This document shows, in pieces, positions 1 through 64,000 of a DNA stretch of 64,000 nt (positions are counted from its first letter, which is position 1; every line of letters begins with the position of its first letter). The DNA is taken from assembly GCF_002797435.1 (NCBI RefSeq), contig NZ_PGEN01000001.1, forward strand, positions 1,368,501 through 1,432,500. Reading direction: 5' to 3'. Both the position numbers and the translations under genes were made by a program. The stretch is from Sphingomonas koreensis. Lineage in GTDB: Bacteria; Pseudomonadota; Alphaproteobacteria; Sphingomonadales; Sphingomonadaceae. Below the pieces are notes generated by a model. It was not told the origin of the DNA and did no database searches. It saw only the letters and a program-made list of their open reading frames with translations.

Positions 1-342
1 ATAATGCATTAGGTCGGCGATCAGCCAGGTGAAGAGCGCGTTGAGCAGCAGCCCGAAGCCTTGGACGACCAGGAATTTGAGGTGCTGGCGCCCGCTATTC
101 TCACGCGTGCCGTGTCCCTTGAAGCTCCACGCGCTGTGCATGAAGAAGCCGCAGGTCACCGCGACAGCGAAGGCGAACGGCACCGCCGCGACCGCGAGGT
201 TGGGAAACACCCACCAGACGAGCGGCAGGTAGACGGCGGAGTAGATCACCGTCGACGCCACGCCCACGATACCGAAGCGCACGAGCTGCCCCAGCACCCC
301 GCTACGCTGCAATTCGCCTATTCTGTGGATGATCGCCGTCAC
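1..342 (-). CDS. GtrA-family membrane protein (3' end cut by window edge)
   Basis: Small multi-pass inner-membrane protein of the GtrA/DPMS family, whose members are thought to help move lipid-linked sugars for O-antigen, teichoic acid or exopolysaccharide glycosylation. The 114 visible codons show hydrophobic segments near residues 20-40, 46-68 and 88-110. The family-typical F-x-x-x-x-x-W-S-F stretch lies after the second segment, near residue 70, and a short basic linker follows it. The start is a GTG with a weak AGGG-like site upstream. The window ends inside what should be the third or fourth membrane segment; full members are about 120-150 residues, so little is missing. The gene is divergent from the GT-C-like gene at 405. 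I see no linked glycosyltransferase that would identify the sugar. Confidence 0.85.
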   Translation of the reverse strand, partial: MTAIIHRIGELQRSGVLGQLVRFGIVGVASTVIYSAVYLPLVWWVFPNLAVAAVPFAFAVAVTCGFFMHSAWSFKGHGTRENSGRQHLKFLVVQGFGLLLNALFTWLIADLMHY

Positions 343-404
343 GCCTGCCTTGCCCTGAAGCCGGGCGCCGCACTAATGCCCATCAATCGGTAGGGGAAGC
401 GGTT

Positions 405-2204
405 TTGACCAACGCAGTGCGTGGCTTCGATCTGGAACGGGAATTGTCGGTCCACTGGCTGCGCTGGACGCTGCTGGCCTGGGCGTTGATCGCCGCATGG
501 TTCCTGTGGGATCGCTGGGGGCAGATAAACGCGCTGGCCCTTGGCGACACCGACGACAATATGCGGCTAATGCAGGTCCGCGCGCTGCTCGACGGGCAGG
601 GCTGGTACGATCTGCGCCAGTATCGCCTCAGCCCCCCGGGCGGGCTCGACATCCACTGGTCGCGGCTGGTCGATCTGCCGCTGGCCGCGCTGATCCTGTT
701 GTTCAAGCCGTTCGTCGGAACGCCGATGGCCGAACGGCTGGCATGCGGCATCGCCCCGCTGCTGCCGCTTGCCGTAACGATGGCTGCGCTCGGCGCGACC
801 GTGCGGCGACTAGTCGCGCCGGCCGTCTGGCCGATCGCCACGATCATCCTGCTCGGCTGCGGCGCGACGATGCTGATGTTCATGCCGCTGCGCATCGATC
901 ATCACGGCTGGCAGCTCGCCTGCCTCGCGCTGACGCTGGCGGGCATCGCCGATCCCAAAGGCGCGCGCGGCGGGGTGATCGTCGGGCTTTCAAGCGCCGC
1001 GTCGCTCACCATCGGGCTCGAACTGCTGCCCTATTGCGCAATAGCTGGAGCGATCGTGACATTGCGCTGGGTTTGGGACGGCGGCGAGGTGCGGCGGATG
1101 CAGGCCTATGCGCTGTCGCTGGCGGGTGGAAGCACGATCGGGTTTGCGGTCTTCGCCTCGAACGCCAACTATGCGATGCGCTGCGACGCGCTGACCCCGG
1201 TATGGCTGTCGGTGACGATTGCGGCGGGCTTGCTGCTGTTTGCGATCAGCCTGCTCAATCCGGCCAACCGAGTTGCCCGGCTGGGGCTCGCTGCGGTAGC
1301 GGGAGCGGCAATCGCGGGCGGGTTCGCCGCGCTGTTCCCGCAATGCCTGTCGCGCCCCGAGGGCGTGTCGGACGAGCTCTACGACATCTGGTTGAGCAAT
1401 GTGCGCGAGGCGCGACCGATCTACCGCCACAGCTTTGCGATGGGGTTCCCGATCGCGGTTCTTCCGGTGATCGGGGTCATCGGCGCCGCCGTCGCAGCCT
1501 GGCGCGCCCGTGCATCGGCGGTGCAGCTGACCAGCTGGATCGCGATCGGGCTGTTCACCGCCTTCGCCGGAGCGATGCTGCTATGGCAGATCCGTGCCGG
1601 ACCGGCGGCACAGCTGCTCGCCATCCCCGGCGCGACTGCGCTGGTGTGGATGATCGTGCCGTGGTTCCTCAATCAGAAGTATATGGCGGTACGCGTCGTA
1701 GGCGCGGTGGTGGCGTTCCTGCTGTTCTCAGGCCTCTTCACCGGCTTCGTCGTCAAATATGTGAAGGTCGATAAGCCGCAAAAGGCGCGCAGCGTGGTCA
1801 ACCGCGCCAATGCGCGCTGCGCCAGTGCGCCCGGCATGTCGCTCATCGACCGGTCGCTGCCGCCTGCGACGCTGTTCACCCATGTCGATCTGGGGCCCCG
1901 GCTGATCGTGATGACGCATCACAAAGGGATCGCCGGGCCCTATCATCGCAACGAACAGGCGATTCTCGACGTCCACCACGCCTTTGCGGGCAGCCCCGAC
2001 GCGTTCCGCGGCATCGCCAAGCGCTATGGCGCGCAGTACCTGCTGGTCTGCCCCAACATGGCCGAGACGACCATCTACCGCAGCCGCGCGCCCAGCGGCT
2101 TCTACGGTCAGCTTGCCAAGGGCAAGACGTTCACCTGGCTCGATCCGGTGAAGCTGCCCGAAAAGGCGCCCTACCGGCTGTGGCGGATCCGCTACGACAA
2201 ATAG
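405..2204 (+). CDS. GT-C-like polytopic membrane protein (oligosaccharyltransferase/mannosyltransferase-like)
   Basis: A 599-residue protein with about 11-12 hydrophobic segments. After the first membrane segment (about residues 19-37) an acidic motif D48-T-D-D51 opens a long loop, which continues with S-P-P-G-G and H84-W-S-R. An acidic pair in the first extracytoplasmic loop is the hallmark of GT-C enzymes such as STT3/PglB and Pmt, which use lipid-linked sugar donors. A soluble C-terminal tail of about 150 residues follows the last helix, also as in GT-C enzymes. Sphingomonad homologues often carry an AcrB-family label in databases, which does not fit: there is no RND architecture. The TTG start follows a good AGGGGAAG site. 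Neighbours (GtrA on the other strand) suggest cell-surface glycan assembly. Substrate unknown. Confidence 0.7.
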   Translation: MTNAVRGFDLERELSVHWLRWTLLAWALIAAWFLWDRWGQINALALGDTDDNMRLMQVRALLDGQGWYDLRQYRLSPPGGLDIHWSRLVDLPLAALILLFKPFVGTPMAERLACGIAPLLPLAVTMAALGATVRRLVAPAVWPIATIILLGCGATMLMFMPLRIDHHGWQLACLALTLAGIADPKGARGGVIVGLSSAASLTIGLELLPYCAIAGAIVTLRWVWDGGEVRRMQAYALSLAGGSTIGFAVFASNANYAMRCDALTPVWLSVTIAAGLLLFAISLLNPANRVARLGLAAVAGAAIAGGFAALFPQCLSRPEGVSDELYDIWLSNVREARPIYRHSFAMGFPIAVLPVIGVIGAAVAAWRARASAVQLTSWIAIGLFTAFAGAMLLWQIRAGPAAQLLAIPGATALVWMIVPWFLNQKYMAVRVVGAVVAFLLFSGLFTGFVVKYVKVDKPQKARSVVNRANARCASAPGMSLIDRSLPPATLFTHVDLGPRLIVMTHHKGIAGPYHRNEQAILDVHHAFAGSPDAFRGIAKRYGAQYLLVCPNMAETTIYRSRAPSGFYGQLAKGKTFTWLDPVKLPEKAPYRLWRIRYDK

Positions 2205-2207
2205 CTG

Positions 2208-2831
2208 CTACAGCCCGAAGCTGCGCTTGATCCCGTCGATCACGAACTGGATCGCCAGGGCCGAGAGCAGCACGCCGAGCAGGCGGGTGATGACCGATTC
2301 GATCTTGGCGCCGAGCAGCCGCATCAGCGGTCCGGCGGCGAGCAGCGCGATCAGGGTCAGGATCAGCACCAGCCCGAGCGCGGCGAATACCACCGCAGTC
2401 TCACCCGCCCCGTCGCTGCGCGAGACGAGCAGCATCACGGTCGCGATCGAGCCCGGCCCCGCGATCATCGGCATGCCCATCGGAAAGACCGAAACGTCCT
2501 CGACCTCGGGCGTCTCCATGATCTTGTTGGCGCGGTCCTCGCGGCGTTCCTGACGCTTTTCGAACACCATCTCCAGCGCGATGATGAACAGCATGATCCC
2601 GCCCGCGATGCGGAAGGCATTGAGACTGATGCCGAGCGTCTTGAGCAGCGCCTCTCCGACCAGTGCGAACACCAGCAGGATAGCGCTGGCAATCACCACC
2701 GCACGAATCGCCATGCTGCGCTGCTGCGCGAGCGGCGCGCCCTTGGTCAGGCCTGCATAGATCGGCGCGCAGCCCGGCGGGTCGATCACCACGAACAGCG
2801 TAGCGAAGGCGGAGAGAAACAGCTCGATCAT
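2208..2831 (-). CDS. MarC/SnatA family membrane protein
   Basis: A 207-residue integral inner-membrane protein with six predicted membrane segments, full length for the MarC family. The first helix contains the characteristic V-V-I-D-P-P-G-C-A-P-I stretch, and a second conserved G-M-P-M-I-A-G-P-G-S-I motif starts the C-terminal half. MarC proteins were once linked to multiple antibiotic resistance but that role was not upheld; archaeal SnatA transports small amino acids. The start codon overlaps the galE stop by four bases (ATGA), so it is translated behind galE. Transport substrate is not deducible. Confidence 0.9.
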   Translation of the reverse strand: MIELFLSAFATLFVVIDPPGCAPIYAGLTKGAPLAQQRSMAIRAVVIASAILLVFALVGEALLKTLGISLNAFRIAGGIMLFIIALEMVFEKRQERREDRANKIMETPEVEDVSVFPMGMPMIAGPGSIATVMLLVSRSDGAGETAVVFAALGLVLILTLIALLAAGPLMRLLGAKIESVITRLLGVLLSALAIQFVIDGIKRSFGL

Positions 2832-3826
2832 GCGCGCTCCGCCAGCTTGCGCTCCCAGGCGAGCGCATCCTTCACGATTCGGTCGAGATCGTCATGCTTC
2901 GGCCGCCACGGCAGCGCTTCGAGGATCGCGCGATTGTCCGAGATCAGCTCATCCGGATCGCCTGCACGGCGCCCTTCGAGGCGGCGCTCGATCTTCACAT
3001 TGGTCACGCGATCGACCGCGTCGAGCACTTCGAGCACCGAATAGCCCCGTCCGTAGCCGGCGTTGAGGAAGTGGCTCTGCCTGGGTTCCGCGACCAGCAG
3101 GTCGAGCGCATCGACATGCGCCGCAGCGAGATCGGTGACATGGATATAGTCGCGCACCCCGGTGCCGTCGCGCGTAGCGAAATCGGTGCCGAACACCGAC
3201 ACGCCGTCACGCTTGCCGGTCGCCGCCTCGACCGCGACCTTGATCAAGTGAGTCGCGCCCGCAGTACTCTGACCCGAGCGGCCCTGCGGATCGGCACCGG
3301 CGACGTTGAAATAGCGCAGGGCGGCGAAGTTTAGCGGGTGCGCCGCCGCGACGTCGCGAAGCATATGCTCGGTCATCAGCTTCGACATGCCATAGGGGTT
3401 GATCGGCAGCTGCGGCGAATCCTCACGCACGGGGACGACTTTGGGAATGCCGTAGGTCGCTGCGGTGGAGGAGAAGATGAAGTGCTTCACCCCTTCGGCC
3501 ACCGCGCTCTCGATCAGGCTGCGGGATGCCGCGGTGTTGTTGCGATAATATTTGAGCGGGTCGCTGACCGATTCCGGAACCACGACAGATCCGGCGAAGT
3601 GCATGATCGCGGTGATGCCGTGCTCGCGGATCGCCGCGCGGACCTTATCATCGTCGGCGACATTGGCGACCACCAGGTTTGCGCGCGGATCGACCGCCCA
3701 GTCGAACCCGGTGACGAGATTGTCGAGCACCACGACGCGCCAGCCTGCATCGAGCAGGGCCAGCACCGCATGGCTGCCGATATAGCCCGCCCCGCCCGTC
3801 ACCATCACCGCGCCGTCGCGCATCAT
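2828..3826 (-). CDS. galE: UDP-glucose 4-epimerase
   Basis: Cytoplasmic NAD-dependent epimerase that interconverts UDP-glucose and UDP-galactose, supplying galactose for surface polysaccharides. The N-terminal Rossmann motif T-G-G-A-G-Y-I-G-S (residues 10-18), a serine-rich S-S-T-A-A-T-Y-G stretch and the catalytic Y-G-M-S-K are all present; 332 residues is normal for GalE. The open frame runs 17 codons further upstream to 3877, but two adjacent ATGs at 3826 and 3823 sit just behind an AGAGGACAGGA ribosome site, so the shorter start is chosen. The longer frame also runs into the palindromic repeat at 3851-3950. The stop overlaps the marC start. Confidence 0.93.
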   Translation of the reverse strand: MMRDGAVMVTGGAGYIGSHAVLALLDAGWRVVVLDNLVTGFDWAVDPRANLVVANVADDDKVRAAIREHGITAIMHFAGSVVVPESVSDPLKYYRNNTAASRSLIESAVAEGVKHFIFSSTAATYGIPKVVPVREDSPQLPINPYGMSKLMTEHMLRDVAAAHPLNFAALRYFNVAGADPQGRSGQSTAGATHLIKVAVEAATGKRDGVSVFGTDFATRDGTGVRDYIHVTDLAAAHVDALDLLVAEPRQSHFLNAGYGRGYSVLEVLDAVDRVTNVKIERRLEGRRAGDPDELISDNRAILEALPWRPKHDDLDRIVKDALAWERKLAERA

Positions 3827-3850
3827 TCCTGTCCTCTTCGAGAGAAGAAG

Positions 3851-3950
3851 CACCGGCCCGCTCCCCCACCCGGCCACCCATATGACGCTAGCGCTGGGTT
3901 GCCGGGTGGGGGAGCGGGCCGGTGCCGCCCTGTTTCAGCGCAGCTGAAAC
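3851..3950. repeat. Palindromic intergenic repeat, family A, complete copy
   Basis: Two 30-base arms (3851-3880 and 3895-3924) are inverted copies of one another with a single mismatch, around a 14-base loop. A second small hairpin follows at 3932-3950, with 8-base perfect arms (GTTTCAGC / GCTGAAAC) and a 3-base loop. The element fills the gap between divergent galE and msrA, so it is not a terminator for either gene. A related, partly deleted copy lies at 5437-5506. The modular form suggests a REP- or MITE-like interspersed element. Confidence 0.85.
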
Positions 3951-4012
3951 AGATACTAGTTACGCCGCCCGCTCAACCCTATCTTGCATGGCGTAGCAAG
4001 GAGTTGAAGCGA

Positions 4013-4558
4013 ATGACCACCGAAACCGCAATTCTCGCGGGCGGCTGCTTCTGGTGCGTGGAAGCCGTGTTCAAGGACCTGATCGGCGTCGAGTCAGTCG
4101 AAAGCGGCTATATCGGCGGGCACGTGCCCGAACCGACCTACAAGGCGGTTTGCGGTGGCGATACTGGCCATGCCGAGGCGCTGAAGGTCGTATTCGACCC
4201 CGCGCAGATCAGCTATGGCGACCTGCTCGACATCTTCTTCGCGACGCACGATCCGACCCAGCTCAACCGCCAGGGCAACGACGTCGGCACGCAGTACCGG
4301 TCGGCGATCTTCCCGCAGTCGCCCGAGCAGGAGGAAGCGGCAAAGGCCGGGATCGAGCGCAACGCCAGCGAATGGCCTGCGCCGATCGTCACCACGATCG
4401 AGGCGAACGACACCTGGTGGCCGGCCGAGGGCTATCATCAGGATTATTGGGAAGGCGAAGGCCAGCGCAATCCCTATTGCCTGGCGGTAATTCCGCCCAA
4501 GCTCAACAAGCTGCGCAAGAGCTTCGCCAACCGGATCAAGGAAGGCGCTCAGGCCTGA
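4013..4558 (+). CDS. msrA: Peptide-methionine (S)-S-oxide reductase
   Basis: Reduces methionine-S-sulfoxide in proteins and free methionine, using thioredoxin. The catalytic G-C-F-W-C motif begins at residue 11, with Cys12 as the nucleophile. Later blocks such as G-D-T-G-H-A-E and G-Y-H-Q-D-Y are the expected substrate-pocket elements. A further cysteine near residue 160 (Y-C-L) could act as the resolving residue. The protein is 181 residues, a normal size without an MsrB fusion. An AAGGAG site nine bases ahead fixes the ATG, and the start lies just past the palindromic repeat. A hairpin at 4567-4592 ends the unit. Confidence 0.95.
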   Translation: MTTETAILAGGCFWCVEAVFKDLIGVESVESGYIGGHVPEPTYKAVCGGDTGHAEALKVVFDPAQISYGDLLDIFFATHDPTQLNRQGNDVGTQYRSAIFPQSPEQEEAAKAGIERNASEWPAPIVTTIEANDTWWPAEGYHQDYWEGEGQRNPYCLAVIPPKLNKLRKSFANRIKEGAQA

Positions 4559-4566
4559 AGTCCTCC

Positions 4567-4592
4567 ATCACCCCGGCGCGCACCGGGGTGAT
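4567..4592. terminator. Hairpin between convergent msrA and aquaporin genes
   Basis: A perfect 10-base inverted repeat (ATCACCCCGG / CCGGGGTGAT) with a 6-base loop lies between two convergent genes. There is no U-tract on either side, so it may act as a weak bidirectional terminator or mRNA 3'-end protector. Its sequence resembles the half-sites of repeat family B. Confidence 0.6.
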
Positions 4593-4609
4593 GAAACACA
4601 AAGGCCGGC

Positions 4610-5344
4610 CTAGAGCGGCGCACCCTCCACCGGGGGCCGCTTCGACGCATCGGCGCCGAGCGCCTTGTAGAAGATCCCGCCGAGCACGCCGCCGACGATC
4701 GGCGCCACCCAGAACAACCAGAGCTGGCTGATGGCCCAACCGCCGACGATCAGCGCCGGCCCGGTGCTGCGCGCCGGATTGACCGAGGTGTTGGTGACCG
4801 GAATCGAGATGAGGTGGATCAGCATCAGTGCAAGACCGATCGCGATCGGCGCGAAACCCGCGGGCGCACGGCTGTCGGTCGATCCCATGATGATGACTAC
4901 GAACATGAAGGTCAGCACGACCTCGATCGCCAGCGCCGACTGGAGATTGAACTTGCCCGGCGAATGCTCGCCAAAGCCGTTCGCGGCGAGCCCGCCCGCG
5001 AGGTCGTATCCCCCCGGCGCACCGCTTGCGATACAATAAAGCAGCCATGCCGCGATCACGGCGCCGATCACCTGCGCGACGACATAGAGCGGAATATCCT
5101 TGCCCGCAAAGCGCCCCCCGGCCCACAGGCCGAACGTCACCGCCGGATTGAGATGGCAGCCCGAAATGTGCCCGATCGAATAGGCCATTGTCAGCACCGT
5201 CAGGCCGAAGGCGAACGATACCCCAAGCAACCCGATGCCGACTTCCGGAAACGCCGCCGCCAGCACCGCGCTGCCGCAGCCGCCAAAGACCAGCCAGAAT
5301 GTGCCGACCAGTTCGGCCAGCCCCCGTTGCACATTGGTCATCAT
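4610..5344 (-). CDS. aqpZ: Aquaporin Z-type water channel
   Basis: Six-helix inner-membrane channel of the MIP family, bidirectional for water. Both half-helix NPA motifs are intact (H-L-N-P-A-V in the first half, S-V-N-P-A-R-S in the second); the arginine after the second NPA is the selectivity-filter residue. With the start at 5344 the protein is 244 residues, close to E. coli AqpZ. The frame stays open 15 codons further, but the ATG pair at 5344/5341 follows a GGGAGAG site and the residues upstream are charged and non-membrane. Histidine and glycine in the first NPA half fit a water-selective rather than a glycerol channel. Confidence 0.92.
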
Positions 5345-5436
5345 GTCTCTCCCACTCTCGTGTTCGAACACTCGCCCTGAACGCGGCAAGCGGGAGACTA
5401 GGGGTCGTTGCGTGGGTGTAAAGGCTTTGCTTGAAG

Positions 5437-5506
5437 TTCAGCCTGGCTGAAGCAGCGCCGGACCCGCCCCACCCGGCCACCCAATGGCAGCAGGGAGCGG
5501 GCCGGT
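5437..5506. repeat. Palindromic intergenic repeat, family A, shortened copy
   Basis: The same two modules as at 3851-3950 occur in the opposite orientation. A small hairpin TTCAGC-CTG-GCTGAA (5437-5451) is followed by a C-rich arm similar to the left arm of the first copy, up to its ACCCGGCCACCCA end. The right arm keeps only GGGAGCGGGCCGGT, so about half of it has been lost. It lies between the aquaporin gene (start 5344) and the end of the Sua5 gene (5513). Confidence 0.7.
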
Positions 5507-5512
5507 CTCGTA

Positions 5513-6466
5513 CTATGGACGGTGCGCGGCGCGGCGGAGGCGATCATTGATCGCAACGCCGATACCCTTGTCGGGAACGGGCGCGACGGCAATCGCCGCG
5601 CAATCCGAATCGTCGGCACGGTGAAGCGCATCGAACAGAGCCGCTGCCGCCTCGATCAGATCGCCGGCGGCGGAAAGCGTGTCGTTACCCGCCACTGCGC
5701 CAAAGCCGATCAGCCATTCGTCCGCGCAGCGCTCGGTCGCATCGAGCCGGACCGGTTTGGTAGGCGCATAGTGGCTGGCGAGCTGCCCGGGCGCCTCGAT
5801 CGCCTCGCTTCCCCCGGAAAGCCAGCGCCCGATCTCGCGCTCGATCGCCTCTGCCGGAATCGGGCCGGGACGCAGCAGCCGCGGATTGCCGCCGAGCGCG
5901 ACGATGGTCGATTCGATGCCGCCGCTGGTGGGGCCATCGTCGACGATCAACGGGATGCGGCCATGCAGGCTGACTGCGACATGCGCAGCACGCGTCGGGC
6001 TGATCGTACCGCTGGCATTGGCCGAGGGTGCGGCGAGCGGCTTGCCGCTGGCCGCGAGCAACGCCTGCATCGCGCGATGCTGGGGCACGCGGATCGCGAC
6101 GGTATCGAGCCCCGCGGTCACGATGCCGGCGATTTCAGCTTCCGGCCGCAACGGCAGCACCAGCGTGAGCGGGCCGGGCCAGAAAGCATCGGCGAGCGCG
6201 CGCGCATCCCGGTCGAACAACGCGATCTTCTCGGCCGCCCGCCGATCCGTGACATGCACGATCAGCGGATTGAACGACGGACGCCCCTTGGCGGCATAGA
6301 CGCCCGCCACCGCATCGCGATTCGTGGCATCGGCGGCGAGCCCATAGACTGTCTCGGTCGGAATCGCGACGCATCCCCCCCCATCGATCACCCCGGCGGC
6401 ACGTGCGATCGCAGCCTCGCCGTAGGGTAAGATCAGGGTTTCGATCAGCGGATTTGGAGCGGCCAT
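5513..6466 (-). CDS. L-threonylcarbamoyladenylate synthase, Sua5 type
   Basis: Makes threonylcarbamoyl-AMP from threonine, bicarbonate and ATP, the first step of the universal t6A37 modification of ANN-decoding tRNAs. Residues about 15-200 form the YrdC/TsaC domain, with P-T-E-T-V-Y-G-L, the K-G-R-P loop and P-S-A-N-A-S-G. A Sua5 extension follows (about 215-317) and begins with the typical S-H-Y-A-P linker motif. The total of 317 residues marks the long Sua5 form rather than the short TsaC form. The gene is divergent from the acyl-CoA dehydrogenase, 45 bases away, so the two promoters must overlap. Confidence 0.93.
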   Translation of the reverse strand: MAAPNPLIETLILPYGEAAIARAAGVIDGGGCVAIPTETVYGLAADATNRDAVAGVYAAKGRPSFNPLIVHVTDRRAAEKIALFDRDARALADAFWPGPLTLVLPLRPEAEIAGIVTAGLDTVAIRVPQHRAMQALLAASGKPLAAPSANASGTISPTRAAHVAVSLHGRIPLIVDDGPTSGGIESTIVALGGNPRLLRPGPIPAEAIEREIGRWLSGGSEAIEAPGQLASHYAPTKPVRLDATERCADEWLIGFGAVAGNDTLSAAGDLIEAAAALFDALHRADDSDCAAIAVAPVPDKGIGVAINDRLRRAAHRP

Positions 6467-6511
6467 GTCCTCTGGCTATAGCGAGGCAAAAATGACGGCA
6501 AGAGAGGACCG

Positions 6512-8218
6512 ATGAGCTTCACCCCCGCCACTGCAGAGCAGCGTTTCGCGCTGGAGCATATCGCCGGCATTTCGGAGCTGTCCGAAGCAGCGACTCCCGA
6601 TCTGGTCGATGCCGTGCTCGAAGGCGCGGGCGCGTTCGCCGCGGGCGAATGGGCGCCGCTCGATCGCGCCGGCGATACCGTCGGCGCGAAATGGACGCCC
6701 GAGGGGGTGAAGATGCCCGCAGGCTATCCCGAGGCGTACAAGGCCTATGTCGAGGGGGGCTGGGGCACGATCGGATCGCCCGAAGCCTATGGCGGCCAGG
6801 GCCTGCCCTTCACCCTCGCGACCGCAGTGCTGGAAACGCTTGGTACCGCCAATACCGGCTTCGCGTTGTGCCCGACGCTGAACGTCGGCGCGATCGAATC
6901 GCTGGTTCACCATGGCACGCCCGAGCAGCAGGACCTGTGGCTGCCCAAGCTTTCGACCGGCGAGTGGACCGGGACGATGAACCTCACCGAACCGCAGGCG
7001 GGCAGCGACGTCGGCGCGCTCAAGAGCCGCGCCACGCCGCGCGCCGACGGCAAATGGTCGATCACCGGGACCAAAATCTTCATCAGCTTCGGCGATCACG
7101 ACATGGCGGACAACATCGTCCACCTCGTCCTCGCCCGCACACCCGATGCCCCGCCGGGGACCAAGGGCATCTCGCTGTTCCTCGTCCCGAAGTACCGGCT
7201 CGATGCCAACGGCAATCCGGGCGAATTCAACGATGTCCGCGTCGTATCGATCGAACACAAGATGGGACTGCACGCCTCCCCCACCTGCGTTCTCTCGTTC
7301 GGCGACAATGGCGATTGCGTGGGCGAGCTGATCGGGCCGGAACTGGGCGGCATGCGCGCGATGTTCACGATGATGAACAATGCGCGGCTCAATGTCGGAC
7401 TTCAGGGGGTGCAGGTCGCCGAGCGCGCGACCCAGCGCGCCGTCGCCTATGCCCGCGAACGCGTCCAGTCGGCACGCGCCGGGCATGGCCGCGAGCCGGT
7501 AGCGATCATCGAGCATCCCGATGTGCGCCGCATGCTGATGCGGATGAAGGCGCAGACGATGGCGGCCCGCGCGCTGGTCTATCTCGCCGCTTCGATGGTG
7601 GATCGGGCGAACGCCGGCGAAGCGGCGGCGAAGGCGCGGCTCGAGCTGCTCACCCCGCTGGCCAAGGCGCACGGCACCGACATCGGCAACGAGGTCGCGA
7701 GCCTGGGCGTCCAGGTACATGGTGGCATGGGCTATATCGAGGAGACCGGCGCCGCCCAGCATTTTCGCGACGCGCGCATCACCCCGATCTACGAGGGCAC
7801 CAACGGCATTCAGGCCGCCGATCTCGTCGGCCGCAAGCTGAGCATGGACAATGGCGGCACCTTGTTTGCGCTGACCGCGCAAGTGCGGAGCGAGGCGCAG
7901 GATGCCGGGCTCATCGCGCTGATCGAAGCGTGCGAGGAAGTCGGGCGGCACATGCTGGCGAGCGAGGTCGAGGACCGGCTGGCTGGCTCCTATCCGTTCC
8001 TGACGATGCTGTCGGTCGCGGTGTGCGGCTGGTTGATGGAGAAGCAATGCGGCATCGCGGCGAGCGCGGAGGGCGATCCGGCCTTTCTGGCGATGAAGCA
8101 GGCCGCGGCTCGGTTCTACGTTGAGCAGATCGTGCCGGAAGCAATGGGCCTTAAGGCGGCCGCGCTGGCGGACGCGGATGTGCTGTACTCGATCAATGCG
8201 GAGACCTTTGCCGCCTAG
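6512..8218 (+). CDS. Acyl-CoA dehydrogenase, long DmdC/FadE-like type
   Basis: FAD-dependent alpha,beta-dehydrogenation of an acyl-CoA thioester. The 568-residue length, about 180 more than classical short/medium-chain enzymes, and the extra N- and C-terminal parts fit the subfamily that includes DmdC (methylmercaptopropionyl-CoA dehydrogenase). Visible landmarks are the FAD/substrate loop M-N-L-T-E-P-Q-A-G-S-D-V-G near residue 155, the G-V-Q-V-H-G-G-M-G-Y-I-E block, and Y-E-G-T-N-G-I-Q carrying the expected catalytic glutamate. The start follows AGAGGA. No other beta-oxidation gene is adjacent, so the acyl chain is unknown. Confidence 0.88.
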   Translation: MSFTPATAEQRFALEHIAGISELSEAATPDLVDAVLEGAGAFAAGEWAPLDRAGDTVGAKWTPEGVKMPAGYPEAYKAYVEGGWGTIGSPEAYGGQGLPFTLATAVLETLGTANTGFALCPTLNVGAIESLVHHGTPEQQDLWLPKLSTGEWTGTMNLTEPQAGSDVGALKSRATPRADGKWSITGTKIFISFGDHDMADNIVHLVLARTPDAPPGTKGISLFLVPKYRLDANGNPGEFNDVRVVSIEHKMGLHASPTCVLSFGDNGDCVGELIGPELGGMRAMFTMMNNARLNVGLQGVQVAERATQRAVAYARERVQSARAGHGREPVAIIEHPDVRRMLMRMKAQTMAARALVYLAASMVDRANAGEAAAKARLELLTPLAKAHGTDIGNEVASLGVQVHGGMGYIEETGAAQHFRDARITPIYEGTNGIQAADLVGRKLSMDNGGTLFALTAQVRSEAQDAGLIALIEACEEVGRHMLASEVEDRLAGSYPFLTMLSVAVCGWLMEKQCGIAASAEGDPAFLAMKQAAARFYVEQIVPEAMGLKAAALADADVLYSINAETFAA

Positions 8219-8225
8219 TCATACT

Positions 8226-8331
8226 CGTCACCCCGCCTTGTGCCGGGGTCCCTCGGGAGGTGAGCAAGGGTCGAGGCGCTTGGAGGCATAGTGCAAGGCA
8301 CCGTGGATCCCGGCAAAAGGCCGGGATGACG
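8226..8331. repeat. Palindromic intergenic repeat, family B, copy 1
   Basis: A 106-base element starts CGTCACCCCGCCTTGTGCCG and ends in GTGGATCCCGGCAAAAGG plus CCGGGATGACG; the two ends are imperfect inverted repeats. A second copy of 107 bases with the same ends and the same CGGGAGG motif after the left arm lies at 53090-53196, 45 kb away. Both copies sit in non-coding DNA. Here it lies between convergent genes, the acyl-CoA dehydrogenase and the GntR regulator. Confidence 0.8.
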
Positions 8332-8348
8332 ACGGTGGGAGTCGGGGG

Positions 8349-8705
8349 TCAGGCGATCTCGCGGTCCAGCAACTCATGCGCGCTCAGCCCGAGCAGGCCG
8401 ATATGCTCGCGCACCTTGGGCCAGTAGCTGGTGAGGAAGCGGTCGCGCTCTGCGACCTTCAGCCGTTCGACCGCGCCGGGCAGGACGAACATGCCGACGC
8501 CGCGGCGCACCTCGACATAGCCGTCGTCCTGGAAGCTCTGATAGGCCTTGGCGACGGTCAGCGGGTTGGCGCCGTGTTCGGCGGCGAGCGCGCGCACCGA
8601 CGGCAACTGGTCCCCCGCCCGGTATTCGCCACGCAGAATCGCCGTCGCGATGCTGGCACGCAGCTTCAGATAAACCGGGCTGTCTTCATGCTCAAGCGCT
8701 GTCAT
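8349..8705 (-). CDS. Short GntR-family regulator, YtrA type
   Basis: DNA-binding repressor of 118 residues. An N-terminal winged helix-turn-helix (about residues 10-75) contains G-D-Q-L-P-S-V-R-A-L-A and N-P-L-T-V-A-K-A-Y, the GntR signature. It is followed only by a short helical tail of about 40 residues, the layout of the YtrA subfamily. YtrA regulators usually control a neighbouring ABC transporter; none is present. Its upstream neighbour on the same strand is a nitroreductase gene, 52 bases away. A 7-base inverted repeat overlapping the start codon (8703-8724) suggests self-repression. Confidence 0.9.
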   Translation of the reverse strand: MTALEHEDSPVYLKLRASIATAILRGEYRAGDQLPSVRALAAEHGANPLTVAKAYQSFQDDGYVEVRRGVGMFVLPGAVERLKVAERDRFLTSYWPKVREHIGLLGLSAHELLDREIA

Positions 8706-8724
8706 GCTGCCTTAATACAGCATG
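8703..8724. promoter_or_regulatory. Inverted repeat overlapping the GntR start, possible operator
   Basis: Perfect 7-base arms (CATGCTG / CAGCATG) flank an 8-base AT-rich spacer and include the start codon and ribosome site of the YtrA-type gene. Bacterial regulators of this kind often bind a dyad at their own start. The assignment is inferred from position only. Confidence 0.4.
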
Positions 8725-8757
8725 GGAGCGGAAACATCCATACCAAAGAAGGTTTCG

Positions 8758-9357
8758 TCAGTTACCGCCTGCCGCCGGCCCGGCCCAGATCGACACGGTT
8801 TTCGCCATGTCCGGCCGGGGACGCTCCTCCAGCGGCTTGCCCGGCGTGCCGATGAACACGAAGCCTGCGATTCGTTCGGGAGCGGCGCCGAACAGGTCGC
8901 GCACCCGGTCGCTGAACGCCGCCCAGCCGGTAAGCCAGCAGGCGGCATAGCCCATCGCGTGCACGGCATGTTCGAGGTTCATCGTCGCCGCACCGACCGA
9001 CAATTCCTGCTCCCAGAGCGGGATATGGCTTTCGACCTTCGGCGAGGCGAGCACGACGACCAGCGCCGGCGCCTGCCGCGCAAACTGGTCCATCGCCTCG
9101 ATCTCCAGCCGCCCAGCCCCCGGCTTTTCCGCGCGGTAGGCATCGACGATCGCGGCCGCGAGCGAATCGCGTTGATCCGTCGGCACGATCACGAAACGCC
9201 AGGGTGCCAGCTTGCCATGATCCGGCGTACGCGCGGCGATCTCAAGGATCTGGTCGAGCTCGCCCGCATCCGGGCCGGGCGCGATCATGTCGCGTGCCTT
9301 GCCGGAACGGCGGGTGGCGAGCAGCGAGAGCGGAGTCGAGCGGTCGTTGAAAGTCAT
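8758..9357 (-). CDS. Nitroreductase-family flavoprotein
   Basis: FMN-dependent NAD(P)H oxidoreductase, 199 residues, one compact nitroreductase domain. The N-terminal R-R-S-G-K and the block A-A-R-T-P-D-H-G-K-L-A-P-W-R-F are the FMN-phosphate and substrate-side motifs seen in the YdjA-like branch; the C-terminal half contains G-Y-A-A-C-W-L-T-G. Physiological substrates of this family are rarely known. A GntR-type regulator gene follows 52 bases downstream on the same strand and may control it. Confidence 0.9.
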   Translation of the reverse strand: MTFNDRSTPLSLLATRRSGKARDMIAPGPDAGELDQILEIAARTPDHGKLAPWRFVIVPTDQRDSLAAAIVDAYRAEKPGAGRLEIEAMDQFARQAPALVVVLASPKVESHIPLWEQELSVGAATMNLEHAVHAMGYAACWLTGWAAFSDRVRDLFGAAPERIAGFVFIGTPGKPLEERPRPDMAKTVSIWAGPAAGGN

Positions 9358-9555
9358 GCCGGCCCGTTAGCCGCTTCGCCGCGCGCCGCAAAGGGTCATT
9401 GCGAACGATTCTCAATCGACAACCCGATTACGGGGCACGGTTTCCCTTGTAACAATCATGCTTCAACATGTGAGGTTTCGCCGCTAGGGTCGCTCGTATC
9501 TTTATGCGCCGTTCAGGAGAGCAGCGCCGCATGGCATTAGATAAGGGGTCAAGCC

Positions 9556-11190
9556 TTGCCGCATTTCAAAGACATGAGCCTATGGGCTGAGGCCGAGTGG
9601 ATCGCCGTGATCGCCACGGTCCTGCTCTTCGCCTTCCTCGCAGGCGGCGCGATGATCGCAGCCAGCCGCAAACCCGAATTCGCCGGCCACCCCAAGGGCC
9701 TGTACATGCTGTTCTTCGCCGAGATGTGGGAGCGTTTCTCCTACTACGGCATGCGCGCAATCCTGATCTTCTACCTGACCCAGCACTGGCTGTTCTCGGA
9801 CGGCAAGTCGAACCTGATCTACGGCGCCTATACGTCGCTGGTCTACATCACCCCGGTGCTCGGCGGCTATCTCGCCGACCGGTATCTCGGGCAGCGCAAG
9901 GCGGTGATCTTCGGCGGCCTGTTGCTGGCCGCGGGCCATTCACTGATGGCGGTCGAGGGCACCGGCGGGCAGAATGATCCGACGATCAACGTCTTCTGGG
10001 CGGCGCTCGCCTTCATCATCGTCGGCTCGGGCTTCCTCAAGGCCAACATCTCGGTGATGGTCGGACAGCTCTACAACCTCACCGACACGCGCCGCGACGC
10101 GGCCTATACGATCTTCTACATGGGCATCAACGTCGGCGCCGCGCTCGGCACCATCCTGGTCGCCTATCTCGGCCAGACCATTGGCTGGGGCTATGGCTTC
10201 GGCCTCGCCGGGATCGGCATGCTCGCCGGGCTGATCGTGTTCGTGCTGGGCAAGGCGTCGCTCCGCGGTGCCGGCGAAGCGCCAGCGCCGCTGACGCGCG
10301 CGCGCGAATTTGCGCTGTACGGCGTCGGTCTCGCCTCGGTCGCGGTGATCTGGGCGCTGGTCCAGTATCAGGACGTCATTCAGACGCTGCTCGCCATCTC
10401 GGGCGTCGCGCTGCTGGGCTACGTGCTCTACGAAAGCTTCAAGCTGCCCAAGGAACCCCGCGAGCGCATGTTCGCGATCCTGTTCCTGATCTCGCTCAAC
10501 CCGATCTTCTGGGGCCTGTTCGAACAGGCCGGTGGATCGATGAACCTGTTCACCAACGAGTTCGTCGATCGCGGCGGCGTGCCGGCCGGCATCTTCCAGT
10601 CGATCAACCCGATCTACATCATCTTGTTCGCGCCGCTCTTTGCCGGCCTGTGGCAGTTCCTCGGCAAGCGCGGGCTTGAGCCGTCGGCGCCGGCGAAGTT
10701 CGGCATCGCCCTGCTCCAGATGGGCCTCGCCAATCTGGTGCTGGTGTGGGGCGCGCATGCATGGGGCATCGAAGCGATGACCCCGGTCTTCCTCGTCTTC
10801 GCCTATTATCTGTTCGCGACTACCGCCGAGCTCTGCCTCTCGCCCGTCGGCCTCTCCGCAATGAACCGGCTCGCGCCCAAGTTCCTCGCCTCGCTCATCA
10901 TGGGCGCGTGGTTCTACATGACCGCGGTCGGCAATTTCGTCGCCGGCAAGATCGGCGAAGCGACTGGCGGTCACGACGGCAAGATGACCAAGGCCGGACT
11001 GCTCGACATCTATGACCTGTTCGGCTGGATCGCGATCGGCGTGGGCGTGGCGGTGTTGCTGTTCAGCCCGGTCGTGCGGCGCTGGATGCACCTCGACACG
11101 CTCAAGGACGACCCGCTGGCGGGTCAGGCGGAGCTGGCGGAGGCGCAAGCGGCAGGTACCCGTCCGGATCTCGAGACCAAGCGGGTCTGA
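9556..11190 (+). CDS. Proton-dependent di/tripeptide transporter, POT family
   Basis: Major-facilitator-superfamily symporter that imports small peptides with protons. The 544-residue sequence has 14 hydrophobic segments. It also carries the PTR2 signature F-F-A-E-M-W-E-R-F-S-Y-Y-G-M-R near residue 55, including the E-x-x-E-R motif needed for proton coupling. The initial segment before the signature is longer than in E. coli DtpA. The TTG at 9556 follows AAGGGG by eight bases; an ATG at 9574 has no ribosome site, so TTG is preferred. The gene ends in a strong terminator at 11209. Nearly 200 non-coding bases upstream hold its promoter. Confidence 0.93.
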   Translation: MPHFKDMSLWAEAEWIAVIATVLLFAFLAGGAMIAASRKPEFAGHPKGLYMLFFAEMWERFSYYGMRAILIFYLTQHWLFSDGKSNLIYGAYTSLVYITPVLGGYLADRYLGQRKAVIFGGLLLAAGHSLMAVEGTGGQNDPTINVFWAALAFIIVGSGFLKANISVMVGQLYNLTDTRRDAAYTIFYMGINVGAALGTILVAYLGQTIGWGYGFGLAGIGMLAGLIVFVLGKASLRGAGEAPAPLTRAREFALYGVGLASVAVIWALVQYQDVIQTLLAISGVALLGYVLYESFKLPKEPRERMFAILFLISLNPIFWGLFEQAGGSMNLFTNEFVDRGGVPAGIFQSINPIYIILFAPLFAGLWQFLGKRGLEPSAPAKFGIALLQMGLANLVLVWGAHAWGIEAMTPVFLVFAYYLFATTAELCLSPVGLSAMNRLAPKFLASLIMGAWFYMTAVGNFVAGKIGEATGGHDGKMTKAGLLDIYDLFGWIAIGVGVAVLLFSPVVRRWMHLDTLKDDPLAGQAELAEAQAAGTRPDLETKRV

Positions 11191-11208
11191 GCAAAGCCGA
11201 CAAGAAGA

Positions 11209-11239
11209 GGGCGCGGGGATCACTCCCCGCGCCCTTTTT
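11209..11239. terminator. Rho-independent terminator
   Basis: A perfect 10-base GC stem (GGGCGCGGGG / CCCCGCGCCC) with a 6-base loop is followed by five Ts on the plus strand. The reverse side is followed by a CTCTTCTT stretch, so it can serve both the POT transporter gene and the convergent acetyl-CoA synthetase gene. Confidence 0.9.
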
Positions 11240-11261
11240 GGTGTCCGTTATCTCGCGCGGC

Positions 11262-13199
<1,938 letters not shown>

Positions 13200-13313
13200 T
13201 GCCTCTCCCTTCGGGCCGGAGCTGTAGTTTCCGGCCCGGAAAAGGCAACGCCAACGGCGCTTTTGCGACCTTAAGCTTCAGTGATAGCGATCTCAGGCGA
13301 AGGTCCGTGCGGA

Positions 13314-14180
13314 TCAGGCCTTCGAATTGGCATATTCCTGCGTGCCGTGGGTGATCACCCGGTCGCCCGCCACGATCTCTGCGATCGGGATATCGGGCTG
13401 GGCGAGGATCTCGGCATAGAGCGGTGCAAAGTCGGTCTCGACGGTCGCCCGGAGCAGGGTTTCAAAGCTCGGGATCACGAAATAATTCTGCTGGAAGTCG
13501 TCGATCCGGTACTCGGTACGCATCACCCGCTTGAGATCGAAACCGATGCGATTGGGGCTGTCGCTCTCCAGCGCGAAACGGCTCTCGGCGGAACTGGATA
13601 CGATGCCCGAGCCATAGATGCGCAGGTCGCCCGCTTCCTCGATCAGCCCGAATTCGACGGTGTACCAATAGAGACGCGAAAGCTGCTTGAGCGCGCCCAG
13701 TTCCATCGCCCGGCCGCCGCCGCGGCCATAGGCCTCCATATAGTCGGCGAAGACCGGATCGGCGAGCATCGGGACATGGCCGAACACGTCGTGGAAGACG
13801 TCCGGCTCCTGCAGATAGTCGAGCTGATCGGGGCGGCGGATGAAATTGCCCGCGACGAAACGGCGATTGGCCATGTGATCGAAGAACACGTCGTCGGGAA
13901 CGAGGCCGGGCACGGCCACGACCTGCCAGCCGGTCAGCTTCACCAGCCGTTCCGACAGCTCCTCGAAATTCGGGATGCCGCCGTCGGAGAGCTTAAGCAG
14001 CTCAAGCCCATGCAGATACGCTTTCGACGCGCGGCCGGGCAGCAGCTTGATCTGGCGTTCGAACAGCGTGTCCCACACGCCATGTTCTTCCGCAGTGAAG
14101 GCGTCCCAATTCTGCGGGATCGTCCAGTCGGCCGCCGCACCCTCGGGCGGGCGGTCGAGAACATGGGTTTCATTGCTCAT
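13314..14180 (-). CDS. phhA: Phenylalanine 4-monooxygenase
   Basis: Pterin- and iron-dependent hydroxylation of phenylalanine to tyrosine. The 288-residue protein is the short bacterial form without the regulatory ACT domain. The iron site is visible as F-H-D-V-F-G-H-V-P, giving the two histidines, and Y-W-Y-T-V-E-F-G-L, giving the glutamate. No pterin carbinolamine dehydratase (phhB) gene is next to it, unlike in pseudomonads. It is divergent from the hydrolase at 14283 across 102 bases that contain both promoters. Confidence 0.95.
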   Translation of the reverse strand: MSNETHVLDRPPEGAAADWTIPQNWDAFTAEEHGVWDTLFERQIKLLPGRASKAYLHGLELLKLSDGGIPNFEELSERLVKLTGWQVVAVPGLVPDDVFFDHMANRRFVAGNFIRRPDQLDYLQEPDVFHDVFGHVPMLADPVFADYMEAYGRGGGRAMELGALKQLSRLYWYTVEFGLIEEAGDLRIYGSGIVSSSAESRFALESDSPNRIGFDLKRVMRTEYRIDDFQQNYFVIPSFETLLRATVETDFAPLYAEILAQPDIPIAEIVAGDRVITHGTQEYANSKA

Positions 14181-14282
14181 GCTGCATCATATCATGGCTA
14201 TCGTAACAACGGAAACAAGTTGCGCTGCAGCATGCCCTAGAAACGCTCGCATCGCCCCCTATCTCGGTTACAAGGTGGTGAG

Positions 14283-15008
14283 ATGGCGTTGAACCTCGAT
14301 GCAAAGGCCCCGCCGATGGCGGTGATGCTCTCCGAGTGGCCCCGCGCGGCATGGGGTTTATCGACCCTGCCCTTCGCCTGGCCCGAATTGATGCAGGCGC
14401 CGCGCGGCGACGGCCGCCCCGTGCTGACGCTGCCCGGCCTGGTCAACAGCGACCTCTCGAATATCGTCATGCGCCGCTATCTCGATGCGCTCGGCTATCG
14501 CGCGCTGCCATGGGAGCTGGGGCGCAATTTCGGCCCGCGCGCGATCGGCAGGGAGGGCGAACGGCTGTTCGAACGGATCGCCGCCATCCATGACGAGACG
14601 GGCGAGAAGGTCACGTTGATCGGGGTCAGCCTGGGCGGGATCATGGCGCGCGTCGCTGCGCACCGGCATCCCGAACTGGTGCGTGAAGTGATCACGGTAA
14701 GCTCGCCTTTTGCGGGCCTGCCCACCGCAACCAATGTCTGGCGCGTGTTCGAGCTGGTCTGCGGACAACGCGCCGACGACCCGGCAGTGCGCGCCTGGCT
14801 CGAGGAAGCCGCGACACCCCTGCCCGTTCCCGCCACGGCGATCTGGAGCCGCAACGACGGGCTGGTCAACGGCATGTGCTGTCATGAGGCCGAACAGGGC
14901 GATGCGCGTTCGATCGAGGTCGACAGCTCGCATCTGTGGGTTCAGATGAAACCCGAAGTGCTGCGCGCCATCGCCGATACGCTGGGGCGCGGCGCGCAAG
15001 CGTCCTAA
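14283..15008 (+). CDS. Lipase-like alpha/beta hydrolase
   Basis: A 241-residue serine hydrolase. The nucleophile elbow is G-V-S-L-G-G near residue 119. A likely acid is the aspartate of S-R-N-D-G-L-V, and the histidine lies in S-S-H-L-W near residue 218. The early L-P-G-L motif provides the oxyanion hole. The order and the S-R-x-D-G-x-V block resemble PGAP1/esterase-type lipases. There is no signal peptide. AAGGTGG precedes the ATG. The stop overlaps the convergent lipoprotein gene by four bases. Substrate unknown. Confidence 0.82.
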   Translation: MALNLDAKAPPMAVMLSEWPRAAWGLSTLPFAWPELMQAPRGDGRPVLTLPGLVNSDLSNIVMRRYLDALGYRALPWELGRNFGPRAIGREGERLFERIAAIHDETGEKVTLIGVSLGGIMARVAAHRHPELVREVITVSSPFAGLPTATNVWRVFELVCGQRADDPAVRAWLEEAATPLPVPATAIWSRNDGLVNGMCCHEAEQGDARSIEVDSSHLWVQMKPEVLRAIADTLGRGAQAS

Positions 15009-15298
15009 TTGTCCTCGAGTTCGGGGTCGCCGGCGCGATAGCCCTGATAGGGCCCGCAAGTGTCGGGATCCTTGCGGCATGCCTCCTCGTGCTTCTTGCG
15101 CTCTCGGCCTTCGCGCGCTTCCTGCTTGCGCAGCTTGCGGCCGGCATTGCGGTCGGCTTCGTCCTGGCTGGTGGTCGCCCAGTCCGCGGTCTTGCCGACC
15201 ACCTTGACCGGGGCCGTAACGATGCTCGCCGCGGTCCTGAGGCAGCCGCCGGTCAGCAGCGGCAGCGCCGCGACCGCCAGAATCAAACCCTTACGCAT
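15005..15298 (-). CDS. Small lipoprotein of unknown function
   Basis: A 97-residue protein with a lipoprotein signal sequence: basic M-R-K, hydrophobic stretch, and lipobox L-T-G-G-C, so Cys19 would be the lipidated first residue. The mature part has a short hydrophobic T-A-A-S-I-V-T-A-P segment. A highly charged, probably helical region rich in K, R and E follows, then a C-terminal C-R-K-D-P-D-T-C-G pair of cysteines that could form a disulfide. The frame is open 10 codons further, but GGAGAGAGCAGG directly precedes this ATG. It lies just downstream of glpQ on the same strand. Confidence 0.7.
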   Translation of the reverse strand: MRKGLILAVAALPLLTGGCLRTAASIVTAPVKVVGKTADWATTSQDEADRNAGRKLRKQEAREGRERKKHEEACRKDPDTCGPYQGYRAGDPELEDN

Positions 15299-15317
15299 CC
15301 TGCTCTCTCCCGGGCGG

Positions 15318-16373
15318 TCAGCGAACATGCCGATCGCGCGCCTCTACGCCCTGATAGGGGAAATCGGTGAAGAAGCCATCCACACCGGCCGCGAGATGGC
15401 GCGAAATCTCCTCGCCCAGCCGCCCGTGCCCGGCCGGGTTGATCCCGCCGCGCAGCCCTGAAGGAAGGAAGAAATTCTCCGCGCGGAAGGTCCAGGGATG
15501 GACCTTGAGGCCCGCCGCATGCGCGTCCGCCACCAGCGGCGTGACGGTACCGTCGGCCTTCACCGCCATCACCTTGGCCGGGCCGATGCCGGCGGCATAG
15601 GCGGCGACCGCCTTCAAGCCCTCGGGCGTGATCATCGCCGCATAGCTCGGCTGCGCGCCATCGGCGGGGCCGCCTTCCGCATCCATCAGCTGGATCAGCG
15701 GCACCTTCGTCAGCTTTGCCAGCGCCTTGAGGTTGTTCACTTCGAACGACTGGATGAACACCGGCGCATCGGCACGGTCCCAGTCCGCAGCCCCGAGCTC
15801 AGCGACCAACGCCGCCTCCAGCGGCAGGCCGATCGAGGCGAAATAGCTCGGGTGCTTGGTCTCGGGGTAGATGCCGATCGTGCGGCCGGTCTTTGCCGAG
15901 GCCGATTTGGCGAGAGCGATCACCTCGCGCAGCGTCGGCACCTCGAACTGGCCGTCGAACTTGGTATTGCCGCGGCGGAGCAAAGGCAGCCGCTCCTTCG
16001 CACGCAGCGTCTTGAGTTCGGCGAGCGTGAAATCTTCGGTGAACCAGCCGCTATGCCTGGTGCCGTCGATCGTCTTGCTCGTCTTGCGATCCCTGAATTC
16101 GGGCCGCGAGGCGACATCGGTGGTATCGGTGATGTTGTTCTCGTGCCGAGCGACGAGCTGACCATCCCGCGTCATCACCAGATCGGGTTCGATGAAGTCA
16201 GCGCCCTGCTCGATCGCCAGTTCATAGGCGGCAAGCGTATGCTCGGGCCGCTCGCCACTGGCGCCGCGATGCGCGATGACGATGGGCTTCTGGGCAGGCA
16301 TGGTCGCGTCCTTCGCGGCGGCGGGAACCGCGACCATAGTCAGTGCAAGCACGGCTCGCCACAGGTCCGGCAT
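15318..16373 (-). CDS. glpQ: Periplasmic glycerophosphodiester phosphodiesterase
   Basis: Hydrolyses glycerophosphodiesters released from phospholipids to glycerol-3-phosphate plus alcohol. A signal peptide of about 20 residues is followed by the catalytic H-R-G-A-S-G-x-x-P-E-H-T block (residues about 35-46) and E-P-D-L-V-M-T-R-D-G, which supplies metal ligands and the second histidine region. The 351 residues fit GlpQ-type exported enzymes, longer than cytoplasmic UgpQ. The start follows a GGAGATAGGGAG stretch. No glpT or ugp transporter gene is nearby. Confidence 0.93.
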   Translation of the reverse strand: MPDLWRAVLALTMVAVPAAAKDATMPAQKPIVIAHRGASGERPEHTLAAYELAIEQGADFIEPDLVMTRDGQLVARHENNITDTTDVASRPEFRDRKTSKTIDGTRHSGWFTEDFTLAELKTLRAKERLPLLRRGNTKFDGQFEVPTLREVIALAKSASAKTGRTIGIYPETKHPSYFASIGLPLEAALVAELGAADWDRADAPVFIQSFEVNNLKALAKLTKVPLIQLMDAEGGPADGAQPSYAAMITPEGLKAVAAYAAGIGPAKVMAVKADGTVTPLVADAHAAGLKVHPWTFRAENFFLPSGLRGGINPAGHGRLGEEISRHLAAGVDGFFTDFPYQGVEARDRHVR

Positions 16374-16437
16374 CTCCCTATCTCCTTCAAATCGCCCGAT
16401 CGGCTATTCGATTCGCATGACAGCATTGAGGCAGCCC

Positions 16438-17010
16438 ATGATTCAGCCCGAACGCGTCGCACTGGTGCTGCTGGCTGCAGGCCGGTCCCGGCGCTTCGGC
16501 GGCGCGGACAAGCTGATGGCGCCCTATCTCGGGCGTCCGCTGGGATTGCATGTCGTGGTCGCGCTCGAGGGCGTGCCGTTCTGCGAACGGGTTGCGGTGG
16601 TTTCCGGCACCCGGCTTGATCTGGCGGCATGCGGGTACCGGATCGTTCGCAATGACGATCCGGAAGCGGGCCTTGGCCGGTCGCTGCGCCTCGGGATCGA
16701 AGCCGCATGTGCGGGGGCGGCAGAGGCGGTGCTGATCGCCTTCGCCGACATGCCGCGCGTCACCGCGACCCATGTCTATCGCCTGCTCGACCGGGCCGAG
16801 GGACCAGACGCAATCGTGGCGTCAAGCGACGGTGTTATCCCGCGCCCGCCAGTCCTGTTCGGCGCTGCACATTTCGACCGGCTTTTGCGCAGCACGGACG
16901 ACATGGCCGTGCGCGATCTGGTGAAGCAGGGACATCATGTCGTCACCTCCCCCGCCGAACTGGTGGATGTCGACACACCCGGAGACCTGGCGAAGCTGAT
17001 CCATGGATAG
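16438..17010 (+). CDS. MobA-like nucleotidyltransferase (MocA/MobA family)
   Basis: A 190-residue protein with the NTP-transferase fold. L-L-A-A-G-R-S-R-R-F-G-G-x-D-K near residues 11-25 is the nucleotide-binding loop and lysine, F-A-D-M-P near residue 100 is the metal-binding motif, and D-V-D-T-P-x-D closes the domain. Family members attach CMP or GMP to molybdopterin (MocA, MobA) or act on other cofactors. With no molybdoenzyme genes adjacent, the exact substrate is open. The ATG at 16438 has a GAGG site; an upstream ATG at 16417 does not. Its end overlaps the next gene by eight bases. Confidence 0.85.
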   Translation: MIQPERVALVLLAAGRSRRFGGADKLMAPYLGRPLGLHVVVALEGVPFCERVAVVSGTRLDLAACGYRIVRNDDPEAGLGRSLRLGIEAACAGAAEAVLIAFADMPRVTATHVYRLLDRAEGPDAIVASSDGVIPRPPVLFGAAHFDRLLRSTDDMAVRDLVKQGHHVVTSPAELVDVDTPGDLAKLIHG

Positions 17011-17860
17011 CCAGGCGCTGGCGATCGCATTGGGCCTGTTCTCGGCGTTCACGCTGGCACTCGCCAATACGGCGGTGAAGAAGGGGCAGGACATCCTCGC
17101 CGGCCGCGCGACCTTGTCGTCGATCGCGGCGCTGTTGGTCGCCCCGTTCGCGCTGATCGTACCGCTCCCGAACGCCGCGACCTGGCAAGCGCTGGCCTGG
17201 GCGATCCCGGCGCATTTCTTCTACCAGATCTGCCTGATCCGGGCGATGCAACGCGGTGAACTGAGCCTTGTCTTTCCGATCATGCGCGGTGCAGCTCCGT
17301 TGCTGACGGCAGGGTTCGCGGTTGTGATTCTGCGCGAGCATCTACCCGCGATCGGCTGGCTCGGACTGTTGATCGCGACCGGCGCGGTGATCGTCTTCGC
17401 GCTTCCCGCACGCGGTGTCTCCTTACGCGCGCATCCCGACAAGGCGGCGATGGGCTGGGCGCTGGCCACGGCGCTGGGGGTCGCACTGTACAACATGACC
17501 GATGCGCGCGGCGTGCGCGTGGCGCCCGATCCCTTCACCTATATCGTCTGGCTGTTCATGCTCGACGCCATCTGCGTGACCGCGACCGCGCTGATCCTGC
17601 GGCGTCGCGAGTTGCGGCGCGCGATCGCCGAGACCTGGCGAACCGGCGCCATCGCGGGCGCACTCTCGATCGCCTCGTTCGGGGCAGCACTCTACGCCTA
17701 TTCACTGATCGAGGTCGCCAAGGTCTCGGCGCTACGCGAGACCGCAGTGGTCTGGGCGGCAGTGATCGGCACGCGCTTCCTGGGCGAGGGGCTGGGGCGG
17801 CGACGCATCGTCGCGGCGATCACGCTCGCAGCTGGATTGGTACTGCTCCAGTTTAGCTGA
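17003..17860 (+). CDS. EamA-family (DMT) transporter
   Basis: A 285-residue inner-membrane protein with ten predicted segments arranged as two EamA repeats, typical of drug/metabolite exporters. The first repeat contains the conserved F-P-I-M-R-G-A-A-P block, and the second ends in a proline-poor helix. The start overlaps the MobA-like gene by eight bases, so the pair is probably translated together. Its stop abuts the convergent permease gene with no gap. Exported substrate unknown. Confidence 0.88.
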   Translation: MDSQALAIALGLFSAFTLALANTAVKKGQDILAGRATLSSIAALLVAPFALIVPLPNAATWQALAWAIPAHFFYQICLIRAMQRGELSLVFPIMRGAAPLLTAGFAVVILREHLPAIGWLGLLIATGAVIVFALPARGVSLRAHPDKAAMGWALATALGVALYNMTDARGVRVAPDPFTYIVWLFMLDAICVTATALILRRRELRRAIAETWRTGAIAGALSIASFGAALYAYSLIEVAKVSALRETAVVWAAVIGTRFLGEGLGRRRIVAAITLAAGLVLLQFS

Positions 17861-19069
17861 CTATTCGTGCCGAAGCGCGTCGATCGGGTTGAGGCTCGCC
17901 GCGCGGCGCGCCGGGAAGAAGCCGAACACCACGCCAATCGCCGCAGAGATGAGGAAGGCGATGACGTTGATCTGCAGGTCGAACGTCCACGGCACCTGCA
18001 TCAACGGCGTGATGATGGCGATCACCAGCTGCGCGAGCGCCAATCCGATCACGCCGCCGAGCATCGACAGCACGATCGCCTCGACCAGGAATTGCAGCAG
18101 CACCTCGCTTGCGATCGCGCCGATGGCGAGGCGGATACCGATTTCGCGCGTGCGCTCGGTCACCGACACCAGCATGATGTTCATGATCCCGATCCCGCCG
18201 ACGATCAGGCTGATCCCGGCGACCGCCGCGACGATCTGGGTCAGCAAGGTGGTGGTACCGGTCAGCGTCGCGCTGATCTGCGCGGTGTCGAAGATGTTGA
18301 AATTGTCCTCCGCCCCCGGCTCGATCCGCCGGCGCTCGCGCAGCAGATCGCTGAGCGACGACTGGACCTGCGCGCTGTCATAGGCCTGATCGACGCCCAC
18401 CAGCATCAGCCTGATGTCGCGATTGCCCGTGAAGCGGCGCTGGACCATCTTGATCGGCATGATCACGACATCGTCCTGATCGCCGCCGAAGCCGGCCTGG
18501 CCGCGGGTCGAGAGCGTCCCGATCACGTCGCACGAGATATTGTTGATCCGCATCCGCTGGCCCACGGCGCTTCCGCCGCGGAACAGGTTCTGGCGCACCG
18601 TATTGCCGATGATGCAGACCGACTTGCCCGCCGCTTCCTCGGCCGGGGAGAAGGCGCGGCCGGCGGTAAGAGGCCAGGGCTGGACCTTGAAGAAGTCATT
18701 GGTCGTGCCGTTGATCGTCGTCGACCAGTTGGCGCCTTCATGGATCGCGGTGCCGGTGGTCTGTGCCTGAGGGGCGACCGCGGTGACGCCGGCGATCTGC
18801 TCCTTCACCGCCTCGACATCGGCTTCCTCGAAATCGGGCGGTCGCGGACCGCCGCCGCCGCGGCCGAAGCCCTGGCCAGGACGCACCTGAAGGATGTTGG
18901 TGCCGAGGCTGGCGATCTGCTGCTGCACTGCCGCCGTGGTCGCCTTGCCCAAAGTCACCATCGCCACCACCGCGGCGACGCCGATGATGATGCCGAGCGT
19001 GGTCAGGAACGAGCGCAGCTTGTGCCGCAGGATCGACCGGATCGCGAGGGTGAAGGTGGTCCCGAGCAT
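17861..19069 (-). CDS. MacB-type ABC transporter permease
   Basis: A 402-residue permease of a type VII (MacB-like) ABC transporter. Its layout is one N-terminal membrane helix (about 18-42), a large periplasmic MacB_PCD domain (about 45-260), and three C-terminal helices forming the FtsX domain. G-I-M-N-I-M-L-V-S-V-T-E-R-T-R-E-I-G-I-R-L is the coupling signature. In E. coli MacB the ATPase is fused to this part; here it is a separate upstream gene overlapping by one base (TGATG). Together with the adaptor and outer-membrane factor upstream it forms a tripartite efflux or secretion machine. Confidence 0.93.
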   Translation of the reverse strand: MLGTTFTLAIRSILRHKLRSFLTTLGIIIGVAAVVAMVTLGKATTAAVQQQIASLGTNILQVRPGQGFGRGGGGPRPPDFEEADVEAVKEQIAGVTAVAPQAQTTGTAIHEGANWSTTINGTTNDFFKVQPWPLTAGRAFSPAEEAAGKSVCIIGNTVRQNLFRGGSAVGQRMRINNISCDVIGTLSTRGQAGFGGDQDDVVIMPIKMVQRRFTGNRDIRLMLVGVDQAYDSAQVQSSLSDLLRERRRIEPGAEDNFNIFDTAQISATLTGTTTLLTQIVAAVAGISLIVGGIGIMNIMLVSVTERTREIGIRLAIGAIASEVLLQFLVEAIVLSMLGGVIGLALAQLVIAIITPLMQVPWTFDLQINVIAFLISAAIGVVFGFFPARRAASLNPIDALRHE

Positions 19070-19785
19070 CAGGCTGGAACCCCCGCGCCGTTTCCAGCCT
19101 CGGTCCGTTCGACCAGCCCGTCCTTGAAGTGGACGATGGTGCGCGCGAACGCGGCCATGTCGGGCTCGTGCGTGACCATCAGCACGGTGATGCCGCTGTC
19201 CTTGTTGAGGCTGGTGAGCAATTCCATGATCTCGACCGAACGCGCCGAATCGAGATTACCGGTCGGCTCGTCGGCGAGCAGCACCGCGGGGCTGGTGACG
19301 ATCGCGCGCGCGATCGCGACGCGCTGCGGCTGGCCGCCCGACAGCTCGGCCGGGGTATGATCCCACCAGTCGGCAAGGCCGACCTTTTCCAGCGCTGCCA
19401 TGCCCAGCTCATGCCGGACCTTCTTGTCCTCGCCCCGATAGAGCAGTGGCAGCTCGACATTCTCGAGCGCATTGGTGCGCGAGAGCAGGTTGAACCCCTG
19501 GAACACGAAGCCGAGATATTTGCGCCGCACCAGCGCTCGCTGGTCGCGATCGAGCGTCTCGATATACACGCCCTTGAAGAGGAACTCGCCGCTGGTCGGC
19601 ACGTCGAGGCAGCCAAGGATGTTCATCGTCGTCGATTTGCCCGACCCCGAAGGCCCCATCACCGCGACGAAATCGCGCTCGGCGATGTCGAGATCGACCC
19701 CCTTGAGCGCCTGGAACGCCGTCGCCCCCTCGCCGAACACCTTGGTGATGTTGCGCAGACGGATGATGGGATCGGCGTCAGCCAC
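19069..19785 (-). CDS. MacB-type ABC transporter ATP-binding protein
   Basis: ATPase that drives the permease at 17861. Walker A G-P-S-G-S-G-K-S-T, the signature L-S-G-G-Q (followed by P-Q-R), Walker B L-L-A-D-E-P-T-G-N-L-D and the switch histidine in V-T-H-E are all present. The frame is open to 19869, but those extra 28 codons overlap the adaptor gene and are low-complexity Ala/Val/Ser. A GTG at 19785 gives a normal N-terminus (D-P-I-I-R-L-R-N-I-T-K) and an eight-base overlap with the adaptor stop. A GTG at 19800 is an alternative start. From 19785 the protein is 238 residues. Confidence 0.92.
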   Translation of the reverse strand: MADADPIIRLRNITKVFGEGATAFQALKGVDLDIAERDFVAVMGPSGSGKSTTMNILGCLDVPTSGEFLFKGVYIETLDRDQRALVRRKYLGFVFQGFNLLSRTNALENVELPLLYRGEDKKVRHELGMAALEKVGLADWWDHTPAELSGGQPQRVAIARAIVTSPAVLLADEPTGNLDSARSVEIMELLTSLNKDSGITVLMVTHEPDMAAFARTIVHFKDGLVERTEAGNGAGVPA

Positions 19786-21178
19786 CCGTAGCGCCCCCAC
19801 CGCCCTGCCGCCGCTGACCGCCGCCGCCGCCGGACTTGCGCTGGCCGGAACCGGAGCGCTCACCTGCATATTGGCCGGTGATGACCTCCATCCCTTCCTT
19901 GAGGTCGCCCGAGAGGATTTCGGTGACCTGGCCGTTGGTGTCGCCGGTGGTCACCTCGATCGCCTGCGGCTTGCCGTCGGCACCCTTCACATAGACTGTC
20001 TGGCGGGCGCCGCGGCCGATCGTCGCCGACTTCTCCGCGCCGCCCTGCCCGCGCCGCCCACGACGGGGAACCAGTGCACCGGCCATGCCGCCGCCCGCCT
20101 GCGGTGCATTCGCGTCGGTGGGAGTGAAGCGCAGGGCGGCGTTGGGCACAAGCAGGACGTTGTTCTTCTGCAGCGTGACGATTTCCGCGGTCGCGGTCAT
20201 GCCCGGGCGCAGCTTCTGCTCGGCATTGGCCACGCTGAGCGTGGCGCCATAGGAAACCACCTGCGCGCTCGTGGTCGAGGAGGTAGACGACGATGTGCTG
20301 GTCTGCGCCGAGAGGTTCGATCCGACATCGACGCGCCGGATCGCCGCCGGGAAAGTCTCGCCCGGGAATGCATCCACTGTGAAGTTCGCCTTCTGCCCGT
20401 CCTTGACCTGGCCGACATCCGCCTCATCGATCGCGACCTCCAGCTCCATCGCGCTCAGATCCTCGGCGATCACGAACAGCGTCGGGGTGTTGAACGAGGC
20501 CGCGACGGTCTGGCCAGGTTCGACCTGCCGCGCGAGCACGACGCCATTGACGGGCGAGCGGATGATCGCCTTGTCGCGCTGGGTCTGGTTCGAACGCAGC
20601 GCGGCCTGTTGCGAGACGACCTGCGCCTGGCTGGCGCGTAGTGTCGCCGCCGCGCGGGCGAGGGCCGCGCGGGCATTGTCCATCTCGGTCTTGGCCGGCA
20701 CGCGTCCGCCCGACAGGCGGCTCACTTCCTGGAAGCGGTTGAGCTGGGCGCGCGCCTCGATCACCGTCGCCTGATTCTGCGCGACCGTCGCTTGCGCCGC
20801 GGCGACCGCCGCCTCGCTCTGCTTGATCGTGTCGTCGAGGCGCGAGGGGTCGATCAGCGCGAGCGACTGGCCCGCGGTCACGCGATCGTTGACGTCCACG
20901 AGCACCTTGGTGATCAGGCCCGAAAGTTCCGAACCGACCTGAACCTGATTGGTCGGCGCGAGCTTGCCGGTGGCCGAGACGGTGACGGTCAGCGCTCCGC
21001 GCTCCACCTTCTGCGTTGCGTAACCCGCCTGCTCACTGCTCGCGAAATAGCGCCACAGGCCGAACGCCACCGCGATCACCACAAGCACGAGCGCGATCCA
21101 TTTGGCGTAGCGCTGCCACACCGGGGTCACCTTGCCGCCGAGGAATTCATCGAGCTTGGGGTTTGCTGGTTCGGCCAT
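19778..21178 (-). CDS. Efflux periplasmic adaptor subunit (HlyD/MacA type)
   Basis: Membrane-fusion protein linking the MacB-like permease to the outer-membrane factor. One N-terminal membrane anchor (about 25-45) is followed by a lipoyl/barrel-sandwich half, a long alpha-helical hairpin (about 115-200, rich in A, Q and R), the second lipoyl half, a beta-barrel and a membrane-proximal domain. The last 25 residues are glycine-rich. An upstream TTG would add one residue, but the ATG at 21178 overlaps the previous stop as TGATG, the arrangement used elsewhere in this operon. A Ser/Thr run near residue 295 is unusual for MacA. Confidence 0.92.
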   Translation of the reverse strand: MAEPANPKLDEFLGGKVTPVWQRYAKWIALVLVVIAVAFGLWRYFASSEQAGYATQKVERGALTVTVSATGKLAPTNQVQVGSELSGLITKVLVDVNDRVTAGQSLALIDPSRLDDTIKQSEAAVAAAQATVAQNQATVIEARAQLNRFQEVSRLSGGRVPAKTEMDNARAALARAAATLRASQAQVVSQQAALRSNQTQRDKAIIRSPVNGVVLARQVEPGQTVAASFNTPTLFVIAEDLSAMELEVAIDEADVGQVKDGQKANFTVDAFPGETFPAAIRRVDVGSNLSAQTSTSSSTSSTTSAQVVSYGATLSVANAEQKLRPGMTATAEIVTLQKNNVLLVPNAALRFTPTDANAPQAGGGMAGALVPRRGRRGQGGAEKSATIGRGARQTVYVKGADGKPQAIEVTTGDTNGQVTEILSGDLKEGMEVITGQYAGERSGSGQRKSGGGGGQRRQGGGGATGG

Positions 21179-22611
21179 CAATTCTGTCCTGGCGTAGAGG
21201 GCGCGGGAACGCGCTCCGGCATGGGGATGGTGCCCGCGTCCCAGCCGCCGCCGAGTGCGAGATAGAGCTGGATCAGCGCCGTCGCCTGATCCGAACGCGC
21301 CTGAAGCAGCCCGTTGCGCGCAGAAATCAGCGCGGATTCGCTCTGGCTGAGCGTCAGGAAATCGGCGAGGCCGGCGCGGTACGAGCTGCGCGAGAGGATC
21401 GCGCTGTTGTTCGCCGCATCGAGCGCGATCGTGAACTCGCGCTCGCGGCGCTGTGCCGCCTGCAGCGCGACGACCGCATTCTCGACATCCTCGAGCGCGT
21501 TCAGCACCGTCTGCTTGTAGCCGTAGAAGGCGCCGTCCGCCGCCGCCTGCGCCGACCGGATCTGCGATCGGGTGCGCCCCGCATCGAAGATCGTCTGCGC
21601 GATGTTGGCGAAGACGCGGCCGGTGATGACGTCGAAGATACCGCCGAGGTTGGGCGCGCCGGCATCGATGCTTCCGCCCAGCGAGAGCGAAGGATAAAGT
21701 CGCGCCTCCGCCACGCCGATCCCCGCTACCGCCGCGGCAAGGCTGCGTTCGGCGGCGCGCACATCGGGGCGCTGGCGCAACGTATCGGCGGGGATGCCCA
21801 CTGCGATCGCTGCCGGCCCTTGTGGAACCGGGCGCGCCGCTTCCATCTCGCCCTTCAGCGCGCCGGGGGCCTGCCCCGTCAGCACGCCGAGCCGGGAAAC
21901 CGCATTGTTGTAGCTCGCCTCGATATTGGGGATCGACGCCGCGGTCTGTGCGCGGCTGGCACGTGCCTGCTCCTGGTCGAGCGAGGAGACGAGGCCCGCC
22001 TGAACGCGGAAACCGGCGATCTCCAGATTGTCGTCCTGGATGGCGAGGCTGTCCCGCGCATTGGCAAGCTGCGCCTGCGCGGCGCGGGCGAGGATATAGT
22101 TGCGCGCGATCTCTGCCTGAGTGGAGATCAGCACCGTGGCATAGTCATAGCCGCTGGCGTCAAGTTGCGCGCGGCTGGCCTCGACACCACGACGGACGCC
22201 GCCGAACAGGTCGGCCTGATAATTGACATCGGCGCCGAGCGAGAAGCTGGACGTGCCGCCCGACTGGCCGGCAATACCTTCGGTCCGCGAAGCCCCGGCG
22301 CCTGCGCTGACATCAGGGAGGAGCGAGGCCCGCGACTGGACCAGCGCCTCGCGTGCCTGCCGCAGCCGGGCCACAGCCTGAGCGACATCGAGATTCTGCG
22401 TCGCCGCCTGTTCGACCAGCCGGGTCAGCAACGGGTCGTCGAACACTGCCCACCATTGGCGAAGGTCCGCTTGCGCCTCTTGCCGCGCTTCGACCGAGTA
22501 AGCGGACGGCACGCCCAGCTCGGACGCGCCTTTCGGCCGGTAATCCGGCCCGGCGGCGCAACCGGCGAGCGGCAGCGCGATGAGCGTCATCAGGATCGTC
22601 GGACGGGTCAT
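21178..22611 (-). CDS. NodT-family outer-membrane efflux lipoprotein
   Basis: TolC-like trimeric outer-membrane channel component, about 477 residues. The signal sequence ends in the lipobox L-P-L-A-G-C, so the mature protein is lipid-anchored as in OprM/NodT. Two repeated coiled-coil TolC domains follow, with conserved stretches W-W-x-x-F-D-D-P-L-L and the A-x-x-x-Y-P-S-L-S-L block. Two adjacent ATGs exist; the second (22611) has better spacing from GGAGG. It is first in the four-gene efflux operon, 107 bases downstream of prmA. Confidence 0.93.
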   Translation of the reverse strand: MTRPTILMTLIALPLAGCAAGPDYRPKGASELGVPSAYSVEARQEAQADLRQWWAVFDDPLLTRLVEQAATQNLDVAQAVARLRQAREALVQSRASLLPDVSAGAGASRTEGIAGQSGGTSSFSLGADVNYQADLFGGVRRGVEASRAQLDASGYDYATVLISTQAEIARNYILARAAQAQLANARDSLAIQDDNLEIAGFRVQAGLVSSLDQEQARASRAQTAASIPNIEASYNNAVSRLGVLTGQAPGALKGEMEAARPVPQGPAAIAVGIPADTLRQRPDVRAAERSLAAAVAGIGVAEARLYPSLSLGGSIDAGAPNLGGIFDVITGRVFANIAQTIFDAGRTRSQIRSAQAAADGAFYGYKQTVLNALEDVENAVVALQAAQRREREFTIALDAANNSAILSRSSYRAGLADFLTLSQSESALISARNGLLQARSDQATALIQLYLALGGGWDAGTIPMPERVPAPSTPGQN

Positions 22612-22718
22612 CATGCCTCCGAAACTGGTCAGGTCAGCCGGTCGCGTCCATCAAAACATTGTCGCAAATTGTACACCCCGGGGTTTGAACGCCGCCGAAA
22701 CGATCCGGTTGCGCGCCG

Positions 22719-23696
22719 TTACCAGCTGCCGAAGCCCGGAGCCAAACCCAACCCGTCAGGCCCCGACCGTTCCACCCGCCCCCAGCCGTAGCGCGCGCGC
22801 TTGCGCAGTCGCAGCGCGGGCCATTCGCCGGTCGAGGTCCGGCCGGCAAGCCGCAGGCCCTGTCGGCGATAGGCATGGGCGACGCGCTCGGTCTGCGTCT
22901 CCAGCAACCCGGCCAGCACCAGCGTCCCGCCCTCGGCCAGCGCGGCGCTGATGCTCGGCGCCAATTCGATCAGCGGCCCGGCCAGGACATTGGCGATGAT
23001 CAGGTCATAGGGCGCACGGTTGAGCAGCAGCGGATGCTCCAGCCCCGGCGCCGCGGCAAGCGCGAGCTGCCCCATACCGACGCCCAGCGGCACGCCGTTG
23101 ACGACGGCATTCTCCGCCGTCACCTCGACCGCGACCGGATCGATGTCCGATGCGGTGGCATAGGCGCGCGGCCAGAGGTGCATCGCGGCGAAGGCGAGCA
23201 ATCCCGTGCCGGTGCCGACATCGATCAGGTTGCGCACCACCTCGCCCCGTGCGCGCATCGCGTCGAGCGTGCGCAGGCAGCCGCTGGTGGTCTCATGCGT
23301 GCCGGTGCCGAAGGCGCGCCCGGCCTCGATCAGGAAGGTCTTGGCGCCCTCCGGCACGTCGCCGCGATTGGTGCCGGTATGGACGTAGAAGCGACCGGCG
23401 TGAACCGGCTCGATCCCCGCCTGGCTCAGCGTCACCCAATCCTCGTCGGGCAGCTTCTCGACCAGCGGCTTGGCCTTGCCAGCGCTCGGTACCAACGTTT
23501 GCAGCGCCGCGATCTCGGCCTTGCCCGGCTTGCTCTCGAAATAGGCCTCTATCTGCCAGGCGAGCGGATCATCGGGGATCGTCTCGCTGGTCAGCAGCAC
23601 CGGCGCCGGATCGATGCCGAGCAGTTCGGCGCCCTCGAAATCGATCGCCTCAGCCTCGTCGCGAGTACAGGGAAGCGTGATCTTCCAGCTGCTCAT
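22719..23696 (-). CDS. prmA: Ribosomal protein L11 methyltransferase
   Basis: SAM-dependent trimethylation of ribosomal protein L11. The N-terminal substrate-recognition domain spans residues 1 to about 110. The catalytic Rossmann domain has F-G-T-G-T-H-E-T-T, D-V-G-T-G-T-G-L-L-A, the acidic S-D-I-D-P and N-V-L-A. The P in N-V-L-A-G-P-L replaces the more usual N-I-L-A. The 325 residues include a short C-terminal extension of about 25 residues beyond the R-x-x-W-x-A-L block. The start overlaps the SDR stop by four bases. Confidence 0.93.
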   Translation of the reverse strand: MSSWKITLPCTRDEAEAIDFEGAELLGIDPAPVLLTSETIPDDPLAWQIEAYFESKPGKAEIAALQTLVPSAGKAKPLVEKLPDEDWVTLSQAGIEPVHAGRFYVHTGTNRGDVPEGAKTFLIEAGRAFGTGTHETTSGCLRTLDAMRARGEVVRNLIDVGTGTGLLAFAAMHLWPRAYATASDIDPVAVEVTAENAVVNGVPLGVGMGQLALAAAPGLEHPLLLNRAPYDLIIANVLAGPLIELAPSISAALAEGGTLVLAGLLETQTERVAHAYRRQGLRLAGRTSTGEWPALRLRKRARYGWGRVERSGPDGLGLAPGFGSW

Positions 23697-24394
23697 CGCA
23701 CGTAGCTCGCACCGTTCACGTCGAGCACCGCGCCGGTCATCGATGCGGGTGCCTCGAGCGCGCAGAACCGGGCCATCGTCGCCACCTCCTCGGGCATCGC
23801 CACGCGGCCGAGCGGGATGTCGGCGAGCAGCTTGTCGCCGCCGCGGCTCGCCATATAGTCGTCGGCCATGCCGGTCATGGTGAAGCCGGGACAGATCGCG
23901 AAGGCCAGGATGCCTTCACGCGCGAAACCGCGCGCGATGCTCTTGGTCATCGCGACCACGCCCGCCTTGGACGCCGCATAATGCCAGTGCGCCGGGCTGT
24001 CGCCGCGATAGGCGGCGCGGCTGGCGATATTGACGATCCGCCCGCCGCGCTTGCGCTCATGCCAGTGGCGGACGGCAAGCCGCGAAAGCTGTGCGGCGGC
24101 AGTCAGGTTGACCTGCATCGTCCGCTCCCAAACGGCGAGCCATTCGTCGTCGTCGAGATCGACCGGCGCCGCTTCGAAGATGCCGGCATTGTTGATCAGC
24201 ACGTCGATCCGCCCGTCGAGCTGCTCGAGGGCAGCCTCCCACAGTGCGCGCGGGGCGGCGGGATCGGTGAAGTCCGCGGGGATGCCGCTCGACGTGCCCT
24301 GCCCCACCGCCTTCGCATTGGGCAGCTTCAGCGCTTCGAGGATGGCTGCGCCGATGCCGCGGCTGGCACCAGTGACGAGAATGTTGATGGTCAT
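23693..24394 (-). CDS. Short-chain dehydrogenase/reductase
   Basis: A 233-residue NAD(P)-dependent oxidoreductase of the classical SDR type. The cofactor loop is T-G-A-S-R-G-I-G (residues 8-15), the N-N-A-G motif is present, the catalytic serine lies in N-I-A-S-R, and Y-A-A-S-K is the catalytic tyrosine/lysine pair. The region after the first strand is shorter than in FabG. The gene precedes prmA and overlaps it by four bases. Substrate cannot be read from the sequence. Confidence 0.9.
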   Translation of the reverse strand: MTINILVTGASRGIGAAILEALKLPNAKAVGQGTSSGIPADFTDPAAPRALWEAALEQLDGRIDVLINNAGIFEAAPVDLDDDEWLAVWERTMQVNLTAAAQLSRLAVRHWHERKRGGRIVNIASRAAYRGDSPAHWHYAASKAGVVAMTKSIARGFAREGILAFAICPGFTMTGMADDYMASRGGDKLLADIPLGRVAMPEEVATMARFCALEAPASMTGAVLDVNGASYVR

Positions 24395-24441
24395 CCCCGC
24401 CCTCTACCCGCTCGGATCGAGCGAAGTCGAGATATGTGAGA

Positions 24442-25806
24442 TCAGGCCGCGACCGATGCCGAAAAGCTGCCCGCCGCGTCCTTGAGCTGCCCGAGCCGTT
24501 CATCGATCTCCCCGAACTCGCGCTGGAGCGTGTCGATCTCGTCAGCGACGCTCTTGGTATCCTCGCGGATCGCCCCGATCGTCGCGGACATCGAGTCGGC
24601 GGCGAGCGCAGTCTCGTCCACGGCAGCGGTGATCGCGGTGACGGTCTGGGCCTGGATCTCCATCGCGGTGCGGATGCGGTCGGCCGAAGCCTGAACCTCC
24701 ATCACCGTGTCGCGGATCGAGGCATTGGTATCCACCGTGCCCTTGGTCGCCGACTGGATCGCCGCGATCTTCGCCGCAATATCGTCGGTCGCACGGGCGG
24801 TCTGGTTGGCGAGGCTCTTCACCTCTTGCGCCACCACCGCAAAGCCGCGGCCGGCGTCACCGGCACGGGCAGCCTCGATCGTGGCGTTCAGCGCCAGCAG
24901 GTTGGTCTGCCCGGCAATGTCGCGGATCAGGCCCAGGATCGATTCGATCGACTTGGCGTGATCGGACAGCATCTCGCTCATCGCCACCGCCTCGCCCGCC
25001 TGCGCAGACGCCCGCGTCGCGATCCCCGCCGCTGCCTCGACCTCGGTCCGCGCATCCTCGATCGCGCGGATCAGGCCCGCCGCAGTATGCGCCGCCTCGC
25101 GCATCGCCACCGCCGATTGCTCCGCCGCGGCTGCGACTTCGCTGGTCTTGCCGAGCATGCCTCGCGTGGAATCCGCTGCACCGCGCGCCTGCCCGCGCAC
25201 CTTGGCGCCAAGCGTCGTGGTTAGCTCGATCGTTCCTGCGATCTCGCCCCGGAACTGCTCGCCCCGCGCCCTCCGCTCGGTGCGCGCCAGTTCGGCATCA
25301 CGGGCGCCGAGCTGCGACGCCATGAAGTCGGCTTCAAGCAGCGACATGCGCTGCGCGACATCGACCAGCTGGGCGAACCGCGCCGGATCGTTGCTCAGCC
25401 GCTCGCGGATGATCTCATGTGTGCGGGTATGGGCATAGGCAAAGGCGGAGAGCAGCGCCGAAAGCGGGATGCGAGAGCGATGCGCGTCATCGGCATGCTT
25501 AGACGCCATCTTCAGCCAGGCTTCGTCGAACGGGCGCTGGAACTTGGCCGCCATATAGTCGGCGCTCGCGCGCACCTGGTCGCGCATCCGCTGGCCGGTG
25601 AAATAGTCTCGGACATGCGCCGTCGCCTCAAGCGACAGATAATGATCCCAGAATGCCTGCGAGACGCGCCCGAAATCGTCGCCGATCAGCGTGGCGATAT
25701 CGGCACAGCCGGCCCGGATCGCGCCATCCCAGTCATAGTCGCGGATCCGCTCGGCAATGGGACGGCTGCGGCCGCTCCATTGGCCGAGCTCCTTCGCTCC
25801 GGCCAT
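24442..25806 (-). CDS. Soluble methyl-accepting chemotaxis protein with globin-like sensor half
   Basis: A 454-residue cytoplasmic chemoreceptor with no membrane segment. The N-terminal helical region (about 15-165) resembles globin-coupled sensors: F-W-D-H-Y-L, then W97, H104, H109 and a R-x-x-I-P turn at 110-114. Either histidine could be the proximal heme ligand; this is inferred. The C-terminal half is an MCP signalling domain with the hairpin tip [20 protein letters not shown]. It follows the paralogue at 25828 by 21 bases, and their signalling DNA is nearly identical. No che genes are nearby and no CheB/CheR pentapeptide tail is present. Confidence 0.85.
24557..25140. repeat. Duplicated MCP signalling segment, copy 1
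   Basis: 584 bases align without a gap to 25943-26526 (offset 1386), with about nine differences by eye. The first roughly 240 bases (24557 to about 24797) appear identical. Sequence on either side diverges sharply, so the similarity is confined to the signalling domain. Confidence 0.9.
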
Positions 25807-25827
25807 CCATCCCCTCCATAGTCTCTT

Positions 25828-27195
25828 TTATGCGGCGACTTTTGCGACGAACTCGCCCGCGCTGTTTCTGAGCGTGCCAAGCTGGCCGTCAAGCGCAGCA
25901 AAGCCCTGCCCGACCCGGTCGATCTCGCTCGCAACCGCCTCAGTATCCTCGCGGATCGCCCCGATCGTCGCGGACATCGAGTCGGCGGCGAGCGCAGTCT
26001 CGTCCACGGCAGCGGTGATCGCGGTGACGGTCTGGGCCTGGATCTCCATCGCGGTGCGGATGCGGTCGGCCGAAGCCTGAACCTCCATCACCGTGTCGCG
26101 GATCGAGGCATTGGTATCCACCGTGCCCTTGGTCGCCGACTGGATCGCCGCGATCTTCGCCGCAATATCGTCGGTCGCACGCGCGGTCTGGTTGGCAAGG
26201 CTCTTCACCTCCTGCGCCACCACCGCAAAGCCGCGGCCGGCGTCACCGGCACGGGCAGCCTCGATCGTCGCGTTCAGCGCCAGCAGATTTGTCTGCCCGG
26301 CAATGTCGCGGATCAGGCCCAGGATCGATTCGATCGACTTGGCGTGATCGGACAGCATCTCGCTCATCGCCACCGCTTCGCCCGCCTGCGCCGACGCCCG
26401 CGTCGCGATCCCCGCCGCCGCCTCGACCTCGGTCCGCGCATCCTCGATCGCGCGGATCAGGCCCGCCGCAGTATGCGCCGCCTCGCGCATCGCCACCGCC
26501 GATTGCTCCGCCGCGGCTGCGACTTCCGATGCCTTGCCCAGCATCCCGCGGGTCGCACCCGATGTCAGCGTCGCCTGCGCGCGCAATGCCTCGCCGTCGC
26601 GTGTGGCCTGCTCGACGGTGATCCCGATCGATTCGCGGAACTCCGCCGCCAGCTGGTCGCGCGATGCGCGGGCATCATATTCGTTATAGGCTGAGTAGAG
26701 GGCAGTGTAGATTTCGCATTCCATGGAGCGCAGGCGGAACAGCAGGTCGATGATCGGGGTCAGTTCGGGCGAACCGCCGAGCCGCCGGTTGAGGATATCG
26801 AGCGTCGCGCGCCCGCCCGCGTCGGTCATCGAAAGGATCGCGGTGAGCGATACGTCCTGCGCATAGGCCGCCGCGACGGTGCGCTCGGCCGACTGAACCC
26901 AGTCGAGCCCGGTGAGATTGGTATAGCGGTTGCGCAGATAGGCGATGCCCAGCTCGATCATCCGGTCATGGTCGTGCTGTGCGATCGTCTTGCGATCGCC
27001 GTAGAAGCGCTGCCACTGCTCCCAATGCGCCGCCGCCACCACCGCCGCGTCGGGCTCGAGCGCGGCCCAGAGCTGGCGTGCCAGGGCATGATCGGGATCG
27101 GTCAGGTCGAACAGGCGCAAGCGTTCGCGCAGATCGAGCGTCGGGCTGACACTCCCCACCGGTGGCATCTGCTTGCTCGATGCGGATTCGCTCAC
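25828..27195 (-). CDS. Soluble methyl-accepting chemotaxis protein, diverged sensor half
   Basis: A 455-residue cytoplasmic MCP, first in a two-gene unit with 24442-25806. Its signalling half, from S-E-V-A-A-A-A-E-Q to G-A-I-R-E-D-T, is identical at protein level to the neighbour. The N-terminal half is helical and of the same length class, aligning without gaps around W99, but T106 and Y111 stand where the neighbour has H104 and H109. If the fold is a sensor globin, this copy has probably lost heme binding and may be a non-heme sensor. There is no membrane segment. GC content and codon use match its surroundings. Confidence 0.83.
25943..26526. repeat. Duplicated MCP signalling segment, copy 2
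   Basis: Direct repeat of 24557-25140 at a spacing of 1386 bases. The sharp borders, at the ...REDT end and just before the linker methionine-leucine-glycine-lysine block, fit a recent tandem duplication with sensor replacement or continuing gene conversion. Confidence 0.9.
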
Positions 27196-27355
27196 GATTC
27201 GACCCTTGTTGAATTGCCCGATTGCCGAGAGACAGTCCCGACCCTTTCACCGGCCTAAGGGAGAAGGGTTAAGGCCCGGTTAGCCACGCATCCGCCTTGC
27301 GGCTTGCATCGATGGCCGCTCTGTCTCATTAGGCGCGCAACTCGACAGGGGAACC

Positions 27356-27826
27356 TTGGCCTTGGCATCCGCCCGCAACGAAAACCGTCCGCTCTCGCCC
27401 CATCTTCAGGTGTGGAAATGGGGTCCGCATATGCTGGTCTCGATCCTGCACCGCGTCACGGGCTCCGGCATGGCGACGGTCGGCGCGATCGTCTTCCTCG
27501 CCTGGCTCGGCGCGCTCGCCGGCGGCAAGGAATGCCATGACTGGTTCATGGACCTGCTGACGGTGAAGTCGGGCGCGCCCAACATCATCGGCTATATCCT
27601 CGGCATCGGCCTGACGCTCAGCTTCTTCCAGCACATGATGACGGGCATCCGCCACTTCGTGCTCGATGCCGGCGCGGCGTTCGAGCTGAAGGCCAACCGC
27701 AATTTCGCGATCCTGACGATGGTGGTTTCGGTGACGCTGACCGTGCTGCTTTGGGGGTATCTGAGCTACGACCGCCTGCTTGCGCCGCCGGTCGCGAATG
27801 CACCGATCCAGGTGGAGACGAAGTAA
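27356..27826 (+). CDS. sdhC: Succinate dehydrogenase cytochrome b556 subunit
   Basis: Membrane anchor subunit of complex II. The 156-residue protein has three membrane helices and the SdhC signature: R-P-L-S-P-H-L near the N-terminus, S-I-L-H-R-V-T-G-S-G with the quinone-site serine/arginine, and H-M-M-T-G-I-R-H carrying the heme-ligand histidine region. The TTG start at 27356 follows AGGGGA; no ATG lies in the right place. Its stop overlaps sdhD (TAATG). A 160-base divergent intergenic region upstream, shared with the MCP gene, must hold the operon promoter. Confidence 0.95.
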   Translation: MALASARNENRPLSPHLQVWKWGPHMLVSILHRVTGSGMATVGAIVFLAWLGALAGGKECHDWFMDLLTVKSGAPNIIGYILGIGLTLSFFQHMMTGIRHFVLDAGAAFELKANRNFAILTMVVSVTLTVLLWGYLSYDRLLAPPVANAPIQVETK

Positions 27827-28212
27827 TGGGCAACGGAACCAGCATCGGCCGCGTGCGCGGTCTCGGCTCGGCGCATGAGGGCACGCACCATTGGTGGCAG
27901 CAGCGGCTGACCGCGGGCGCCAATCTGGCGCTCATGCTGTGGCTGATCGCCAGCCTCGTCCTGCTGCCCAGCCTCGACTATGCCACCGTTCAGGCCTGGC
28001 TCGCCTCGCCGCTCGCCGCAGTGCCGATGATCCTGCTCGTGATCAGCGTCTTCTATCACCTCAAGATGGGCCTTCAGGTCGTGATCGAGGATTATGAGCG
28101 CGACGCCCGCCGCATCGTGCTGATGACGCTGCTCAACTTCTTCGCGATCGCCGCCGCGGTCTTCGCGATCTTCTCGATCCTCAAGATTTCCCTCACCGGA
28201 GCCGCCGCATAA
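27826..28212 (+). CDS. sdhD: Succinate dehydrogenase membrane anchor subunit
   Basis: Second membrane anchor of complex II, 128 residues with three hydrophobic helices. H-H-W-W-Q-Q-R-L precedes the first helix, and [14 protein letters not shown] is the alphaproteobacterial SdhD motif with the heme-ligand histidine and conserved D-Y. It overlaps sdhC by one base and sdhA by one base (TAATG at both junctions), consistent with coupled translation at fixed stoichiometry. Confidence 0.95.
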
Positions 28213-30014
28213 TGTCCGCAGCCTACAAGATCATCGACCACAGCTACGACGCCGTCGTCGTGGGTGCCGGCGGTTCGGGCCTGCGTGCGACGATGGGCTG
28301 TGCCGAGGCCGGCCTCAAGACGGCCTGCATCACCAAGGTGTTCCCGACCCGCAGCCATACCGTGGCGGCGCAGGGCGGCATCGCCGCCTCGCTGGGCAAC
28401 AACTCGCCGGACCACTGGACCTGGCACATGTTCGACACCGTCAAGGGATCGGACTGGCTCGGCGATCAGGACGCGATCGAATATATGGTGCGCGAGGCGC
28501 CCGCGGCCGTGATCGAGCTCGAGCATGCCGGCGTGCCGTTCAGCCGCAACGACAACGGCACGATCTACCAGCGCCCGTTCGGCGGCCACATGCAGAATAT
28601 GGGCGAAGGCCCCCCGGTGCAGCGCACCTGCGCCGCGGCCGACCGTACCGGCCACGCCATGCTCCACGCGCTCTACCAGCAGAGCCTGAAGTATGACGCG
28701 GACTTCTACATCGAATATTTCGCGCTCGACCTGATCATGGAAAACGGCGCCTGCCGCGGCGTCATCGCCATGTGCATGGAAGACGGCTCGATCCACCGCT
28801 TCCGCAGCCATGCCGTCGTCCTCGCCACCGGCGGCGGCGGCCGCGTCTATCAGTCGGCGACCTCGGCGCACACCTGCACCGGCGACGGCAACGGCATGGC
28901 GCTGCGCGCCGGCCTCGCGCTGCAGGACATGGAGTTCGTCCAGTTCCACCCGACCGGCATCTACGGCGCGGGCGTGCTGATCACCGAGGGTGCGCGCGGC
29001 GAAGGCGGCTATCTCACCAACTCCGAAGGCGAGCGCTTCATGGAGCGCTATGCCCCCTCCGCCAAGGATCTCGCCAGCCGCGACGTCGTCGCGCGCTCGA
29101 TGGCGATGGAGATCCGCGAGGGCCGCGGCGTCGGCAAGGAAAACGACCACATCTTCCTTCACCTCGATCATATCGATCCCAAGGTGCTGGCCGAGCGCCT
29201 GCCAGGCATCACCGAGACCGGCAAGATCTTCGCGAACGTCGACCTGACCAAGAAGCCGCTGCCGGTGGTGCCGACGGTCCATTACAACATGGGCGGTATC
29301 CCGACCAACTATCATGGCGAGGTCGTGCAACTGCGCGACGGCAACCCCGATGCGGTCGTCCCCGGCCTGTTCGCGGTCGGCGAAGCGGCCTGCGTCAGCG
29401 TCCATGGCGCCAACCGCCTCGGTTCCAACTCGCTGATCGACCTGGTCGTGTTCGGCCGCGCCACCGGCCTGCGCCTCAAGGAGACGCTCAAGCCCAACAC
29501 GCCGCACAACCCGCTGCCCAAGGGTTCGGAGGAGTTCGCGCTCACCCGGCTCGACCATTTCCGCAACGCCAAGGGCGGATCGTCGACGGCGGAGATCCGC
29601 AAGGACATGCAGAAGACGATGCAGCGCCATTGCGCCGTGTTCCGCGACAGCGCGCTGTTGTCCGAAGGCGTCCAGCACATGGACCAGGTCTACAAGCGGA
29701 TGGAGGACATCGACGTCACCGACCGCTCGCTGATCTGGAACACCGACCTGATCGAGACGCTGGAGCTCGACAATCTGATCGGCCAGGCGCTGGTCACGAT
29801 CAAGGGCGCCGAGAACCGCAAGGAAAGCCGCGGCGCTCACATGCACGAGGACTTCCCGGATCGCGACGACGCGAACTGGATGAAGCACACCGTCGCGACC
29901 TTCGATGGCTGGGGCGGCAAGGGCGGCGCGACGTCGATCGACTACCGCCCGGTCCACGAATACACGCTCACCGACGAGGTCGAGTACATCAAGCCGAAGA
30001 AGCGGGTGTATTGA
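28212..30014 (+). CDS. sdhA: Succinate dehydrogenase flavoprotein subunit
   Basis: Catalytic subunit that oxidises succinate to fumarate with covalently bound [11 protein letters not shown] (residues about 18-25) is the dinucleotide fold. S-H-T-V-A-A-Q-G-G carries the histidine that links to FAD. The active-site arginine region is present, as is [11 protein letters not shown]. At 600 residues it is full length. A hairpin at 30015-30042 follows the stop, and an unrelated peptidase gene separates it from sdhB. Confidence 0.97.
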
Positions 30015-30042
30015 GGTGGTGCGGGCCCCGGCCCGCATCACC
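30015..30042 (+). terminator. Hairpin directly after sdhA
   Basis: 13-base GC-rich arms (one G-U pair) around a 2-base loop start at the first base after the sdhA stop. With only two Ts behind it, it is not a classical terminator. It may protect the sdhCDA message end or attenuate read-through into the peptidase and sdhB genes. Confidence 0.55.
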
Positions 30043-30095
30043 TTGACGATCCCTGGGAGCGCACTCACTTTCCCCGTAGATCACGGGGGAAGTCG

Positions 30096-31088
30096 ATGCG
30101 TTCGATGTTGCTGCCGCTTGTCGTCCTGTTCGCGCTGTTCCCGGCGTCGGCATCGCAGCAGCAACCCTATGCAGCCCCTCAGCATACTGCCCCGCCCCCG
30201 CTCGCCGTCGCCCGCTTGACCCCGGTCGAGATCGGCCAGCAGGCCGATGGCGGGACCCAGATCGAGCGCGACCGGCCCGCGCGCCACGCGCTGGCCGAGC
30301 ATCGCCGGATGGCCAGGGCGCTCGCCCCGCTGCTTCCCCAGCGCAAGGGGGTGATCGATGCCTATGTCGTCTCGGTGGCGCTCGACAGCGATCCGGTGTT
30401 CGGGCGCGAGGCGCGTGAGGCGGGCAAGGTGCTCGCCCGCCGCTACGATGCCGCGGGCCGCACGATCGTGCTCGGCGGCAGCGAGGGATCGGCACCCAGC
30501 CCGCTGCCGATGGGGTCTCCGGCCAATTTCGAAGCCGCGCTGGCGCGGATCGCCGAGCTGATGGACCCGGCCGAGGACGTGCTGGTCCTCTATGCCACCA
30601 GCCACGGCGCGCCGTTCGGCATCGTCTATAATGACGGCAATGAAGGCTGGGGCGCGATCTCGCCCCACCGCCTCGGCTATCTGCTCGGCGAATATGGCAT
30701 CCAGCGACGGCTGCTGATCGTCAGCGCCTGCTATTCGGGCGTGTTCGTACCGGTGCTTCGGGGGCCGCAGACGATGATCGTCAGCGCCGCGGCATCGGAC
30801 CGTCCTTCCTTCGGCTGCCTCGCGGAGAACGACTGGACCTTCTTCGGCGACGCGCTGATCAACCGCGCGTTGCGCAAGCCCCAGCCGCTCGGCCCCGCAG
30901 TGACGGAAGCTGCCGGCCTGATCGCCGGATGGGAACGGCAGGCCGGCCTCGAGCCATCGTTGCCCCAGCACGACAAGGGCACCGGTGTCGACGCATGGCT
31001 CACACCGCTCGAAGCGCGAATGCCCAAGGCCACAACCGCGCCGGTCGGCCGCCCGTCTGCCGAGAGTCTCGCCGCGGTACGGCGCTGA
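30096..31088 (+). CDS. Legumain-like (C13 family) cysteine peptidase, exported
   Basis: A 330-residue protein with a signal peptide of about 20 residues and a caspase-fold core. The catalytic dyad is readable as A-T-S-H170-G followed by V-S-A-C212-Y-S-G, the family C13 (legumain/GPI-transamidase) arrangement. A basic, proline-rich tail of about 60 residues follows the core. Substrates in bacteria are unknown. The gene sits between sdhA and sdhB on the same strand, 81 bases after sdhA and 119 before sdhB. GGGGGAAG precedes its ATG. Most bacteria have sdhA and sdhB adjacent, so this insertion is notable. Confidence 0.83.
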   Translation: MRSMLLPLVVLFALFPASASQQQPYAAPQHTAPPPLAVARLTPVEIGQQADGGTQIERDRPARHALAEHRRMARALAPLLPQRKGVIDAYVVSVALDSDPVFGREAREAGKVLARRYDAAGRTIVLGGSEGSAPSPLPMGSPANFEAALARIAELMDPAEDVLVLYATSHGAPFGIVYNDGNEGWGAISPHRLGYLLGEYGIQRRLLIVSACYSGVFVPVLRGPQTMIVSAAASDRPSFGCLAENDWTFFGDALINRALRKPQPLGPAVTEAAGLIAGWERQAGLEPSLPQHDKGTGVDAWLTPLEARMPKATTAPVGRPSAESLAAVRR

Positions 31089-31207
31089 TCTTTGGCCCTG
31101 TCTGTTCGAAGCGTTTGCAGCACCGGCCCCGCTTATGTATCTGACCGTCCAAATCGAGGGGCCGGTACGTCACGCCGCGCCCCGTCTGACACGGTACGGG
31201 GTTTCAC

Positions 31208-31990
31208 ATGGCTGATTTCGCTCTTCCCAAGAACAGCAGGATCACGAAGGGCAAGAGCCACCCGGCGCCGGCCGGCGCGAGCCGTACCAAGACCTTCACC
31301 ATCTATCGCTACGATCCCGACTCGGGCGAGAATCCGCGCTACGACAATTTCGTCATCGACCTCGACGATTGCGGGCCGATGGTTCTCGACGCGCTGATCA
31401 AGATCAAGTCCGAGATCGATCCGAGCCTCACCTTCCGCCGCTCGTGCCGCGAAGGCATCTGCGGATCGTGCTCGATGAACATGGATGGCAAGAACGGCCT
31501 CGCCTGCACCACCGCGATCGAGGATATCAAGGGCGACATCCGCATCACCCCGCTGCCAGCGATGGACGTGATCAAGGACCTCGTCCCCGACTTCACCCAT
31601 TTCTACGCGCAATATGCATCGATCCAGCCCTGGCTGAAGACGGTCAGCCCGCCGCCCTCGGGCAAGGAACGGCTGCAGTCGCCGGACGACCGCAACAAGC
31701 TCGACGGCCTCTATGAGTGCATCCTTTGCGCCTGCTGCTCGACCAGCTGCCCGAGCTATTGGTGGAACAGCGACCGTTTCCTCGGCCCGGCGATCCTGCT
31801 CCAGGCCTATCGCTGGCTGGCCGACAGCCGCGACGAAGCCACCGGCGAGCGCCTCGACGAGCTGGAAGATCCCTTCCGCCTCTATCGCTGCCACACGATC
31901 ATGAACTGCGCGAACGTCTGCCCCAAGGGCCTCAGCCCCGCCAAGGCGATCGCGGAGATCAAGAAGATGGAAGCCGAGCGGATCGTTTGA
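31208..31990 (+). CDS. sdhB: Succinate dehydrogenase iron-sulfur subunit
   Basis: Electron-transfer subunit of complex II with 2Fe-2S, 4Fe-4S and 3Fe-4S centres. [10 protein letters not shown] plus a later C (G-L-A-C) bind the 2Fe-2S cluster. [12 protein letters not shown] and C-H-T-I-M-N-C-x-x-V-C-P bind the other two. The 260 residues are normal for alphaproteobacteria, with a basic N-terminal extension. The ATG lies in a GGGTTTCAC context without a strong ribosome site. The stop overlaps the next gene by four bases. Confidence 0.97.
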
Positions 31991-32943
31991 TCGCGCGCGC
32001 CGCTCTCGCCCTGCTGCTGGCCGCGATCGCGGTTCCCGCCGCGGCGCAGGAGGCCAAGCCGGTCGCGCCGGGCATATGGCTGATCGAGGGCGGATATGAG
32101 CCGGGCCGTCAGCCGGACGGCAACTCGGTATTGATCGAGGGCCCAGCCGGGCTGCTGCTCGTCGATACCGGCCGCCATGCCAGCCAAGTGGCGAAGATCG
32201 AGGCAGCGATCACCGCACGTGGCAAGCCGCTGGTGCGGATCGTCAACACCCATTGGCACCTCGACCATGTCAGCGGCAACCTGACGCTCCGGGCGAAGCA
32301 TCCTGGTATGCGCGTCTCCGCCAGCGATGCGATCGACGGCGCCCTCACCGGCTTCCTCAAGCGCAGCGCCGAGTCCGCCCGCCCCGCACTCGACGCCGGC
32401 AATATCCCCGAGCCGATGGCCAGCGAGGTACGCGGCGATCTCGCGACCTTCGAACGTGGCACCGAGCTGAGGCCCGACGATGTCGTCCGCAGGAACGGCA
32501 CGATCGACGCAGGCGGGCGGAAGATCGAACTGCGTCTGGCCCGTAACGCCGCGACCGCGGGCGACGTCTGGCTCTATGACCCGCAGAGCCGCATCCTCGT
32601 CGCGGGCGATCTGGTGACGAATCCCGTCCCCTTCCTCGACACCGCCTGCCCCGATGGCTGGCTGAAGGCGCTCGAGGAAGTTGCGGCGACGCCCTTCGCC
32701 ACGCTGATCCCGGGGCACGGCGCGCCGATGGACCGCCCTGCTTTCGACGCGTGGAAGCAGCGATTCATCGGCCTTCTCGACTGCGCGCGCGGGAAGGAGA
32801 AGGCGACCTATTGCGCCGACCGATGGCAGGATTGGTCCGTTGGCGGCACACCGCCCGCCGACAAGCTGCGCGTGCTCGCCATGATCCCCTATTATGTCGA
32901 GCGCATCCGCAGCGGCGAACTGGACAAGAACTGCCCCAAATGA
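31987..32943 (+). CDS. Exported metallo-beta-lactamase-fold hydrolase
   Basis: A 318-residue protein with a signal peptide ending near A-A-A-Q21. The zinc motif T-H89-W-H91-L-D93-H94 lies in the usual place, a later G-D-L-V-T-N contains the bridging aspartate, and P-G-H-G provides the last histidine. No lactamase-specific loop is visible, so the activity could be glyoxalase-like, quinoprotein-associated or another hydrolysis. The chosen TTG start overlaps the sdhB stop as TTGA and gives a clean signal peptide; no ATG fits. It is translationally linked to sdhB and to the thioesterase behind it. Confidence 0.85.
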
Positions 32944-33401
32944 ACGCAGAACCGCATTTCACCTTCACCGACGATCCCGACCATCCCGGCTGGAAGCGCT
33001 GGGAGCTGCGCGATCCCACACGCTTCAACGCCTTTCTCGGCCCGATCCTGACCCGGGTCGAGGACGGCAAGGCACTGGTGCGGATGGTGCCGGCGCGCGA
33101 GCACTCCAACCTGCGCGACTCCACCCATGGCGGCGCGTTGCTCGGCTTCATGGACGTAGCCCTGTTCGCCGCTGCACGCAGCTTCGGCGTGCTCTCGGCC
33201 GGCGGCGCGGTGACGCTCGACCTGTCGGCGCAGTTCATCGGTACCAGCATGATCGGCCAGCCGATCGTCGCCGAGGTCGAGTTGCTGCGCGAAACCGGCC
33301 GCATGCTGTTCATGCGCGGGCTGGTGAAGCAGGAGGCGAACGTCCTCGCCAGCTTCTCGGGCACGGTGCGCAAGTCCTCGCCGCCCAAGTCGGATACATG
33401 A
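32940..33401 (+). CDS. PaaI-type hotdog thioesterase
   Basis: A 153-residue single-domain hotdog-fold acyl-CoA thioesterase. The H-G-G-A-L-L-G-F-M-D block near residue 63 opens the central helix and includes the usual catalytic aspartate, and the strand A-V-T-L-D-L-S-A-Q-F-I-G is typical of the PaaI branch. The start overlaps the preceding gene as ATGA and the stop overlaps zapE in the same way. Substrate chain is unknown. Confidence 0.88.
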   Translation: MNAEPHFTFTDDPDHPGWKRWELRDPTRFNAFLGPILTRVEDGKALVRMVPAREHSNLRDSTHGGALLGFMDVALFAAARSFGVLSAGGAVTLDLSAQFIGTSMIGQPIVAEVELLRETGRMLFMRGLVKQEANVLASFSGTVRKSSPPKSDT

Positions 33402-34510
33402 CCAAGGTTCTTGAAAAATATCAGGCGCTGGTCGCCGCTGGCGAGCTTCGCGCCGATCCCGATCAGGCGGCGGCCGCGCGCCGGCTCGACCATCTCGCGC
33501 ACGAGCTGGAAACCGGGCCGCGCAAGGGCAGCGTACTGTGGCGCCTCGCCCGCCGCGCGCCCGAGGCGCCCAAGGGCGTGTACATGTGGGGCGGTGTGGG
33601 GCGCGGCAAGTCGATGCTGATGGACCTGCTGTTCCAGACGGTGAAGATCGAGCGCAAGCGCCGCGTCCACTTCCACGAGTTCATGATCGAGGTCCACGCG
33701 CGCATCGCGGAGGAGCGCAAGAAGGAAGCCGGTGACCCGATCGTGCCCGTCGCCAAGGCGCTGACCCACAATCTCCGCCTGCTCGCCTTCGACGAGATGG
33801 TGATCAACAACGCCGCCGACGCGATGATCCTCTCCCGCCTGTTCACCGCGATGGTGGCCGAGGGGTTGACGGTGGTCGCGACCTCCAACCGCCCGCCCGA
33901 CGATCTCTACAAGGACGGGCTTCAGCGCGATTCCTTCCTGCCGTTCATCGCGCTGCTCAAGGACAGGCTCGACGTCCTGCCGCTGAACGGCCCGACCGAC
34001 TATCGCCGCGATCGCCTCGGTCTGATGGACATGTGGCTGGTCCCGAACAGCCCCGCGAACACCGCCACCCTGTCCGCCGCATTTTTCCGCCTCACCGACT
34101 ATCCGGTCGAGGATCGCGCCAATGTGCCGTCCGAGGATCTCGAAGTGCAGGGCCGCACGCTGCACGTCCCCAAGAGCCTCAAGGGCGTCGCCGTCTTCTC
34201 GTTCAAGCGGCTGTGCGGTGAGGCGCGCGGCGCCGCCGATTATCTCGCCATCGCCCGCCGCTATCACACCGTGATCCTCGTCGGGATCCCCCGCCTGGGG
34301 CCCGAAAACCGCAACGAGGCCGCGCGCTTCGTCACGCTGATCGACGCGCTCTACGAGCACAAGGTCAAGCTGCTGGCGATGGCCGACGCCTCACCGATGG
34401 ACCTCTACCGCGAGGGCGACGGCAAGTTCGAGTTCGAACGTACCGTCAGCCGCCTGATGGAGATGCAGTCGGAAGACTATCTGGCGCAGGGGCATGGCAG
34501 CGCGGGCTGA
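33398..34510 (+). CDS. zapE: Cell division ATPase ZapE (AFG1 family)
   Basis: A 370-residue AAA-type ATPase; bacterial ZapE affects Z-ring stability, and its mitochondrial relative AFG1 works in inner-membrane protein quality control. Walker A is G-G-V-G-R-G-K71-S-M, Walker B is L-L-A-F-D-E-M, and the sensor-like T-S-N-R-P-P-D-D-L-Y is family specific. In alphaproteobacteria this gene commonly lies by sdh and mdh, as here. It overlaps the thioesterase gene by four bases. The last 34 bases overlap the convergent regulator gene. Confidence 0.93.
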   Translation: MTKVLEKYQALVAAGELRADPDQAAAARRLDHLAHELETGPRKGSVLWRLARRAPEAPKGVYMWGGVGRGKSMLMDLLFQTVKIERKRRVHFHEFMIEVHARIAEERKKEAGDPIVPVAKALTHNLRLLAFDEMVINNAADAMILSRLFTAMVAEGLTVVATSNRPPDDLYKDGLQRDSFLPFIALLKDRLDVLPLNGPTDYRRDRLGLMDMWLVPNSPANTATLSAAFFRLTDYPVEDRANVPSEDLEVQGRTLHVPKSLKGVAVFSFKRLCGEARGAADYLAIARRYHTVILVGIPRLGPENRNEAARFVTLIDALYEHKVKLLAMADASPMDLYREGDGKFEFERTVSRLMEMQSEDYLAQGHGSAG

Positions 34511-35070
34511 CCCTCACCCCGCCACCGCCCCCGCCAATTCCGCCCCCGCCCGGTCAGGCCATAGAGCGGCAGCGGCGGAAACCGGTCCTCCAGCCGCCGC
34601 CGCACCAGATCCTGCCCGATCATCGCCTGCAAGGTTAGCGAGAGCGCGCGCGGCGTCACCGGCGCGAGCCGCGTCTGAAGCGCGTTGAACCGGGTCCACT
34701 CGTCCTCCAGCCCGCCCGCCACCGGCAGCGTCCAGCGCGACAGGTCGGGCGCTTCCAGCCCCAGACGTATCCGCACCCCCTCTATCCGTTCGCACGCCGC
34801 GCCGATCGCGCGCCCGGCGTCGCTCAGCACATATTCGGGGCGCAGCGGGTGGCCATAGCCGGGGTTGGGCATCACCCAGCCCTGTTCGCGCAGATAGGCG
34901 AGCGTACGCGTCAGGCTGTTGCGCGACAGGCCGAAGCGCCGCTCGATCACCGCGAAGCGCGATCCCTGGTCCCGGCTGAGCAACGCCAGCACCGGGATCG
35001 CCCAGCGGCTGGCGCTCAGCAGCTGCAATACCGCAGGTGAAAGAACCGGATCGTTCACGGACTTGACCAT
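34477..35070 (-). CDS. HxlR-like winged-helix transcriptional regulator
   Basis: A protein of about 197 residues from the start at 35070. An N-terminal winged helix (residues about 10-85) has S-R-W-A-I-P-V-L-A-L-L, R-F-A-V-I-E-R-R-F-G-L-S-R-N-S-L-T-R-T-L and H-P-L-R-P-E-Y-V-L-S-D-A-G, the order seen in HxlR/MarR-type factors. The C-terminal 90 residues are not recognisable. The frame continues to 35136 but would run past the divergent glyoxalase-like start at 35117, so an internal ATG is preferred; it lacks a clear ribosome site. It probably controls the adjacent VOC gene; only 46 bases separate the two starts. Confidence 0.7.
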   Translation of the reverse strand: MVKSVNDPVLSPAVLQLLSASRWAIPVLALLSRDQGSRFAVIERRFGLSRNSLTRTLAYLREQGWVMPNPGYGHPLRPEYVLSDAGRAIGAACERIEGVRIRLGLEAPDLSRWTLPVAGGLEDEWTRFNALQTRLAPVTPRALSLTLQAMIGQDLVRRRLEDRFPPLPLYGLTGRGRNWRGRWRGEGQPALPCPCAR

Positions 35071-35116
35071 TTCGCAATCTACTATACAAACGGAACCATA
35101 GTCACGGGAGGATGAC

Positions 35117-35533
35117 ATGGCAAGCTCTGCAACCACGGAAACCGCGACCGCCGCGGCGATCGCCTATGACGGCGGCCTCACCTGTTCGATCGGTGTCTCC
35201 AGTCTCGACAAGGCGATACCCTGGTACACCGACATCCTGGGCATGCGGCTGCTCTACCGCCGCGACGACCTGGCCTGGTGCGAACTCGAAAGCGACGTGG
35301 CGCGCGTCAATGTCGGCTTGTCACAGGTCGAGAATGCCGGGGGCCCGGGCGGCGCCACGCTGACCTTCGGCGTCACCGATATCGACGCCGCCAAGGCTGC
35401 GCTCGATGCCGCAGGCGTGCGACAGGACGGGCCGATCCTCGACATCCCCGAAATGGTCCGCCTGCTCACCTTCTTCGACCCCGACGGCAACACGCTGATG
35501 TTCTATCAGGATCTTACCGCCCTGCCCGCCTGA
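35117..35533 (+). CDS. VOC (glyoxalase/bleomycin-resistance fold) protein
   Basis: A 138-residue protein with two beta-alpha-beta-beta-beta modules. G-V-S-S-L-D-K-A-I-P-W-Y-T-D-I-L-G-M-R opens the first. The second ends in F-F-D-P-D-G-N-T-L-M-F-Y-Q, with the usual D-P-D-G-N motif near the metal-binding glutamate position. GGGAGG five bases ahead fixes the start. It is divergent from the HxlR-like regulator; a TATAGT/ACTATA-like core lies between them. Function could be detoxification or an isomerase or lyase step. Confidence 0.83.
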   Translation: MASSATTETATAAAIAYDGGLTCSIGVSSLDKAIPWYTDILGMRLLYRRDDLAWCELESDVARVNVGLSQVENAGGPGGATLTFGVTDIDAAKAALDAAGVRQDGPILDIPEMVRLLTFFDPDGNTLMFYQDLTALPA

Positions 35534-35711
35534 TTGGTACCACGCCCGCCGCGTGGAAGATCATTCAACACCGGGCGGCACGGACATCACCCTGTCTCGT
35601 GATAGCGAAAACGACGCGATCCAAATTCAATTATTGCAACTAATTCGCAAGTGCAAAGATTTCCTTGACAGGGTCGATTCCACGGTTGCCGCAGGGGACC
35701 AAAGCGCCTAA

Positions 35712-36739
<1,028 letters not shown>

Positions 36740-36740
<1 letters not shown>

Positions 36741-37336
36741 TGCCGGCATTCGCCGCCTTTGGACTGATCGCAGCGACGGTCGGAGCGGCGCAGGCTGGCC
36801 CTGCGCCCTCGCCGTTGTTTGCTGCATTCAAGGCGGCGTGTTTCGACGTGCGCAAATTTGACGGTGTCGGTGCCGCGGCGACCGCCGCGGGCTGGGTCGA
36901 GATCGCCGAGGCGCAGGCCGATCCGCGCGTTACCGCGATCGTCGCCAAGGGCCGCGAGGCGATGCGCAAGGAAGCGCCGGAGGCGAAAGTCTCGGGCCAG
37001 ATGTTTCGTCAGCGCTTCGACGGCCGCGACGTGTGGCTGGTGACCAGCCGGATCGAGACCGGCCCCAGGTCAGGCAAGGACGGCGGCTGGGCCACGGGCT
37101 GCCGCGCCTATGACCTTGACGCCACCGCCGCGCCGCCGCGCGAGACGATCGACGGATGGGTCGGCGCCACGCCCAACACCGTTCAGGCCAATGGCACCGC
37201 CAGCAAGCGGCGCTGGGAGCCGTGGCAGCCGGGCGTCAGCCTCGAAATTACGTACGTGCCGCGCGGCCATCCGCTCGGCGCTTCCTATGGTATCCAAGGG
37301 CTGATTTTCGTCAGCCAATCAATCGGAGGGTTCTGA
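36740..37336 (+). CDS. Secreted protein of unknown function in the mdh-suc operon
   Basis: A 198-residue protein with a signal peptide (residues 1-19, ending A-A-Q-A). The mature part shows a C-F-D-V-R motif and a second cysteine near residue 118 (A-T-G-C-R-A-Y-D) that could pair with it in the periplasm. The C-terminal part has beta-rich stretches ending in G-L-I-F-V-S. No catalytic motif is recognised. It occupies the place where sucC normally lies. It overlaps mdh by one base and ends directly before the sucD start, so it must be co-transcribed. Confidence 0.75.
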
Positions 37337-38221
37337 ATGTCGATTCTGATCGACCGTAACACCAAGGTCATCACCCAGGGGATGACCGGCGACACCGGCA
37401 CCTTCCATACCCAGCAGGCGCTGGCGTACGGCACGCAGATGGTCGGCGGCGTGACCCCGGGCAAGGGCGGCACCGAGCATATCGGCCTGCCCGTGTTCGA
37501 CACTGTCGCCGAAGCCAAGAGCAAGACCGGCGCCGACGCCTCGGTCATCTACGTCCCGCCGCCCTTCGCCGCGGACTCGATTCTCGAGGCGATCGACGCG
37601 GAGATCCCGCTCGTGGTCTGCATCACCGAAGGCATTCCGGTGCTCGACATGGTCAAGGTCAAGCGCGCGCTCAGCGGCTCGAAGACCCGCCTGATCGGCC
37701 CGAACTGCCCCGGCGTCCTCACCCCCAACCAGTGCAAGATCGGCATCATGCCGGGCAGCATCTTCTCCGAAGGGTCGGTAGGCGTTGTTTCGCGCTCGGG
37801 CACGCTTACCTATGAAGCCGTGTTCCAGACCACCAATGCAGGCCTTGGCCAGACGACCGCGGTCGGCATCGGCGGCGATCCCGTCAACGGCACCAACTTC
37901 ATCGACGTGCTCGAGCTGTTCCTGGCGGACGAAGCGACCAAGTCGATCATCATGATCGGCGAGATCGGCGGCGACGCCGAGGAGCAGGCCGCCCAGTTCC
38001 TGATCGACGAGGCCAAGCGCGGCCGCAAGAAGCCGATGGCCGGCTTCATCGCGGGCCGCACCGCGCCTCCGGGCCGCCGCATGGGCCATGCCGGCGCGAT
38101 CGTGTCGGGCGGCAAGGGCGACGCCGAGAGCAAGATCGCGGCGATGGAAGCCGCGGGCATCCGCGTTTCGGCCAGCCCGTCCGAGCTCGGCTCGACGCTG
38201 GTGGAAGTGCTGAAGGGCTGA
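37337..38221 (+). CDS. sucD: Succinyl-CoA synthetase alpha subunit
   Basis: Substrate-level phosphorylation step of the TCA cycle, succinyl-CoA + NDP + Pi to succinate + CoA + NTP. The CoA-binding Rossmann part has [11 protein letters not shown] and the active-site histidine is in M-G-H-A-G-A-I. The 294 residues are full length. GGAGG precedes the ATG. The enzyme needs the beta subunit SucC, which is not encoded anywhere in this window. A small palindromic element follows. Confidence 0.96.
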
Positions 38222-38234
38222 CGAACACGCCGGC

Positions 38235-38292
38235 GCCCCGGTTCGCGCCGGGGCATCGTGCGGTTGAAGATCCCGGCACCGGCCGGGTGACG
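38235..38292. repeat. Short palindromic element related to repeat family B
   Basis: Two hairpins in tandem, GCCCCGG / CCGGGGC (38235-38254) and CCCGGC / GCCGGG (38272-38287), the second ending in GTGACG. Layout and motifs resemble the two ends of the 106-107 base family B copies without the middle. It lies inside the suc operon between sucD and sucA and might modulate their relative expression. Confidence 0.5.
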
Positions 38293-38306
38293 AAGGAACG
38301 AGGAAG

Positions 38307-41276
38307 ATGGTGGGCGCTGAAAGCCTGGATTTCGCAGACATCGCCGGTGGCGTGAGCCCGGCGTTCGTCGAGACGCTCTACGCCAAGTGGAAGGCGGACC
38401 CCGCGTCCGTCGAAGCCGGATGGCGCGAGTGGTTCGACGGGCTGGAAGGCACCGTCAACGGCCCGAGCTGGGAACGTCCCAACTGGCCGCTCAGCGACAC
38501 CGACGCCCTCACCGCGGCGCTCGATCCGACCCAGATGGAGCCGGCGCCCAAGCCCGCGCGCGGCGGCGCTTCCCCCGCCCCGGCAGCGGCGCCCGCAGCC
38601 TCGTCGGCCGACATCGCGCGCGCCGCGAACGATTCGATCCGCGCCATGCTGCTCATCCGCACCTATCGCGTGCGCGGGCATCTTGCCGCCAATCTCGACC
38701 CGCTGGGCCTGTCGCACCAGAACCTGCCCGCCGACCTGACGCCCGAATATCACGGCTTCACTGCCGCTGATCTCGATCGTCCGATCTATCTCGGCGGCAC
38801 GATGGGGCTGGAGAAGGCGACGATCCGCGAGCTGGTCGAGATCCTGCGCCGCAATTATTGCGGCAATGTCGGCCTCGAATACATGCACATCGCCGATGTC
38901 GAGGAACGCCGCTTCCTGCAGGAGCGCATGGAGGGCAAGGACAAGGCGATCGAGTTCACGCCCGAAGGCAAGAAGGCGATCCTGTCCAAGGTCATCGAAG
39001 CCGAGCAGTGGGAGAAGTTCCTGGGCCGCAAATATGTCGGCACCAAGCGCTTCGGGCTCGACGGCGGCGAATCGATGATCCCGGCGATGGAAGCCATCAT
39101 CAAATATGGCGGCGCGCAGGGCGTGCGCGAGATCGTCTATGGCATGGCGCATCGCGGCCGACTCAACATGCTCGGCACGGTGATGGCCAAGCCCTATCGC
39201 GTCATCTTCCACGAATTCGCCGGCGGCTCGGCCAACCCCGACGACATCGGCGGCTCGGGCGACGTCAAATATCACCTCGGCACCAGCACCGACCGCGAGT
39301 TCGACGGGGTCAGCGTTCACATGTCGCTGGTCGCCAATCCCTCGCACCTCGAGGCGGTGGACCCGGTGGTGCTCGGCAAGGTCCGTGCGCAGCAGACCAA
39401 CCGCAACGACCTTGAGGATCACGAGCAGGTCCTGCCCGTGCTGATCCATGGCGACGCGGCCTTCGCAGGCCAGGGCATCGTGTGGGAGTGCCTCGGCTTC
39501 TCGGGCATCCGCGGCTACAACACCGGCGGCTGCATCCACTTCATCATCAACAACCAGATCGGCTTCACGACCAGCCCGCAATTCGCGCGCTCGTCGCCCT
39601 ATCCGTCCGACGTCGCCAAGGGCGTCCAGGCGCCGATCTTCCACGTCAACGGCGACGATCCCGAAGCCGTGACCTTCGCGTGCAAGATGGCGATCGAGTT
39701 CCGCCAGACCTTCAAGCGCGACATCGTCATCGACATGTGGTGCTACCGCCGCTTCGGCCATAACGAAGGCGACGAGCCCTCGTTCACCCAGCCGCTGATG
39801 TACGCCAAGATCAAGGGTCACCCCGGCGTCAGCGACATCTATGCCAAGCGGCTTGAGGGCGAAGGCGTCATCGACGGCGAGTTCGCCAAGGCCCAGGCGG
39901 CCGCATTCACTGCCCATCTCGAGGACGAGTTCACCGCGGGCGCGAGCTATAAGGCGAACAAGGCCGACTGGTTCGGTGGCCGCTGGCAGGGCCTCGGCGC
40001 GCCGATGGACGCCGAAACCGCGCGCCGCAACGTCGAGACCGGCATCGACAAGAAGCTGTTCGATAGCCTCGGCCGCACGCTGACGACGATCCCGGACGGC
40101 CTGACCCCGCACAAGACGCTCAACCGCGTGCTCGACGCCAAGGCCGCGATGTTCAAGTCGGGTGAGAATTTCGACTGGGCAACCGGCGAGGCGCTGGCCT
40201 TCGGCTCGCTGCTGTCGGAAGGCTATGGCGTGCGCCTGTCGGGCCAGGATTCGGGCCGCGGTACGTTCAGCCAGCGTCATGCCGTCTGGGTCGACCAGAC
40301 CGATGAGCACAAATATGTGCCGCTGAACGAGATTCCGCACGGCCGGTTCGAGGTGCTCGACAGCCCCTTGAGCGAATATGGCGTGCTCGGTTTCGAGTAC
40401 GGCTATGCGCTCGCCGATCCCAAGACGCTGGTGCTGTGGGAGGCGCAGTTCGGCGACTTCGTCAACGGCGCGCAGATCATGATCGACCAGTTCATTGCCG
40501 CGGGCGAGGCCAAGTGGCTGCGCGCCAACGGCCTCGTGATGCTGCTGCCGCACGGCTATGAGGGTCAGGGCCCCGAGCACAGCTCGGCGCGTCCGGAGCG
40601 TTTCCTCCAGCTGTGCGCGGGCGACAACATGCAGGTCGCGAACGTGACTACGCCCGCCAACTACTTCCACCTGCTACGCCGGCAGATGCACCGCAACTTC
40701 CGCAAGCCGCTCATCGTCATGACGCCGAAGTCGCTGCTCCGGCACAAGCTGGCGGTCAGCAAGACCGAGGATTTCCTGGGCGATACGCATTTCAAGCGCA
40801 TCCTCTCGGACCCGTCGGCGCCGGCGGACAAGGATGTGAAGCGCGTGGTGCTTTGCTCCGGCAAGGTCGCCTATGACCTGATCGAGGCACGCGACGCGGC
40901 GGGCGACACGACCACCGCGATCATTCGTATCGAGCAGCTCTATCCCTTCCCCGGTGAACCGCTGGTCGCACGCCTCGCGCGCATGACCAATGTCGAGGAA
41001 GTGGTGTGGGCGCAGGAGGAGCCGAAGAACAACGGCTACTGGTTCTTCGTCGAACCCTATATCGAGGCGTGCATGGTCGAATCGGGCATCAAGCCGCAGC
41101 GCCCGCGCTATGCGGGCCGCGCCGCGGCGGCATCGCCCGCCACCGGCCTGATGAAGCGCCACCAGGCCGAGCAGGGCGCGCTTGTCGCCGACGCGCTGGG
41201 CCATAATGTACGCGAGGAAATCCGCCGCGCGCGCAAGACCGAAGACAAGAAGACCGCCGGCAAGGCCGGCGCGTGA
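38307..41276 (+). CDS. sucA: 2-oxoglutarate dehydrogenase E1 component
   Basis: Thiamine-diphosphate-dependent decarboxylase of the 2-oxoglutarate dehydrogenase complex, 989 residues. The N-terminal E2-binding segment (A-F-V-E-T-L-Y-x-x-W) is present. A Pro/Ala-rich linker follows (residues about 75-95), then the catalytic core with M-A-H-R-G-R-L-N, the ThDP/Mg motif G-D-A-A-F-A-G-Q-G and, near the C-terminus, H-G-Y-E-G-Q-G-P-E-H-S-S-A-R. It is followed by sucB at 20 bases. Confidence 0.97.
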   Translation: MVGAESLDFADIAGGVSPAFVETLYAKWKADPASVEAGWREWFDGLEGTVNGPSWERPNWPLSDTDALTAALDPTQMEPAPKPARGGASPAPAAAPAASSADIARAANDSIRAMLLIRTYRVRGHLAANLDPLGLSHQNLPADLTPEYHGFTAADLDRPIYLGGTMGLEKATIRELVEILRRNYCGNVGLEYMHIADVEERRFLQERMEGKDKAIEFTPEGKKAILSKVIEAEQWEKFLGRKYVGTKRFGLDGGESMIPAMEAIIKYGGAQGVREIVYGMAHRGRLNMLGTVMAKPYRVIFHEFAGGSANPDDIGGSGDVKYHLGTSTDREFDGVSVHMSLVANPSHLEAVDPVVLGKVRAQQTNRNDLEDHEQVLPVLIHGDAAFAGQGIVWECLGFSGIRGYNTGGCIHFIINNQIGFTTSPQFARSSPYPSDVAKGVQAPIFHVNGDDPEAVTFACKMAIEFRQTFKRDIVIDMWCYRRFGHNEGDEPSFTQPLMYAKIKGHPGVSDIYAKRLEGEGVIDGEFAKAQAAAFTAHLEDEFTAGASYKANKADWFGGRWQGLGAPMDAETARRNVETGIDKKLFDSLGRTLTTIPDGLTPHKTLNRVLDAKAAMFKSGENFDWATGEALAFGSLLSEGYGVRLSGQDSGRGTFSQRHAVWVDQTDEHKYVPLNEIPHGRFEVLDSPLSEYGVLGFEYGYALADPKTLVLWEAQFGDFVNGAQIMIDQFIAAGEAKWLRANGLVMLLPHGYEGQGPEHSSARPERFLQLCAGDNMQVANVTTPANYFHLLRRQMHRNFRKPLIVMTPKSLLRHKLAVSKTEDFLGDTHFKRILSDPSAPADKDVKRVVLCSGKVAYDLIEARDAAGDTTTAIIRIEQLYPFPGEPLVARLARMTNVEEVVWAQEEPKNNGYWFFVEPYIEACMVESGIKPQRPRYAGRAAAASPATGLMKRHQAEQGALVADALGHNVREEIRRARKTEDKKTAGKAGA

Positions 41277-41296
41277 TCGCCAGGAAGGACTGAACC

Positions 41297-42525
41297 ATGG
41301 CCACCGAAATCCTCGTTCCCGTTCTGGGCGAATCCATCACCGAAGCGACCATTGGCGAATGGCTGAAGCAGCCGGGCGACGCCGTCGCGGCCGATGAGCC
41401 CGTCGCATCGCTCGAGACCGACAAGGTCTCGGTCGAGGTCGGCGCCCCCGTCGCCGGCGTCATGGGCGCGCACGCCGTCAAGGTCGGCGACACCGTCAAT
41501 GTCGGCGCGCTGATCGGCACGATCGAAGCCGGCGCCGGTGCTCCCGCAGCGCCCGCCGCCGCCCCGCGGCTGCTGCCCCTGCCGCTCCCCCCGCCGCAGC
41601 TGCCGAGCCGGCCCAGGACGTCGAAGCCGCCGCGCTCTCGCCGTCGGTCCGCCGCGCGATCCTCGAGCATGGCGTCGATCCGTCGACCGTGCAGGGCACC
41701 GGCAAGGACGGCCGCATCACCAAGGAAGACGTGGTCGCTGCGGCCTCGGCCAAGCCCGCAGCGCCTGCCGCTGCTCCGGCTCCGGCAACCGCCGCTCCGG
41801 TCGCGGCGCCCGCAACGGGCGGCGCCCGCAACGAAGAGCGCGTGCGCATGACGCGCCTGCGCCAGACCGTCGCCCGCCGCCTCAAGGAAGCGCAGAATAC
41901 GGCTGCACTGCTCACCACCTTCAACGACGTCGACATGACGGCGGTGATCGAAGCGCGCACCAAGTACAAGGACCTGTTCGAGAAGAAGCACGGCGTCCGC
42001 CTCGGCTTCATGGGCTTCTTCGTGAAGGCCGCGACCATGGCCCTCAAGGACATCCCGGCCGTAAACGCCCAGATCGACGGCGACGAGATCGTCTATCACG
42101 ACTATGCCGACATCTCGGTCGCGGTCTCCGCGCCGCAGGGCCTGGTCGTGCCCGTCATCCGCGACGCCGACAAGATGTCGGTCGCTCAGGTCGAGCGCAC
42201 GATTGGTGACTTCGGCAAGCGCGCCAAGGACGGCACGCTCAAGATGGAAGAGATGAAGGGCGGTACCTTCACCATCTCCAACGGCGGCGTGTTCGGCTCG
42301 CTGATGTCGACCCCGATCATCAACCCGCCGCAGTCAGCGGTGCTGGGCCTCCACCGCATCGAGGACCGCCCGGTGGTCCGCGACGGCCAGATCGTCATCC
42401 GCCCGATGATGTACCTCGCGCTCAGCTACGACCATCGCCTGATCGACGGTCGTGAAGCGGTGACCTTCCTCGTCGCGCTCAAGAACGCGATCGAGGATCC
42501 GACCCGCCTGCTGATCGACCTGTAA
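41297..42525 (+). CDS. sucB: 2-oxoglutarate dehydrogenase E2 (dihydrolipoyl succinyltransferase), apparent frameshift
   Basis: Core transacylase of the complex. Residues 1-77 form the lipoyl domain with the lipoylated lysine in E-T-D-K-V-S. Near 41562-41565 (a run of four C) the frame shifts. The original frame continues as an improbable Arg/Pro/Ser sequence to 41851. In the +1-corrected frame an Ala/Pro linker continues into E-P-A-Q-D-V-E, the E1/E3-binding domain [11 protein letters not shown], and a normal catalytic domain ending with [12 protein letters not shown]. Adding one C gives 409 residues, the normal length. A sequencing error in the C run is the simplest reading. Confidence 0.9.
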
Positions 42526-42568
42526 GAACCGACCTCTCGTCCCCACATGCGGGCGAACGGAGTAGAAA

Positions 42569-43963
<1,395 letters not shown>

Positions 43964-43972
43964 CGCGCCGGC

Positions 43973-44024
43973 GACGCGACTAGCGCAGCTAGGCGCGTCC
44001 GGCCGACGGCGCCCAAGGGCGCCG
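43973..44024. terminator. Two hairpins ending the suc-lpd operon
   Basis: First hairpin 43973-43999 has 12-base arms with one mismatch around GCA. Second hairpin 44007-44024 has perfect 8-base arms (CGGCGCCC / GGGCGCCG) around AA. Neither has a U-tract, so termination may need Rho or the structures may serve as 3'-end protection. Confidence 0.6.
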
Positions 44025-44053
44025 ATCGACGTCAACTATCCTACTTGTCTCTC

Positions 44054-44091
44054 CCGATCAGGTGTATCATAAAAATGATACACCTGATCGG
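44054..44091. promoter_or_regulatory. 17-base perfect inverted repeat before the serine hydrolase gene
   Basis: Arms 44054-44070 and 44075-44091 are perfect inverted copies around AAAA; the core reads TGTATCAT-AAAA-ATGATACA. It ends nine bases before the ATG, and the ribosome site GGAGA starts in the last bases of the right arm. It can act as a repressor operator, as an mRNA stem that masks the ribosome site, or both. It is clearly more AT-rich than its surroundings. Confidence 0.7.
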
Positions 44092-44099
44092 AGAATTCG

Positions 44100-45443
44100 A
44101 TGCTCAGATACGCCGCCAGCCTCGCGCTCGTCTTCGCCGCACCCGCTTTCGCGCAGGACGCCCCGAAGATCGATCCCGTCCGGATGGACGCGGTCGTCCG
44201 CGCCGATGCCGACAAGGGCGGCTTCATGGGCGTCGTCCTCGTCGCACGCGACGGCGAGATCCTGTTCGACAGGGGCTATGGCTCGGCCAACCTCGAATGG
44301 AAGATCGCCAATGACGGCGACACCAAGTTCCGCCTCGGCTCGGTGACCAAGCAGTTCACCGGCGCTGCGATCCTGCTGCTCCAGGAACGCGGCAAGGTGA
44401 AGCTCGACGCCCCGGTGAAGACCTATCTGCCCGATGCGCCGGCGGCGTGGGACAGGGTGACGGTCCGCAACCTCCTCACCCACAGCAGCGGCATCCCCAA
44501 TTTCACCTCGTTCGACGACTATGCGAAGCTGAAGACACTCGCGGCAACCACCGACAGCCTGATCGCCCGCTTCCGCGACAAGCCGCTCGATTTCCAGCCG
44601 GGCGAGAAATACGCCTATTCCAACTCGGGCTATATCCTGCTCACCGCGATCATCGAAAAGGCGAGCGGCCAGTCCTATTCGGCCTTCCTCACGGACAACA
44701 TCTTCAAGCCGCTCGGCATGGCCGACACCGGTTATGACAGCCACGCGGCGATTATCCCCCGCCGCGCCGCCGGCTACAGCCCTTCGGCCAAGGGGGTGGT
44801 CAACGCCGACTATCTCGACATGACCATTCCGCAGGGAGCCGGCGCGCTCTATTCGACCTCGCACGACCTGCTCAAATGGCAGCGCGGGCTGTTCGGCGGC
44901 AAGCTGCTCAAGCCGGAATCGCTCAAGGCGTATCTGACGCCGTTCAAGGACAATTATGCGCTGGGCGTCACCGTCGCCGCCGCCGATGGCAGCACGACCA
45001 TCTCGCACGGCGGCGGGATCGAGGGGTTCAACACCTGGCTCGGCTACGATCCCGACCGCAAGCTCACCGTCGTCGTGCTCGCCAATCTCAACGGCGATGC
45101 GCCCGGCCGGTTGGGCAAGGCGATGCTCACCCTGGCGCGCGGCGGCAAGGTTACGCTGGCAAGCGAGCGTCAGGCGATCAGCCTCGCGCCGGAGACGCTT
45201 CAGGCCTATCCCGGCACCTACGAGATCGCTCCCACCTTCGCGATCGCGATCCGGGTGGAGGGCGGCAAGCTGATCGCACAGGCTACCGGACAGGGCCCGA
45301 TCGAGCTGTTCGCGGAAAAGCCCGATCATTTCTTCGCCCGCGCGGTCGATGCGCAGTTGGTGTTCACGCGCGACGCTTCGGGCAAGGTCGATGGTGCCGT
45401 GCTGCATCAGAATGGACGCCAGATGCCCGCCAAGCGGCAATAG
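44100..45443 (+). CDS. Exported serine beta-lactamase-fold hydrolase (class C/DD-peptidase-like)
   Basis: A 447-residue periplasmic protein with a signal peptide ending near A-F-A-Q19. The penicillin-binding motifs are S81-V-T-K84, Y-S-N near residue 182, and H-G-G-G in place of K-T-G near residue 303. This set fits class C beta-lactamase relatives, esterases and D-aminopeptidases; H-G-G is common in the esterase or peptidase members. After the core, about 110 C-terminal residues form a beta-rich domain seen in such peptidases. A striking palindrome lies immediately upstream. True lactamase activity is possible but not shown. Confidence 0.85.
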   Translation: MLRYAASLALVFAAPAFAQDAPKIDPVRMDAVVRADADKGGFMGVVLVARDGEILFDRGYGSANLEWKIANDGDTKFRLGSVTKQFTGAAILLLQERGKVKLDAPVKTYLPDAPAAWDRVTVRNLLTHSSGIPNFTSFDDYAKLKTLAATTDSLIARFRDKPLDFQPGEKYAYSNSGYILLTAIIEKASGQSYSAFLTDNIFKPLGMADTGYDSHAAIIPRRAAGYSPSAKGVVNADYLDMTIPQGAGALYSTSHDLLKWQRGLFGGKLLKPESLKAYLTPFKDNYALGVTVAAADGSTTISHGGGIEGFNTWLGYDPDRKLTVVVLANLNGDAPGRLGKAMLTLARGGKVTLASERQAISLAPETLQAYPGTYEIAPTFAIAIRVEGGKLIAQATGQGPIELFAEKPDHFFARAVDAQLVFTRDASGKVDGAVLHQNGRQMPAKRQ

Positions 45444-45606
45444 GCGATCGATGAAGTAGCGCCGGTTGGCGTCGCGGCTGTTGCCGTCGTGCCCACCGGC
45501 CCGGTGCTCCAGGTCGGGGCGCACGTTAACCATTGTCGTTAGTCGGTTCTCATCCATGTCGGCGCTATGTCGTGCGCTGCTGGCCGCTCCGCCGGCCGGT
45601 ACGAAC

Positions 45607-47289
45607 ATGCGAATGAAAGCCTCGCCCTCTCCTGCCAACCCTTCGGCCGTGACGCGCCCGGGCGGGACAAGCACGATCATCGCGCTGATGCTGCTGATGA
45701 TCGGTATCATGATCGCCAGCTTCGCCTACGTCTCGAGCCAGGAGGCCGCGTTGCGCAGCGGGCGTATCGAAAGCCGCCACATCAGCATTGCCCGTCAGGC
45801 GCTGATGGAAGCGGATGCAGCCGTGCTCAACGCGATGGTGGATGGCATCGCGCATGGCGAACGTTATCGCGCAGCGATCGCCCGGTTCGACACTCAGCCC
45901 GTCAACCATTTTCCGGCAAGGATCACGCTCGACGGAGGCCAGACCAGCGGCATTGCCGCGGTTACGGCGGTACGCCGTAGCTGGGCCGCGATCCTGACAC
46001 GCATCGAAGCCGGCGATCTTGCGGGCGCGCGGACACTGCACGACACGCAGCATGTCCAGCAGCGGACGACTGCCGTCATCACCGCGATGATGCAGCAGAT
46101 CGAGCAACTCGACGCGCGCAACGATCGCGCGCAGGGCAATATCGATTTCACGATCAAGGCGGTCATCATCCTTCAACTCGCGAGCGGCCTGTTCTGCATC
46201 GCGGTCTTCCTGTTCGCGGCGCGGCGCGGCGCAGTCGAAGCCGAAGCCCGCGCGCTTGCGGTCACCAACGCCACCCGTTCGCGCGAAGAGGTGATGCGTC
46301 TCTTCGAGATGACCGACATGCTGCAAAGCGCGCAGGATCAGAGCGACGCCAACATGGTGCTGCGCGCGACCGCGATGGAGCTGCTGCCCGACCTCAGCGG
46401 AACGCTCTATGTCTTCAGCAACTCGCGCGACCGGCTGGTACTATCGGCAAGCTGGAATCTCGGCGACGGCCCTGCCCCCGCCGACACGATCGGGCTCAAC
46501 CAGTGCTGGGCGCTCAAGCGGGGCAAGCCGCATGTCAACCACCCGCACGGCGACAAGCTGCGCTGCGAGCATCACGCCGAGGGCGCTTTCGTGCTCGAAA
46601 TCCCGATGGCGGCGCGCGGCGAGGTGCTCGGGCTGTTCTGCATCCAGACCACGCGCGCCGATGGCGACCTTCGCCTTCAGGAAATCGCCGGACTCGGCAC
46701 CGCGCTCGCCGACGCGATGTCGCTTGCGCTCGCCAATCTCTCGCTCGGCGCAAAGCTGCGCAGCCAGGCGCTGCGCGATCCGCTGACCGGCCTCTACAAC
46801 CGGCGCTATATGGAGGATGCGCTCCAGCGCGCAGTCCAGCTCGCGCAGCGCGAGAAGCACGACGTGTCGATCGTCATGATCGACCTCGACCATTTCAAGC
46901 GTCTGAACGATCAGCATGGCCATGCCAAGGGCGACACGGTGCTGCGCGATGCCGCGTCGGTGATCGTCCACCAGCTGCGCGAGAGCGACGTCGCCTGCCG
47001 CTATGGGGGCGAGGAGTTGCTGGTGGTGATGCCCAATTGCTCGCTCGAGGATGCTGCGCACAAGGCCGAGCGGCTGCGGATCGGCATCGCGGCGCTGTCG
47101 CAGCCCGGTATCGATGTCTCCGCCTCGTTCGGCATCGCCAGCATCCCCGCCACCTCGTCGTCGGTGCACGATCTGATGCAGGCGGCGGACGCGGCACTTT
47201 ATGCCGCCAAGGAGCAGGGCCGCAATCGCGTGGTGACCGCACCGCCGCTCATCGACCCGACCCGCGATCAGCTTCTCGCCGCGGAATAG
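45607..47289 (+). CDS. Membrane-bound GAF-GGDEF diguanylate cyclase
   Basis: About 560 residues. A first membrane helix (about 22-42), a periplasmic helical region of about 120 residues with a CHASE3-like appearance, and a second helix (about 170-195) are followed by a GAF domain (about 240-370). A GGDEF domain (about 390-545) ends the protein. The active-site loop is R-Y-G-G-E-E-L, competent for making cyclic di-GMP. The I-site R-x-x-D expected five residues before it reads R-E-S-D, so product inhibition is probable. The frame is open to 45466; starts at 45556, 45607 and 45613 all lack a clear ribosome site, so the N-terminus is uncertain. Confidence 0.85.
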   Translation: MRMKASPSPANPSAVTRPGGTSTIIALMLLMIGIMIASFAYVSSQEAALRSGRIESRHISIARQALMEADAAVLNAMVDGIAHGERYRAAIARFDTQPVNHFPARITLDGGQTSGIAAVTAVRRSWAAILTRIEAGDLAGARTLHDTQHVQQRTTAVITAMMQQIEQLDARNDRAQGNIDFTIKAVIILQLASGLFCIAVFLFAARRGAVEAEARALAVTNATRSREEVMRLFEMTDMLQSAQDQSDANMVLRATAMELLPDLSGTLYVFSNSRDRLVLSASWNLGDGPAPADTIGLNQCWALKRGKPHVNHPHGDKLRCEHHAEGAFVLEIPMAARGEVLGLFCIQTTRADGDLRLQEIAGLGTALADAMSLALANLSLGAKLRSQALRDPLTGLYNRRYMEDALQRAVQLAQREKHDVSIVMIDLDHFKRLNDQHGHAKGDTVLRDAASVIVHQLRESDVACRYGGEELLVVMPNCSLEDAAHKAERLRIGIAALSQPGIDVSASFGIASIPATSSSVHDLMQAADAALYAAKEQGRNRVVTAPPLIDPTRDQLLAAE

Positions 47290-47392
47290 GGTGATCCGGC
47301 CACCCACCGCCCGGCTTCGGCCAGCGGCCGCAAAATCGGGGCTAACCGCGCGTAAACCGGGACCCCGGCCGAAACCCGGGCGTTCAGCGCGG

Positions 47393-48424
47393 ATGTATCG
47401 CACCCGATCCGCCGCGTCCGCTATCGTCCTCGCCCTCCTCGTCGCCGGTTGCGGCGGAGGCGGGGGCGGAGGTGGCGGCAGCGGGACAGTCGTAGCACCC
47501 ACGCCTTCGCCATCGACGGGCACGCCGTCGCCGAGCCCTTCGACACCGGCGCCCTCGCCTTCCTCTCCGCTGCCGACGACATGGGCCGGCGTCGCCGGCT
47601 ATTATGACGTCCAGCCTGACATTGGCGGGTGCCGCGCGGGTACGCTCAAGCAAGCGGTGAAGACCGAATTCCTCGCCCGGCTGAACGAGATCCGTGCGCG
47701 GCACGGCCTGGCACCCGTCGTCTATTCGAGCGGCGAGGACGTGCAGCAGGCCGAATCCTCGCTGATGATGGCCGCCAATGTCGCGCTCAGCCATACGCCG
47801 CCATCAAGCTGGCGCTGCTACACCGCCGGCGGATCGGCCGCTGCAGGCGCGAGCAACCTGATCGGCGGCTGGGGCACCGGCCTCGGCTTCGACAGCGAGG
47901 ACGGGCTGCTCGCCGGCTGGCTGCGCGAAGGCGGCACCGCTCAGCTCGGCCACCGGCGCTGGATCCTTCACCCGTTCCTTCGCCAGACGTCCTATGGCCG
48001 GGTTTCGGGGACGCTGCCCGACGGGCGGCGCGCCACCACCGCCTCGATGCGGGTCTTCAGCTTCGCCGGAGCCGGACCCGCCCCATCGACAGTCCCGCCC
48101 TTTGTCGGCTTCCCGCAGGGAGACTATCCGGCGCGCTACTTCGCGCTGTCCGACTATCTCTCCTTCTCGGTGGTGCCGAGCACGACCAACAACGGCGCCG
48201 ACCGCTCGGTCGATTTCTCGGCAGCGACGGTCTCGGTGCGCGGCCCTTCGGGCGATCTGCCAGTCACCGACATCACCCGCGACAATGACGGCTACGGCAT
48301 CGCCAACAACATCCAGTGGCGCGTGACTGGCCTCGCCGCGAACACCGGCTACACCGTGACGATCGCTGGCGTGCGCGGCGCGCCCCAGGCCAGCTATTCC
48401 TACGATTTCAGGATCCTGCCCTAG
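47393..48424 (+). CDS. CAP-domain lipoprotein with polyglycine and Pro/Ser linker
   Basis: A 343-residue lipoprotein. The lipobox L-V-A-G-C is followed directly by nine glycines, then S-G-T-V-V and a repetitive P-S-P-S / T-P-S-P stretch of about 40 residues, forming a flexible tether from the membrane. The globular part begins with a CAP/SCP-like block, F-L-A-R-L-N-E-I-R-A-R-H-G-L-A-P-V, with a later A-L-S-H-T and Q-L-G-H-R-R-W-I-L, the two histidine-containing CAP motifs. A C-terminal beta-sandwich of about 100 residues follows. The role of bacterial CAP proteins is unknown. The start lacks a strong ribosome site. Confidence 0.75.
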   Translation: MYRTRSAASAIVLALLVAGCGGGGGGGGGSGTVVAPTPSPSTGTPSPSPSTPAPSPSSPLPTTWAGVAGYYDVQPDIGGCRAGTLKQAVKTEFLARLNEIRARHGLAPVVYSSGEDVQQAESSLMMAANVALSHTPPSSWRCYTAGGSAAAGASNLIGGWGTGLGFDSEDGLLAGWLREGGTAQLGHRRWILHPFLRQTSYGRVSGTLPDGRRATTASMRVFSFAGAGPAPSTVPPFVGFPQGDYPARYFALSDYLSFSVVPSTTNNGADRSVDFSAATVSVRGPSGDLPVTDITRDNDGYGIANNIQWRVTGLAANTGYTVTIAGVRGAPQASYSYDFRILP

Positions 48425-48436
48425 CGCCCGAACGGC

Positions 48437-49300
48437 CTAGATGAGCGCCGCTCGTCCTTCGGCGACCGTGCCCGGCAGAACCGCCGCGTCGGCCTCGGCC
48501 GGCGCCGCCGGGACCTCGCCGAGGCGCCAGGGCATCCGCACCCAATCCCCAAAGCCGCCCGGCTGCCGCGCCTCCGCGATTCCTACCACCGGCCATTCGT
48601 CGCGGCCGGGCATGTGGCACGTCCCGAACAGCCGGTCCCAGAGCGTGGTGAAGGCGCCGAAATTCTTGTCGAAATGCCGCTCCTCCATCGAATGATGGAT
48701 GCGGTGGAAGCGGTTGTCTACGATCAGCGCGCGGAGCGGCCCGAGCGTGATCCGCGTCGGCGAATGGATCCACACGATGTGGCTCCACAGCACCAGATTG
48801 ACGAACGGAGAGACCGGGCTGTGCGTCCCGATCAGCAACGACATCGGAATCTGCAGGATGATCAGCGACAACATCGCCTCGCTGGGGTGGTGATAGCTAT
48901 TCACCGCGTTCAGCTCTTCGATCGAATGATGCACGGCGTGCCAGCGCCACAGCCAGCGATGCTGGATGCGATGGAACCAGTAAAAGAAGAAGTCGTGCAC
49001 GACCGCCGCGATCAGCGCAGCGAGAATCCCGCCGATCACCGGCCCGCCGACGACTGCCAGCACGCTGGGGATCGTGAACAGCGGCCGCACGCCCAGTTTC
49101 TGCCAGGCCAGTGCGAGCATCACCATCGCCACGAAGGAAATCAGCAACGACACCGTCCAGAAACCGGTGCCCAGCAGCCGGGCCCGAAGCCGGTGATCCT
49201 CACGCGGATTGAGCACCTCGAAACAGGTGAGGATGCCGAACACCACGCCCCAGGCGATATAGTGGTGCTTCAGATCGTCGAGGAGGGCAGGGACGTCCAT
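48437..49300 (-). CDS. Sterol desaturase/fatty acid hydroxylase family protein
   Basis: A 287-residue integral-membrane di-iron oxygenase. Its histidine boxes are H-D-F-F-F-Y-W-F-H-R-x-x-H, H-A-V-H-H and F-H-R-I-H-H, with four to six membrane segments around them. Family members hydroxylate or desaturate fatty acids, carotenoids or lipid A-linked acyl groups. In sphingomonads a sphingolipid or carotenoid substrate is plausible but not shown. The frame extends well upstream, but the ATG at 49300 begins the membrane protein proper. The gene is divergent from the TRIC channel gene. Confidence 0.87.
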   Translation of the reverse strand: MDVPALLDDLKHHYIAWGVVFGILTCFEVLNPREDHRLRARLLGTGFWTVSLLISFVAMVMLALAWQKLGVRPLFTIPSVLAVVGGPVIGGILAALIAAVVHDFFFYWFHRIQHRWLWRWHAVHHSIEELNAVNSYHHPSEAMLSLIILQIPMSLLIGTHSPVSPFVNLVLWSHIVWIHSPTRITLGPLRALIVDNRFHRIHHSMEERHFDKNFGAFTTLWDRLFGTCHMPGRDEWPVVGIAEARQPGGFGDWVRMPWRLGEVPAAPAEADAAVLPGTVAEGRAALI

Positions 49301-49327
49301 TGCTCCGCACTTAGGCAGGCAAAGACG

Positions 49328-49360
49328 AATCCCGGGTAAATGCCGGGCACGCCCGGGATT
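49328..49360. promoter_or_regulatory. Inverted repeat in a divergent promoter region
   Basis: 9-base arms AATCCCGGG / CCCGGGATT with a 15-base spacer that contains a third GCCGGGC. It lies in the 93-base gap between divergent fatty acid hydroxylase and TRIC genes, where a shared operator would be expected. It may alternatively be a degenerate palindromic repeat. Confidence 0.35.
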
Positions 49361-49393
49361 GATCCGCCGCCCGGGCAATGAGACAGGGAACGG

Positions 49394-50026
49394 ATGACAC
49401 CGCCCGCCCTTGCCCAGCTCGGCACCGTGCTGCCGCTGCTCGACCTGCTCGGCATCGCCCTGTTCGCCGCCACCGGCGCGCTGGCGGCCGCGCGCCACGG
49501 GCAGACGCTGGTCACCGCCGCCTTCTTCGCGCTCATCACCGGGGTCGGGGGCGGCACGATCCGCGACCTTCTGATCGGCGCGCCGGTCTGGTGGGTCCAT
49601 CACCCTTTCGTTTCCGCGCTCTGCCTCGGCGTTGCGCTGCTGATCTGGGTGACGCCCCAGAGATGGTGGCATGGCGCAGCGCTCGACTGGCTCGATGCGC
49701 TCGGCCTCGCCGCTTATGCAGTATTCGGCGCCGCCAAGTCGGTCAGCTTCGGCATCCCGCCGGTTCCCGCCGCGCTGATGGGCGTGCTCACCGCCTGCTG
49801 CGGCGGCATCATCCGCGACGTGCTGGCGGGCGAGCCTTCGATCCTGATGCGTCCGGAGCTGTACGTCACCGCCGCGGCGCTCGCCTCGTGCCTCTATGTG
49901 CTGCTGATGCTCGCCGGGCTGCCGCTGCTGGTCGCTGCGGTGATCGCCGCCGTCGCCGGCTTCGCGCTCCGCGCCGCCGCCATTGCCTGGAAGATCAAGC
50001 TGCCGGCCTATCGCGGCAAGCGCTGA
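49394..50026 (+). CDS. TRIC-family (UPF0126/YicG-like) cation channel
   Basis: A 210-residue inner-membrane protein with seven hydrophobic segments in two repeats. Each repeat carries the kinked-helix motif G-G-x-I/T-I-R-D (first G-G-G-T-I-R-D-L, second G-G-I-I-R-D-V-L-A-G-E). Prokaryotic TRIC proteins are trimeric potassium-selective channels with the pore inside each protomer. The short C-terminus is basic. No operon partner. Confidence 0.9.
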   Translation: MTPPALAQLGTVLPLLDLLGIALFAATGALAAARHGQTLVTAAFFALITGVGGGTIRDLLIGAPVWWVHHPFVSALCLGVALLIWVTPQRWWHGAALDWLDALGLAAYAVFGAAKSVSFGIPPVPAALMGVLTACCGGIIRDVLAGEPSILMRPELYVTAAALASCLYVLLMLAGLPLLVAAVIAAVAGFALRAAAIAWKIKLPAYRGKR

Positions 50027-50046
50027 CGGGTTGCAGGACCGGCCCT

Positions 50047-50433
50047 TCAGGGCTCCATCAGCCAGGCGATCGCTGCGTCGCGGTCGTCGAACAGGCCGAA
50101 ATCGGGCCGCACCTGCTGCAGCCGCTTGACCTGCATCCGCCCGGTCGCGGTCTTCACCACGAACGCGACCTTGCGCGCCCAGATCGCGCGCACCGCCGGA
50201 TTGTCGAACGTCTGCCGGAGCATGTCGATCGTCGCGGTCGGAAGGCTGGGAACCGCGCTCCCGTCATAGAGCGTGACATGCTGGCCCACCGCGTCCCCGA
50301 ACGATCGGACCGCGGCACGCAGTTCCTCGCCAACCCAGGCCGCATCCTCTGGGCCCAGCATCTCGCGAATCTCGAGGATCACCAGCTTGCGCGGGCGATC
50401 CACCTCAAGTCTGTGCGTCAACGGAGCGGACAT
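50047..50433 (-). CDS. SpoIIAA/STAS-like small protein
   Basis: A 128-residue cytoplasmic protein. Alternating beta strands and helices (K-L-V-I-L-E-I-R-E, V-T-L-Y-D-G-S, A-F-V-V-K-T) and the C-terminal F-D-D-R-D-A-A-I-A-W-L match the SpoIIAA-like fold common in alphaproteobacteria. Such proteins bind hydrophobic ligands or partners, but no function is established. It stands alone, divergent from nothing and 20 bases after the convergent TRIC gene. Confidence 0.65.
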   Translation of the reverse strand: MSAPLTHRLEVDRPRKLVILEIREMLGPEDAAWVGEELRAAVRSFGDAVGQHVTLYDGSAVPSLPTATIDMLRQTFDNPAVRAIWARKVAFVVKTATGRMQVKRLQQVRPDFGLFDDRDAAIAWLMEP

Positions 50434-50504
50434 GACGGCCGCGCTCTAACGCAAAGCCGCCGCCAGGTCATTCTCGACGCGTCAATAATATGACGATTCT
50501 CTGC

Positions 50505-51062
50505 CTAGACGCGAACCACGCCGGTTTCGCTGAAGGGCTTGGGCTCGACCGGCGGGGTCACCGCATTGTTGAGCTCGCACTGCCAGATGCCGATATCGAC
50601 CCAGCGGCCTTCCTTGAATCCGATCTCGCGCAGCTGTCCGGCGCGGCGGAAGCCGACCTGCTCGTGGTTGCGGATCGAACTGTCGTTGGGCAGCGAAATC
50701 ACCGCGATCGCCTGGGTAAAGCCCTGCGCGCGCAACGTATCGATCAGCGCCTCATACAGCAGCCTACCGATCCCCTGCCCCTGCACGGCCCCCGCGACAT
50801 AGACCGACGTCTCGACGACATAACGGTACGCCGCCCGCTCGCGGAAGCGCGTCGCATAGGCATAGCCCAGCACGCCCTTGCCCTCGCCGTTGGTCGCGAC
50901 GATCCACGGCAGCAGCCCGTCCGACGCCTCCATCCGGCTGCGCATCTGACGCGCATCGGGGGGATCGAACTCGAAGCTCACCGTACCGGTCAGCACATAG
51001 GGCGCATAGATGGCGGCGATCGCCGCGGCGTCGCCCGGCTCGGCTGCGCGAAGCTGGATCAC
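50505..51062 (-). CDS. GNAT acetyltransferase, phosphinothricin-acetyltransferase-like
   Basis: A 185-residue single GNAT domain. A-A-E-P-G-D-A-A-A-I-A-A-I-Y-A-P-Y-V opens the fold as in the PAT/Pat branch. The acetyl-CoA loop is V-Q-G-Q-G-I-G-R-L-L-Y, and N-D-S-S-I-R-N-H-E-Q-V-G-F closes it. Relatives acetylate glufosinate, methionine sulfoximine or similar amino acids. The GTG start overlaps the sppA stop as GTGA, so the two are coupled. Confidence 0.88.
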   Translation of the reverse strand: MIQLRAAEPGDAAAIAAIYAPYVLTGTVSFEFDPPDARQMRSRMEASDGLLPWIVATNGEGKGVLGYAYATRFRERAAYRYVVETSVYVAGAVQGQGIGRLLYEALIDTLRAQGFTQAIAVISLPNDSSIRNHEQVGFRRAGQLREIGFKEGRWVDIGIWQCELNNAVTPPVEPKPFSETGVVRV

Positions 51063-52954
51063 AGGCCGACCCTCGCAAGAATGAGGTCGATCAGCCTGGC
51101 GTCCGCCCGCATCGTCGTCGCGGCCGGACCGAACGCCCCGCACTCCAGGCAGCGTGCCTGCATCGACGATCCCATCGCCAGCCGCTTGGCGTCTCCCAGC
51201 GCCTGGCCGAACACCGCACGCCGCTCGGCCGCGATACGGGCATAGATGTCGCCGCCGCTCTCGGGCGTGGCTTCCTCTTCCTCGTCGCCGCCGCTCATCG
51301 CGAAACCGGCGACGAGCTGCTCGAACCAGCTCGGCTCCTTCTCCAGATAGAGCGCGTGCACCTTGGCCGGGTCCAGCTTGGCGCGCTTCGCCGCTTCGGC
51401 GACCGCGTCGCCCAGGTTGCCGAACCGGTCGACCAGCCCGAGCTGGCGCGCGGTGCCGCCGTCCCAGACGCGGCCCTGGCCGATCTCGTCCACCCGCTGC
51501 GGGGTCAGCTTGCGCGACTGTGCGACCAGTCCGATGAAGCGGCCATAGCCCTGCTCGATCGCCGACTGCAGCACGCCGTCGATCACCTCGTTGGTACCCG
51601 CATAGAGGTCCGGCTGGCCGGTCAGCGGGGTGGTCTTCACCCCGTCGCTGGTCACGCCGATCTTGGCGAGCGTGTTCTCGAAGGTCGGGATGATGCCGAA
51701 GATGCCGATCGATCCGGTGATCGTGTTCGGCTCGGCGAAGATCACGTCGCCCGGGGTCGAGACCCAGTAGCCGCCCGAGGCGGCCAGGCTGCCCATCGAT
51801 ACGACGACCGGCAGCTTCTGCGCCTTGGCCTGCAGGATCGCCTGGCGGATCCGCTCGGAGGCCAGCGCCGAACCGCCCGGCGAATCGACCCGCACCACCA
51901 GCGCCTTCAGCTTCTTCTCGGCCAATCCCTTGAGCAGCAGCGCCGAGACGGTGTCGCCGCCCGCGGTGCCCGGCCCGGCCTTGCCGTCGATGATCTCGCC
52001 CGCGACGGTGATAACGCCGATCGCGTCGCCATCCTTCTTCGCCGGATTGGCTTCCAGCCAGTTGGCGAGCTTGATCGCCTTGTAATTGCCTGCGGGCTTG
52101 TTCGCGTCCGAGCCCGCAATCTCGGCGACGCGCTTGCCGAACGCCAGCCGGTCGCCGAGCTTGTCGACCAGCCCCGCATTCAAATTGGCCTTGGCGATAT
52201 CGCCGTTCGCGGCCGCGACGACCACGTCGGGCTGGGCGATCGTCTGCGCGATCTGCGCCTTGGGCCGCGCCTTCTTCACCGCTTCCTGCCACTGGCCGAA
52301 GATCGTGCCATAGAGCGCTTCGTTCGCCGCCTTCGCCTCGGGCGACTGGCCGGTCAGGATATAGGGTTCGACCGCCGACTTGAACTTGCCGACCTTGTAG
52401 ACGTGCGTGGTGACGCCGAGCTTGTCGATCAGTCCCTTGTAATAGAGGCGCGAGCCGCCCGGACCGCTGAACAGCATGCCGCCCATCGGGTCGACCCAGA
52501 TTTCGCTGGCATTTGCGGCGAGCAGATAGCTGCTGTCGGTATAGCCGGTGGCATAGGCAAGTACCGGTTTTCCGGCCGCGCGCACCCGCGCGATCGCCTG
52601 CCCCACCTCGGCCACCGCCGCCGGATAGCCGCCCATGAACCGGTCGAGATCGAGGACCACCGCCTTGACGCGGGCGTCGGTCTTCGCGGCGTCGAGCGCG
52701 CGGACCAGATCGCGCAAGCGATGCTCGCGGATCGTCTCGCCGCCACCCAGCGCCGCAAAGGGATCGGCTTCGGAAGGCTGTTCGACGATCATCCCGTCGA
52801 TGTTGAGCACCAGCGCGCCGTCCTTGACCGCCGCCGGATTGGGCCGTGCCGAGAGTATCGCAAACAGGCCGATGAAGAACAGCAGCATGAAGAGCAGGAC
52901 CAGTCCGTCCTTGATCCCGACCAGCAGCTTCCATGCGCCGCGTACCAGTTTCAC
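51059..52954 (-). CDS. sppA: Signal peptide peptidase SppA, long (67 kDa) form
   Basis: Inner-membrane serine protease that degrades cleaved signal peptides. One N-terminal membrane anchor (about 14-36) is followed by two tandem S49 domains. The first contributes the catalytic lysine in V-G-K-F-K-S-A-V-E-P near residue 205, and the second carries the nucleophile in S-M-G-S-L-A-A-S-G-G-Y. The 631 residues match the E. coli-type double-domain enzyme. The final 50 residues include an acidic E-E-E-E-A stretch and C-L-E-C, beyond the conserved part. It is the first gene of a pair with the GNAT gene. Confidence 0.94.
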   Translation of the reverse strand: MKLVRGAWKLLVGIKDGLVLLFMLLFFIGLFAILSARPNPAAVKDGALVLNIDGMIVEQPSEADPFAALGGGETIREHRLRDLVRALDAAKTDARVKAVVLDLDRFMGGYPAAVAEVGQAIARVRAAGKPVLAYATGYTDSSYLLAANASEIWVDPMGGMLFSGPGGSRLYYKGLIDKLGVTTHVYKVGKFKSAVEPYILTGQSPEAKAANEALYGTIFGQWQEAVKKARPKAQIAQTIAQPDVVVAAANGDIAKANLNAGLVDKLGDRLAFGKRVAEIAGSDANKPAGNYKAIKLANWLEANPAKKDGDAIGVITVAGEIIDGKAGPGTAGGDTVSALLLKGLAEKKLKALVVRVDSPGGSALASERIRQAILQAKAQKLPVVVSMGSLAASGGYWVSTPGDVIFAEPNTITGSIGIFGIIPTFENTLAKIGVTSDGVKTTPLTGQPDLYAGTNEVIDGVLQSAIEQGYGRFIGLVAQSRKLTPQRVDEIGQGRVWDGGTARQLGLVDRFGNLGDAVAEAAKRAKLDPAKVHALYLEKEPSWFEQLVAGFAMSGGDEEEEATPESGGDIYARIAAERRAVFGQALGDAKRLAMGSSMQARCLECGAFGPAATTMRADARLIDLILARVGL

Positions 52955-53522
52955 GTTCTCAGCTCCTCAGGATGCCCCGCGTCCCTTGACGCACAGGTAA
53001 GGCTTTGGAGCAAGCGATAACGAGACTGTGTTAAGGACGCAATACAGGGACATTGCCCGGCGTCCTCGGAAGGGCCGGCGCACACCTGCCGTCATCCCGG
53101 CCTTGTACCGGGATCCACCGGGAGGCAGCGCATGGACCAAAGGCTCAAGCCCGCCGGCGAGGCGCCGTGGATCCCGGAACAAGGCCCGGATGACGAGGAA
53201 GAGGGGATGATGCAGCGAGTCTCCCGCCCTTGAAGCGACAGCTTCCACATCGCCGAAATCCGCCAATCCTGATCGAACGCTCGCCGCGAACACCCTGCCC
53301 TTCACCGGCCGCACTGCCAGTTCGCCGAGCACCCCGGCCCCTTGCAATCGATACTTTCACGCATCGACAATTCTACAGAATTCCATTCAAGACATAGGGT
53401 TCCACGACATTGAGATGATTTGTAGTTACTCAAATCTCTATTTCGATCATACTTACCGTTTACTGCCAGCCGAAAGGTTCCCCGGCTCGCCGGATTCTTT
53501 TGCGGACTCGCCGCCCCCGCGG
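52955..53522. other. Non-coding region between sppA and groES
   Basis: No convincing gene is seen in these 570 bases. They contain the sppA promoter side, family B repeat copy 2 (53090-53196), and a conspicuously AT-rich stretch from about 53360 to 53465 that may act as an upstream activating element or mark an old insertion. Short open frames here have no ribosome sites or family resemblance. Confidence 0.6.
53090..53196. repeat. Palindromic intergenic repeat, family B, copy 2
   Basis: A 107-base element starting CGTCATCCCGGCCTTGTACC and ending in GTGGATCCCGGAACAAGG plus CCCGGATGACG. It shares its ends, length and the CGGGAGG motif with copy 1 at 8226-8331. Confidence 0.85.
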
Positions 53523-53550
53523 TTGACGATGCCCGACCCCGCATCCATAT
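53523..53550 (+). promoter_or_regulatory. Heat-shock-like promoter of groESL
   Basis: TTGACG at 53523-53528 and CCATAT at 53545-53550 are separated by 16 bases. The CCATAT box resembles the -10 element of alphaproteobacterial RpoH promoters, while the TTGAC element suits both sigma-70 and RpoH. The CIRCE operator starts ten bases after the -10 box. Confidence 0.6.
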
Positions 53551-53559
53551 GCCGGGCGC

Positions 53560-53584
53560 TGGCACTCGCTTCAGGGGAGTGCCA
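53560..53584. promoter_or_regulatory. CIRCE operator for HrcA
   Basis: TGGCACTC, nine bases, GAGTGCCA: arms and spacer match the CIRCE consensus TTAGCACTC-N9-GAGTGCTAA except at the outer positions, which remain complementary. Its place just before groES is the classical one, so HrcA repression is very likely. Confidence 0.92.
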
Positions 53585-53614
53585 ACAATTTCAACCACTG
53601 TTCAGGAGAGCTCC

Positions 53615-53902
53615 ATGAACTTTCGTCCGCTGCACGACCGCGTGCTCGTTCGTCGCGTCGAGGCCGAGGCCAAGACCGCCGGCGGCATCATCATCCCCGA
53701 CACCGCCCAGGAAAAGCCGCAGGAAGGCGAAGTCGTCGCCGCCGGTTCGGGCGCCAAGAACGAGAAGGGCGAAGTGACCCCGCTCGACGTCAAGGCCGGC
53801 GACCGCATCCTGTTCGGCAAGTGGTCGGGCACCGAGGTCAAGGTCAACGGCGAAGACCTGCTGATCATGAAGGAAAGCGATATCCTCGGGATCATCGCCT
53901 GA
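53615..53902 (+). CDS. groES: Co-chaperonin GroES
   Basis: A 95-residue heptameric lid of the GroEL chaperonin. [12 protein letters not shown] opens the protein, the mobile loop has [10 protein letters not shown], and [16 protein letters not shown] lies in the core. AGGAGAG precedes the ATG. It is expressed from a CIRCE-controlled promoter together with groEL, 78 bases downstream. Confidence 0.98.
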
Positions 53903-53950
53903 CCTCATTCACCGCACCGCCTCGCACAGGCGCGGCAGTGTGACCTTTGA

Positions 53951-55624
<1,674 letters not shown>

Positions 55625-55632
55625 TCGAGAAC

Positions 55633-55661
55633 GGCCTGGATTAGCCGCGCTAATCCAGGCC
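55633..55661. terminator. Perfect hairpin after groEL
   Basis: 13-base perfect arms (GGCCTGGATTAGC and its complement) around CGC lie nine bases after the stop. No long U-tract follows. It probably stabilises or ends the groESL message. Confidence 0.7.
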
Positions 55662-55768
55662 TCGTTCCGATCCGGACGGCGGGTCGCGCAGCGAGCCCGA
55701 CCGACGAGTCCCGGCTTTGCCGGGACCGGATCCAGACGACCCGGCCTACCGGCTGGACCAAAAGCAAA

Positions 55769-55800
55769 GGGCCGGCGGAGCGATCCGCCGGCCCTTTCTT
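55769..55800 (+). terminator. Rho-independent terminator downstream of groEL
   Basis: 11-base perfect GC stem (GGGCCGGCGGA / TCCGCCGGCCC) with a 4-base loop and a T-rich tail TTTCTTCTT. It insulates groESL from the following acyltransferase unit. Confidence 0.88.
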
Positions 55801-55865
55801 CTTGTCTGCTTTCCGAAATTTAACGCTTGCCCGCTAACCCGTGGCATAGGGGGACGGGAACGGCC

Positions 55866-57062
55866 ATGAACGCGGCGAAGGCCATTGATCGATCGATTGT
55901 CCGTGAGGCGGCGTCCACGCTGCACCTCGCGCCAGCCGCGCTGTCCGCCGATTTCCTTCCGCTCGGCCTGACCGACCCCGCCCTTGCCGCCGAGTGGGAC
56001 GATCTCGCCGCGAACGCCTCCGAACCCAATGCCTTCATGGAACGCTGGTTCGTCACCGCGGGCACCGCGCATCTTCCCCCCCGCCAGGGCCGCCTGCTCG
56101 CCGTCCGCGCCGACGAGCAACTCATCGGTCTGCTCCCGCTCACCATGGAAACGCGCTACGGTCGCCTGCCGATCGCACATGTCGAGAACTGGCTCCATTA
56201 TCACTGCTTCCTCGGCGGCCCGCTGCTCCGCCATGGCCATGAGGCCGCCGGCTGGACCGCGATCCTCGCCGCGCTCGACACCGATCCGCAGTCGCGCGGT
56301 CTGCTGCACCTCACCGGGCTGGTCGAGGACGGCCCGGTCCACCGCGCCCTGCTCGCCGCCGCGAACCGCCCCTGCGACACCGTCCACCGGATCGAGCGCG
56401 CACTGCTCCAGAGCGACCTGTCGCCCACCGCCTATTACGAAGCCACGGTGCGCAAGAAGAAGCGCAAGGAGATCAAGCGCCTCCAGTCGCGCCTCGCCGA
56501 ATTGGGCAGCGTCACCACCACGCGGCTCACCGGTCGCGCCGACCTCCCCGCCTGGATCGACACCTATCTCGCGCTGGAAAAATCCGGCTGGAAGGGTCGC
56601 GCGGGTTCGGCGCTCGCCAGCGAGCCGCACACCGCCGCCTTCTTCCGCGACGCGCTCACCGGCGCGTTCGACGCTGGCCAGCTCGAACTCCTCCGCCTCG
56701 ACCTTGACGGCGAGCCGCTGGCGATGCTGGTCAACTTCCTCACCGCCCCCGGCTCCTTCTCGTTCAAGACCGCGTTCGACGAGGCATTTTCCCGCTACTC
56801 CCCCGGCGTGCTGATCCAGCTCGAGAATCTCGCTATTCTCGACAATCCCGCCATCGCCTGGATGGACAGCTGCGCCGCCGCCGACCACCCGATGATCGAC
56901 AGCCTGTGGGGCGAGCGCCGTGCCATCGTCCGCGTCACCCTGCCGCTCTCCGGCTGGCGCAGCCGCACCCTCTTCCGTGTCGCCCGCGCCGTCGAGCGCG
57001 CCGCGCAAGCCATCCGCAACCGCCGCACGCGCCCGCAAGCGCCTCCGGAGACCGAAGAATGA
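55866..57062 (+). CDS. BioF2/CelD-like acyltransferase (Acetyltransf_6, FemAB/GNAT superfamily)
   Basis: A 398-residue cytoplasmic protein. An N-terminal region (about 25-170) is followed by the Acetyltransf_6 domain (about 175-330). That domain opens with a lysine/arginine-rich K-K-K-R-K-E-I-K-R-L-Q-S-R-L-A-E-L-G helix, typical of the family, and ends with F-K-T-A-F-D-E-A-F-S-R-Y-S-P-G. FemAB/CelD relatives transfer aminoacyl or acetyl groups to cell-envelope precursors. The basic C-terminal tail (R-x-R-R-T-R-P) is not conserved in the family. The ATG at 55866 is preferred to the frame opening at 55827. The stop overlaps the oxygenase start (ATGA). Confidence 0.8.
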   Translation: MNAAKAIDRSIVREAASTLHLAPAALSADFLPLGLTDPALAAEWDDLAANASEPNAFMERWFVTAGTAHLPPRQGRLLAVRADEQLIGLLPLTMETRYGRLPIAHVENWLHYHCFLGGPLLRHGHEAAGWTAILAALDTDPQSRGLLHLTGLVEDGPVHRALLAAANRPCDTVHRIERALLQSDLSPTAYYEATVRKKKRKEIKRLQSRLAELGSVTTTRLTGRADLPAWIDTYLALEKSGWKGRAGSALASEPHTAAFFRDALTGAFDAGQLELLRLDLDGEPLAMLVNFLTAPGSFSFKTAFDEAFSRYSPGVLIQLENLAILDNPAIAWMDSCAAADHPMIDSLWGERRAIVRVTLPLSGWRSRTLFRVARAVERAAQAIRNRRTRPQAPPETEE

Positions 57063-57943
57063 CCGCTACCCGCCTCGCGCCGGCAACTGTGTTCGACACC
57101 GACGCCCGCGCGCGTTTCGCCACTCTCTATCCCGAGCAGCCGGGCAAGATCGCCCACGCCCTCACCGGCCATAAGCTGTTCGAACTTGAGGCGCTGGTCG
57201 AACTCTCGCAGCGCATCCGCCCGGTCGATGTCGAACAGAATCTCGCCAACCTCCCGATCGAGGTCGATCCGTCCACGGTGCAGCATAACGGCCTGTCGGT
57301 CGCCGACTCGATCCGTTCGATCGAGCAGAACGGCTCGTGGATGGTGCTCAAGTTCATCGAGCAGGATGCTGTCTATCGCCAGCTCCTCGACGAGATCCTC
57401 GACGAGCTTCAGCCGGTGGTGGCGGCCCGCACCGGCGCGATGATCAAGCGCGAAGCGTTCGTCTTCGTCTCCTCGCCCGGCGCGGTCACGCCCTTCCACA
57501 TGGACCCGGAGCACAACATCCTGCTCCAGCTGCGGGGTGAGAAGACGATGACGCTCTTCCCCGCCGCCGATCCCGAGCTGACCCCCGGCGCGCTGCAGGA
57601 GGAATTCCATCGCGGTGCCCACCGCAACCTGCCCTATCGCGACGCCTTCCTGCCCAAGGGTCAGCCGATCCCGCTCACGCCCGGGGAAGGCCTCTATGTT
57701 CCGGTCAAGGCGCCGCACTGGGTACAGAACGGCGCTGCCACCTCGGTCTCGCTGTCGGTCACCTGGCGCTCCGAATGGAGCTACCGCGAGGCCGACGCCC
57801 ACGCCTTCAACCGCCTGCTGCGCGGCGCGGGCCTCAGCCCCGCCATGCCTGCGCGCTATCCGCGCCAGAACATGCTCAAGGCCTATGCCTGGCGCGCCAT
57901 CGCCAAGGCGCGACGGCTAGCAGGAAATCCCGACCCGCAATGA
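57059..57943 (+). CDS. JmjC/FIH-like 2-oxoglutarate- and Fe(II)-dependent oxygenase
   Basis: A 294-residue cupin_8/JmjC-fold protein. The metal triad is H147-x-D149 with H220. In the same block N153 and K162 keep the spacing of N205 and K214 in human FIH, where the lysine binds 2-oxoglutarate. The stretch N-x-L-L-Q-L-R-G-E-K-T-M-T-L-F-P-A is diagnostic of the family. Members hydroxylate protein side chains, ribosomal proteins or small molecules. The gene lies between two acyltransferase genes with four-base overlaps on both sides, so the three products probably act on one substrate. Confidence 0.85.
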   Translation: MTATRLAPATVFDTDARARFATLYPEQPGKIAHALTGHKLFELEALVELSQRIRPVDVEQNLANLPIEVDPSTVQHNGLSVADSIRSIEQNGSWMVLKFIEQDAVYRQLLDEILDELQPVVAARTGAMIKREAFVFVSSPGAVTPFHMDPEHNILLQLRGEKTMTLFPAADPELTPGALQEEFHRGAHRNLPYRDAFLPKGQPIPLTPGEGLYVPVKAPHWVQNGAATSVSLSVTWRSEWSYREADAHAFNRLLRGAGLSPAMPARYPRQNMLKAYAWRAIAKARRLAGNPDPQ

Positions 57944-58980
57944 CCGCCCCCCTACCCCTGGCCGCCAGCCACGACGCCGCGCGCCTCCATGAGTCGCTCG
58001 ACGGTATCGCGCGTGCCGCGTCCAGGGCCGCGCAGCCGGGCTTCTACGACCGCCACGATTGGCTCGCGCTCACCCATGCGCACATCTATCCCAGCGATCC
58101 GCTCGCCATCGCCAGCGTGCGCGAGGGCGATGCCACTGCCTGGCTGCCACTGCGTGACTGCGGCGGTGGGCACGGCCGCGGCTTGGCGAGCTGGTACACG
58201 CTCGCTTTCGCACCGCTCTTCACGCCGGGCACCGATCCGGACACCCGCGCCCGCCTGCTCGGCGAGATCGCCCGCATCCTTCGCCGCCGCTTCGATACGC
58301 TCAGCCTCTGGCCGCTAGAAGCCGATGTCGCCGCCGAGCTTCAGGCGGCGTTCCGGGCGCAAGGCTGGCTGCCGCGTCTTCAGTTCGAGACCGCCAACTG
58401 GGTCGCCGAGACCGCCGGCCTCGATTTCGACGCCTATTGGGCCAATCGCCCGTCGAAACTGCGCAACACCGTTCGCCGCCGGACAAAGAACTCGCCCTTC
58501 ACCACCGACGTGCTCGATCGCTTCGACGATGCCGCGTGGGATGCGTACGAGACAGTCTATGCGCAGAGCTGGAAGCCGGACGAAGGAGCTCCCGACTTCC
58601 TCCGCGCCGCCGCGGCAGCAGAAGGAGCGGCGGGCACGCTTCGCCTCGGCATCGCGCGGCGCGACGGCGTTCCGGTCGCTGCTCAATTCTGGACGGTCGA
58701 GAACGGCCACGCCACGATCCACAAGCTCGCCTATCTTGAAAGCGAACGCGAGCATTCACCGGGCACGCTGCTGTCCGTGGCAATGTTCCGCCATGTCCTC
58801 GATCGGGATCGTCCGGCGATGATCGATTATGGCAATGGCAACGAGCCATACAAGGCCGAGTGGATGGACACTCGGCGCGAGCGCTTCCGCCTGCGCCTGT
58901 TCAACCTTCGCAGTGTCGGCGGCCTCTCTCAGGGTGTAAGCCGCGCCGCCCGCGCCGCGCTCCGCCGGATCACGGGCTAG
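57940..58980 (+). CDS. CelD-like acyltransferase (Acetyltransf_6)
   Basis: A 346-residue second acyltransferase of the unit. The domain (about 155-320) begins with S-K-L-R-N-T-V-R-R-R-T-K and ends with the characteristic I-D-Y-G-N-G-N-E-P-Y-K-A-E-W-M, an almost textbook Acetyltransf_6 ending. The N-terminal half (20-145) has a degenerate GNAT-like look: G-F-Y-D-R-H-D-W-L and later L-S-L-W-P-L-E. It shares little with the first enzyme of the unit beyond the family signatures, so the two are not recent duplicates. Its stop overlaps the convergent methyltransferase gene by 11 bases. Confidence 0.8.
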   Translation: MTAPLPLAASHDAARLHESLDGIARAASRAAQPGFYDRHDWLALTHAHIYPSDPLAIASVREGDATAWLPLRDCGGGHGRGLASWYTLAFAPLFTPGTDPDTRARLLGEIARILRRRFDTLSLWPLEADVAAELQAAFRAQGWLPRLQFETANWVAETAGLDFDAYWANRPSKLRNTVRRRTKNSPFTTDVLDRFDDAAWDAYETVYAQSWKPDEGAPDFLRAAAAAEGAAGTLRLGIARRDGVPVAAQFWTVENGHATIHKLAYLESEREHSPGTLLSVAMFRHVLDRDRPAMIDYGNGNEPYKAEWMDTRRERFRLRLFNLRSVGGLSQGVSRAARAALRRITG

Positions 58981-59746
58981 GGATCGGCTCCGCCGCAATT
59001 GTATAGTCAAATCCGTGACGCAGCCCGTCAAGGCGCGCGTCCGCCGCTAACGCCCGCTCGCGAATGGCCTCACCCTGGGCCTGCAACGCCGCCGCCAGCG
59101 CCCGGTCGGGCATCGCCTCAAGCCGGCGGAGGCACATGTCGATCTGGCTGTTCACGAAGCGAGCGCCGTACCGGATCGGGAAACGTGCCACGTCGATCAC
59201 CCGCCAGCCGTTCGTCTCCATTCGCTCCACCAACCATTCGAGCGGAAACTCGCGATAGGGCCGCTCGCCGGACAGCAGCAGGCAGGCGTCGCGATACCGC
59301 CCGATCTCCCAGATGATCCGACCCGCCTCGGTCCCCGGATCGCGGCTGACATAGGGTTCCAGCCCGACCAGATAGAGCCGCCCCGCCGTCACGCCATGCA
59401 GCCGAGCGAACATCCGCTCCTGGAAATAGGGCGCAAACCCCTCGATCGCGCCGATCAGGTAATCGGCGAGCACGGTGTCGAACCGCTCTCCGGCCAACAG
59501 CTGCGGGTCGGCCCAATTGCCGACGATGATTCGGTCCTCGGGGCGCCGAACCGACTCGGCCACGTCGCGGACCTGCGCCGCATGCCCGACCGCGCCGCTC
59601 ACCGCGACCCAGCGCTCGGTCTGGATCGACGTCACCCACTGGATCGAATTGGTGCCCGTCCCGGCGTCGAGCAAGGCGCCCCAGGGCCGCTCGCCCTGGA
59701 GCGCCTCGATATGCCGGAACAGTGCGGACGGCTGTCGCGTCCGCAC
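58970..59746 (-). CDS. Class I SAM-dependent methyltransferase-like protein
   Basis: A 258-residue protein. D-A-G-T-G-T-N-S-I-Q-W (residues 27-37) is the SAM-binding loop, although the residues after it are unusual. G-N-W-A-D and D-T-V-L-A-D-Y-L-I-G-A provide motifs II and IV. The C-terminal 100 residues carry E-F-P-L-E-W-L-V-E-R-M-E-x-N-G-W, the typical helix-strand of the substrate side. The start is GTG with a GGGG stretch before it, 29 bases after the TonB receptor stop, so it is probably co-transcribed with it. Substrate unknown. Confidence 0.7.
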   Translation of the reverse strand: MRTRQPSALFRHIEALQGERPWGALLDAGTGTNSIQWVTSIQTERWVAVSGAVGHAAQVRDVAESVRRPEDRIIVGNWADPQLLAGERFDTVLADYLIGAIEGFAPYFQERMFARLHGVTAGRLYLVGLEPYVSRDPGTEAGRIIWEIGRYRDACLLLSGERPYREFPLEWLVERMETNGWRVIDVARFPIRYGARFVNSQIDMCLRRLEAMPDRALAAALQAQGEAIRERALAADARLDGLRHGFDYTIAAEPIPSP

Positions 59747-59775
59747 TGCCCCTGCCCGGGCGGAGAGGCGCCCGC

Positions 59776-61866
59776 TCAGAACGCCGCCCGCAGCCCGAAC
59801 ACGATGTTCCGCCCGCGCAGCGGCGCCGCATTCTTGATGAAGGACGCGTGATTGAACGCCAGTTCGTTGGTCAGGTTGGTCCCGCGCACGAACAGTTCGG
59901 CGCTGCGGTTGGCACCCAGCTCCAGCTTGTAGGCGACCGTCGCATTGACCATGTCGTAGCCCGGGGTCGTGGTCTCGTACGACGCGACCTTCCCTTGCTC
60001 GAACACATGATAATATTCGGCGTCCGCCGTGAAGGGGCCGACATGCGCGTCGGCGCGTGCGCCCAGCCGCCCGGCGGGGATACGCGGCAGATTGCCCTGC
60101 CCGTCCTTGAACTTGGCGCGGACATAATCGCCGAACAGCGACGCGGCGAATTGCGGGCTGAATTCATAGCGCACCTCGCCGTCGATCCCGGTGAAGGTCG
60201 CGCCGCGCCCGACATAGCGGATCAGGCGGAAGTCCTCGAACTGGTCGATCGTGTCGCCATAGATATAGTTGGCGAAGTCCTGATGATACGCGCCGATGGT
60301 GAAGGTCGCCGCGCCCTTGGTCTTGCGCAGCGTCAGGTTGACCGAGTTCGACTTCTCCTCGCGCGTCGATACATCGACCGGCAGCCGCGTGTTGCCGGTA
60401 ACCATTCCGATCTCGAACGTGTTGGTCGCAAGGTGGACGCCATAAGCGTACAGCTCCTGCACCGACGGCGCGCGCTCGGCATGGACAAAGGACAGCGCGA
60501 TCGAATGGCTGTCGTCGAGGTTCCATACCGCCGCGGCCGATGCCGAGAAGGGGCTGTGGCTGATCGAGGGATAGCGCGCCACGTGCGACTTCACCTCCTG
60601 CCACTCCTGCCGCACCGCGCCTTCGAGCCGCACCGGGCCCAGCTGAAGCGATTCCATCAGGAACAGCGCGGTATTCTTGGTCGTGGTGTCGATCAGGAAC
60701 GCCTCCGCGCCATCGGCGGAGAAGTCGCTTTCCCAATGCTGCACCCCGAATACGCCACGCAGCCCGCCGATCGGCTTGTGCGCCAGCTCCAGCCTGATGT
60801 CGGTCGCCTTGTTGCGGAAGGTCGTGGCGACCTCGCCCTCGTCCAGCTCGTCATGCTCATAGTCGGTAAACGACATACGGAAGCGCACCCGTTCGAATCC
60901 AGGCAATGGATCGCGCCAGTCGCTGCGGATGTCGAACCGGTCGCTCCGCAGCTTCACCTGGGGCGGATCCTCGTGATCGTGCCCATGGTCATGGTCGTGA
61001 TCGCCATCGTCATGGCCATGCCCGCCGCAATGCAGGCTGGTGCCATGCGGGTGACAATCCTCATATTCGTGGTTGTGCCCCGGCAGGCCGTAGCTGCTGC
61101 GCTGGCGGGTATAGGCGACGCCCAGATAGCCGTTGTCGCCGATCCACGACGCGCCCGCGCTCAGCGTGTCGGTGTCGTTATACGATCCGACGACATGGTC
61201 CTCGCCGAAACTGCCGGGCACGCGATAGTCGTTTGACTTGCGCTTCACGCCCTCGATGCGAAGCGCGAACGGCCCGACCCCTGCGGTGGCCCCGCCGACG
61301 ATCGCACGCTCGTCGTCGCCGGTGCCCAGCCGGCCCTCGATCGCCCCGGTGATCCCGCCCTCGGGGATCGATGTTGGCACCTTCTCGTCGAGCAGGTTGA
61401 TCGCGCCGCCGCTCGCGCCGCTGCCATAGAGCAGGGTTGCGGGGCCGCGCAGCACCTCAATACCCCGCAGCAGCAGCGGCTCGACCGCGATATTATGGTC
61501 GGGCGAGATCGCCGACGCGTCCTGGATGCCGACCCCGTCGGTCAGCGCCTGGACGCGCGGCGCGGTCTGGCCGCGGATCACCGGACGGCTGGCGCCGCCG
61601 CCGAAGCTCTCGAAATTGATGCCGGGCTGGCCCGCCAGCGTTTCGCCGATCGTCGCCGCACGGCGATGGACCAGCTCGTCACCGCTCAGCGTGATCACTG
61701 GAGTCGCGGTCTCGTCCGCGGTTTGCTGCAACGGGGTCGCGGTGATGACCACCTCGCCCTCGGCGTGGCTGCCCGCCTGACCCGCCGCATTGGTAGCGCT
61801 GTTCGCATAGGCCGCACCCGGCAGGATCGCGACCGCCGACACGGCACAGAGAAGATGATGACGCAC
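59776..61866 (-). CDS. TonB-dependent receptor with histidine-rich loop, ZnuD-like
   Basis: A 696-residue outer-membrane receptor. A signal peptide is followed by a plug domain (about 40-165) with V-L-R-G-P-A-T-L-L-Y-G-S and the 22-strand barrel, ending in aromatic F. One external loop (residues about 270-300) holds a dense stretch of His, Asp and Glu (H-D-D-G-D-H-D-H-D-H-G-H-D-H) plus two cysteines, the feature that marks zinc receptors such as Neisseria ZnuD. An upstream GTG at 61884 is possible, but the GTG at 61866 follows AAGGGG at ideal spacing and begins a clean signal peptide. Zinc import is inferred. Confidence 0.85.
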   Translation of the reverse strand: MRHHLLCAVSAVAILPGAAYANSATNAAGQAGSHAEGEVVITATPLQQTADETATPVITLSGDELVHRRAATIGETLAGQPGINFESFGGGASRPVIRGQTAPRVQALTDGVGIQDASAISPDHNIAVEPLLLRGIEVLRGPATLLYGSGASGGAINLLDEKVPTSIPEGGITGAIEGRLGTGDDERAIVGGATAGVGPFALRIEGVKRKSNDYRVPGSFGEDHVVGSYNDTDTLSAGASWIGDNGYLGVAYTRQRSSYGLPGHNHEYEDCHPHGTSLHCGGHGHDDGDHDHDHGHDHEDPPQVKLRSDRFDIRSDWRDPLPGFERVRFRMSFTDYEHDELDEGEVATTFRNKATDIRLELAHKPIGGLRGVFGVQHWESDFSADGAEAFLIDTTTKNTALFLMESLQLGPVRLEGAVRQEWQEVKSHVARYPSISHSPFSASAAAVWNLDDSHSIALSFVHAERAPSVQELYAYGVHLATNTFEIGMVTGNTRLPVDVSTREEKSNSVNLTLRKTKGAATFTIGAYHQDFANYIYGDTIDQFEDFRLIRYVGRGATFTGIDGEVRYEFSPQFAASLFGDYVRAKFKDGQGNLPRIPAGRLGARADAHVGPFTADAEYYHVFEQGKVASYETTTPGYDMVNATVAYKLELGANRSAELFVRGTNLTNELAFNHASFIKNAAPLRGRNIVFGLRAAF

Positions 61867-61906
61867 GCATTTACCCCTTTTCACACTCCAATGCCGGCCC
61901 GATTAG

Positions 61907-61924
61907 GATATGATGCAACATATC
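61907..61924. promoter_or_regulatory. Candidate Zur operator
   Basis: GATATG-ATGCAA-CATATC, an 18-base dyad in which eight of nine pairs are symmetric, lies 41 bases upstream of the receptor start. Fur-family metalloregulators bind AT-rich dyads of this size, and the gene product looks like a zinc receptor, so Zur is the natural candidate. Not tested against an alignment. Confidence 0.55.
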
Positions 61925-62206
61925 GCAATAGCCGAGTTGATGTTTCGGCGGTGCACTGGCCCAAAGCACGGAGCCCCGCTAACAACGAGCGATGCGCGCG
62001 CCTTCCGATGATTTTCTGGTCCGCGATCGTGCACTTTCCCGCTGCGATGTCGAAGCGCTTCCCCTCGATGCGGCACCGATCGATTGCGATCTCGAACAAG
62101 CCGCCCGGTTCCGGGGCGCCGTCATCTCGCGCGATCAGACCCCGCTGCGACTGGACCAGGTGGGCCTCAGGGTGGTTTGAAGGGAAGAAATGAGGGGGAC
62201 CCTGTC
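61925..62206. other. Intergenic region upstream of the GT-C-like gene
   Basis: About 280 bases without a confident gene. A plus-strand open frame of 62 codons (61992-62180) has no ribosome site and no recognisable family, so it is not called. The promoter for the gene at 62207 should lie here. Confidence 0.5.
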
Positions 62207-63811
62207 ATGACGCGCGATCAGGCCGCGCCGTACGCGATGCTCGCCGTGCTGGCGCTCGCGCTGTTCGGCGTCTTCTTCCATTGGCAGATTCTCGACATCT
62301 CCAACGTCGCCTGGCTGCTGCGCGGCAGCGACAATGGCGAGAACGCACTGGGGCTTCACGCCTGGCTGCACGATCCGGCGCCCGGCTTCGTGCGCACCAG
62401 CCTGCTCAACGCGCCCGAGGGCACCGGCCTGCTGTTCACGGACAGCAACCCGCTCCTGTCGGCGCTGGTCTTTCCGTTCCGCGGCCTGCTCCCGGCCGAT
62501 GCGCAGGTGATCGGCTGGTGGCTGCTTGCCTGCCTGTTCCTTCAACTCTTCTTCGCATGGCAACTGCTTCGCCGCCATGCGCCCAGCGAACTCGCTTTGT
62601 GGTGCGGCGTGCTGCTGCTTGCCGCCCTGCCGACGCTGTTCAACCGCATTGTCCATGTGAACCTGATGGCGCACTGGCTGATCCTGTGGGCATTGTGGCG
62701 CTTCATGGATCCGCAGCGTTCGGGATCGAACAAGGGCTGGGCGGTGCTCGTCGCGATCACCGCCTTCGTCCATAGCTATCTGCTGGTGATGGTCGGCGCG
62801 ATCTGGGCGAGCGCCATGCTCGAACGGTTCTGGAAGTCGCCGAAAGCCGCACCGCGCCTCTTCGCCGAATGCACCGCGATCCTGCTCATGGTCCTTGCCA
62901 TCGCCTGGAGCCTCGGCGTGTTCGAGCCGCACTGGCCGTCGGGCAATTACGGCGCCTTCGCGATGCCGCTCGACGCGCTGTGGAACCCCGGGATCGATAC
63001 CTATTCAGCCTTTCTTCCGGCCATCGAGCAGCGGCCCGGCCGGGGGTTCGAGGGCTTCCAGTATCTCGGACTGGGCCTGCTGATCCTGCTTCCCCTCGCC
63101 GCGTTCCTCGCCCGCCGACTGCCACGCCCCGCCACGGATGCGCCCGACAGCCTCGCACGGCTCAAATGGCTGCTGCCCGCGCTCATCGTCCTTACCTTGC
63201 TCGCGATCAGCACCTATCCCGATTTCGCCGGGCGACAGCTGCCGCGCACAGCCCTGCCCGATCGCGTCGCGATTGCACTCGACGCGGTGCGCGCGTCGGG
63301 CCGGCTGTTCTGGCCGGCCGCCTATGTTCTGGTCTTCGCGGGCATCCGTATCCTGTTCCGGCTCGAACCGCGGCGTGCCGGTCTCATCCTTGCTGCGCTC
63401 GCCATCGTCCAGACCGCCGACCTCACACCCATGGCGCTGTCGATCCGCGCCCAGAGCGCCGAGGCGCGCGGTGGCCCGCTCTATGTCCGCACCCGCTCGC
63501 TCGAATGGGACCGGCTGATCGCGCAGGCAAAGGACATCGCGTTCGTCCCGGGCGACGTCACCAAAGAGCTAGGCGTCTTTCAGGAAGTTGCCTGGCGCGC
63601 AGCGAAGGCGAAAGTGCCGGTCCGCGCGGTCTACGCCGCCCGCCCCTCGATCGCGAGCAGCGCTCGGCAAGCAAACGAGACAGAGGTGTTCCGCGCGGGA
63701 CAGGTGGTGCCGGGCCGGCTCTACATCCTGATCGACGGCGAACTGATCCCGCCGCCGTTGATGACCCAGGTGCGCCCACTCGACGGGGTCACGATCCTGT
63801 TCCAACCGTGA
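62207..63811 (+). CDS. GT-C-like polytopic membrane protein (DUF6311-type)
   Basis: A 534-residue inner-membrane protein with about 11 hydrophobic segments and a short soluble C-terminus of about 110 residues. After the first helix, G-S-D-N-G-E-N-A-L-G-L-H provides the acidic motif of the first loop, again a GT-C trait. Further on, N-A-P-E-G-T and D-S-N-P-L-L resemble the DUF6311 family of presumed glycosyltransferases. The ATG at 62207 follows GAGGGGGA; the frame is open another 41 codons but without a ribosome site. It is convergent with a mannose-1-phosphate guanylyltransferase gene, which supports a role in polysaccharide assembly. Confidence 0.72.
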   Translation: MTRDQAAPYAMLAVLALALFGVFFHWQILDISNVAWLLRGSDNGENALGLHAWLHDPAPGFVRTSLLNAPEGTGLLFTDSNPLLSALVFPFRGLLPADAQVIGWWLLACLFLQLFFAWQLLRRHAPSELALWCGVLLLAALPTLFNRIVHVNLMAHWLILWALWRFMDPQRSGSNKGWAVLVAITAFVHSYLLVMVGAIWASAMLERFWKSPKAAPRLFAECTAILLMVLAIAWSLGVFEPHWPSGNYGAFAMPLDALWNPGIDTYSAFLPAIEQRPGRGFEGFQYLGLGLLILLPLAAFLARRLPRPATDAPDSLARLKWLLPALIVLTLLAISTYPDFAGRQLPRTALPDRVAIALDAVRASGRLFWPAAYVLVFAGIRILFRLEPRRAGLILAALAIVQTADLTPMALSIRAQSAEARGGPLYVRTRSLEWDRLIAQAKDIAFVPGDVTKELGVFQEVAWRAAKAKVPVRAVYAARPSIASSARQANETEVFRAGQVVPGRLYILIDGELIPPPLMTQVRPLDGVTILFQP

Positions 63812-63847
63812 ATCGCGACCACCTCAGCGGAGGCGGAGCAGCGGCGC

Positions 63848-64000
63848 CTATTTGTTCATCGCCTCGATGATGCGCTTCACATCCTGGCTGCGCCCGCGCG
63901 GCAGGACGAGGACGTCGTCGCCATCGGCAACCACGATCAGGTCGGATATCCCCACCAGCGCGACACGCTTGCCCGGTCCGGCCCGCACCAGGCAATCGGT
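63848..64000 (-). CDS. Mannose-1-phosphate guanylyltransferase, C-terminal end (start outside window)
   Basis: Only the last 50 codons are visible. V-A-L-V-G-I-S-D-L-I-V-V-A-D-G-D-D-V-L-V-L-P-R-G-R-S-Q-D-V-K is the conserved end of the ManC/XanB nucleotidyltransferase part (usually V-A-x-x-G-x-x-D-x-I-V-V-x-T-x-D). The protein ends right after this block, so the isomerase half found in bifunctional ManC/AlgA enzymes is absent. It would supply GDP-mannose for surface glycans. Confidence in the exact type is moderate because most of the gene is missing. Confidence 0.75.
   Translation of the reverse strand, partial: TDCLVRAGPGKRVALVGISDLIVVADGDDVLVLPRGRSQDVKRIIEAMNK

Follow-up and report, generated by a model that had tools for sequence, protein, structure and literature searches.

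A FemX-like acyltransferase, an FIH-type oxygenase and a relocated acyltransferase in Sphingomonas koreensis: a probable exopolysaccharide tailoring module

The 64-kb stretch of the Sphingomonas koreensis genome analyzed here (the window) contains a trio of genes, named A, B and C, downstream of groEL. Its features are as follows.

55766..55797, + strand: terminator-like hairpin of 14 pairs with a T-rich tail, 3' of groEL; upstream boundary of the trio
55866..57062, + strand: gene A, PF13480 acyltransferase with a predicted FemX-like tandem-GNAT fold, 398 aa
57059..57062, + strand: ATGA, overlap of the stop codon of A with the start codon of B, read from the sequence
57059..57943, + strand: gene B, Cupin_8/JmjC Fe(II)/2-oxoglutarate oxygenase, 294 aa
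57497..57505, + strand: codons of the metal ligands H147-x-D149, read from the sequence, conserved in alignments
57515..57517, + strand: codon of N153, read from the sequence, conserved in alignments
57542..57544, + strand: codon of K162, the presumed 2-oxoglutarate ligand, read from the sequence, conserved in alignments
57716..57718, + strand: codon of H220, the third metal ligand, read from the sequence, invariant in 60 of 60 alignment rows
57940..57943, + strand: ATGA, overlap of the stop codon of B with the start codon of C, read from the sequence
57940..58980, + strand: gene C, 346 aa, PF13480 acyltransferase that has moved out of an XrtA exopolysaccharide locus

Gene A starts with the ATG at 55866 and ends with the stop codon at 57060–57062. 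The original prediction of three genes joined by four-base stop/start overlaps was exact in coordinates and frames, and both junctions read ATGA. Because of these overlaps, A, B and C would be transcribed as one message. The hairpin separates groEL from gene A, and a search for a sigma-70-type promoter found none. The trio adjoins groEL, and no polysaccharide locus surrounds it.

The product of gene B matches the Pfam families Cupin_8 (33.6 bits, cut-off 27.4) and JmjC_2 (22.4 bits, cut-off 22). The five residues originally singled out (H147, D149, N153, K162 and H220) are all present, at a spacing that we take to equal that of FIH, and include the HxD...H triad and 2-oxoglutarate lysine by which Fe(II)/2-oxoglutarate oxygenases are recognized. 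All 106 of 106 B proteins compared retain them; this set, with 92 A proteins, was kept from 110 loci after proteins with internal stops or without a match had been dropped. In a wider alignment of 60 rows, the first four residues occur in 59 rows and H220 in all 60. By sequence, B matches JMJD5 with a best E of 1.7e-05 and FIH with a best E of 0.031, and the structural model (pLDDT 93.2) has a predicted fold like those of YcfD, JMJD5 and FIH, with the double-stranded beta-helix of solved Cupin_8/JmjC members. Judged by sequence and predicted fold, B is an oxygenase of the FIH/JMJD5/YcfD type with an intact iron and 2-oxoglutarate site, as had been proposed.

Both outer genes belong to PF13480 (Acetyltransf_6; 84.4 bits for A and 71.2 bits for C, cut-off 22), in agreement with their first assignment. 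In A this domain is combined with a predicted FemX tandem-GNAT fold, the two marks of FemABX-like membership, which bears out the FemAB-like label. A profile of A found no sequence match among solved chains at E up to 0.1, phmmer searches with A and C returned weak, unrelated rows, and none of the three proteins scored above the cut-off of an NCBIfam model. The BspF-type model NF047385 matched residues 40–365 of A with 155 bits, at a cut-off of 775 bits.

The distribution of the genes was recorded as raw genome counts that ignore kinship, with matches called strong at E below about 1e-40. Among 147 genomes of the order, 36 contain a strong A, 37 contain B and 41 a strong C; A and B occur together in 36 and B and C in 37, so that strong A accompanies B in 36 of 37 genomes and strong C in 37 of 37. 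The one B of this set without a strong A (G019) has R, A, Q and Q at positions 147, 149, 153 and 162; to judge from these letters, its catalytic residues are gone. G068 carries a second B copy (L117) in which the five residues are intact, and the stretch fetched there shows no A match. G564 has no A match either, and three B-like genes. Among 151 genomes of the genus, strong A and B are found in the same 20 genomes, adjacent by coordinates in every case, and strong C in 11 of these 20 and nowhere else, leaving nine A-B genomes without it. This patchiness (36–41 of 147 and 11–20 of 151 genomes) bears on membrane lipid tailoring, in which A and/or C would N-acylate a long-chain base and B would hydroxylate the acyl chain. 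Sphingomonad sphingolipids do contain 2-hydroxy fatty acids, and one divergent pair of reversed order (L112) adjoins a serine palmitoyltransferase gene, the one such neighbor noticed; sphingolipids, however, are taken to be general in the family, and we regard this reading as highly improbable. Because of the patchy distribution, A or C was also set aside as the sphingomonad ceramide synthase.

At the level of gene order, 64 of the 80 named loci have A as the immediate upstream neighbor of B, and 48 of 89 measured pairs, with starts set by rule, show the -4 overlap; this pairing is therefore not due to chance. Conservation of the three-gene order, which had been named beforehand as a test, is not observed: A-B-C occurs in seven of the 80 named loci, while in 73 C is not beside B, and in most C-bearing genomes it is unlinked to A-B. 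A strict three-gene conserved operon was accordingly discarded, and the conserved unit is A-B. The presence of C genome-wide in all 37 B genomes nevertheless upholds a functional link among the three genes, so the system first proposed is real but two-layered, consisting of an A-B core and a usually distant C. In 28 of the 80 named loci, a further PF13480 gene, c2, faces B in convergent orientation.

The usual position of C in the loci fetched is the XrtA locus. In 20 of 20 loci fetched from the order (which has 41 strong-C genomes), C lies between the genes for the XrtA AMP ligase and for an acyl carrier protein; three of three loci fetched from the four unlinked C loci of the genus show C beside the same two genes. 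The 20 loci were hand-chosen, and gene calling in the fetched loci relied on a custom ORF rule that missed or mis-stranded some genes; this rule marked C in 17 of the 20 and tblastn found it in all 20. The XrtA locus of the window's own genome (L141) encodes the ligase, a decarboxylase, the acyl carrier protein, hydrolases, a deacetylase and a FemAB, and tblastn places no C between ligase and carrier protein. In a tree from which one short C (L147) and L001 had been dropped, and in which the rows of L031 and L159 do not differ, the operon C proteins form one clade nested among the other C rows (support 98/94). In the clade of the window, C has thus been relocated beside A-B, away from the XrtA locus. 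A weak C match in G008 (L146), labelled XrtA in the tree, lies in a stretch that shows no XrtA genes. The TIGR03019 FemAB was ruled out as the identity of C, because the own XrtA locus has that gene separately and C has no such NCBIfam match. The earlier remark that no carrier protein is adjacent is true locally, but relatives of C have an acyl carrier protein gene nearby, and the own XrtA locus retains that gene.

The decarboxylase of this locus has as its best solved match BtrK, the L-glutamyl-[BtrI ACP] decarboxylase (E 4.8e-66, versus 1.3e-38 for the best diaminopimelate decarboxylase), and the window's genome encodes decarboxylase, carrier protein and ligase. The models for these three proteins are named merely as hypothetical equivalogs, and there is no oxygenase among the XrtA locus models found. 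The TIGR03099 decarboxylase is over cut-off in 20 of 20 Sphingomonas A-B genomes; in the outgroup A-B genomes G598, G410, G513 and G610 its best scores are 189–214 bits (cut-off 478).

In other lineages, A-B itself occupies polysaccharide loci. All seven fetched loci (L151–L154, L169–L171) place the pair inside Wza/Wzy-type clusters: four of four fetched from nine divergent Sphingomonas pairs, with genes for a sugar transferase, deacetylase, PF13480 protein, FemAB, flippase, Wza, Wzy_C and GT4, and three of three fetched from four outgroup pairs, with deacetylase, PF13480, flippase, Wzz, Wza, GT4 and Wzy_C. These loci were likewise hand-chosen, Pfam was run on the cluster genes of L151, L152 and L170, and the fetched outgroup pairs are those of the three genomes other than G513. 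A-B is found in polysaccharide clusters of three lineages. In F. formosensis the gene run is deacetylase-like, A, B, C and glycosyltransferase 2. A KpsF/KdsB/epimerase or deacetylase-like neighbor, the latter family scoring below the Pfam cut-off, occurs in 34 of the 80 named loci and by the same count is absent from 46. A second GNAT-Cupin_8-GNAT run is present in L169 and L170 and suggests a recurring tailoring recipe.

These contexts weigh on two further readings. The XrtA ligase, decarboxylase and carrier protein might act together with A, B and C to produce a small molecule, secreted or membrane-bound (an N-acyl amino acid, lipoamine or signal), that is co-regulated with the exopolysaccharide and decorates no polymer. 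The carrier-protein chemistry and hydrolases of the XrtA locus would suit this, and genes for N-acyl amino acid synthases are described as often lying beside PEP-CTERM/exosortase genes in PMC7293339, which cites Craig 2011. Yet the NCBIfam matches of A and C include no N-acyl amino acid synthase model, the three fetched outgroup pairs lie in Wza/Wzy clusters, and the TIGR03099 decarboxylase over cut-off is missing from four of four outgroup A-B genomes, so we consider such a product unlikely. Alternatively, B might hydroxylate a side chain, for instance of a PEP-CTERM protein, which A or C would acylate. The close solved folds listed for B are mostly protein hydroxylases (FIH, JMJD5, YcfD), plus the tRNA enzyme TYW5, and the home locus of C contains an exosortase A gene as well. 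Against this, exosortase A is far more widespread than A-B-C (over cut-off in 99 of 147 genomes of the order), an exosortase A query had no match in the seven A-B polysaccharide clusters, and FemX-type enzymes have carrier-bound precursors of the envelope as substrates, which makes protein modification very unlikely.

The occurrence of A-B, and likewise of C, in exopolysaccharide loci of other genomes narrows the range of substrates: an envelope precursor had been listed among the options and stands, while a lipid or a peptide has become less likely. We assume that A-B-C is probably a cytoplasmic module which acylates and hydroxylates an exopolysaccharide precursor. A and C would transfer acyl (or aminoacyl) groups onto a sugar. 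This acceptor would most likely be an amino sugar, either in the lipid-linked repeat unit or in its nucleotide precursor, and B would use Fe(II), O2 and 2-oxoglutarate to hydroxylate the sugar or the attached group. The donor for C could be the acyl carrier protein of the XrtA locus, loaded by the AMP ligase and with its cargo processed by the BtrK-like decarboxylase. We infer the cytoplasmic location, the polymer, the donors and acceptors and the order of the steps, as well as the action of all three enzymes on one polymer, in which case one substrate would be acylated twice, as originally suggested.

A more specific version, drawn by analogy with the butirosin side chain, is possible though doubtful: the AMP ligase would load an amino acid onto the carrier protein, the BtrK-like enzyme would decarboxylate it, the FIH-like oxygenase would hydroxylate it, and C or A would transfer the resulting omega-aminoacyl group to an amino sugar of the exopolysaccharide, yielding a cationic slime. 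As a rule for B, such a substrate was set aside because the outgroup A-B genomes lack the TIGR03099 decarboxylase. If the tailoring role is true, FIH-like oxygenases, known mainly for protein hydroxylation, would be tied to a bacterial exopolysaccharide, an unexpected job, and the ligase/decarboxylase/carrier branch of the XrtA locus would gain, through C, a role that is concrete and can be tested. The slimes of sphingomonads have industrial uses and influence biofilms.

A full-text literature search, with most subscription journals outside its scope, returned no paper title on the trio. The XrtA/PEP-CTERM exopolysaccharide locus (TIGR03098, 03099, 03100, 03006, 03007, 03015, 03019, 03027) is the residence of C in 20 fetched relatives; the models found for it include no oxygenase, and A, B and C fall outside them. 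A term search of PMC1569441 (Haft 2006) gave no occurrence of ligase, decarboxylase, acetyltransferase, FemAB, hydrolase or Sphingomonadales. The BspF-type model matches A far under its cut-off, and A's context is unlike that of a secreted effector. Butirosin side-chain assembly (BtrI, BtrJ, BtrK, BtrO and BtrH) resembles the XrtA branch plus trio in combining a carrier protein, an acyltransferase and a hydroxylation step. Presumably, the AMP ligase stands where butirosin has the ATP-grasp enzyme BtrJ and the JmjC-type B where it has the flavin-dependent BtrO, with acyltransferases of a different family; the acceptor is an aminoglycoside in butirosin and, as proposed here, a polymer for the trio. 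Relative to the 2-oxoglutarate oxygenases FIH, JMJD5, YcfD and YxbC, with which it shares 14–22% identity in alignments, B differs in its polysaccharide-linked gene context and presumably in acting on a substrate other than protein. A close likeness to A, by description alone, is HfsK of the Caulobacter holdfast, a GNAT with FemX as its closest solved homolog, for which the available part of PMC5362036 gives indirect evidence of holdfast polysaccharide modification. HfsK is a c-di-GMP effector, and no oxygenase is named for the HfsK/HfsH system in that part of the source (PMC5362036). Like A, however, it is a FemX-like tandem-GNAT protein proposed to modify an adhesive exopolysaccharide, and it is thought to share a pathway with a polysaccharide deacetylase (PMC5362036), just as deacetylases are also found near A-B.

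The original prediction of three overlapping genes was confirmed, with the coordinates as claimed and an ATGA overlap at both junctions (A/B and B/C):

55766-55797, hairpin with a T-rich tail, between groEL and gene A
55866-57062, plus strand, gene A, FemX-like acyltransferase, PF13480 above cut-off
57059-57943, plus strand, gene B, FIH/JMJD5/YcfD-type oxygenase, Cupin_8 and JmjC_2 each above cut-off
57940-58980, plus strand, gene C, second acyltransferase, PF13480 above cut-off

The groEL gene lies upstream of the trio, and the window genome contains one match to B. Convergent with C is a gene of 258 aa (58970-59746, minus strand) without Pfam or NCBIfam matches at E 0.1, whose N-terminal half looks methyltransferase-like by eye. 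It is followed by a TonB-receptor-like protein with a His/Asp-rich stretch (59776-61884, minus strand), by eye possibly involved in metal uptake, and by a DUF6311 membrane protein (62207-63811), a relative of which lies directly 3' of C in locus L034.

Gene order in relatives is conserved for A and B, but not for C: in 64 of the 80 named loci A is the gene immediately upstream of B (and it starts <1500 bases before B in three of the other 16), whereas C adjoins B in only seven. Among 147 Sphingomonadales genomes, 37 encode B and 36 a strong A (E below about 1e-40); B is present in each of these 36 and adjacent to A by coordinates in 35 of them. The genes are on separate contigs in G145 and in reversed order (B then A) in G110. 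Genome G019 has B without an A match, and there R, A, Q, and Q replace the metal ligands H147 and D149, the tracked residue N153, and the presumed 2-oxoglutarate ligand K162. Divergent second copies of B in G117, G116, and G143 (33–36% identity, order B then A) and in G122 (46%) likewise have an A partner. Against strict pairing counts the second B copy of G068 (L117:3944-4672), which keeps all five catalytic residues but has no A match within the fetched 8.5 kb. Of 151 Sphingomonas genomes, the same 20 carry strong A and strong B, which are adjacent in 20/20. B was found at E below 1e-20 in 9 of 385 sampled alphaproteobacterial genomes; A adjoins it in four of the five outside the order, and the fifth, G564, has three B-like genes without an A match (L172, L173); one of its stretches includes a gene with 36% identity to the XrtA ATPase. 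Three further observations concern B: its match in G080 (C1:649548-651654) is in two pieces ~1.2 kb apart, and the gene may be interrupted; a divergent B'-A' pair precedes a serine palmitoyltransferase (L112:3372-6869; NF047603 over cut-off); and a further PF13480 gene, c2, is convergent to B within 400 bases in L072 (8839-9930) and 27 other named loci.

C has a different home. It is strong in 41 of the 147 order genomes, including 37/37 with B, and in all 20 fetched order loci it stands between the AMP ligase and the acyl carrier protein (ACP) of the exosortase-A (XrtA) exopolysaccharide locus, separated from the ACP by extra genes in L131. Neighbours over cut-off are the TIGR03098 ligase, TIGR03099 decarboxylase, TIGR03007 chain-length determinant, TIGR03100 hydrolase, and TIGR03015 ATPase; a second hydrolase matches TIGR03101 weakly. 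None of these neighbours accompanies the weak C match of G008 (L146). Within Sphingomonas, C is beside B by coordinates in 7 of 11 genomes with strong C, and three of the four unlinked cases were fetched (L155-L157), with the same ligase-C-ACP placement. In a tree of 36 C proteins, the 11 operon members form a single clade (98/94) that branches from within the rest. The window genome possesses XrtA and an XrtA locus complete except for C, which is likewise absent there in two Sphingomonas loci without A-B-C (L144, L150). Given the placement in relatives, the nested operon group, and the window genome's own C-less XrtA locus, the simplest account is that, in the window's clade, C was relocated from the XrtA locus to a place beside A-B.

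The carrier-protein branch of this locus goes with C and not necessarily with B, because TIGR03099 is over cut-off in 20/20 Sphingomonas A-B genomes and in 0/4 outgroup A-B genomes. G124, without strong A, B, C, and XrtA, nevertheless keeps ligase, decarboxylase, and ACP; its fetched stretch lacks matches to C, Wza, Wzz, and hydrolases. In the window genome, the decarboxylase has BtrK as its best solved-chain match (E 4.8e-66, 226.7 bits), against 1.3e-38 for the best diaminopimelate decarboxylase; the ligase best matches NRPS adenylation domains, and the ACP matches 2lki. The likeness of the branch to butirosin assembly had been presumed ahead of the BtrK match.

Polysaccharide genes also surround A-B in several loci. 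Four of nine divergent Sphingomonas pairs were fetched (L151-L154; Pfam for L151/L152, tblastn for all), and all four are accompanied by sugar transferase, deacetylase, PF13480, FemAB, flippase, Wza, Wzc-like, Wzy_C, and GT4 genes. Three outgroup loci (L169-L171; Pfam for L170, all three compared) contain deacetylase, PF13480, flippase, Wzz, Wza, GT4, and Wzy_C genes. At L169:12904-16481 and L170:2963-6543, this polysaccharide cluster includes another PF13480-Cupin_8-PF13480 run, separate from A-B-C; its Cupin_8 protein keeps H, D, K, and H, but not N153. In G119, exosortase A and the XrtA amidotransferase precede A-B, and the F. formosensis run reads deacetylase-like, A, B, C, GT2. Among the named loci, 12 have a deacetylase-like gene on the same strand within 400 bases (Pfam below cut-off) and 22 have KpsF/KdsB/epimerase genes; 46/80 have neither.

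The enzyme types of A, B, and C and their membership in a module are established by computation. The polymer on which the module acts is probably an exopolysaccharide. With less certainty, the acceptor would be an amino sugar and the ACP the donor for C, the donor for A being similarly tentative; B might target a sugar, an acyl group, or a carrier-bound group. The idea of an undescribed system hydroxylating and acylating one substrate is partly supported and sharpened toward polysaccharide tailoring. Full-text searches of the accessible literature returned no title on the trio, which we regard as a new form of such tailoring; the closest functional precedent found is HfsK.
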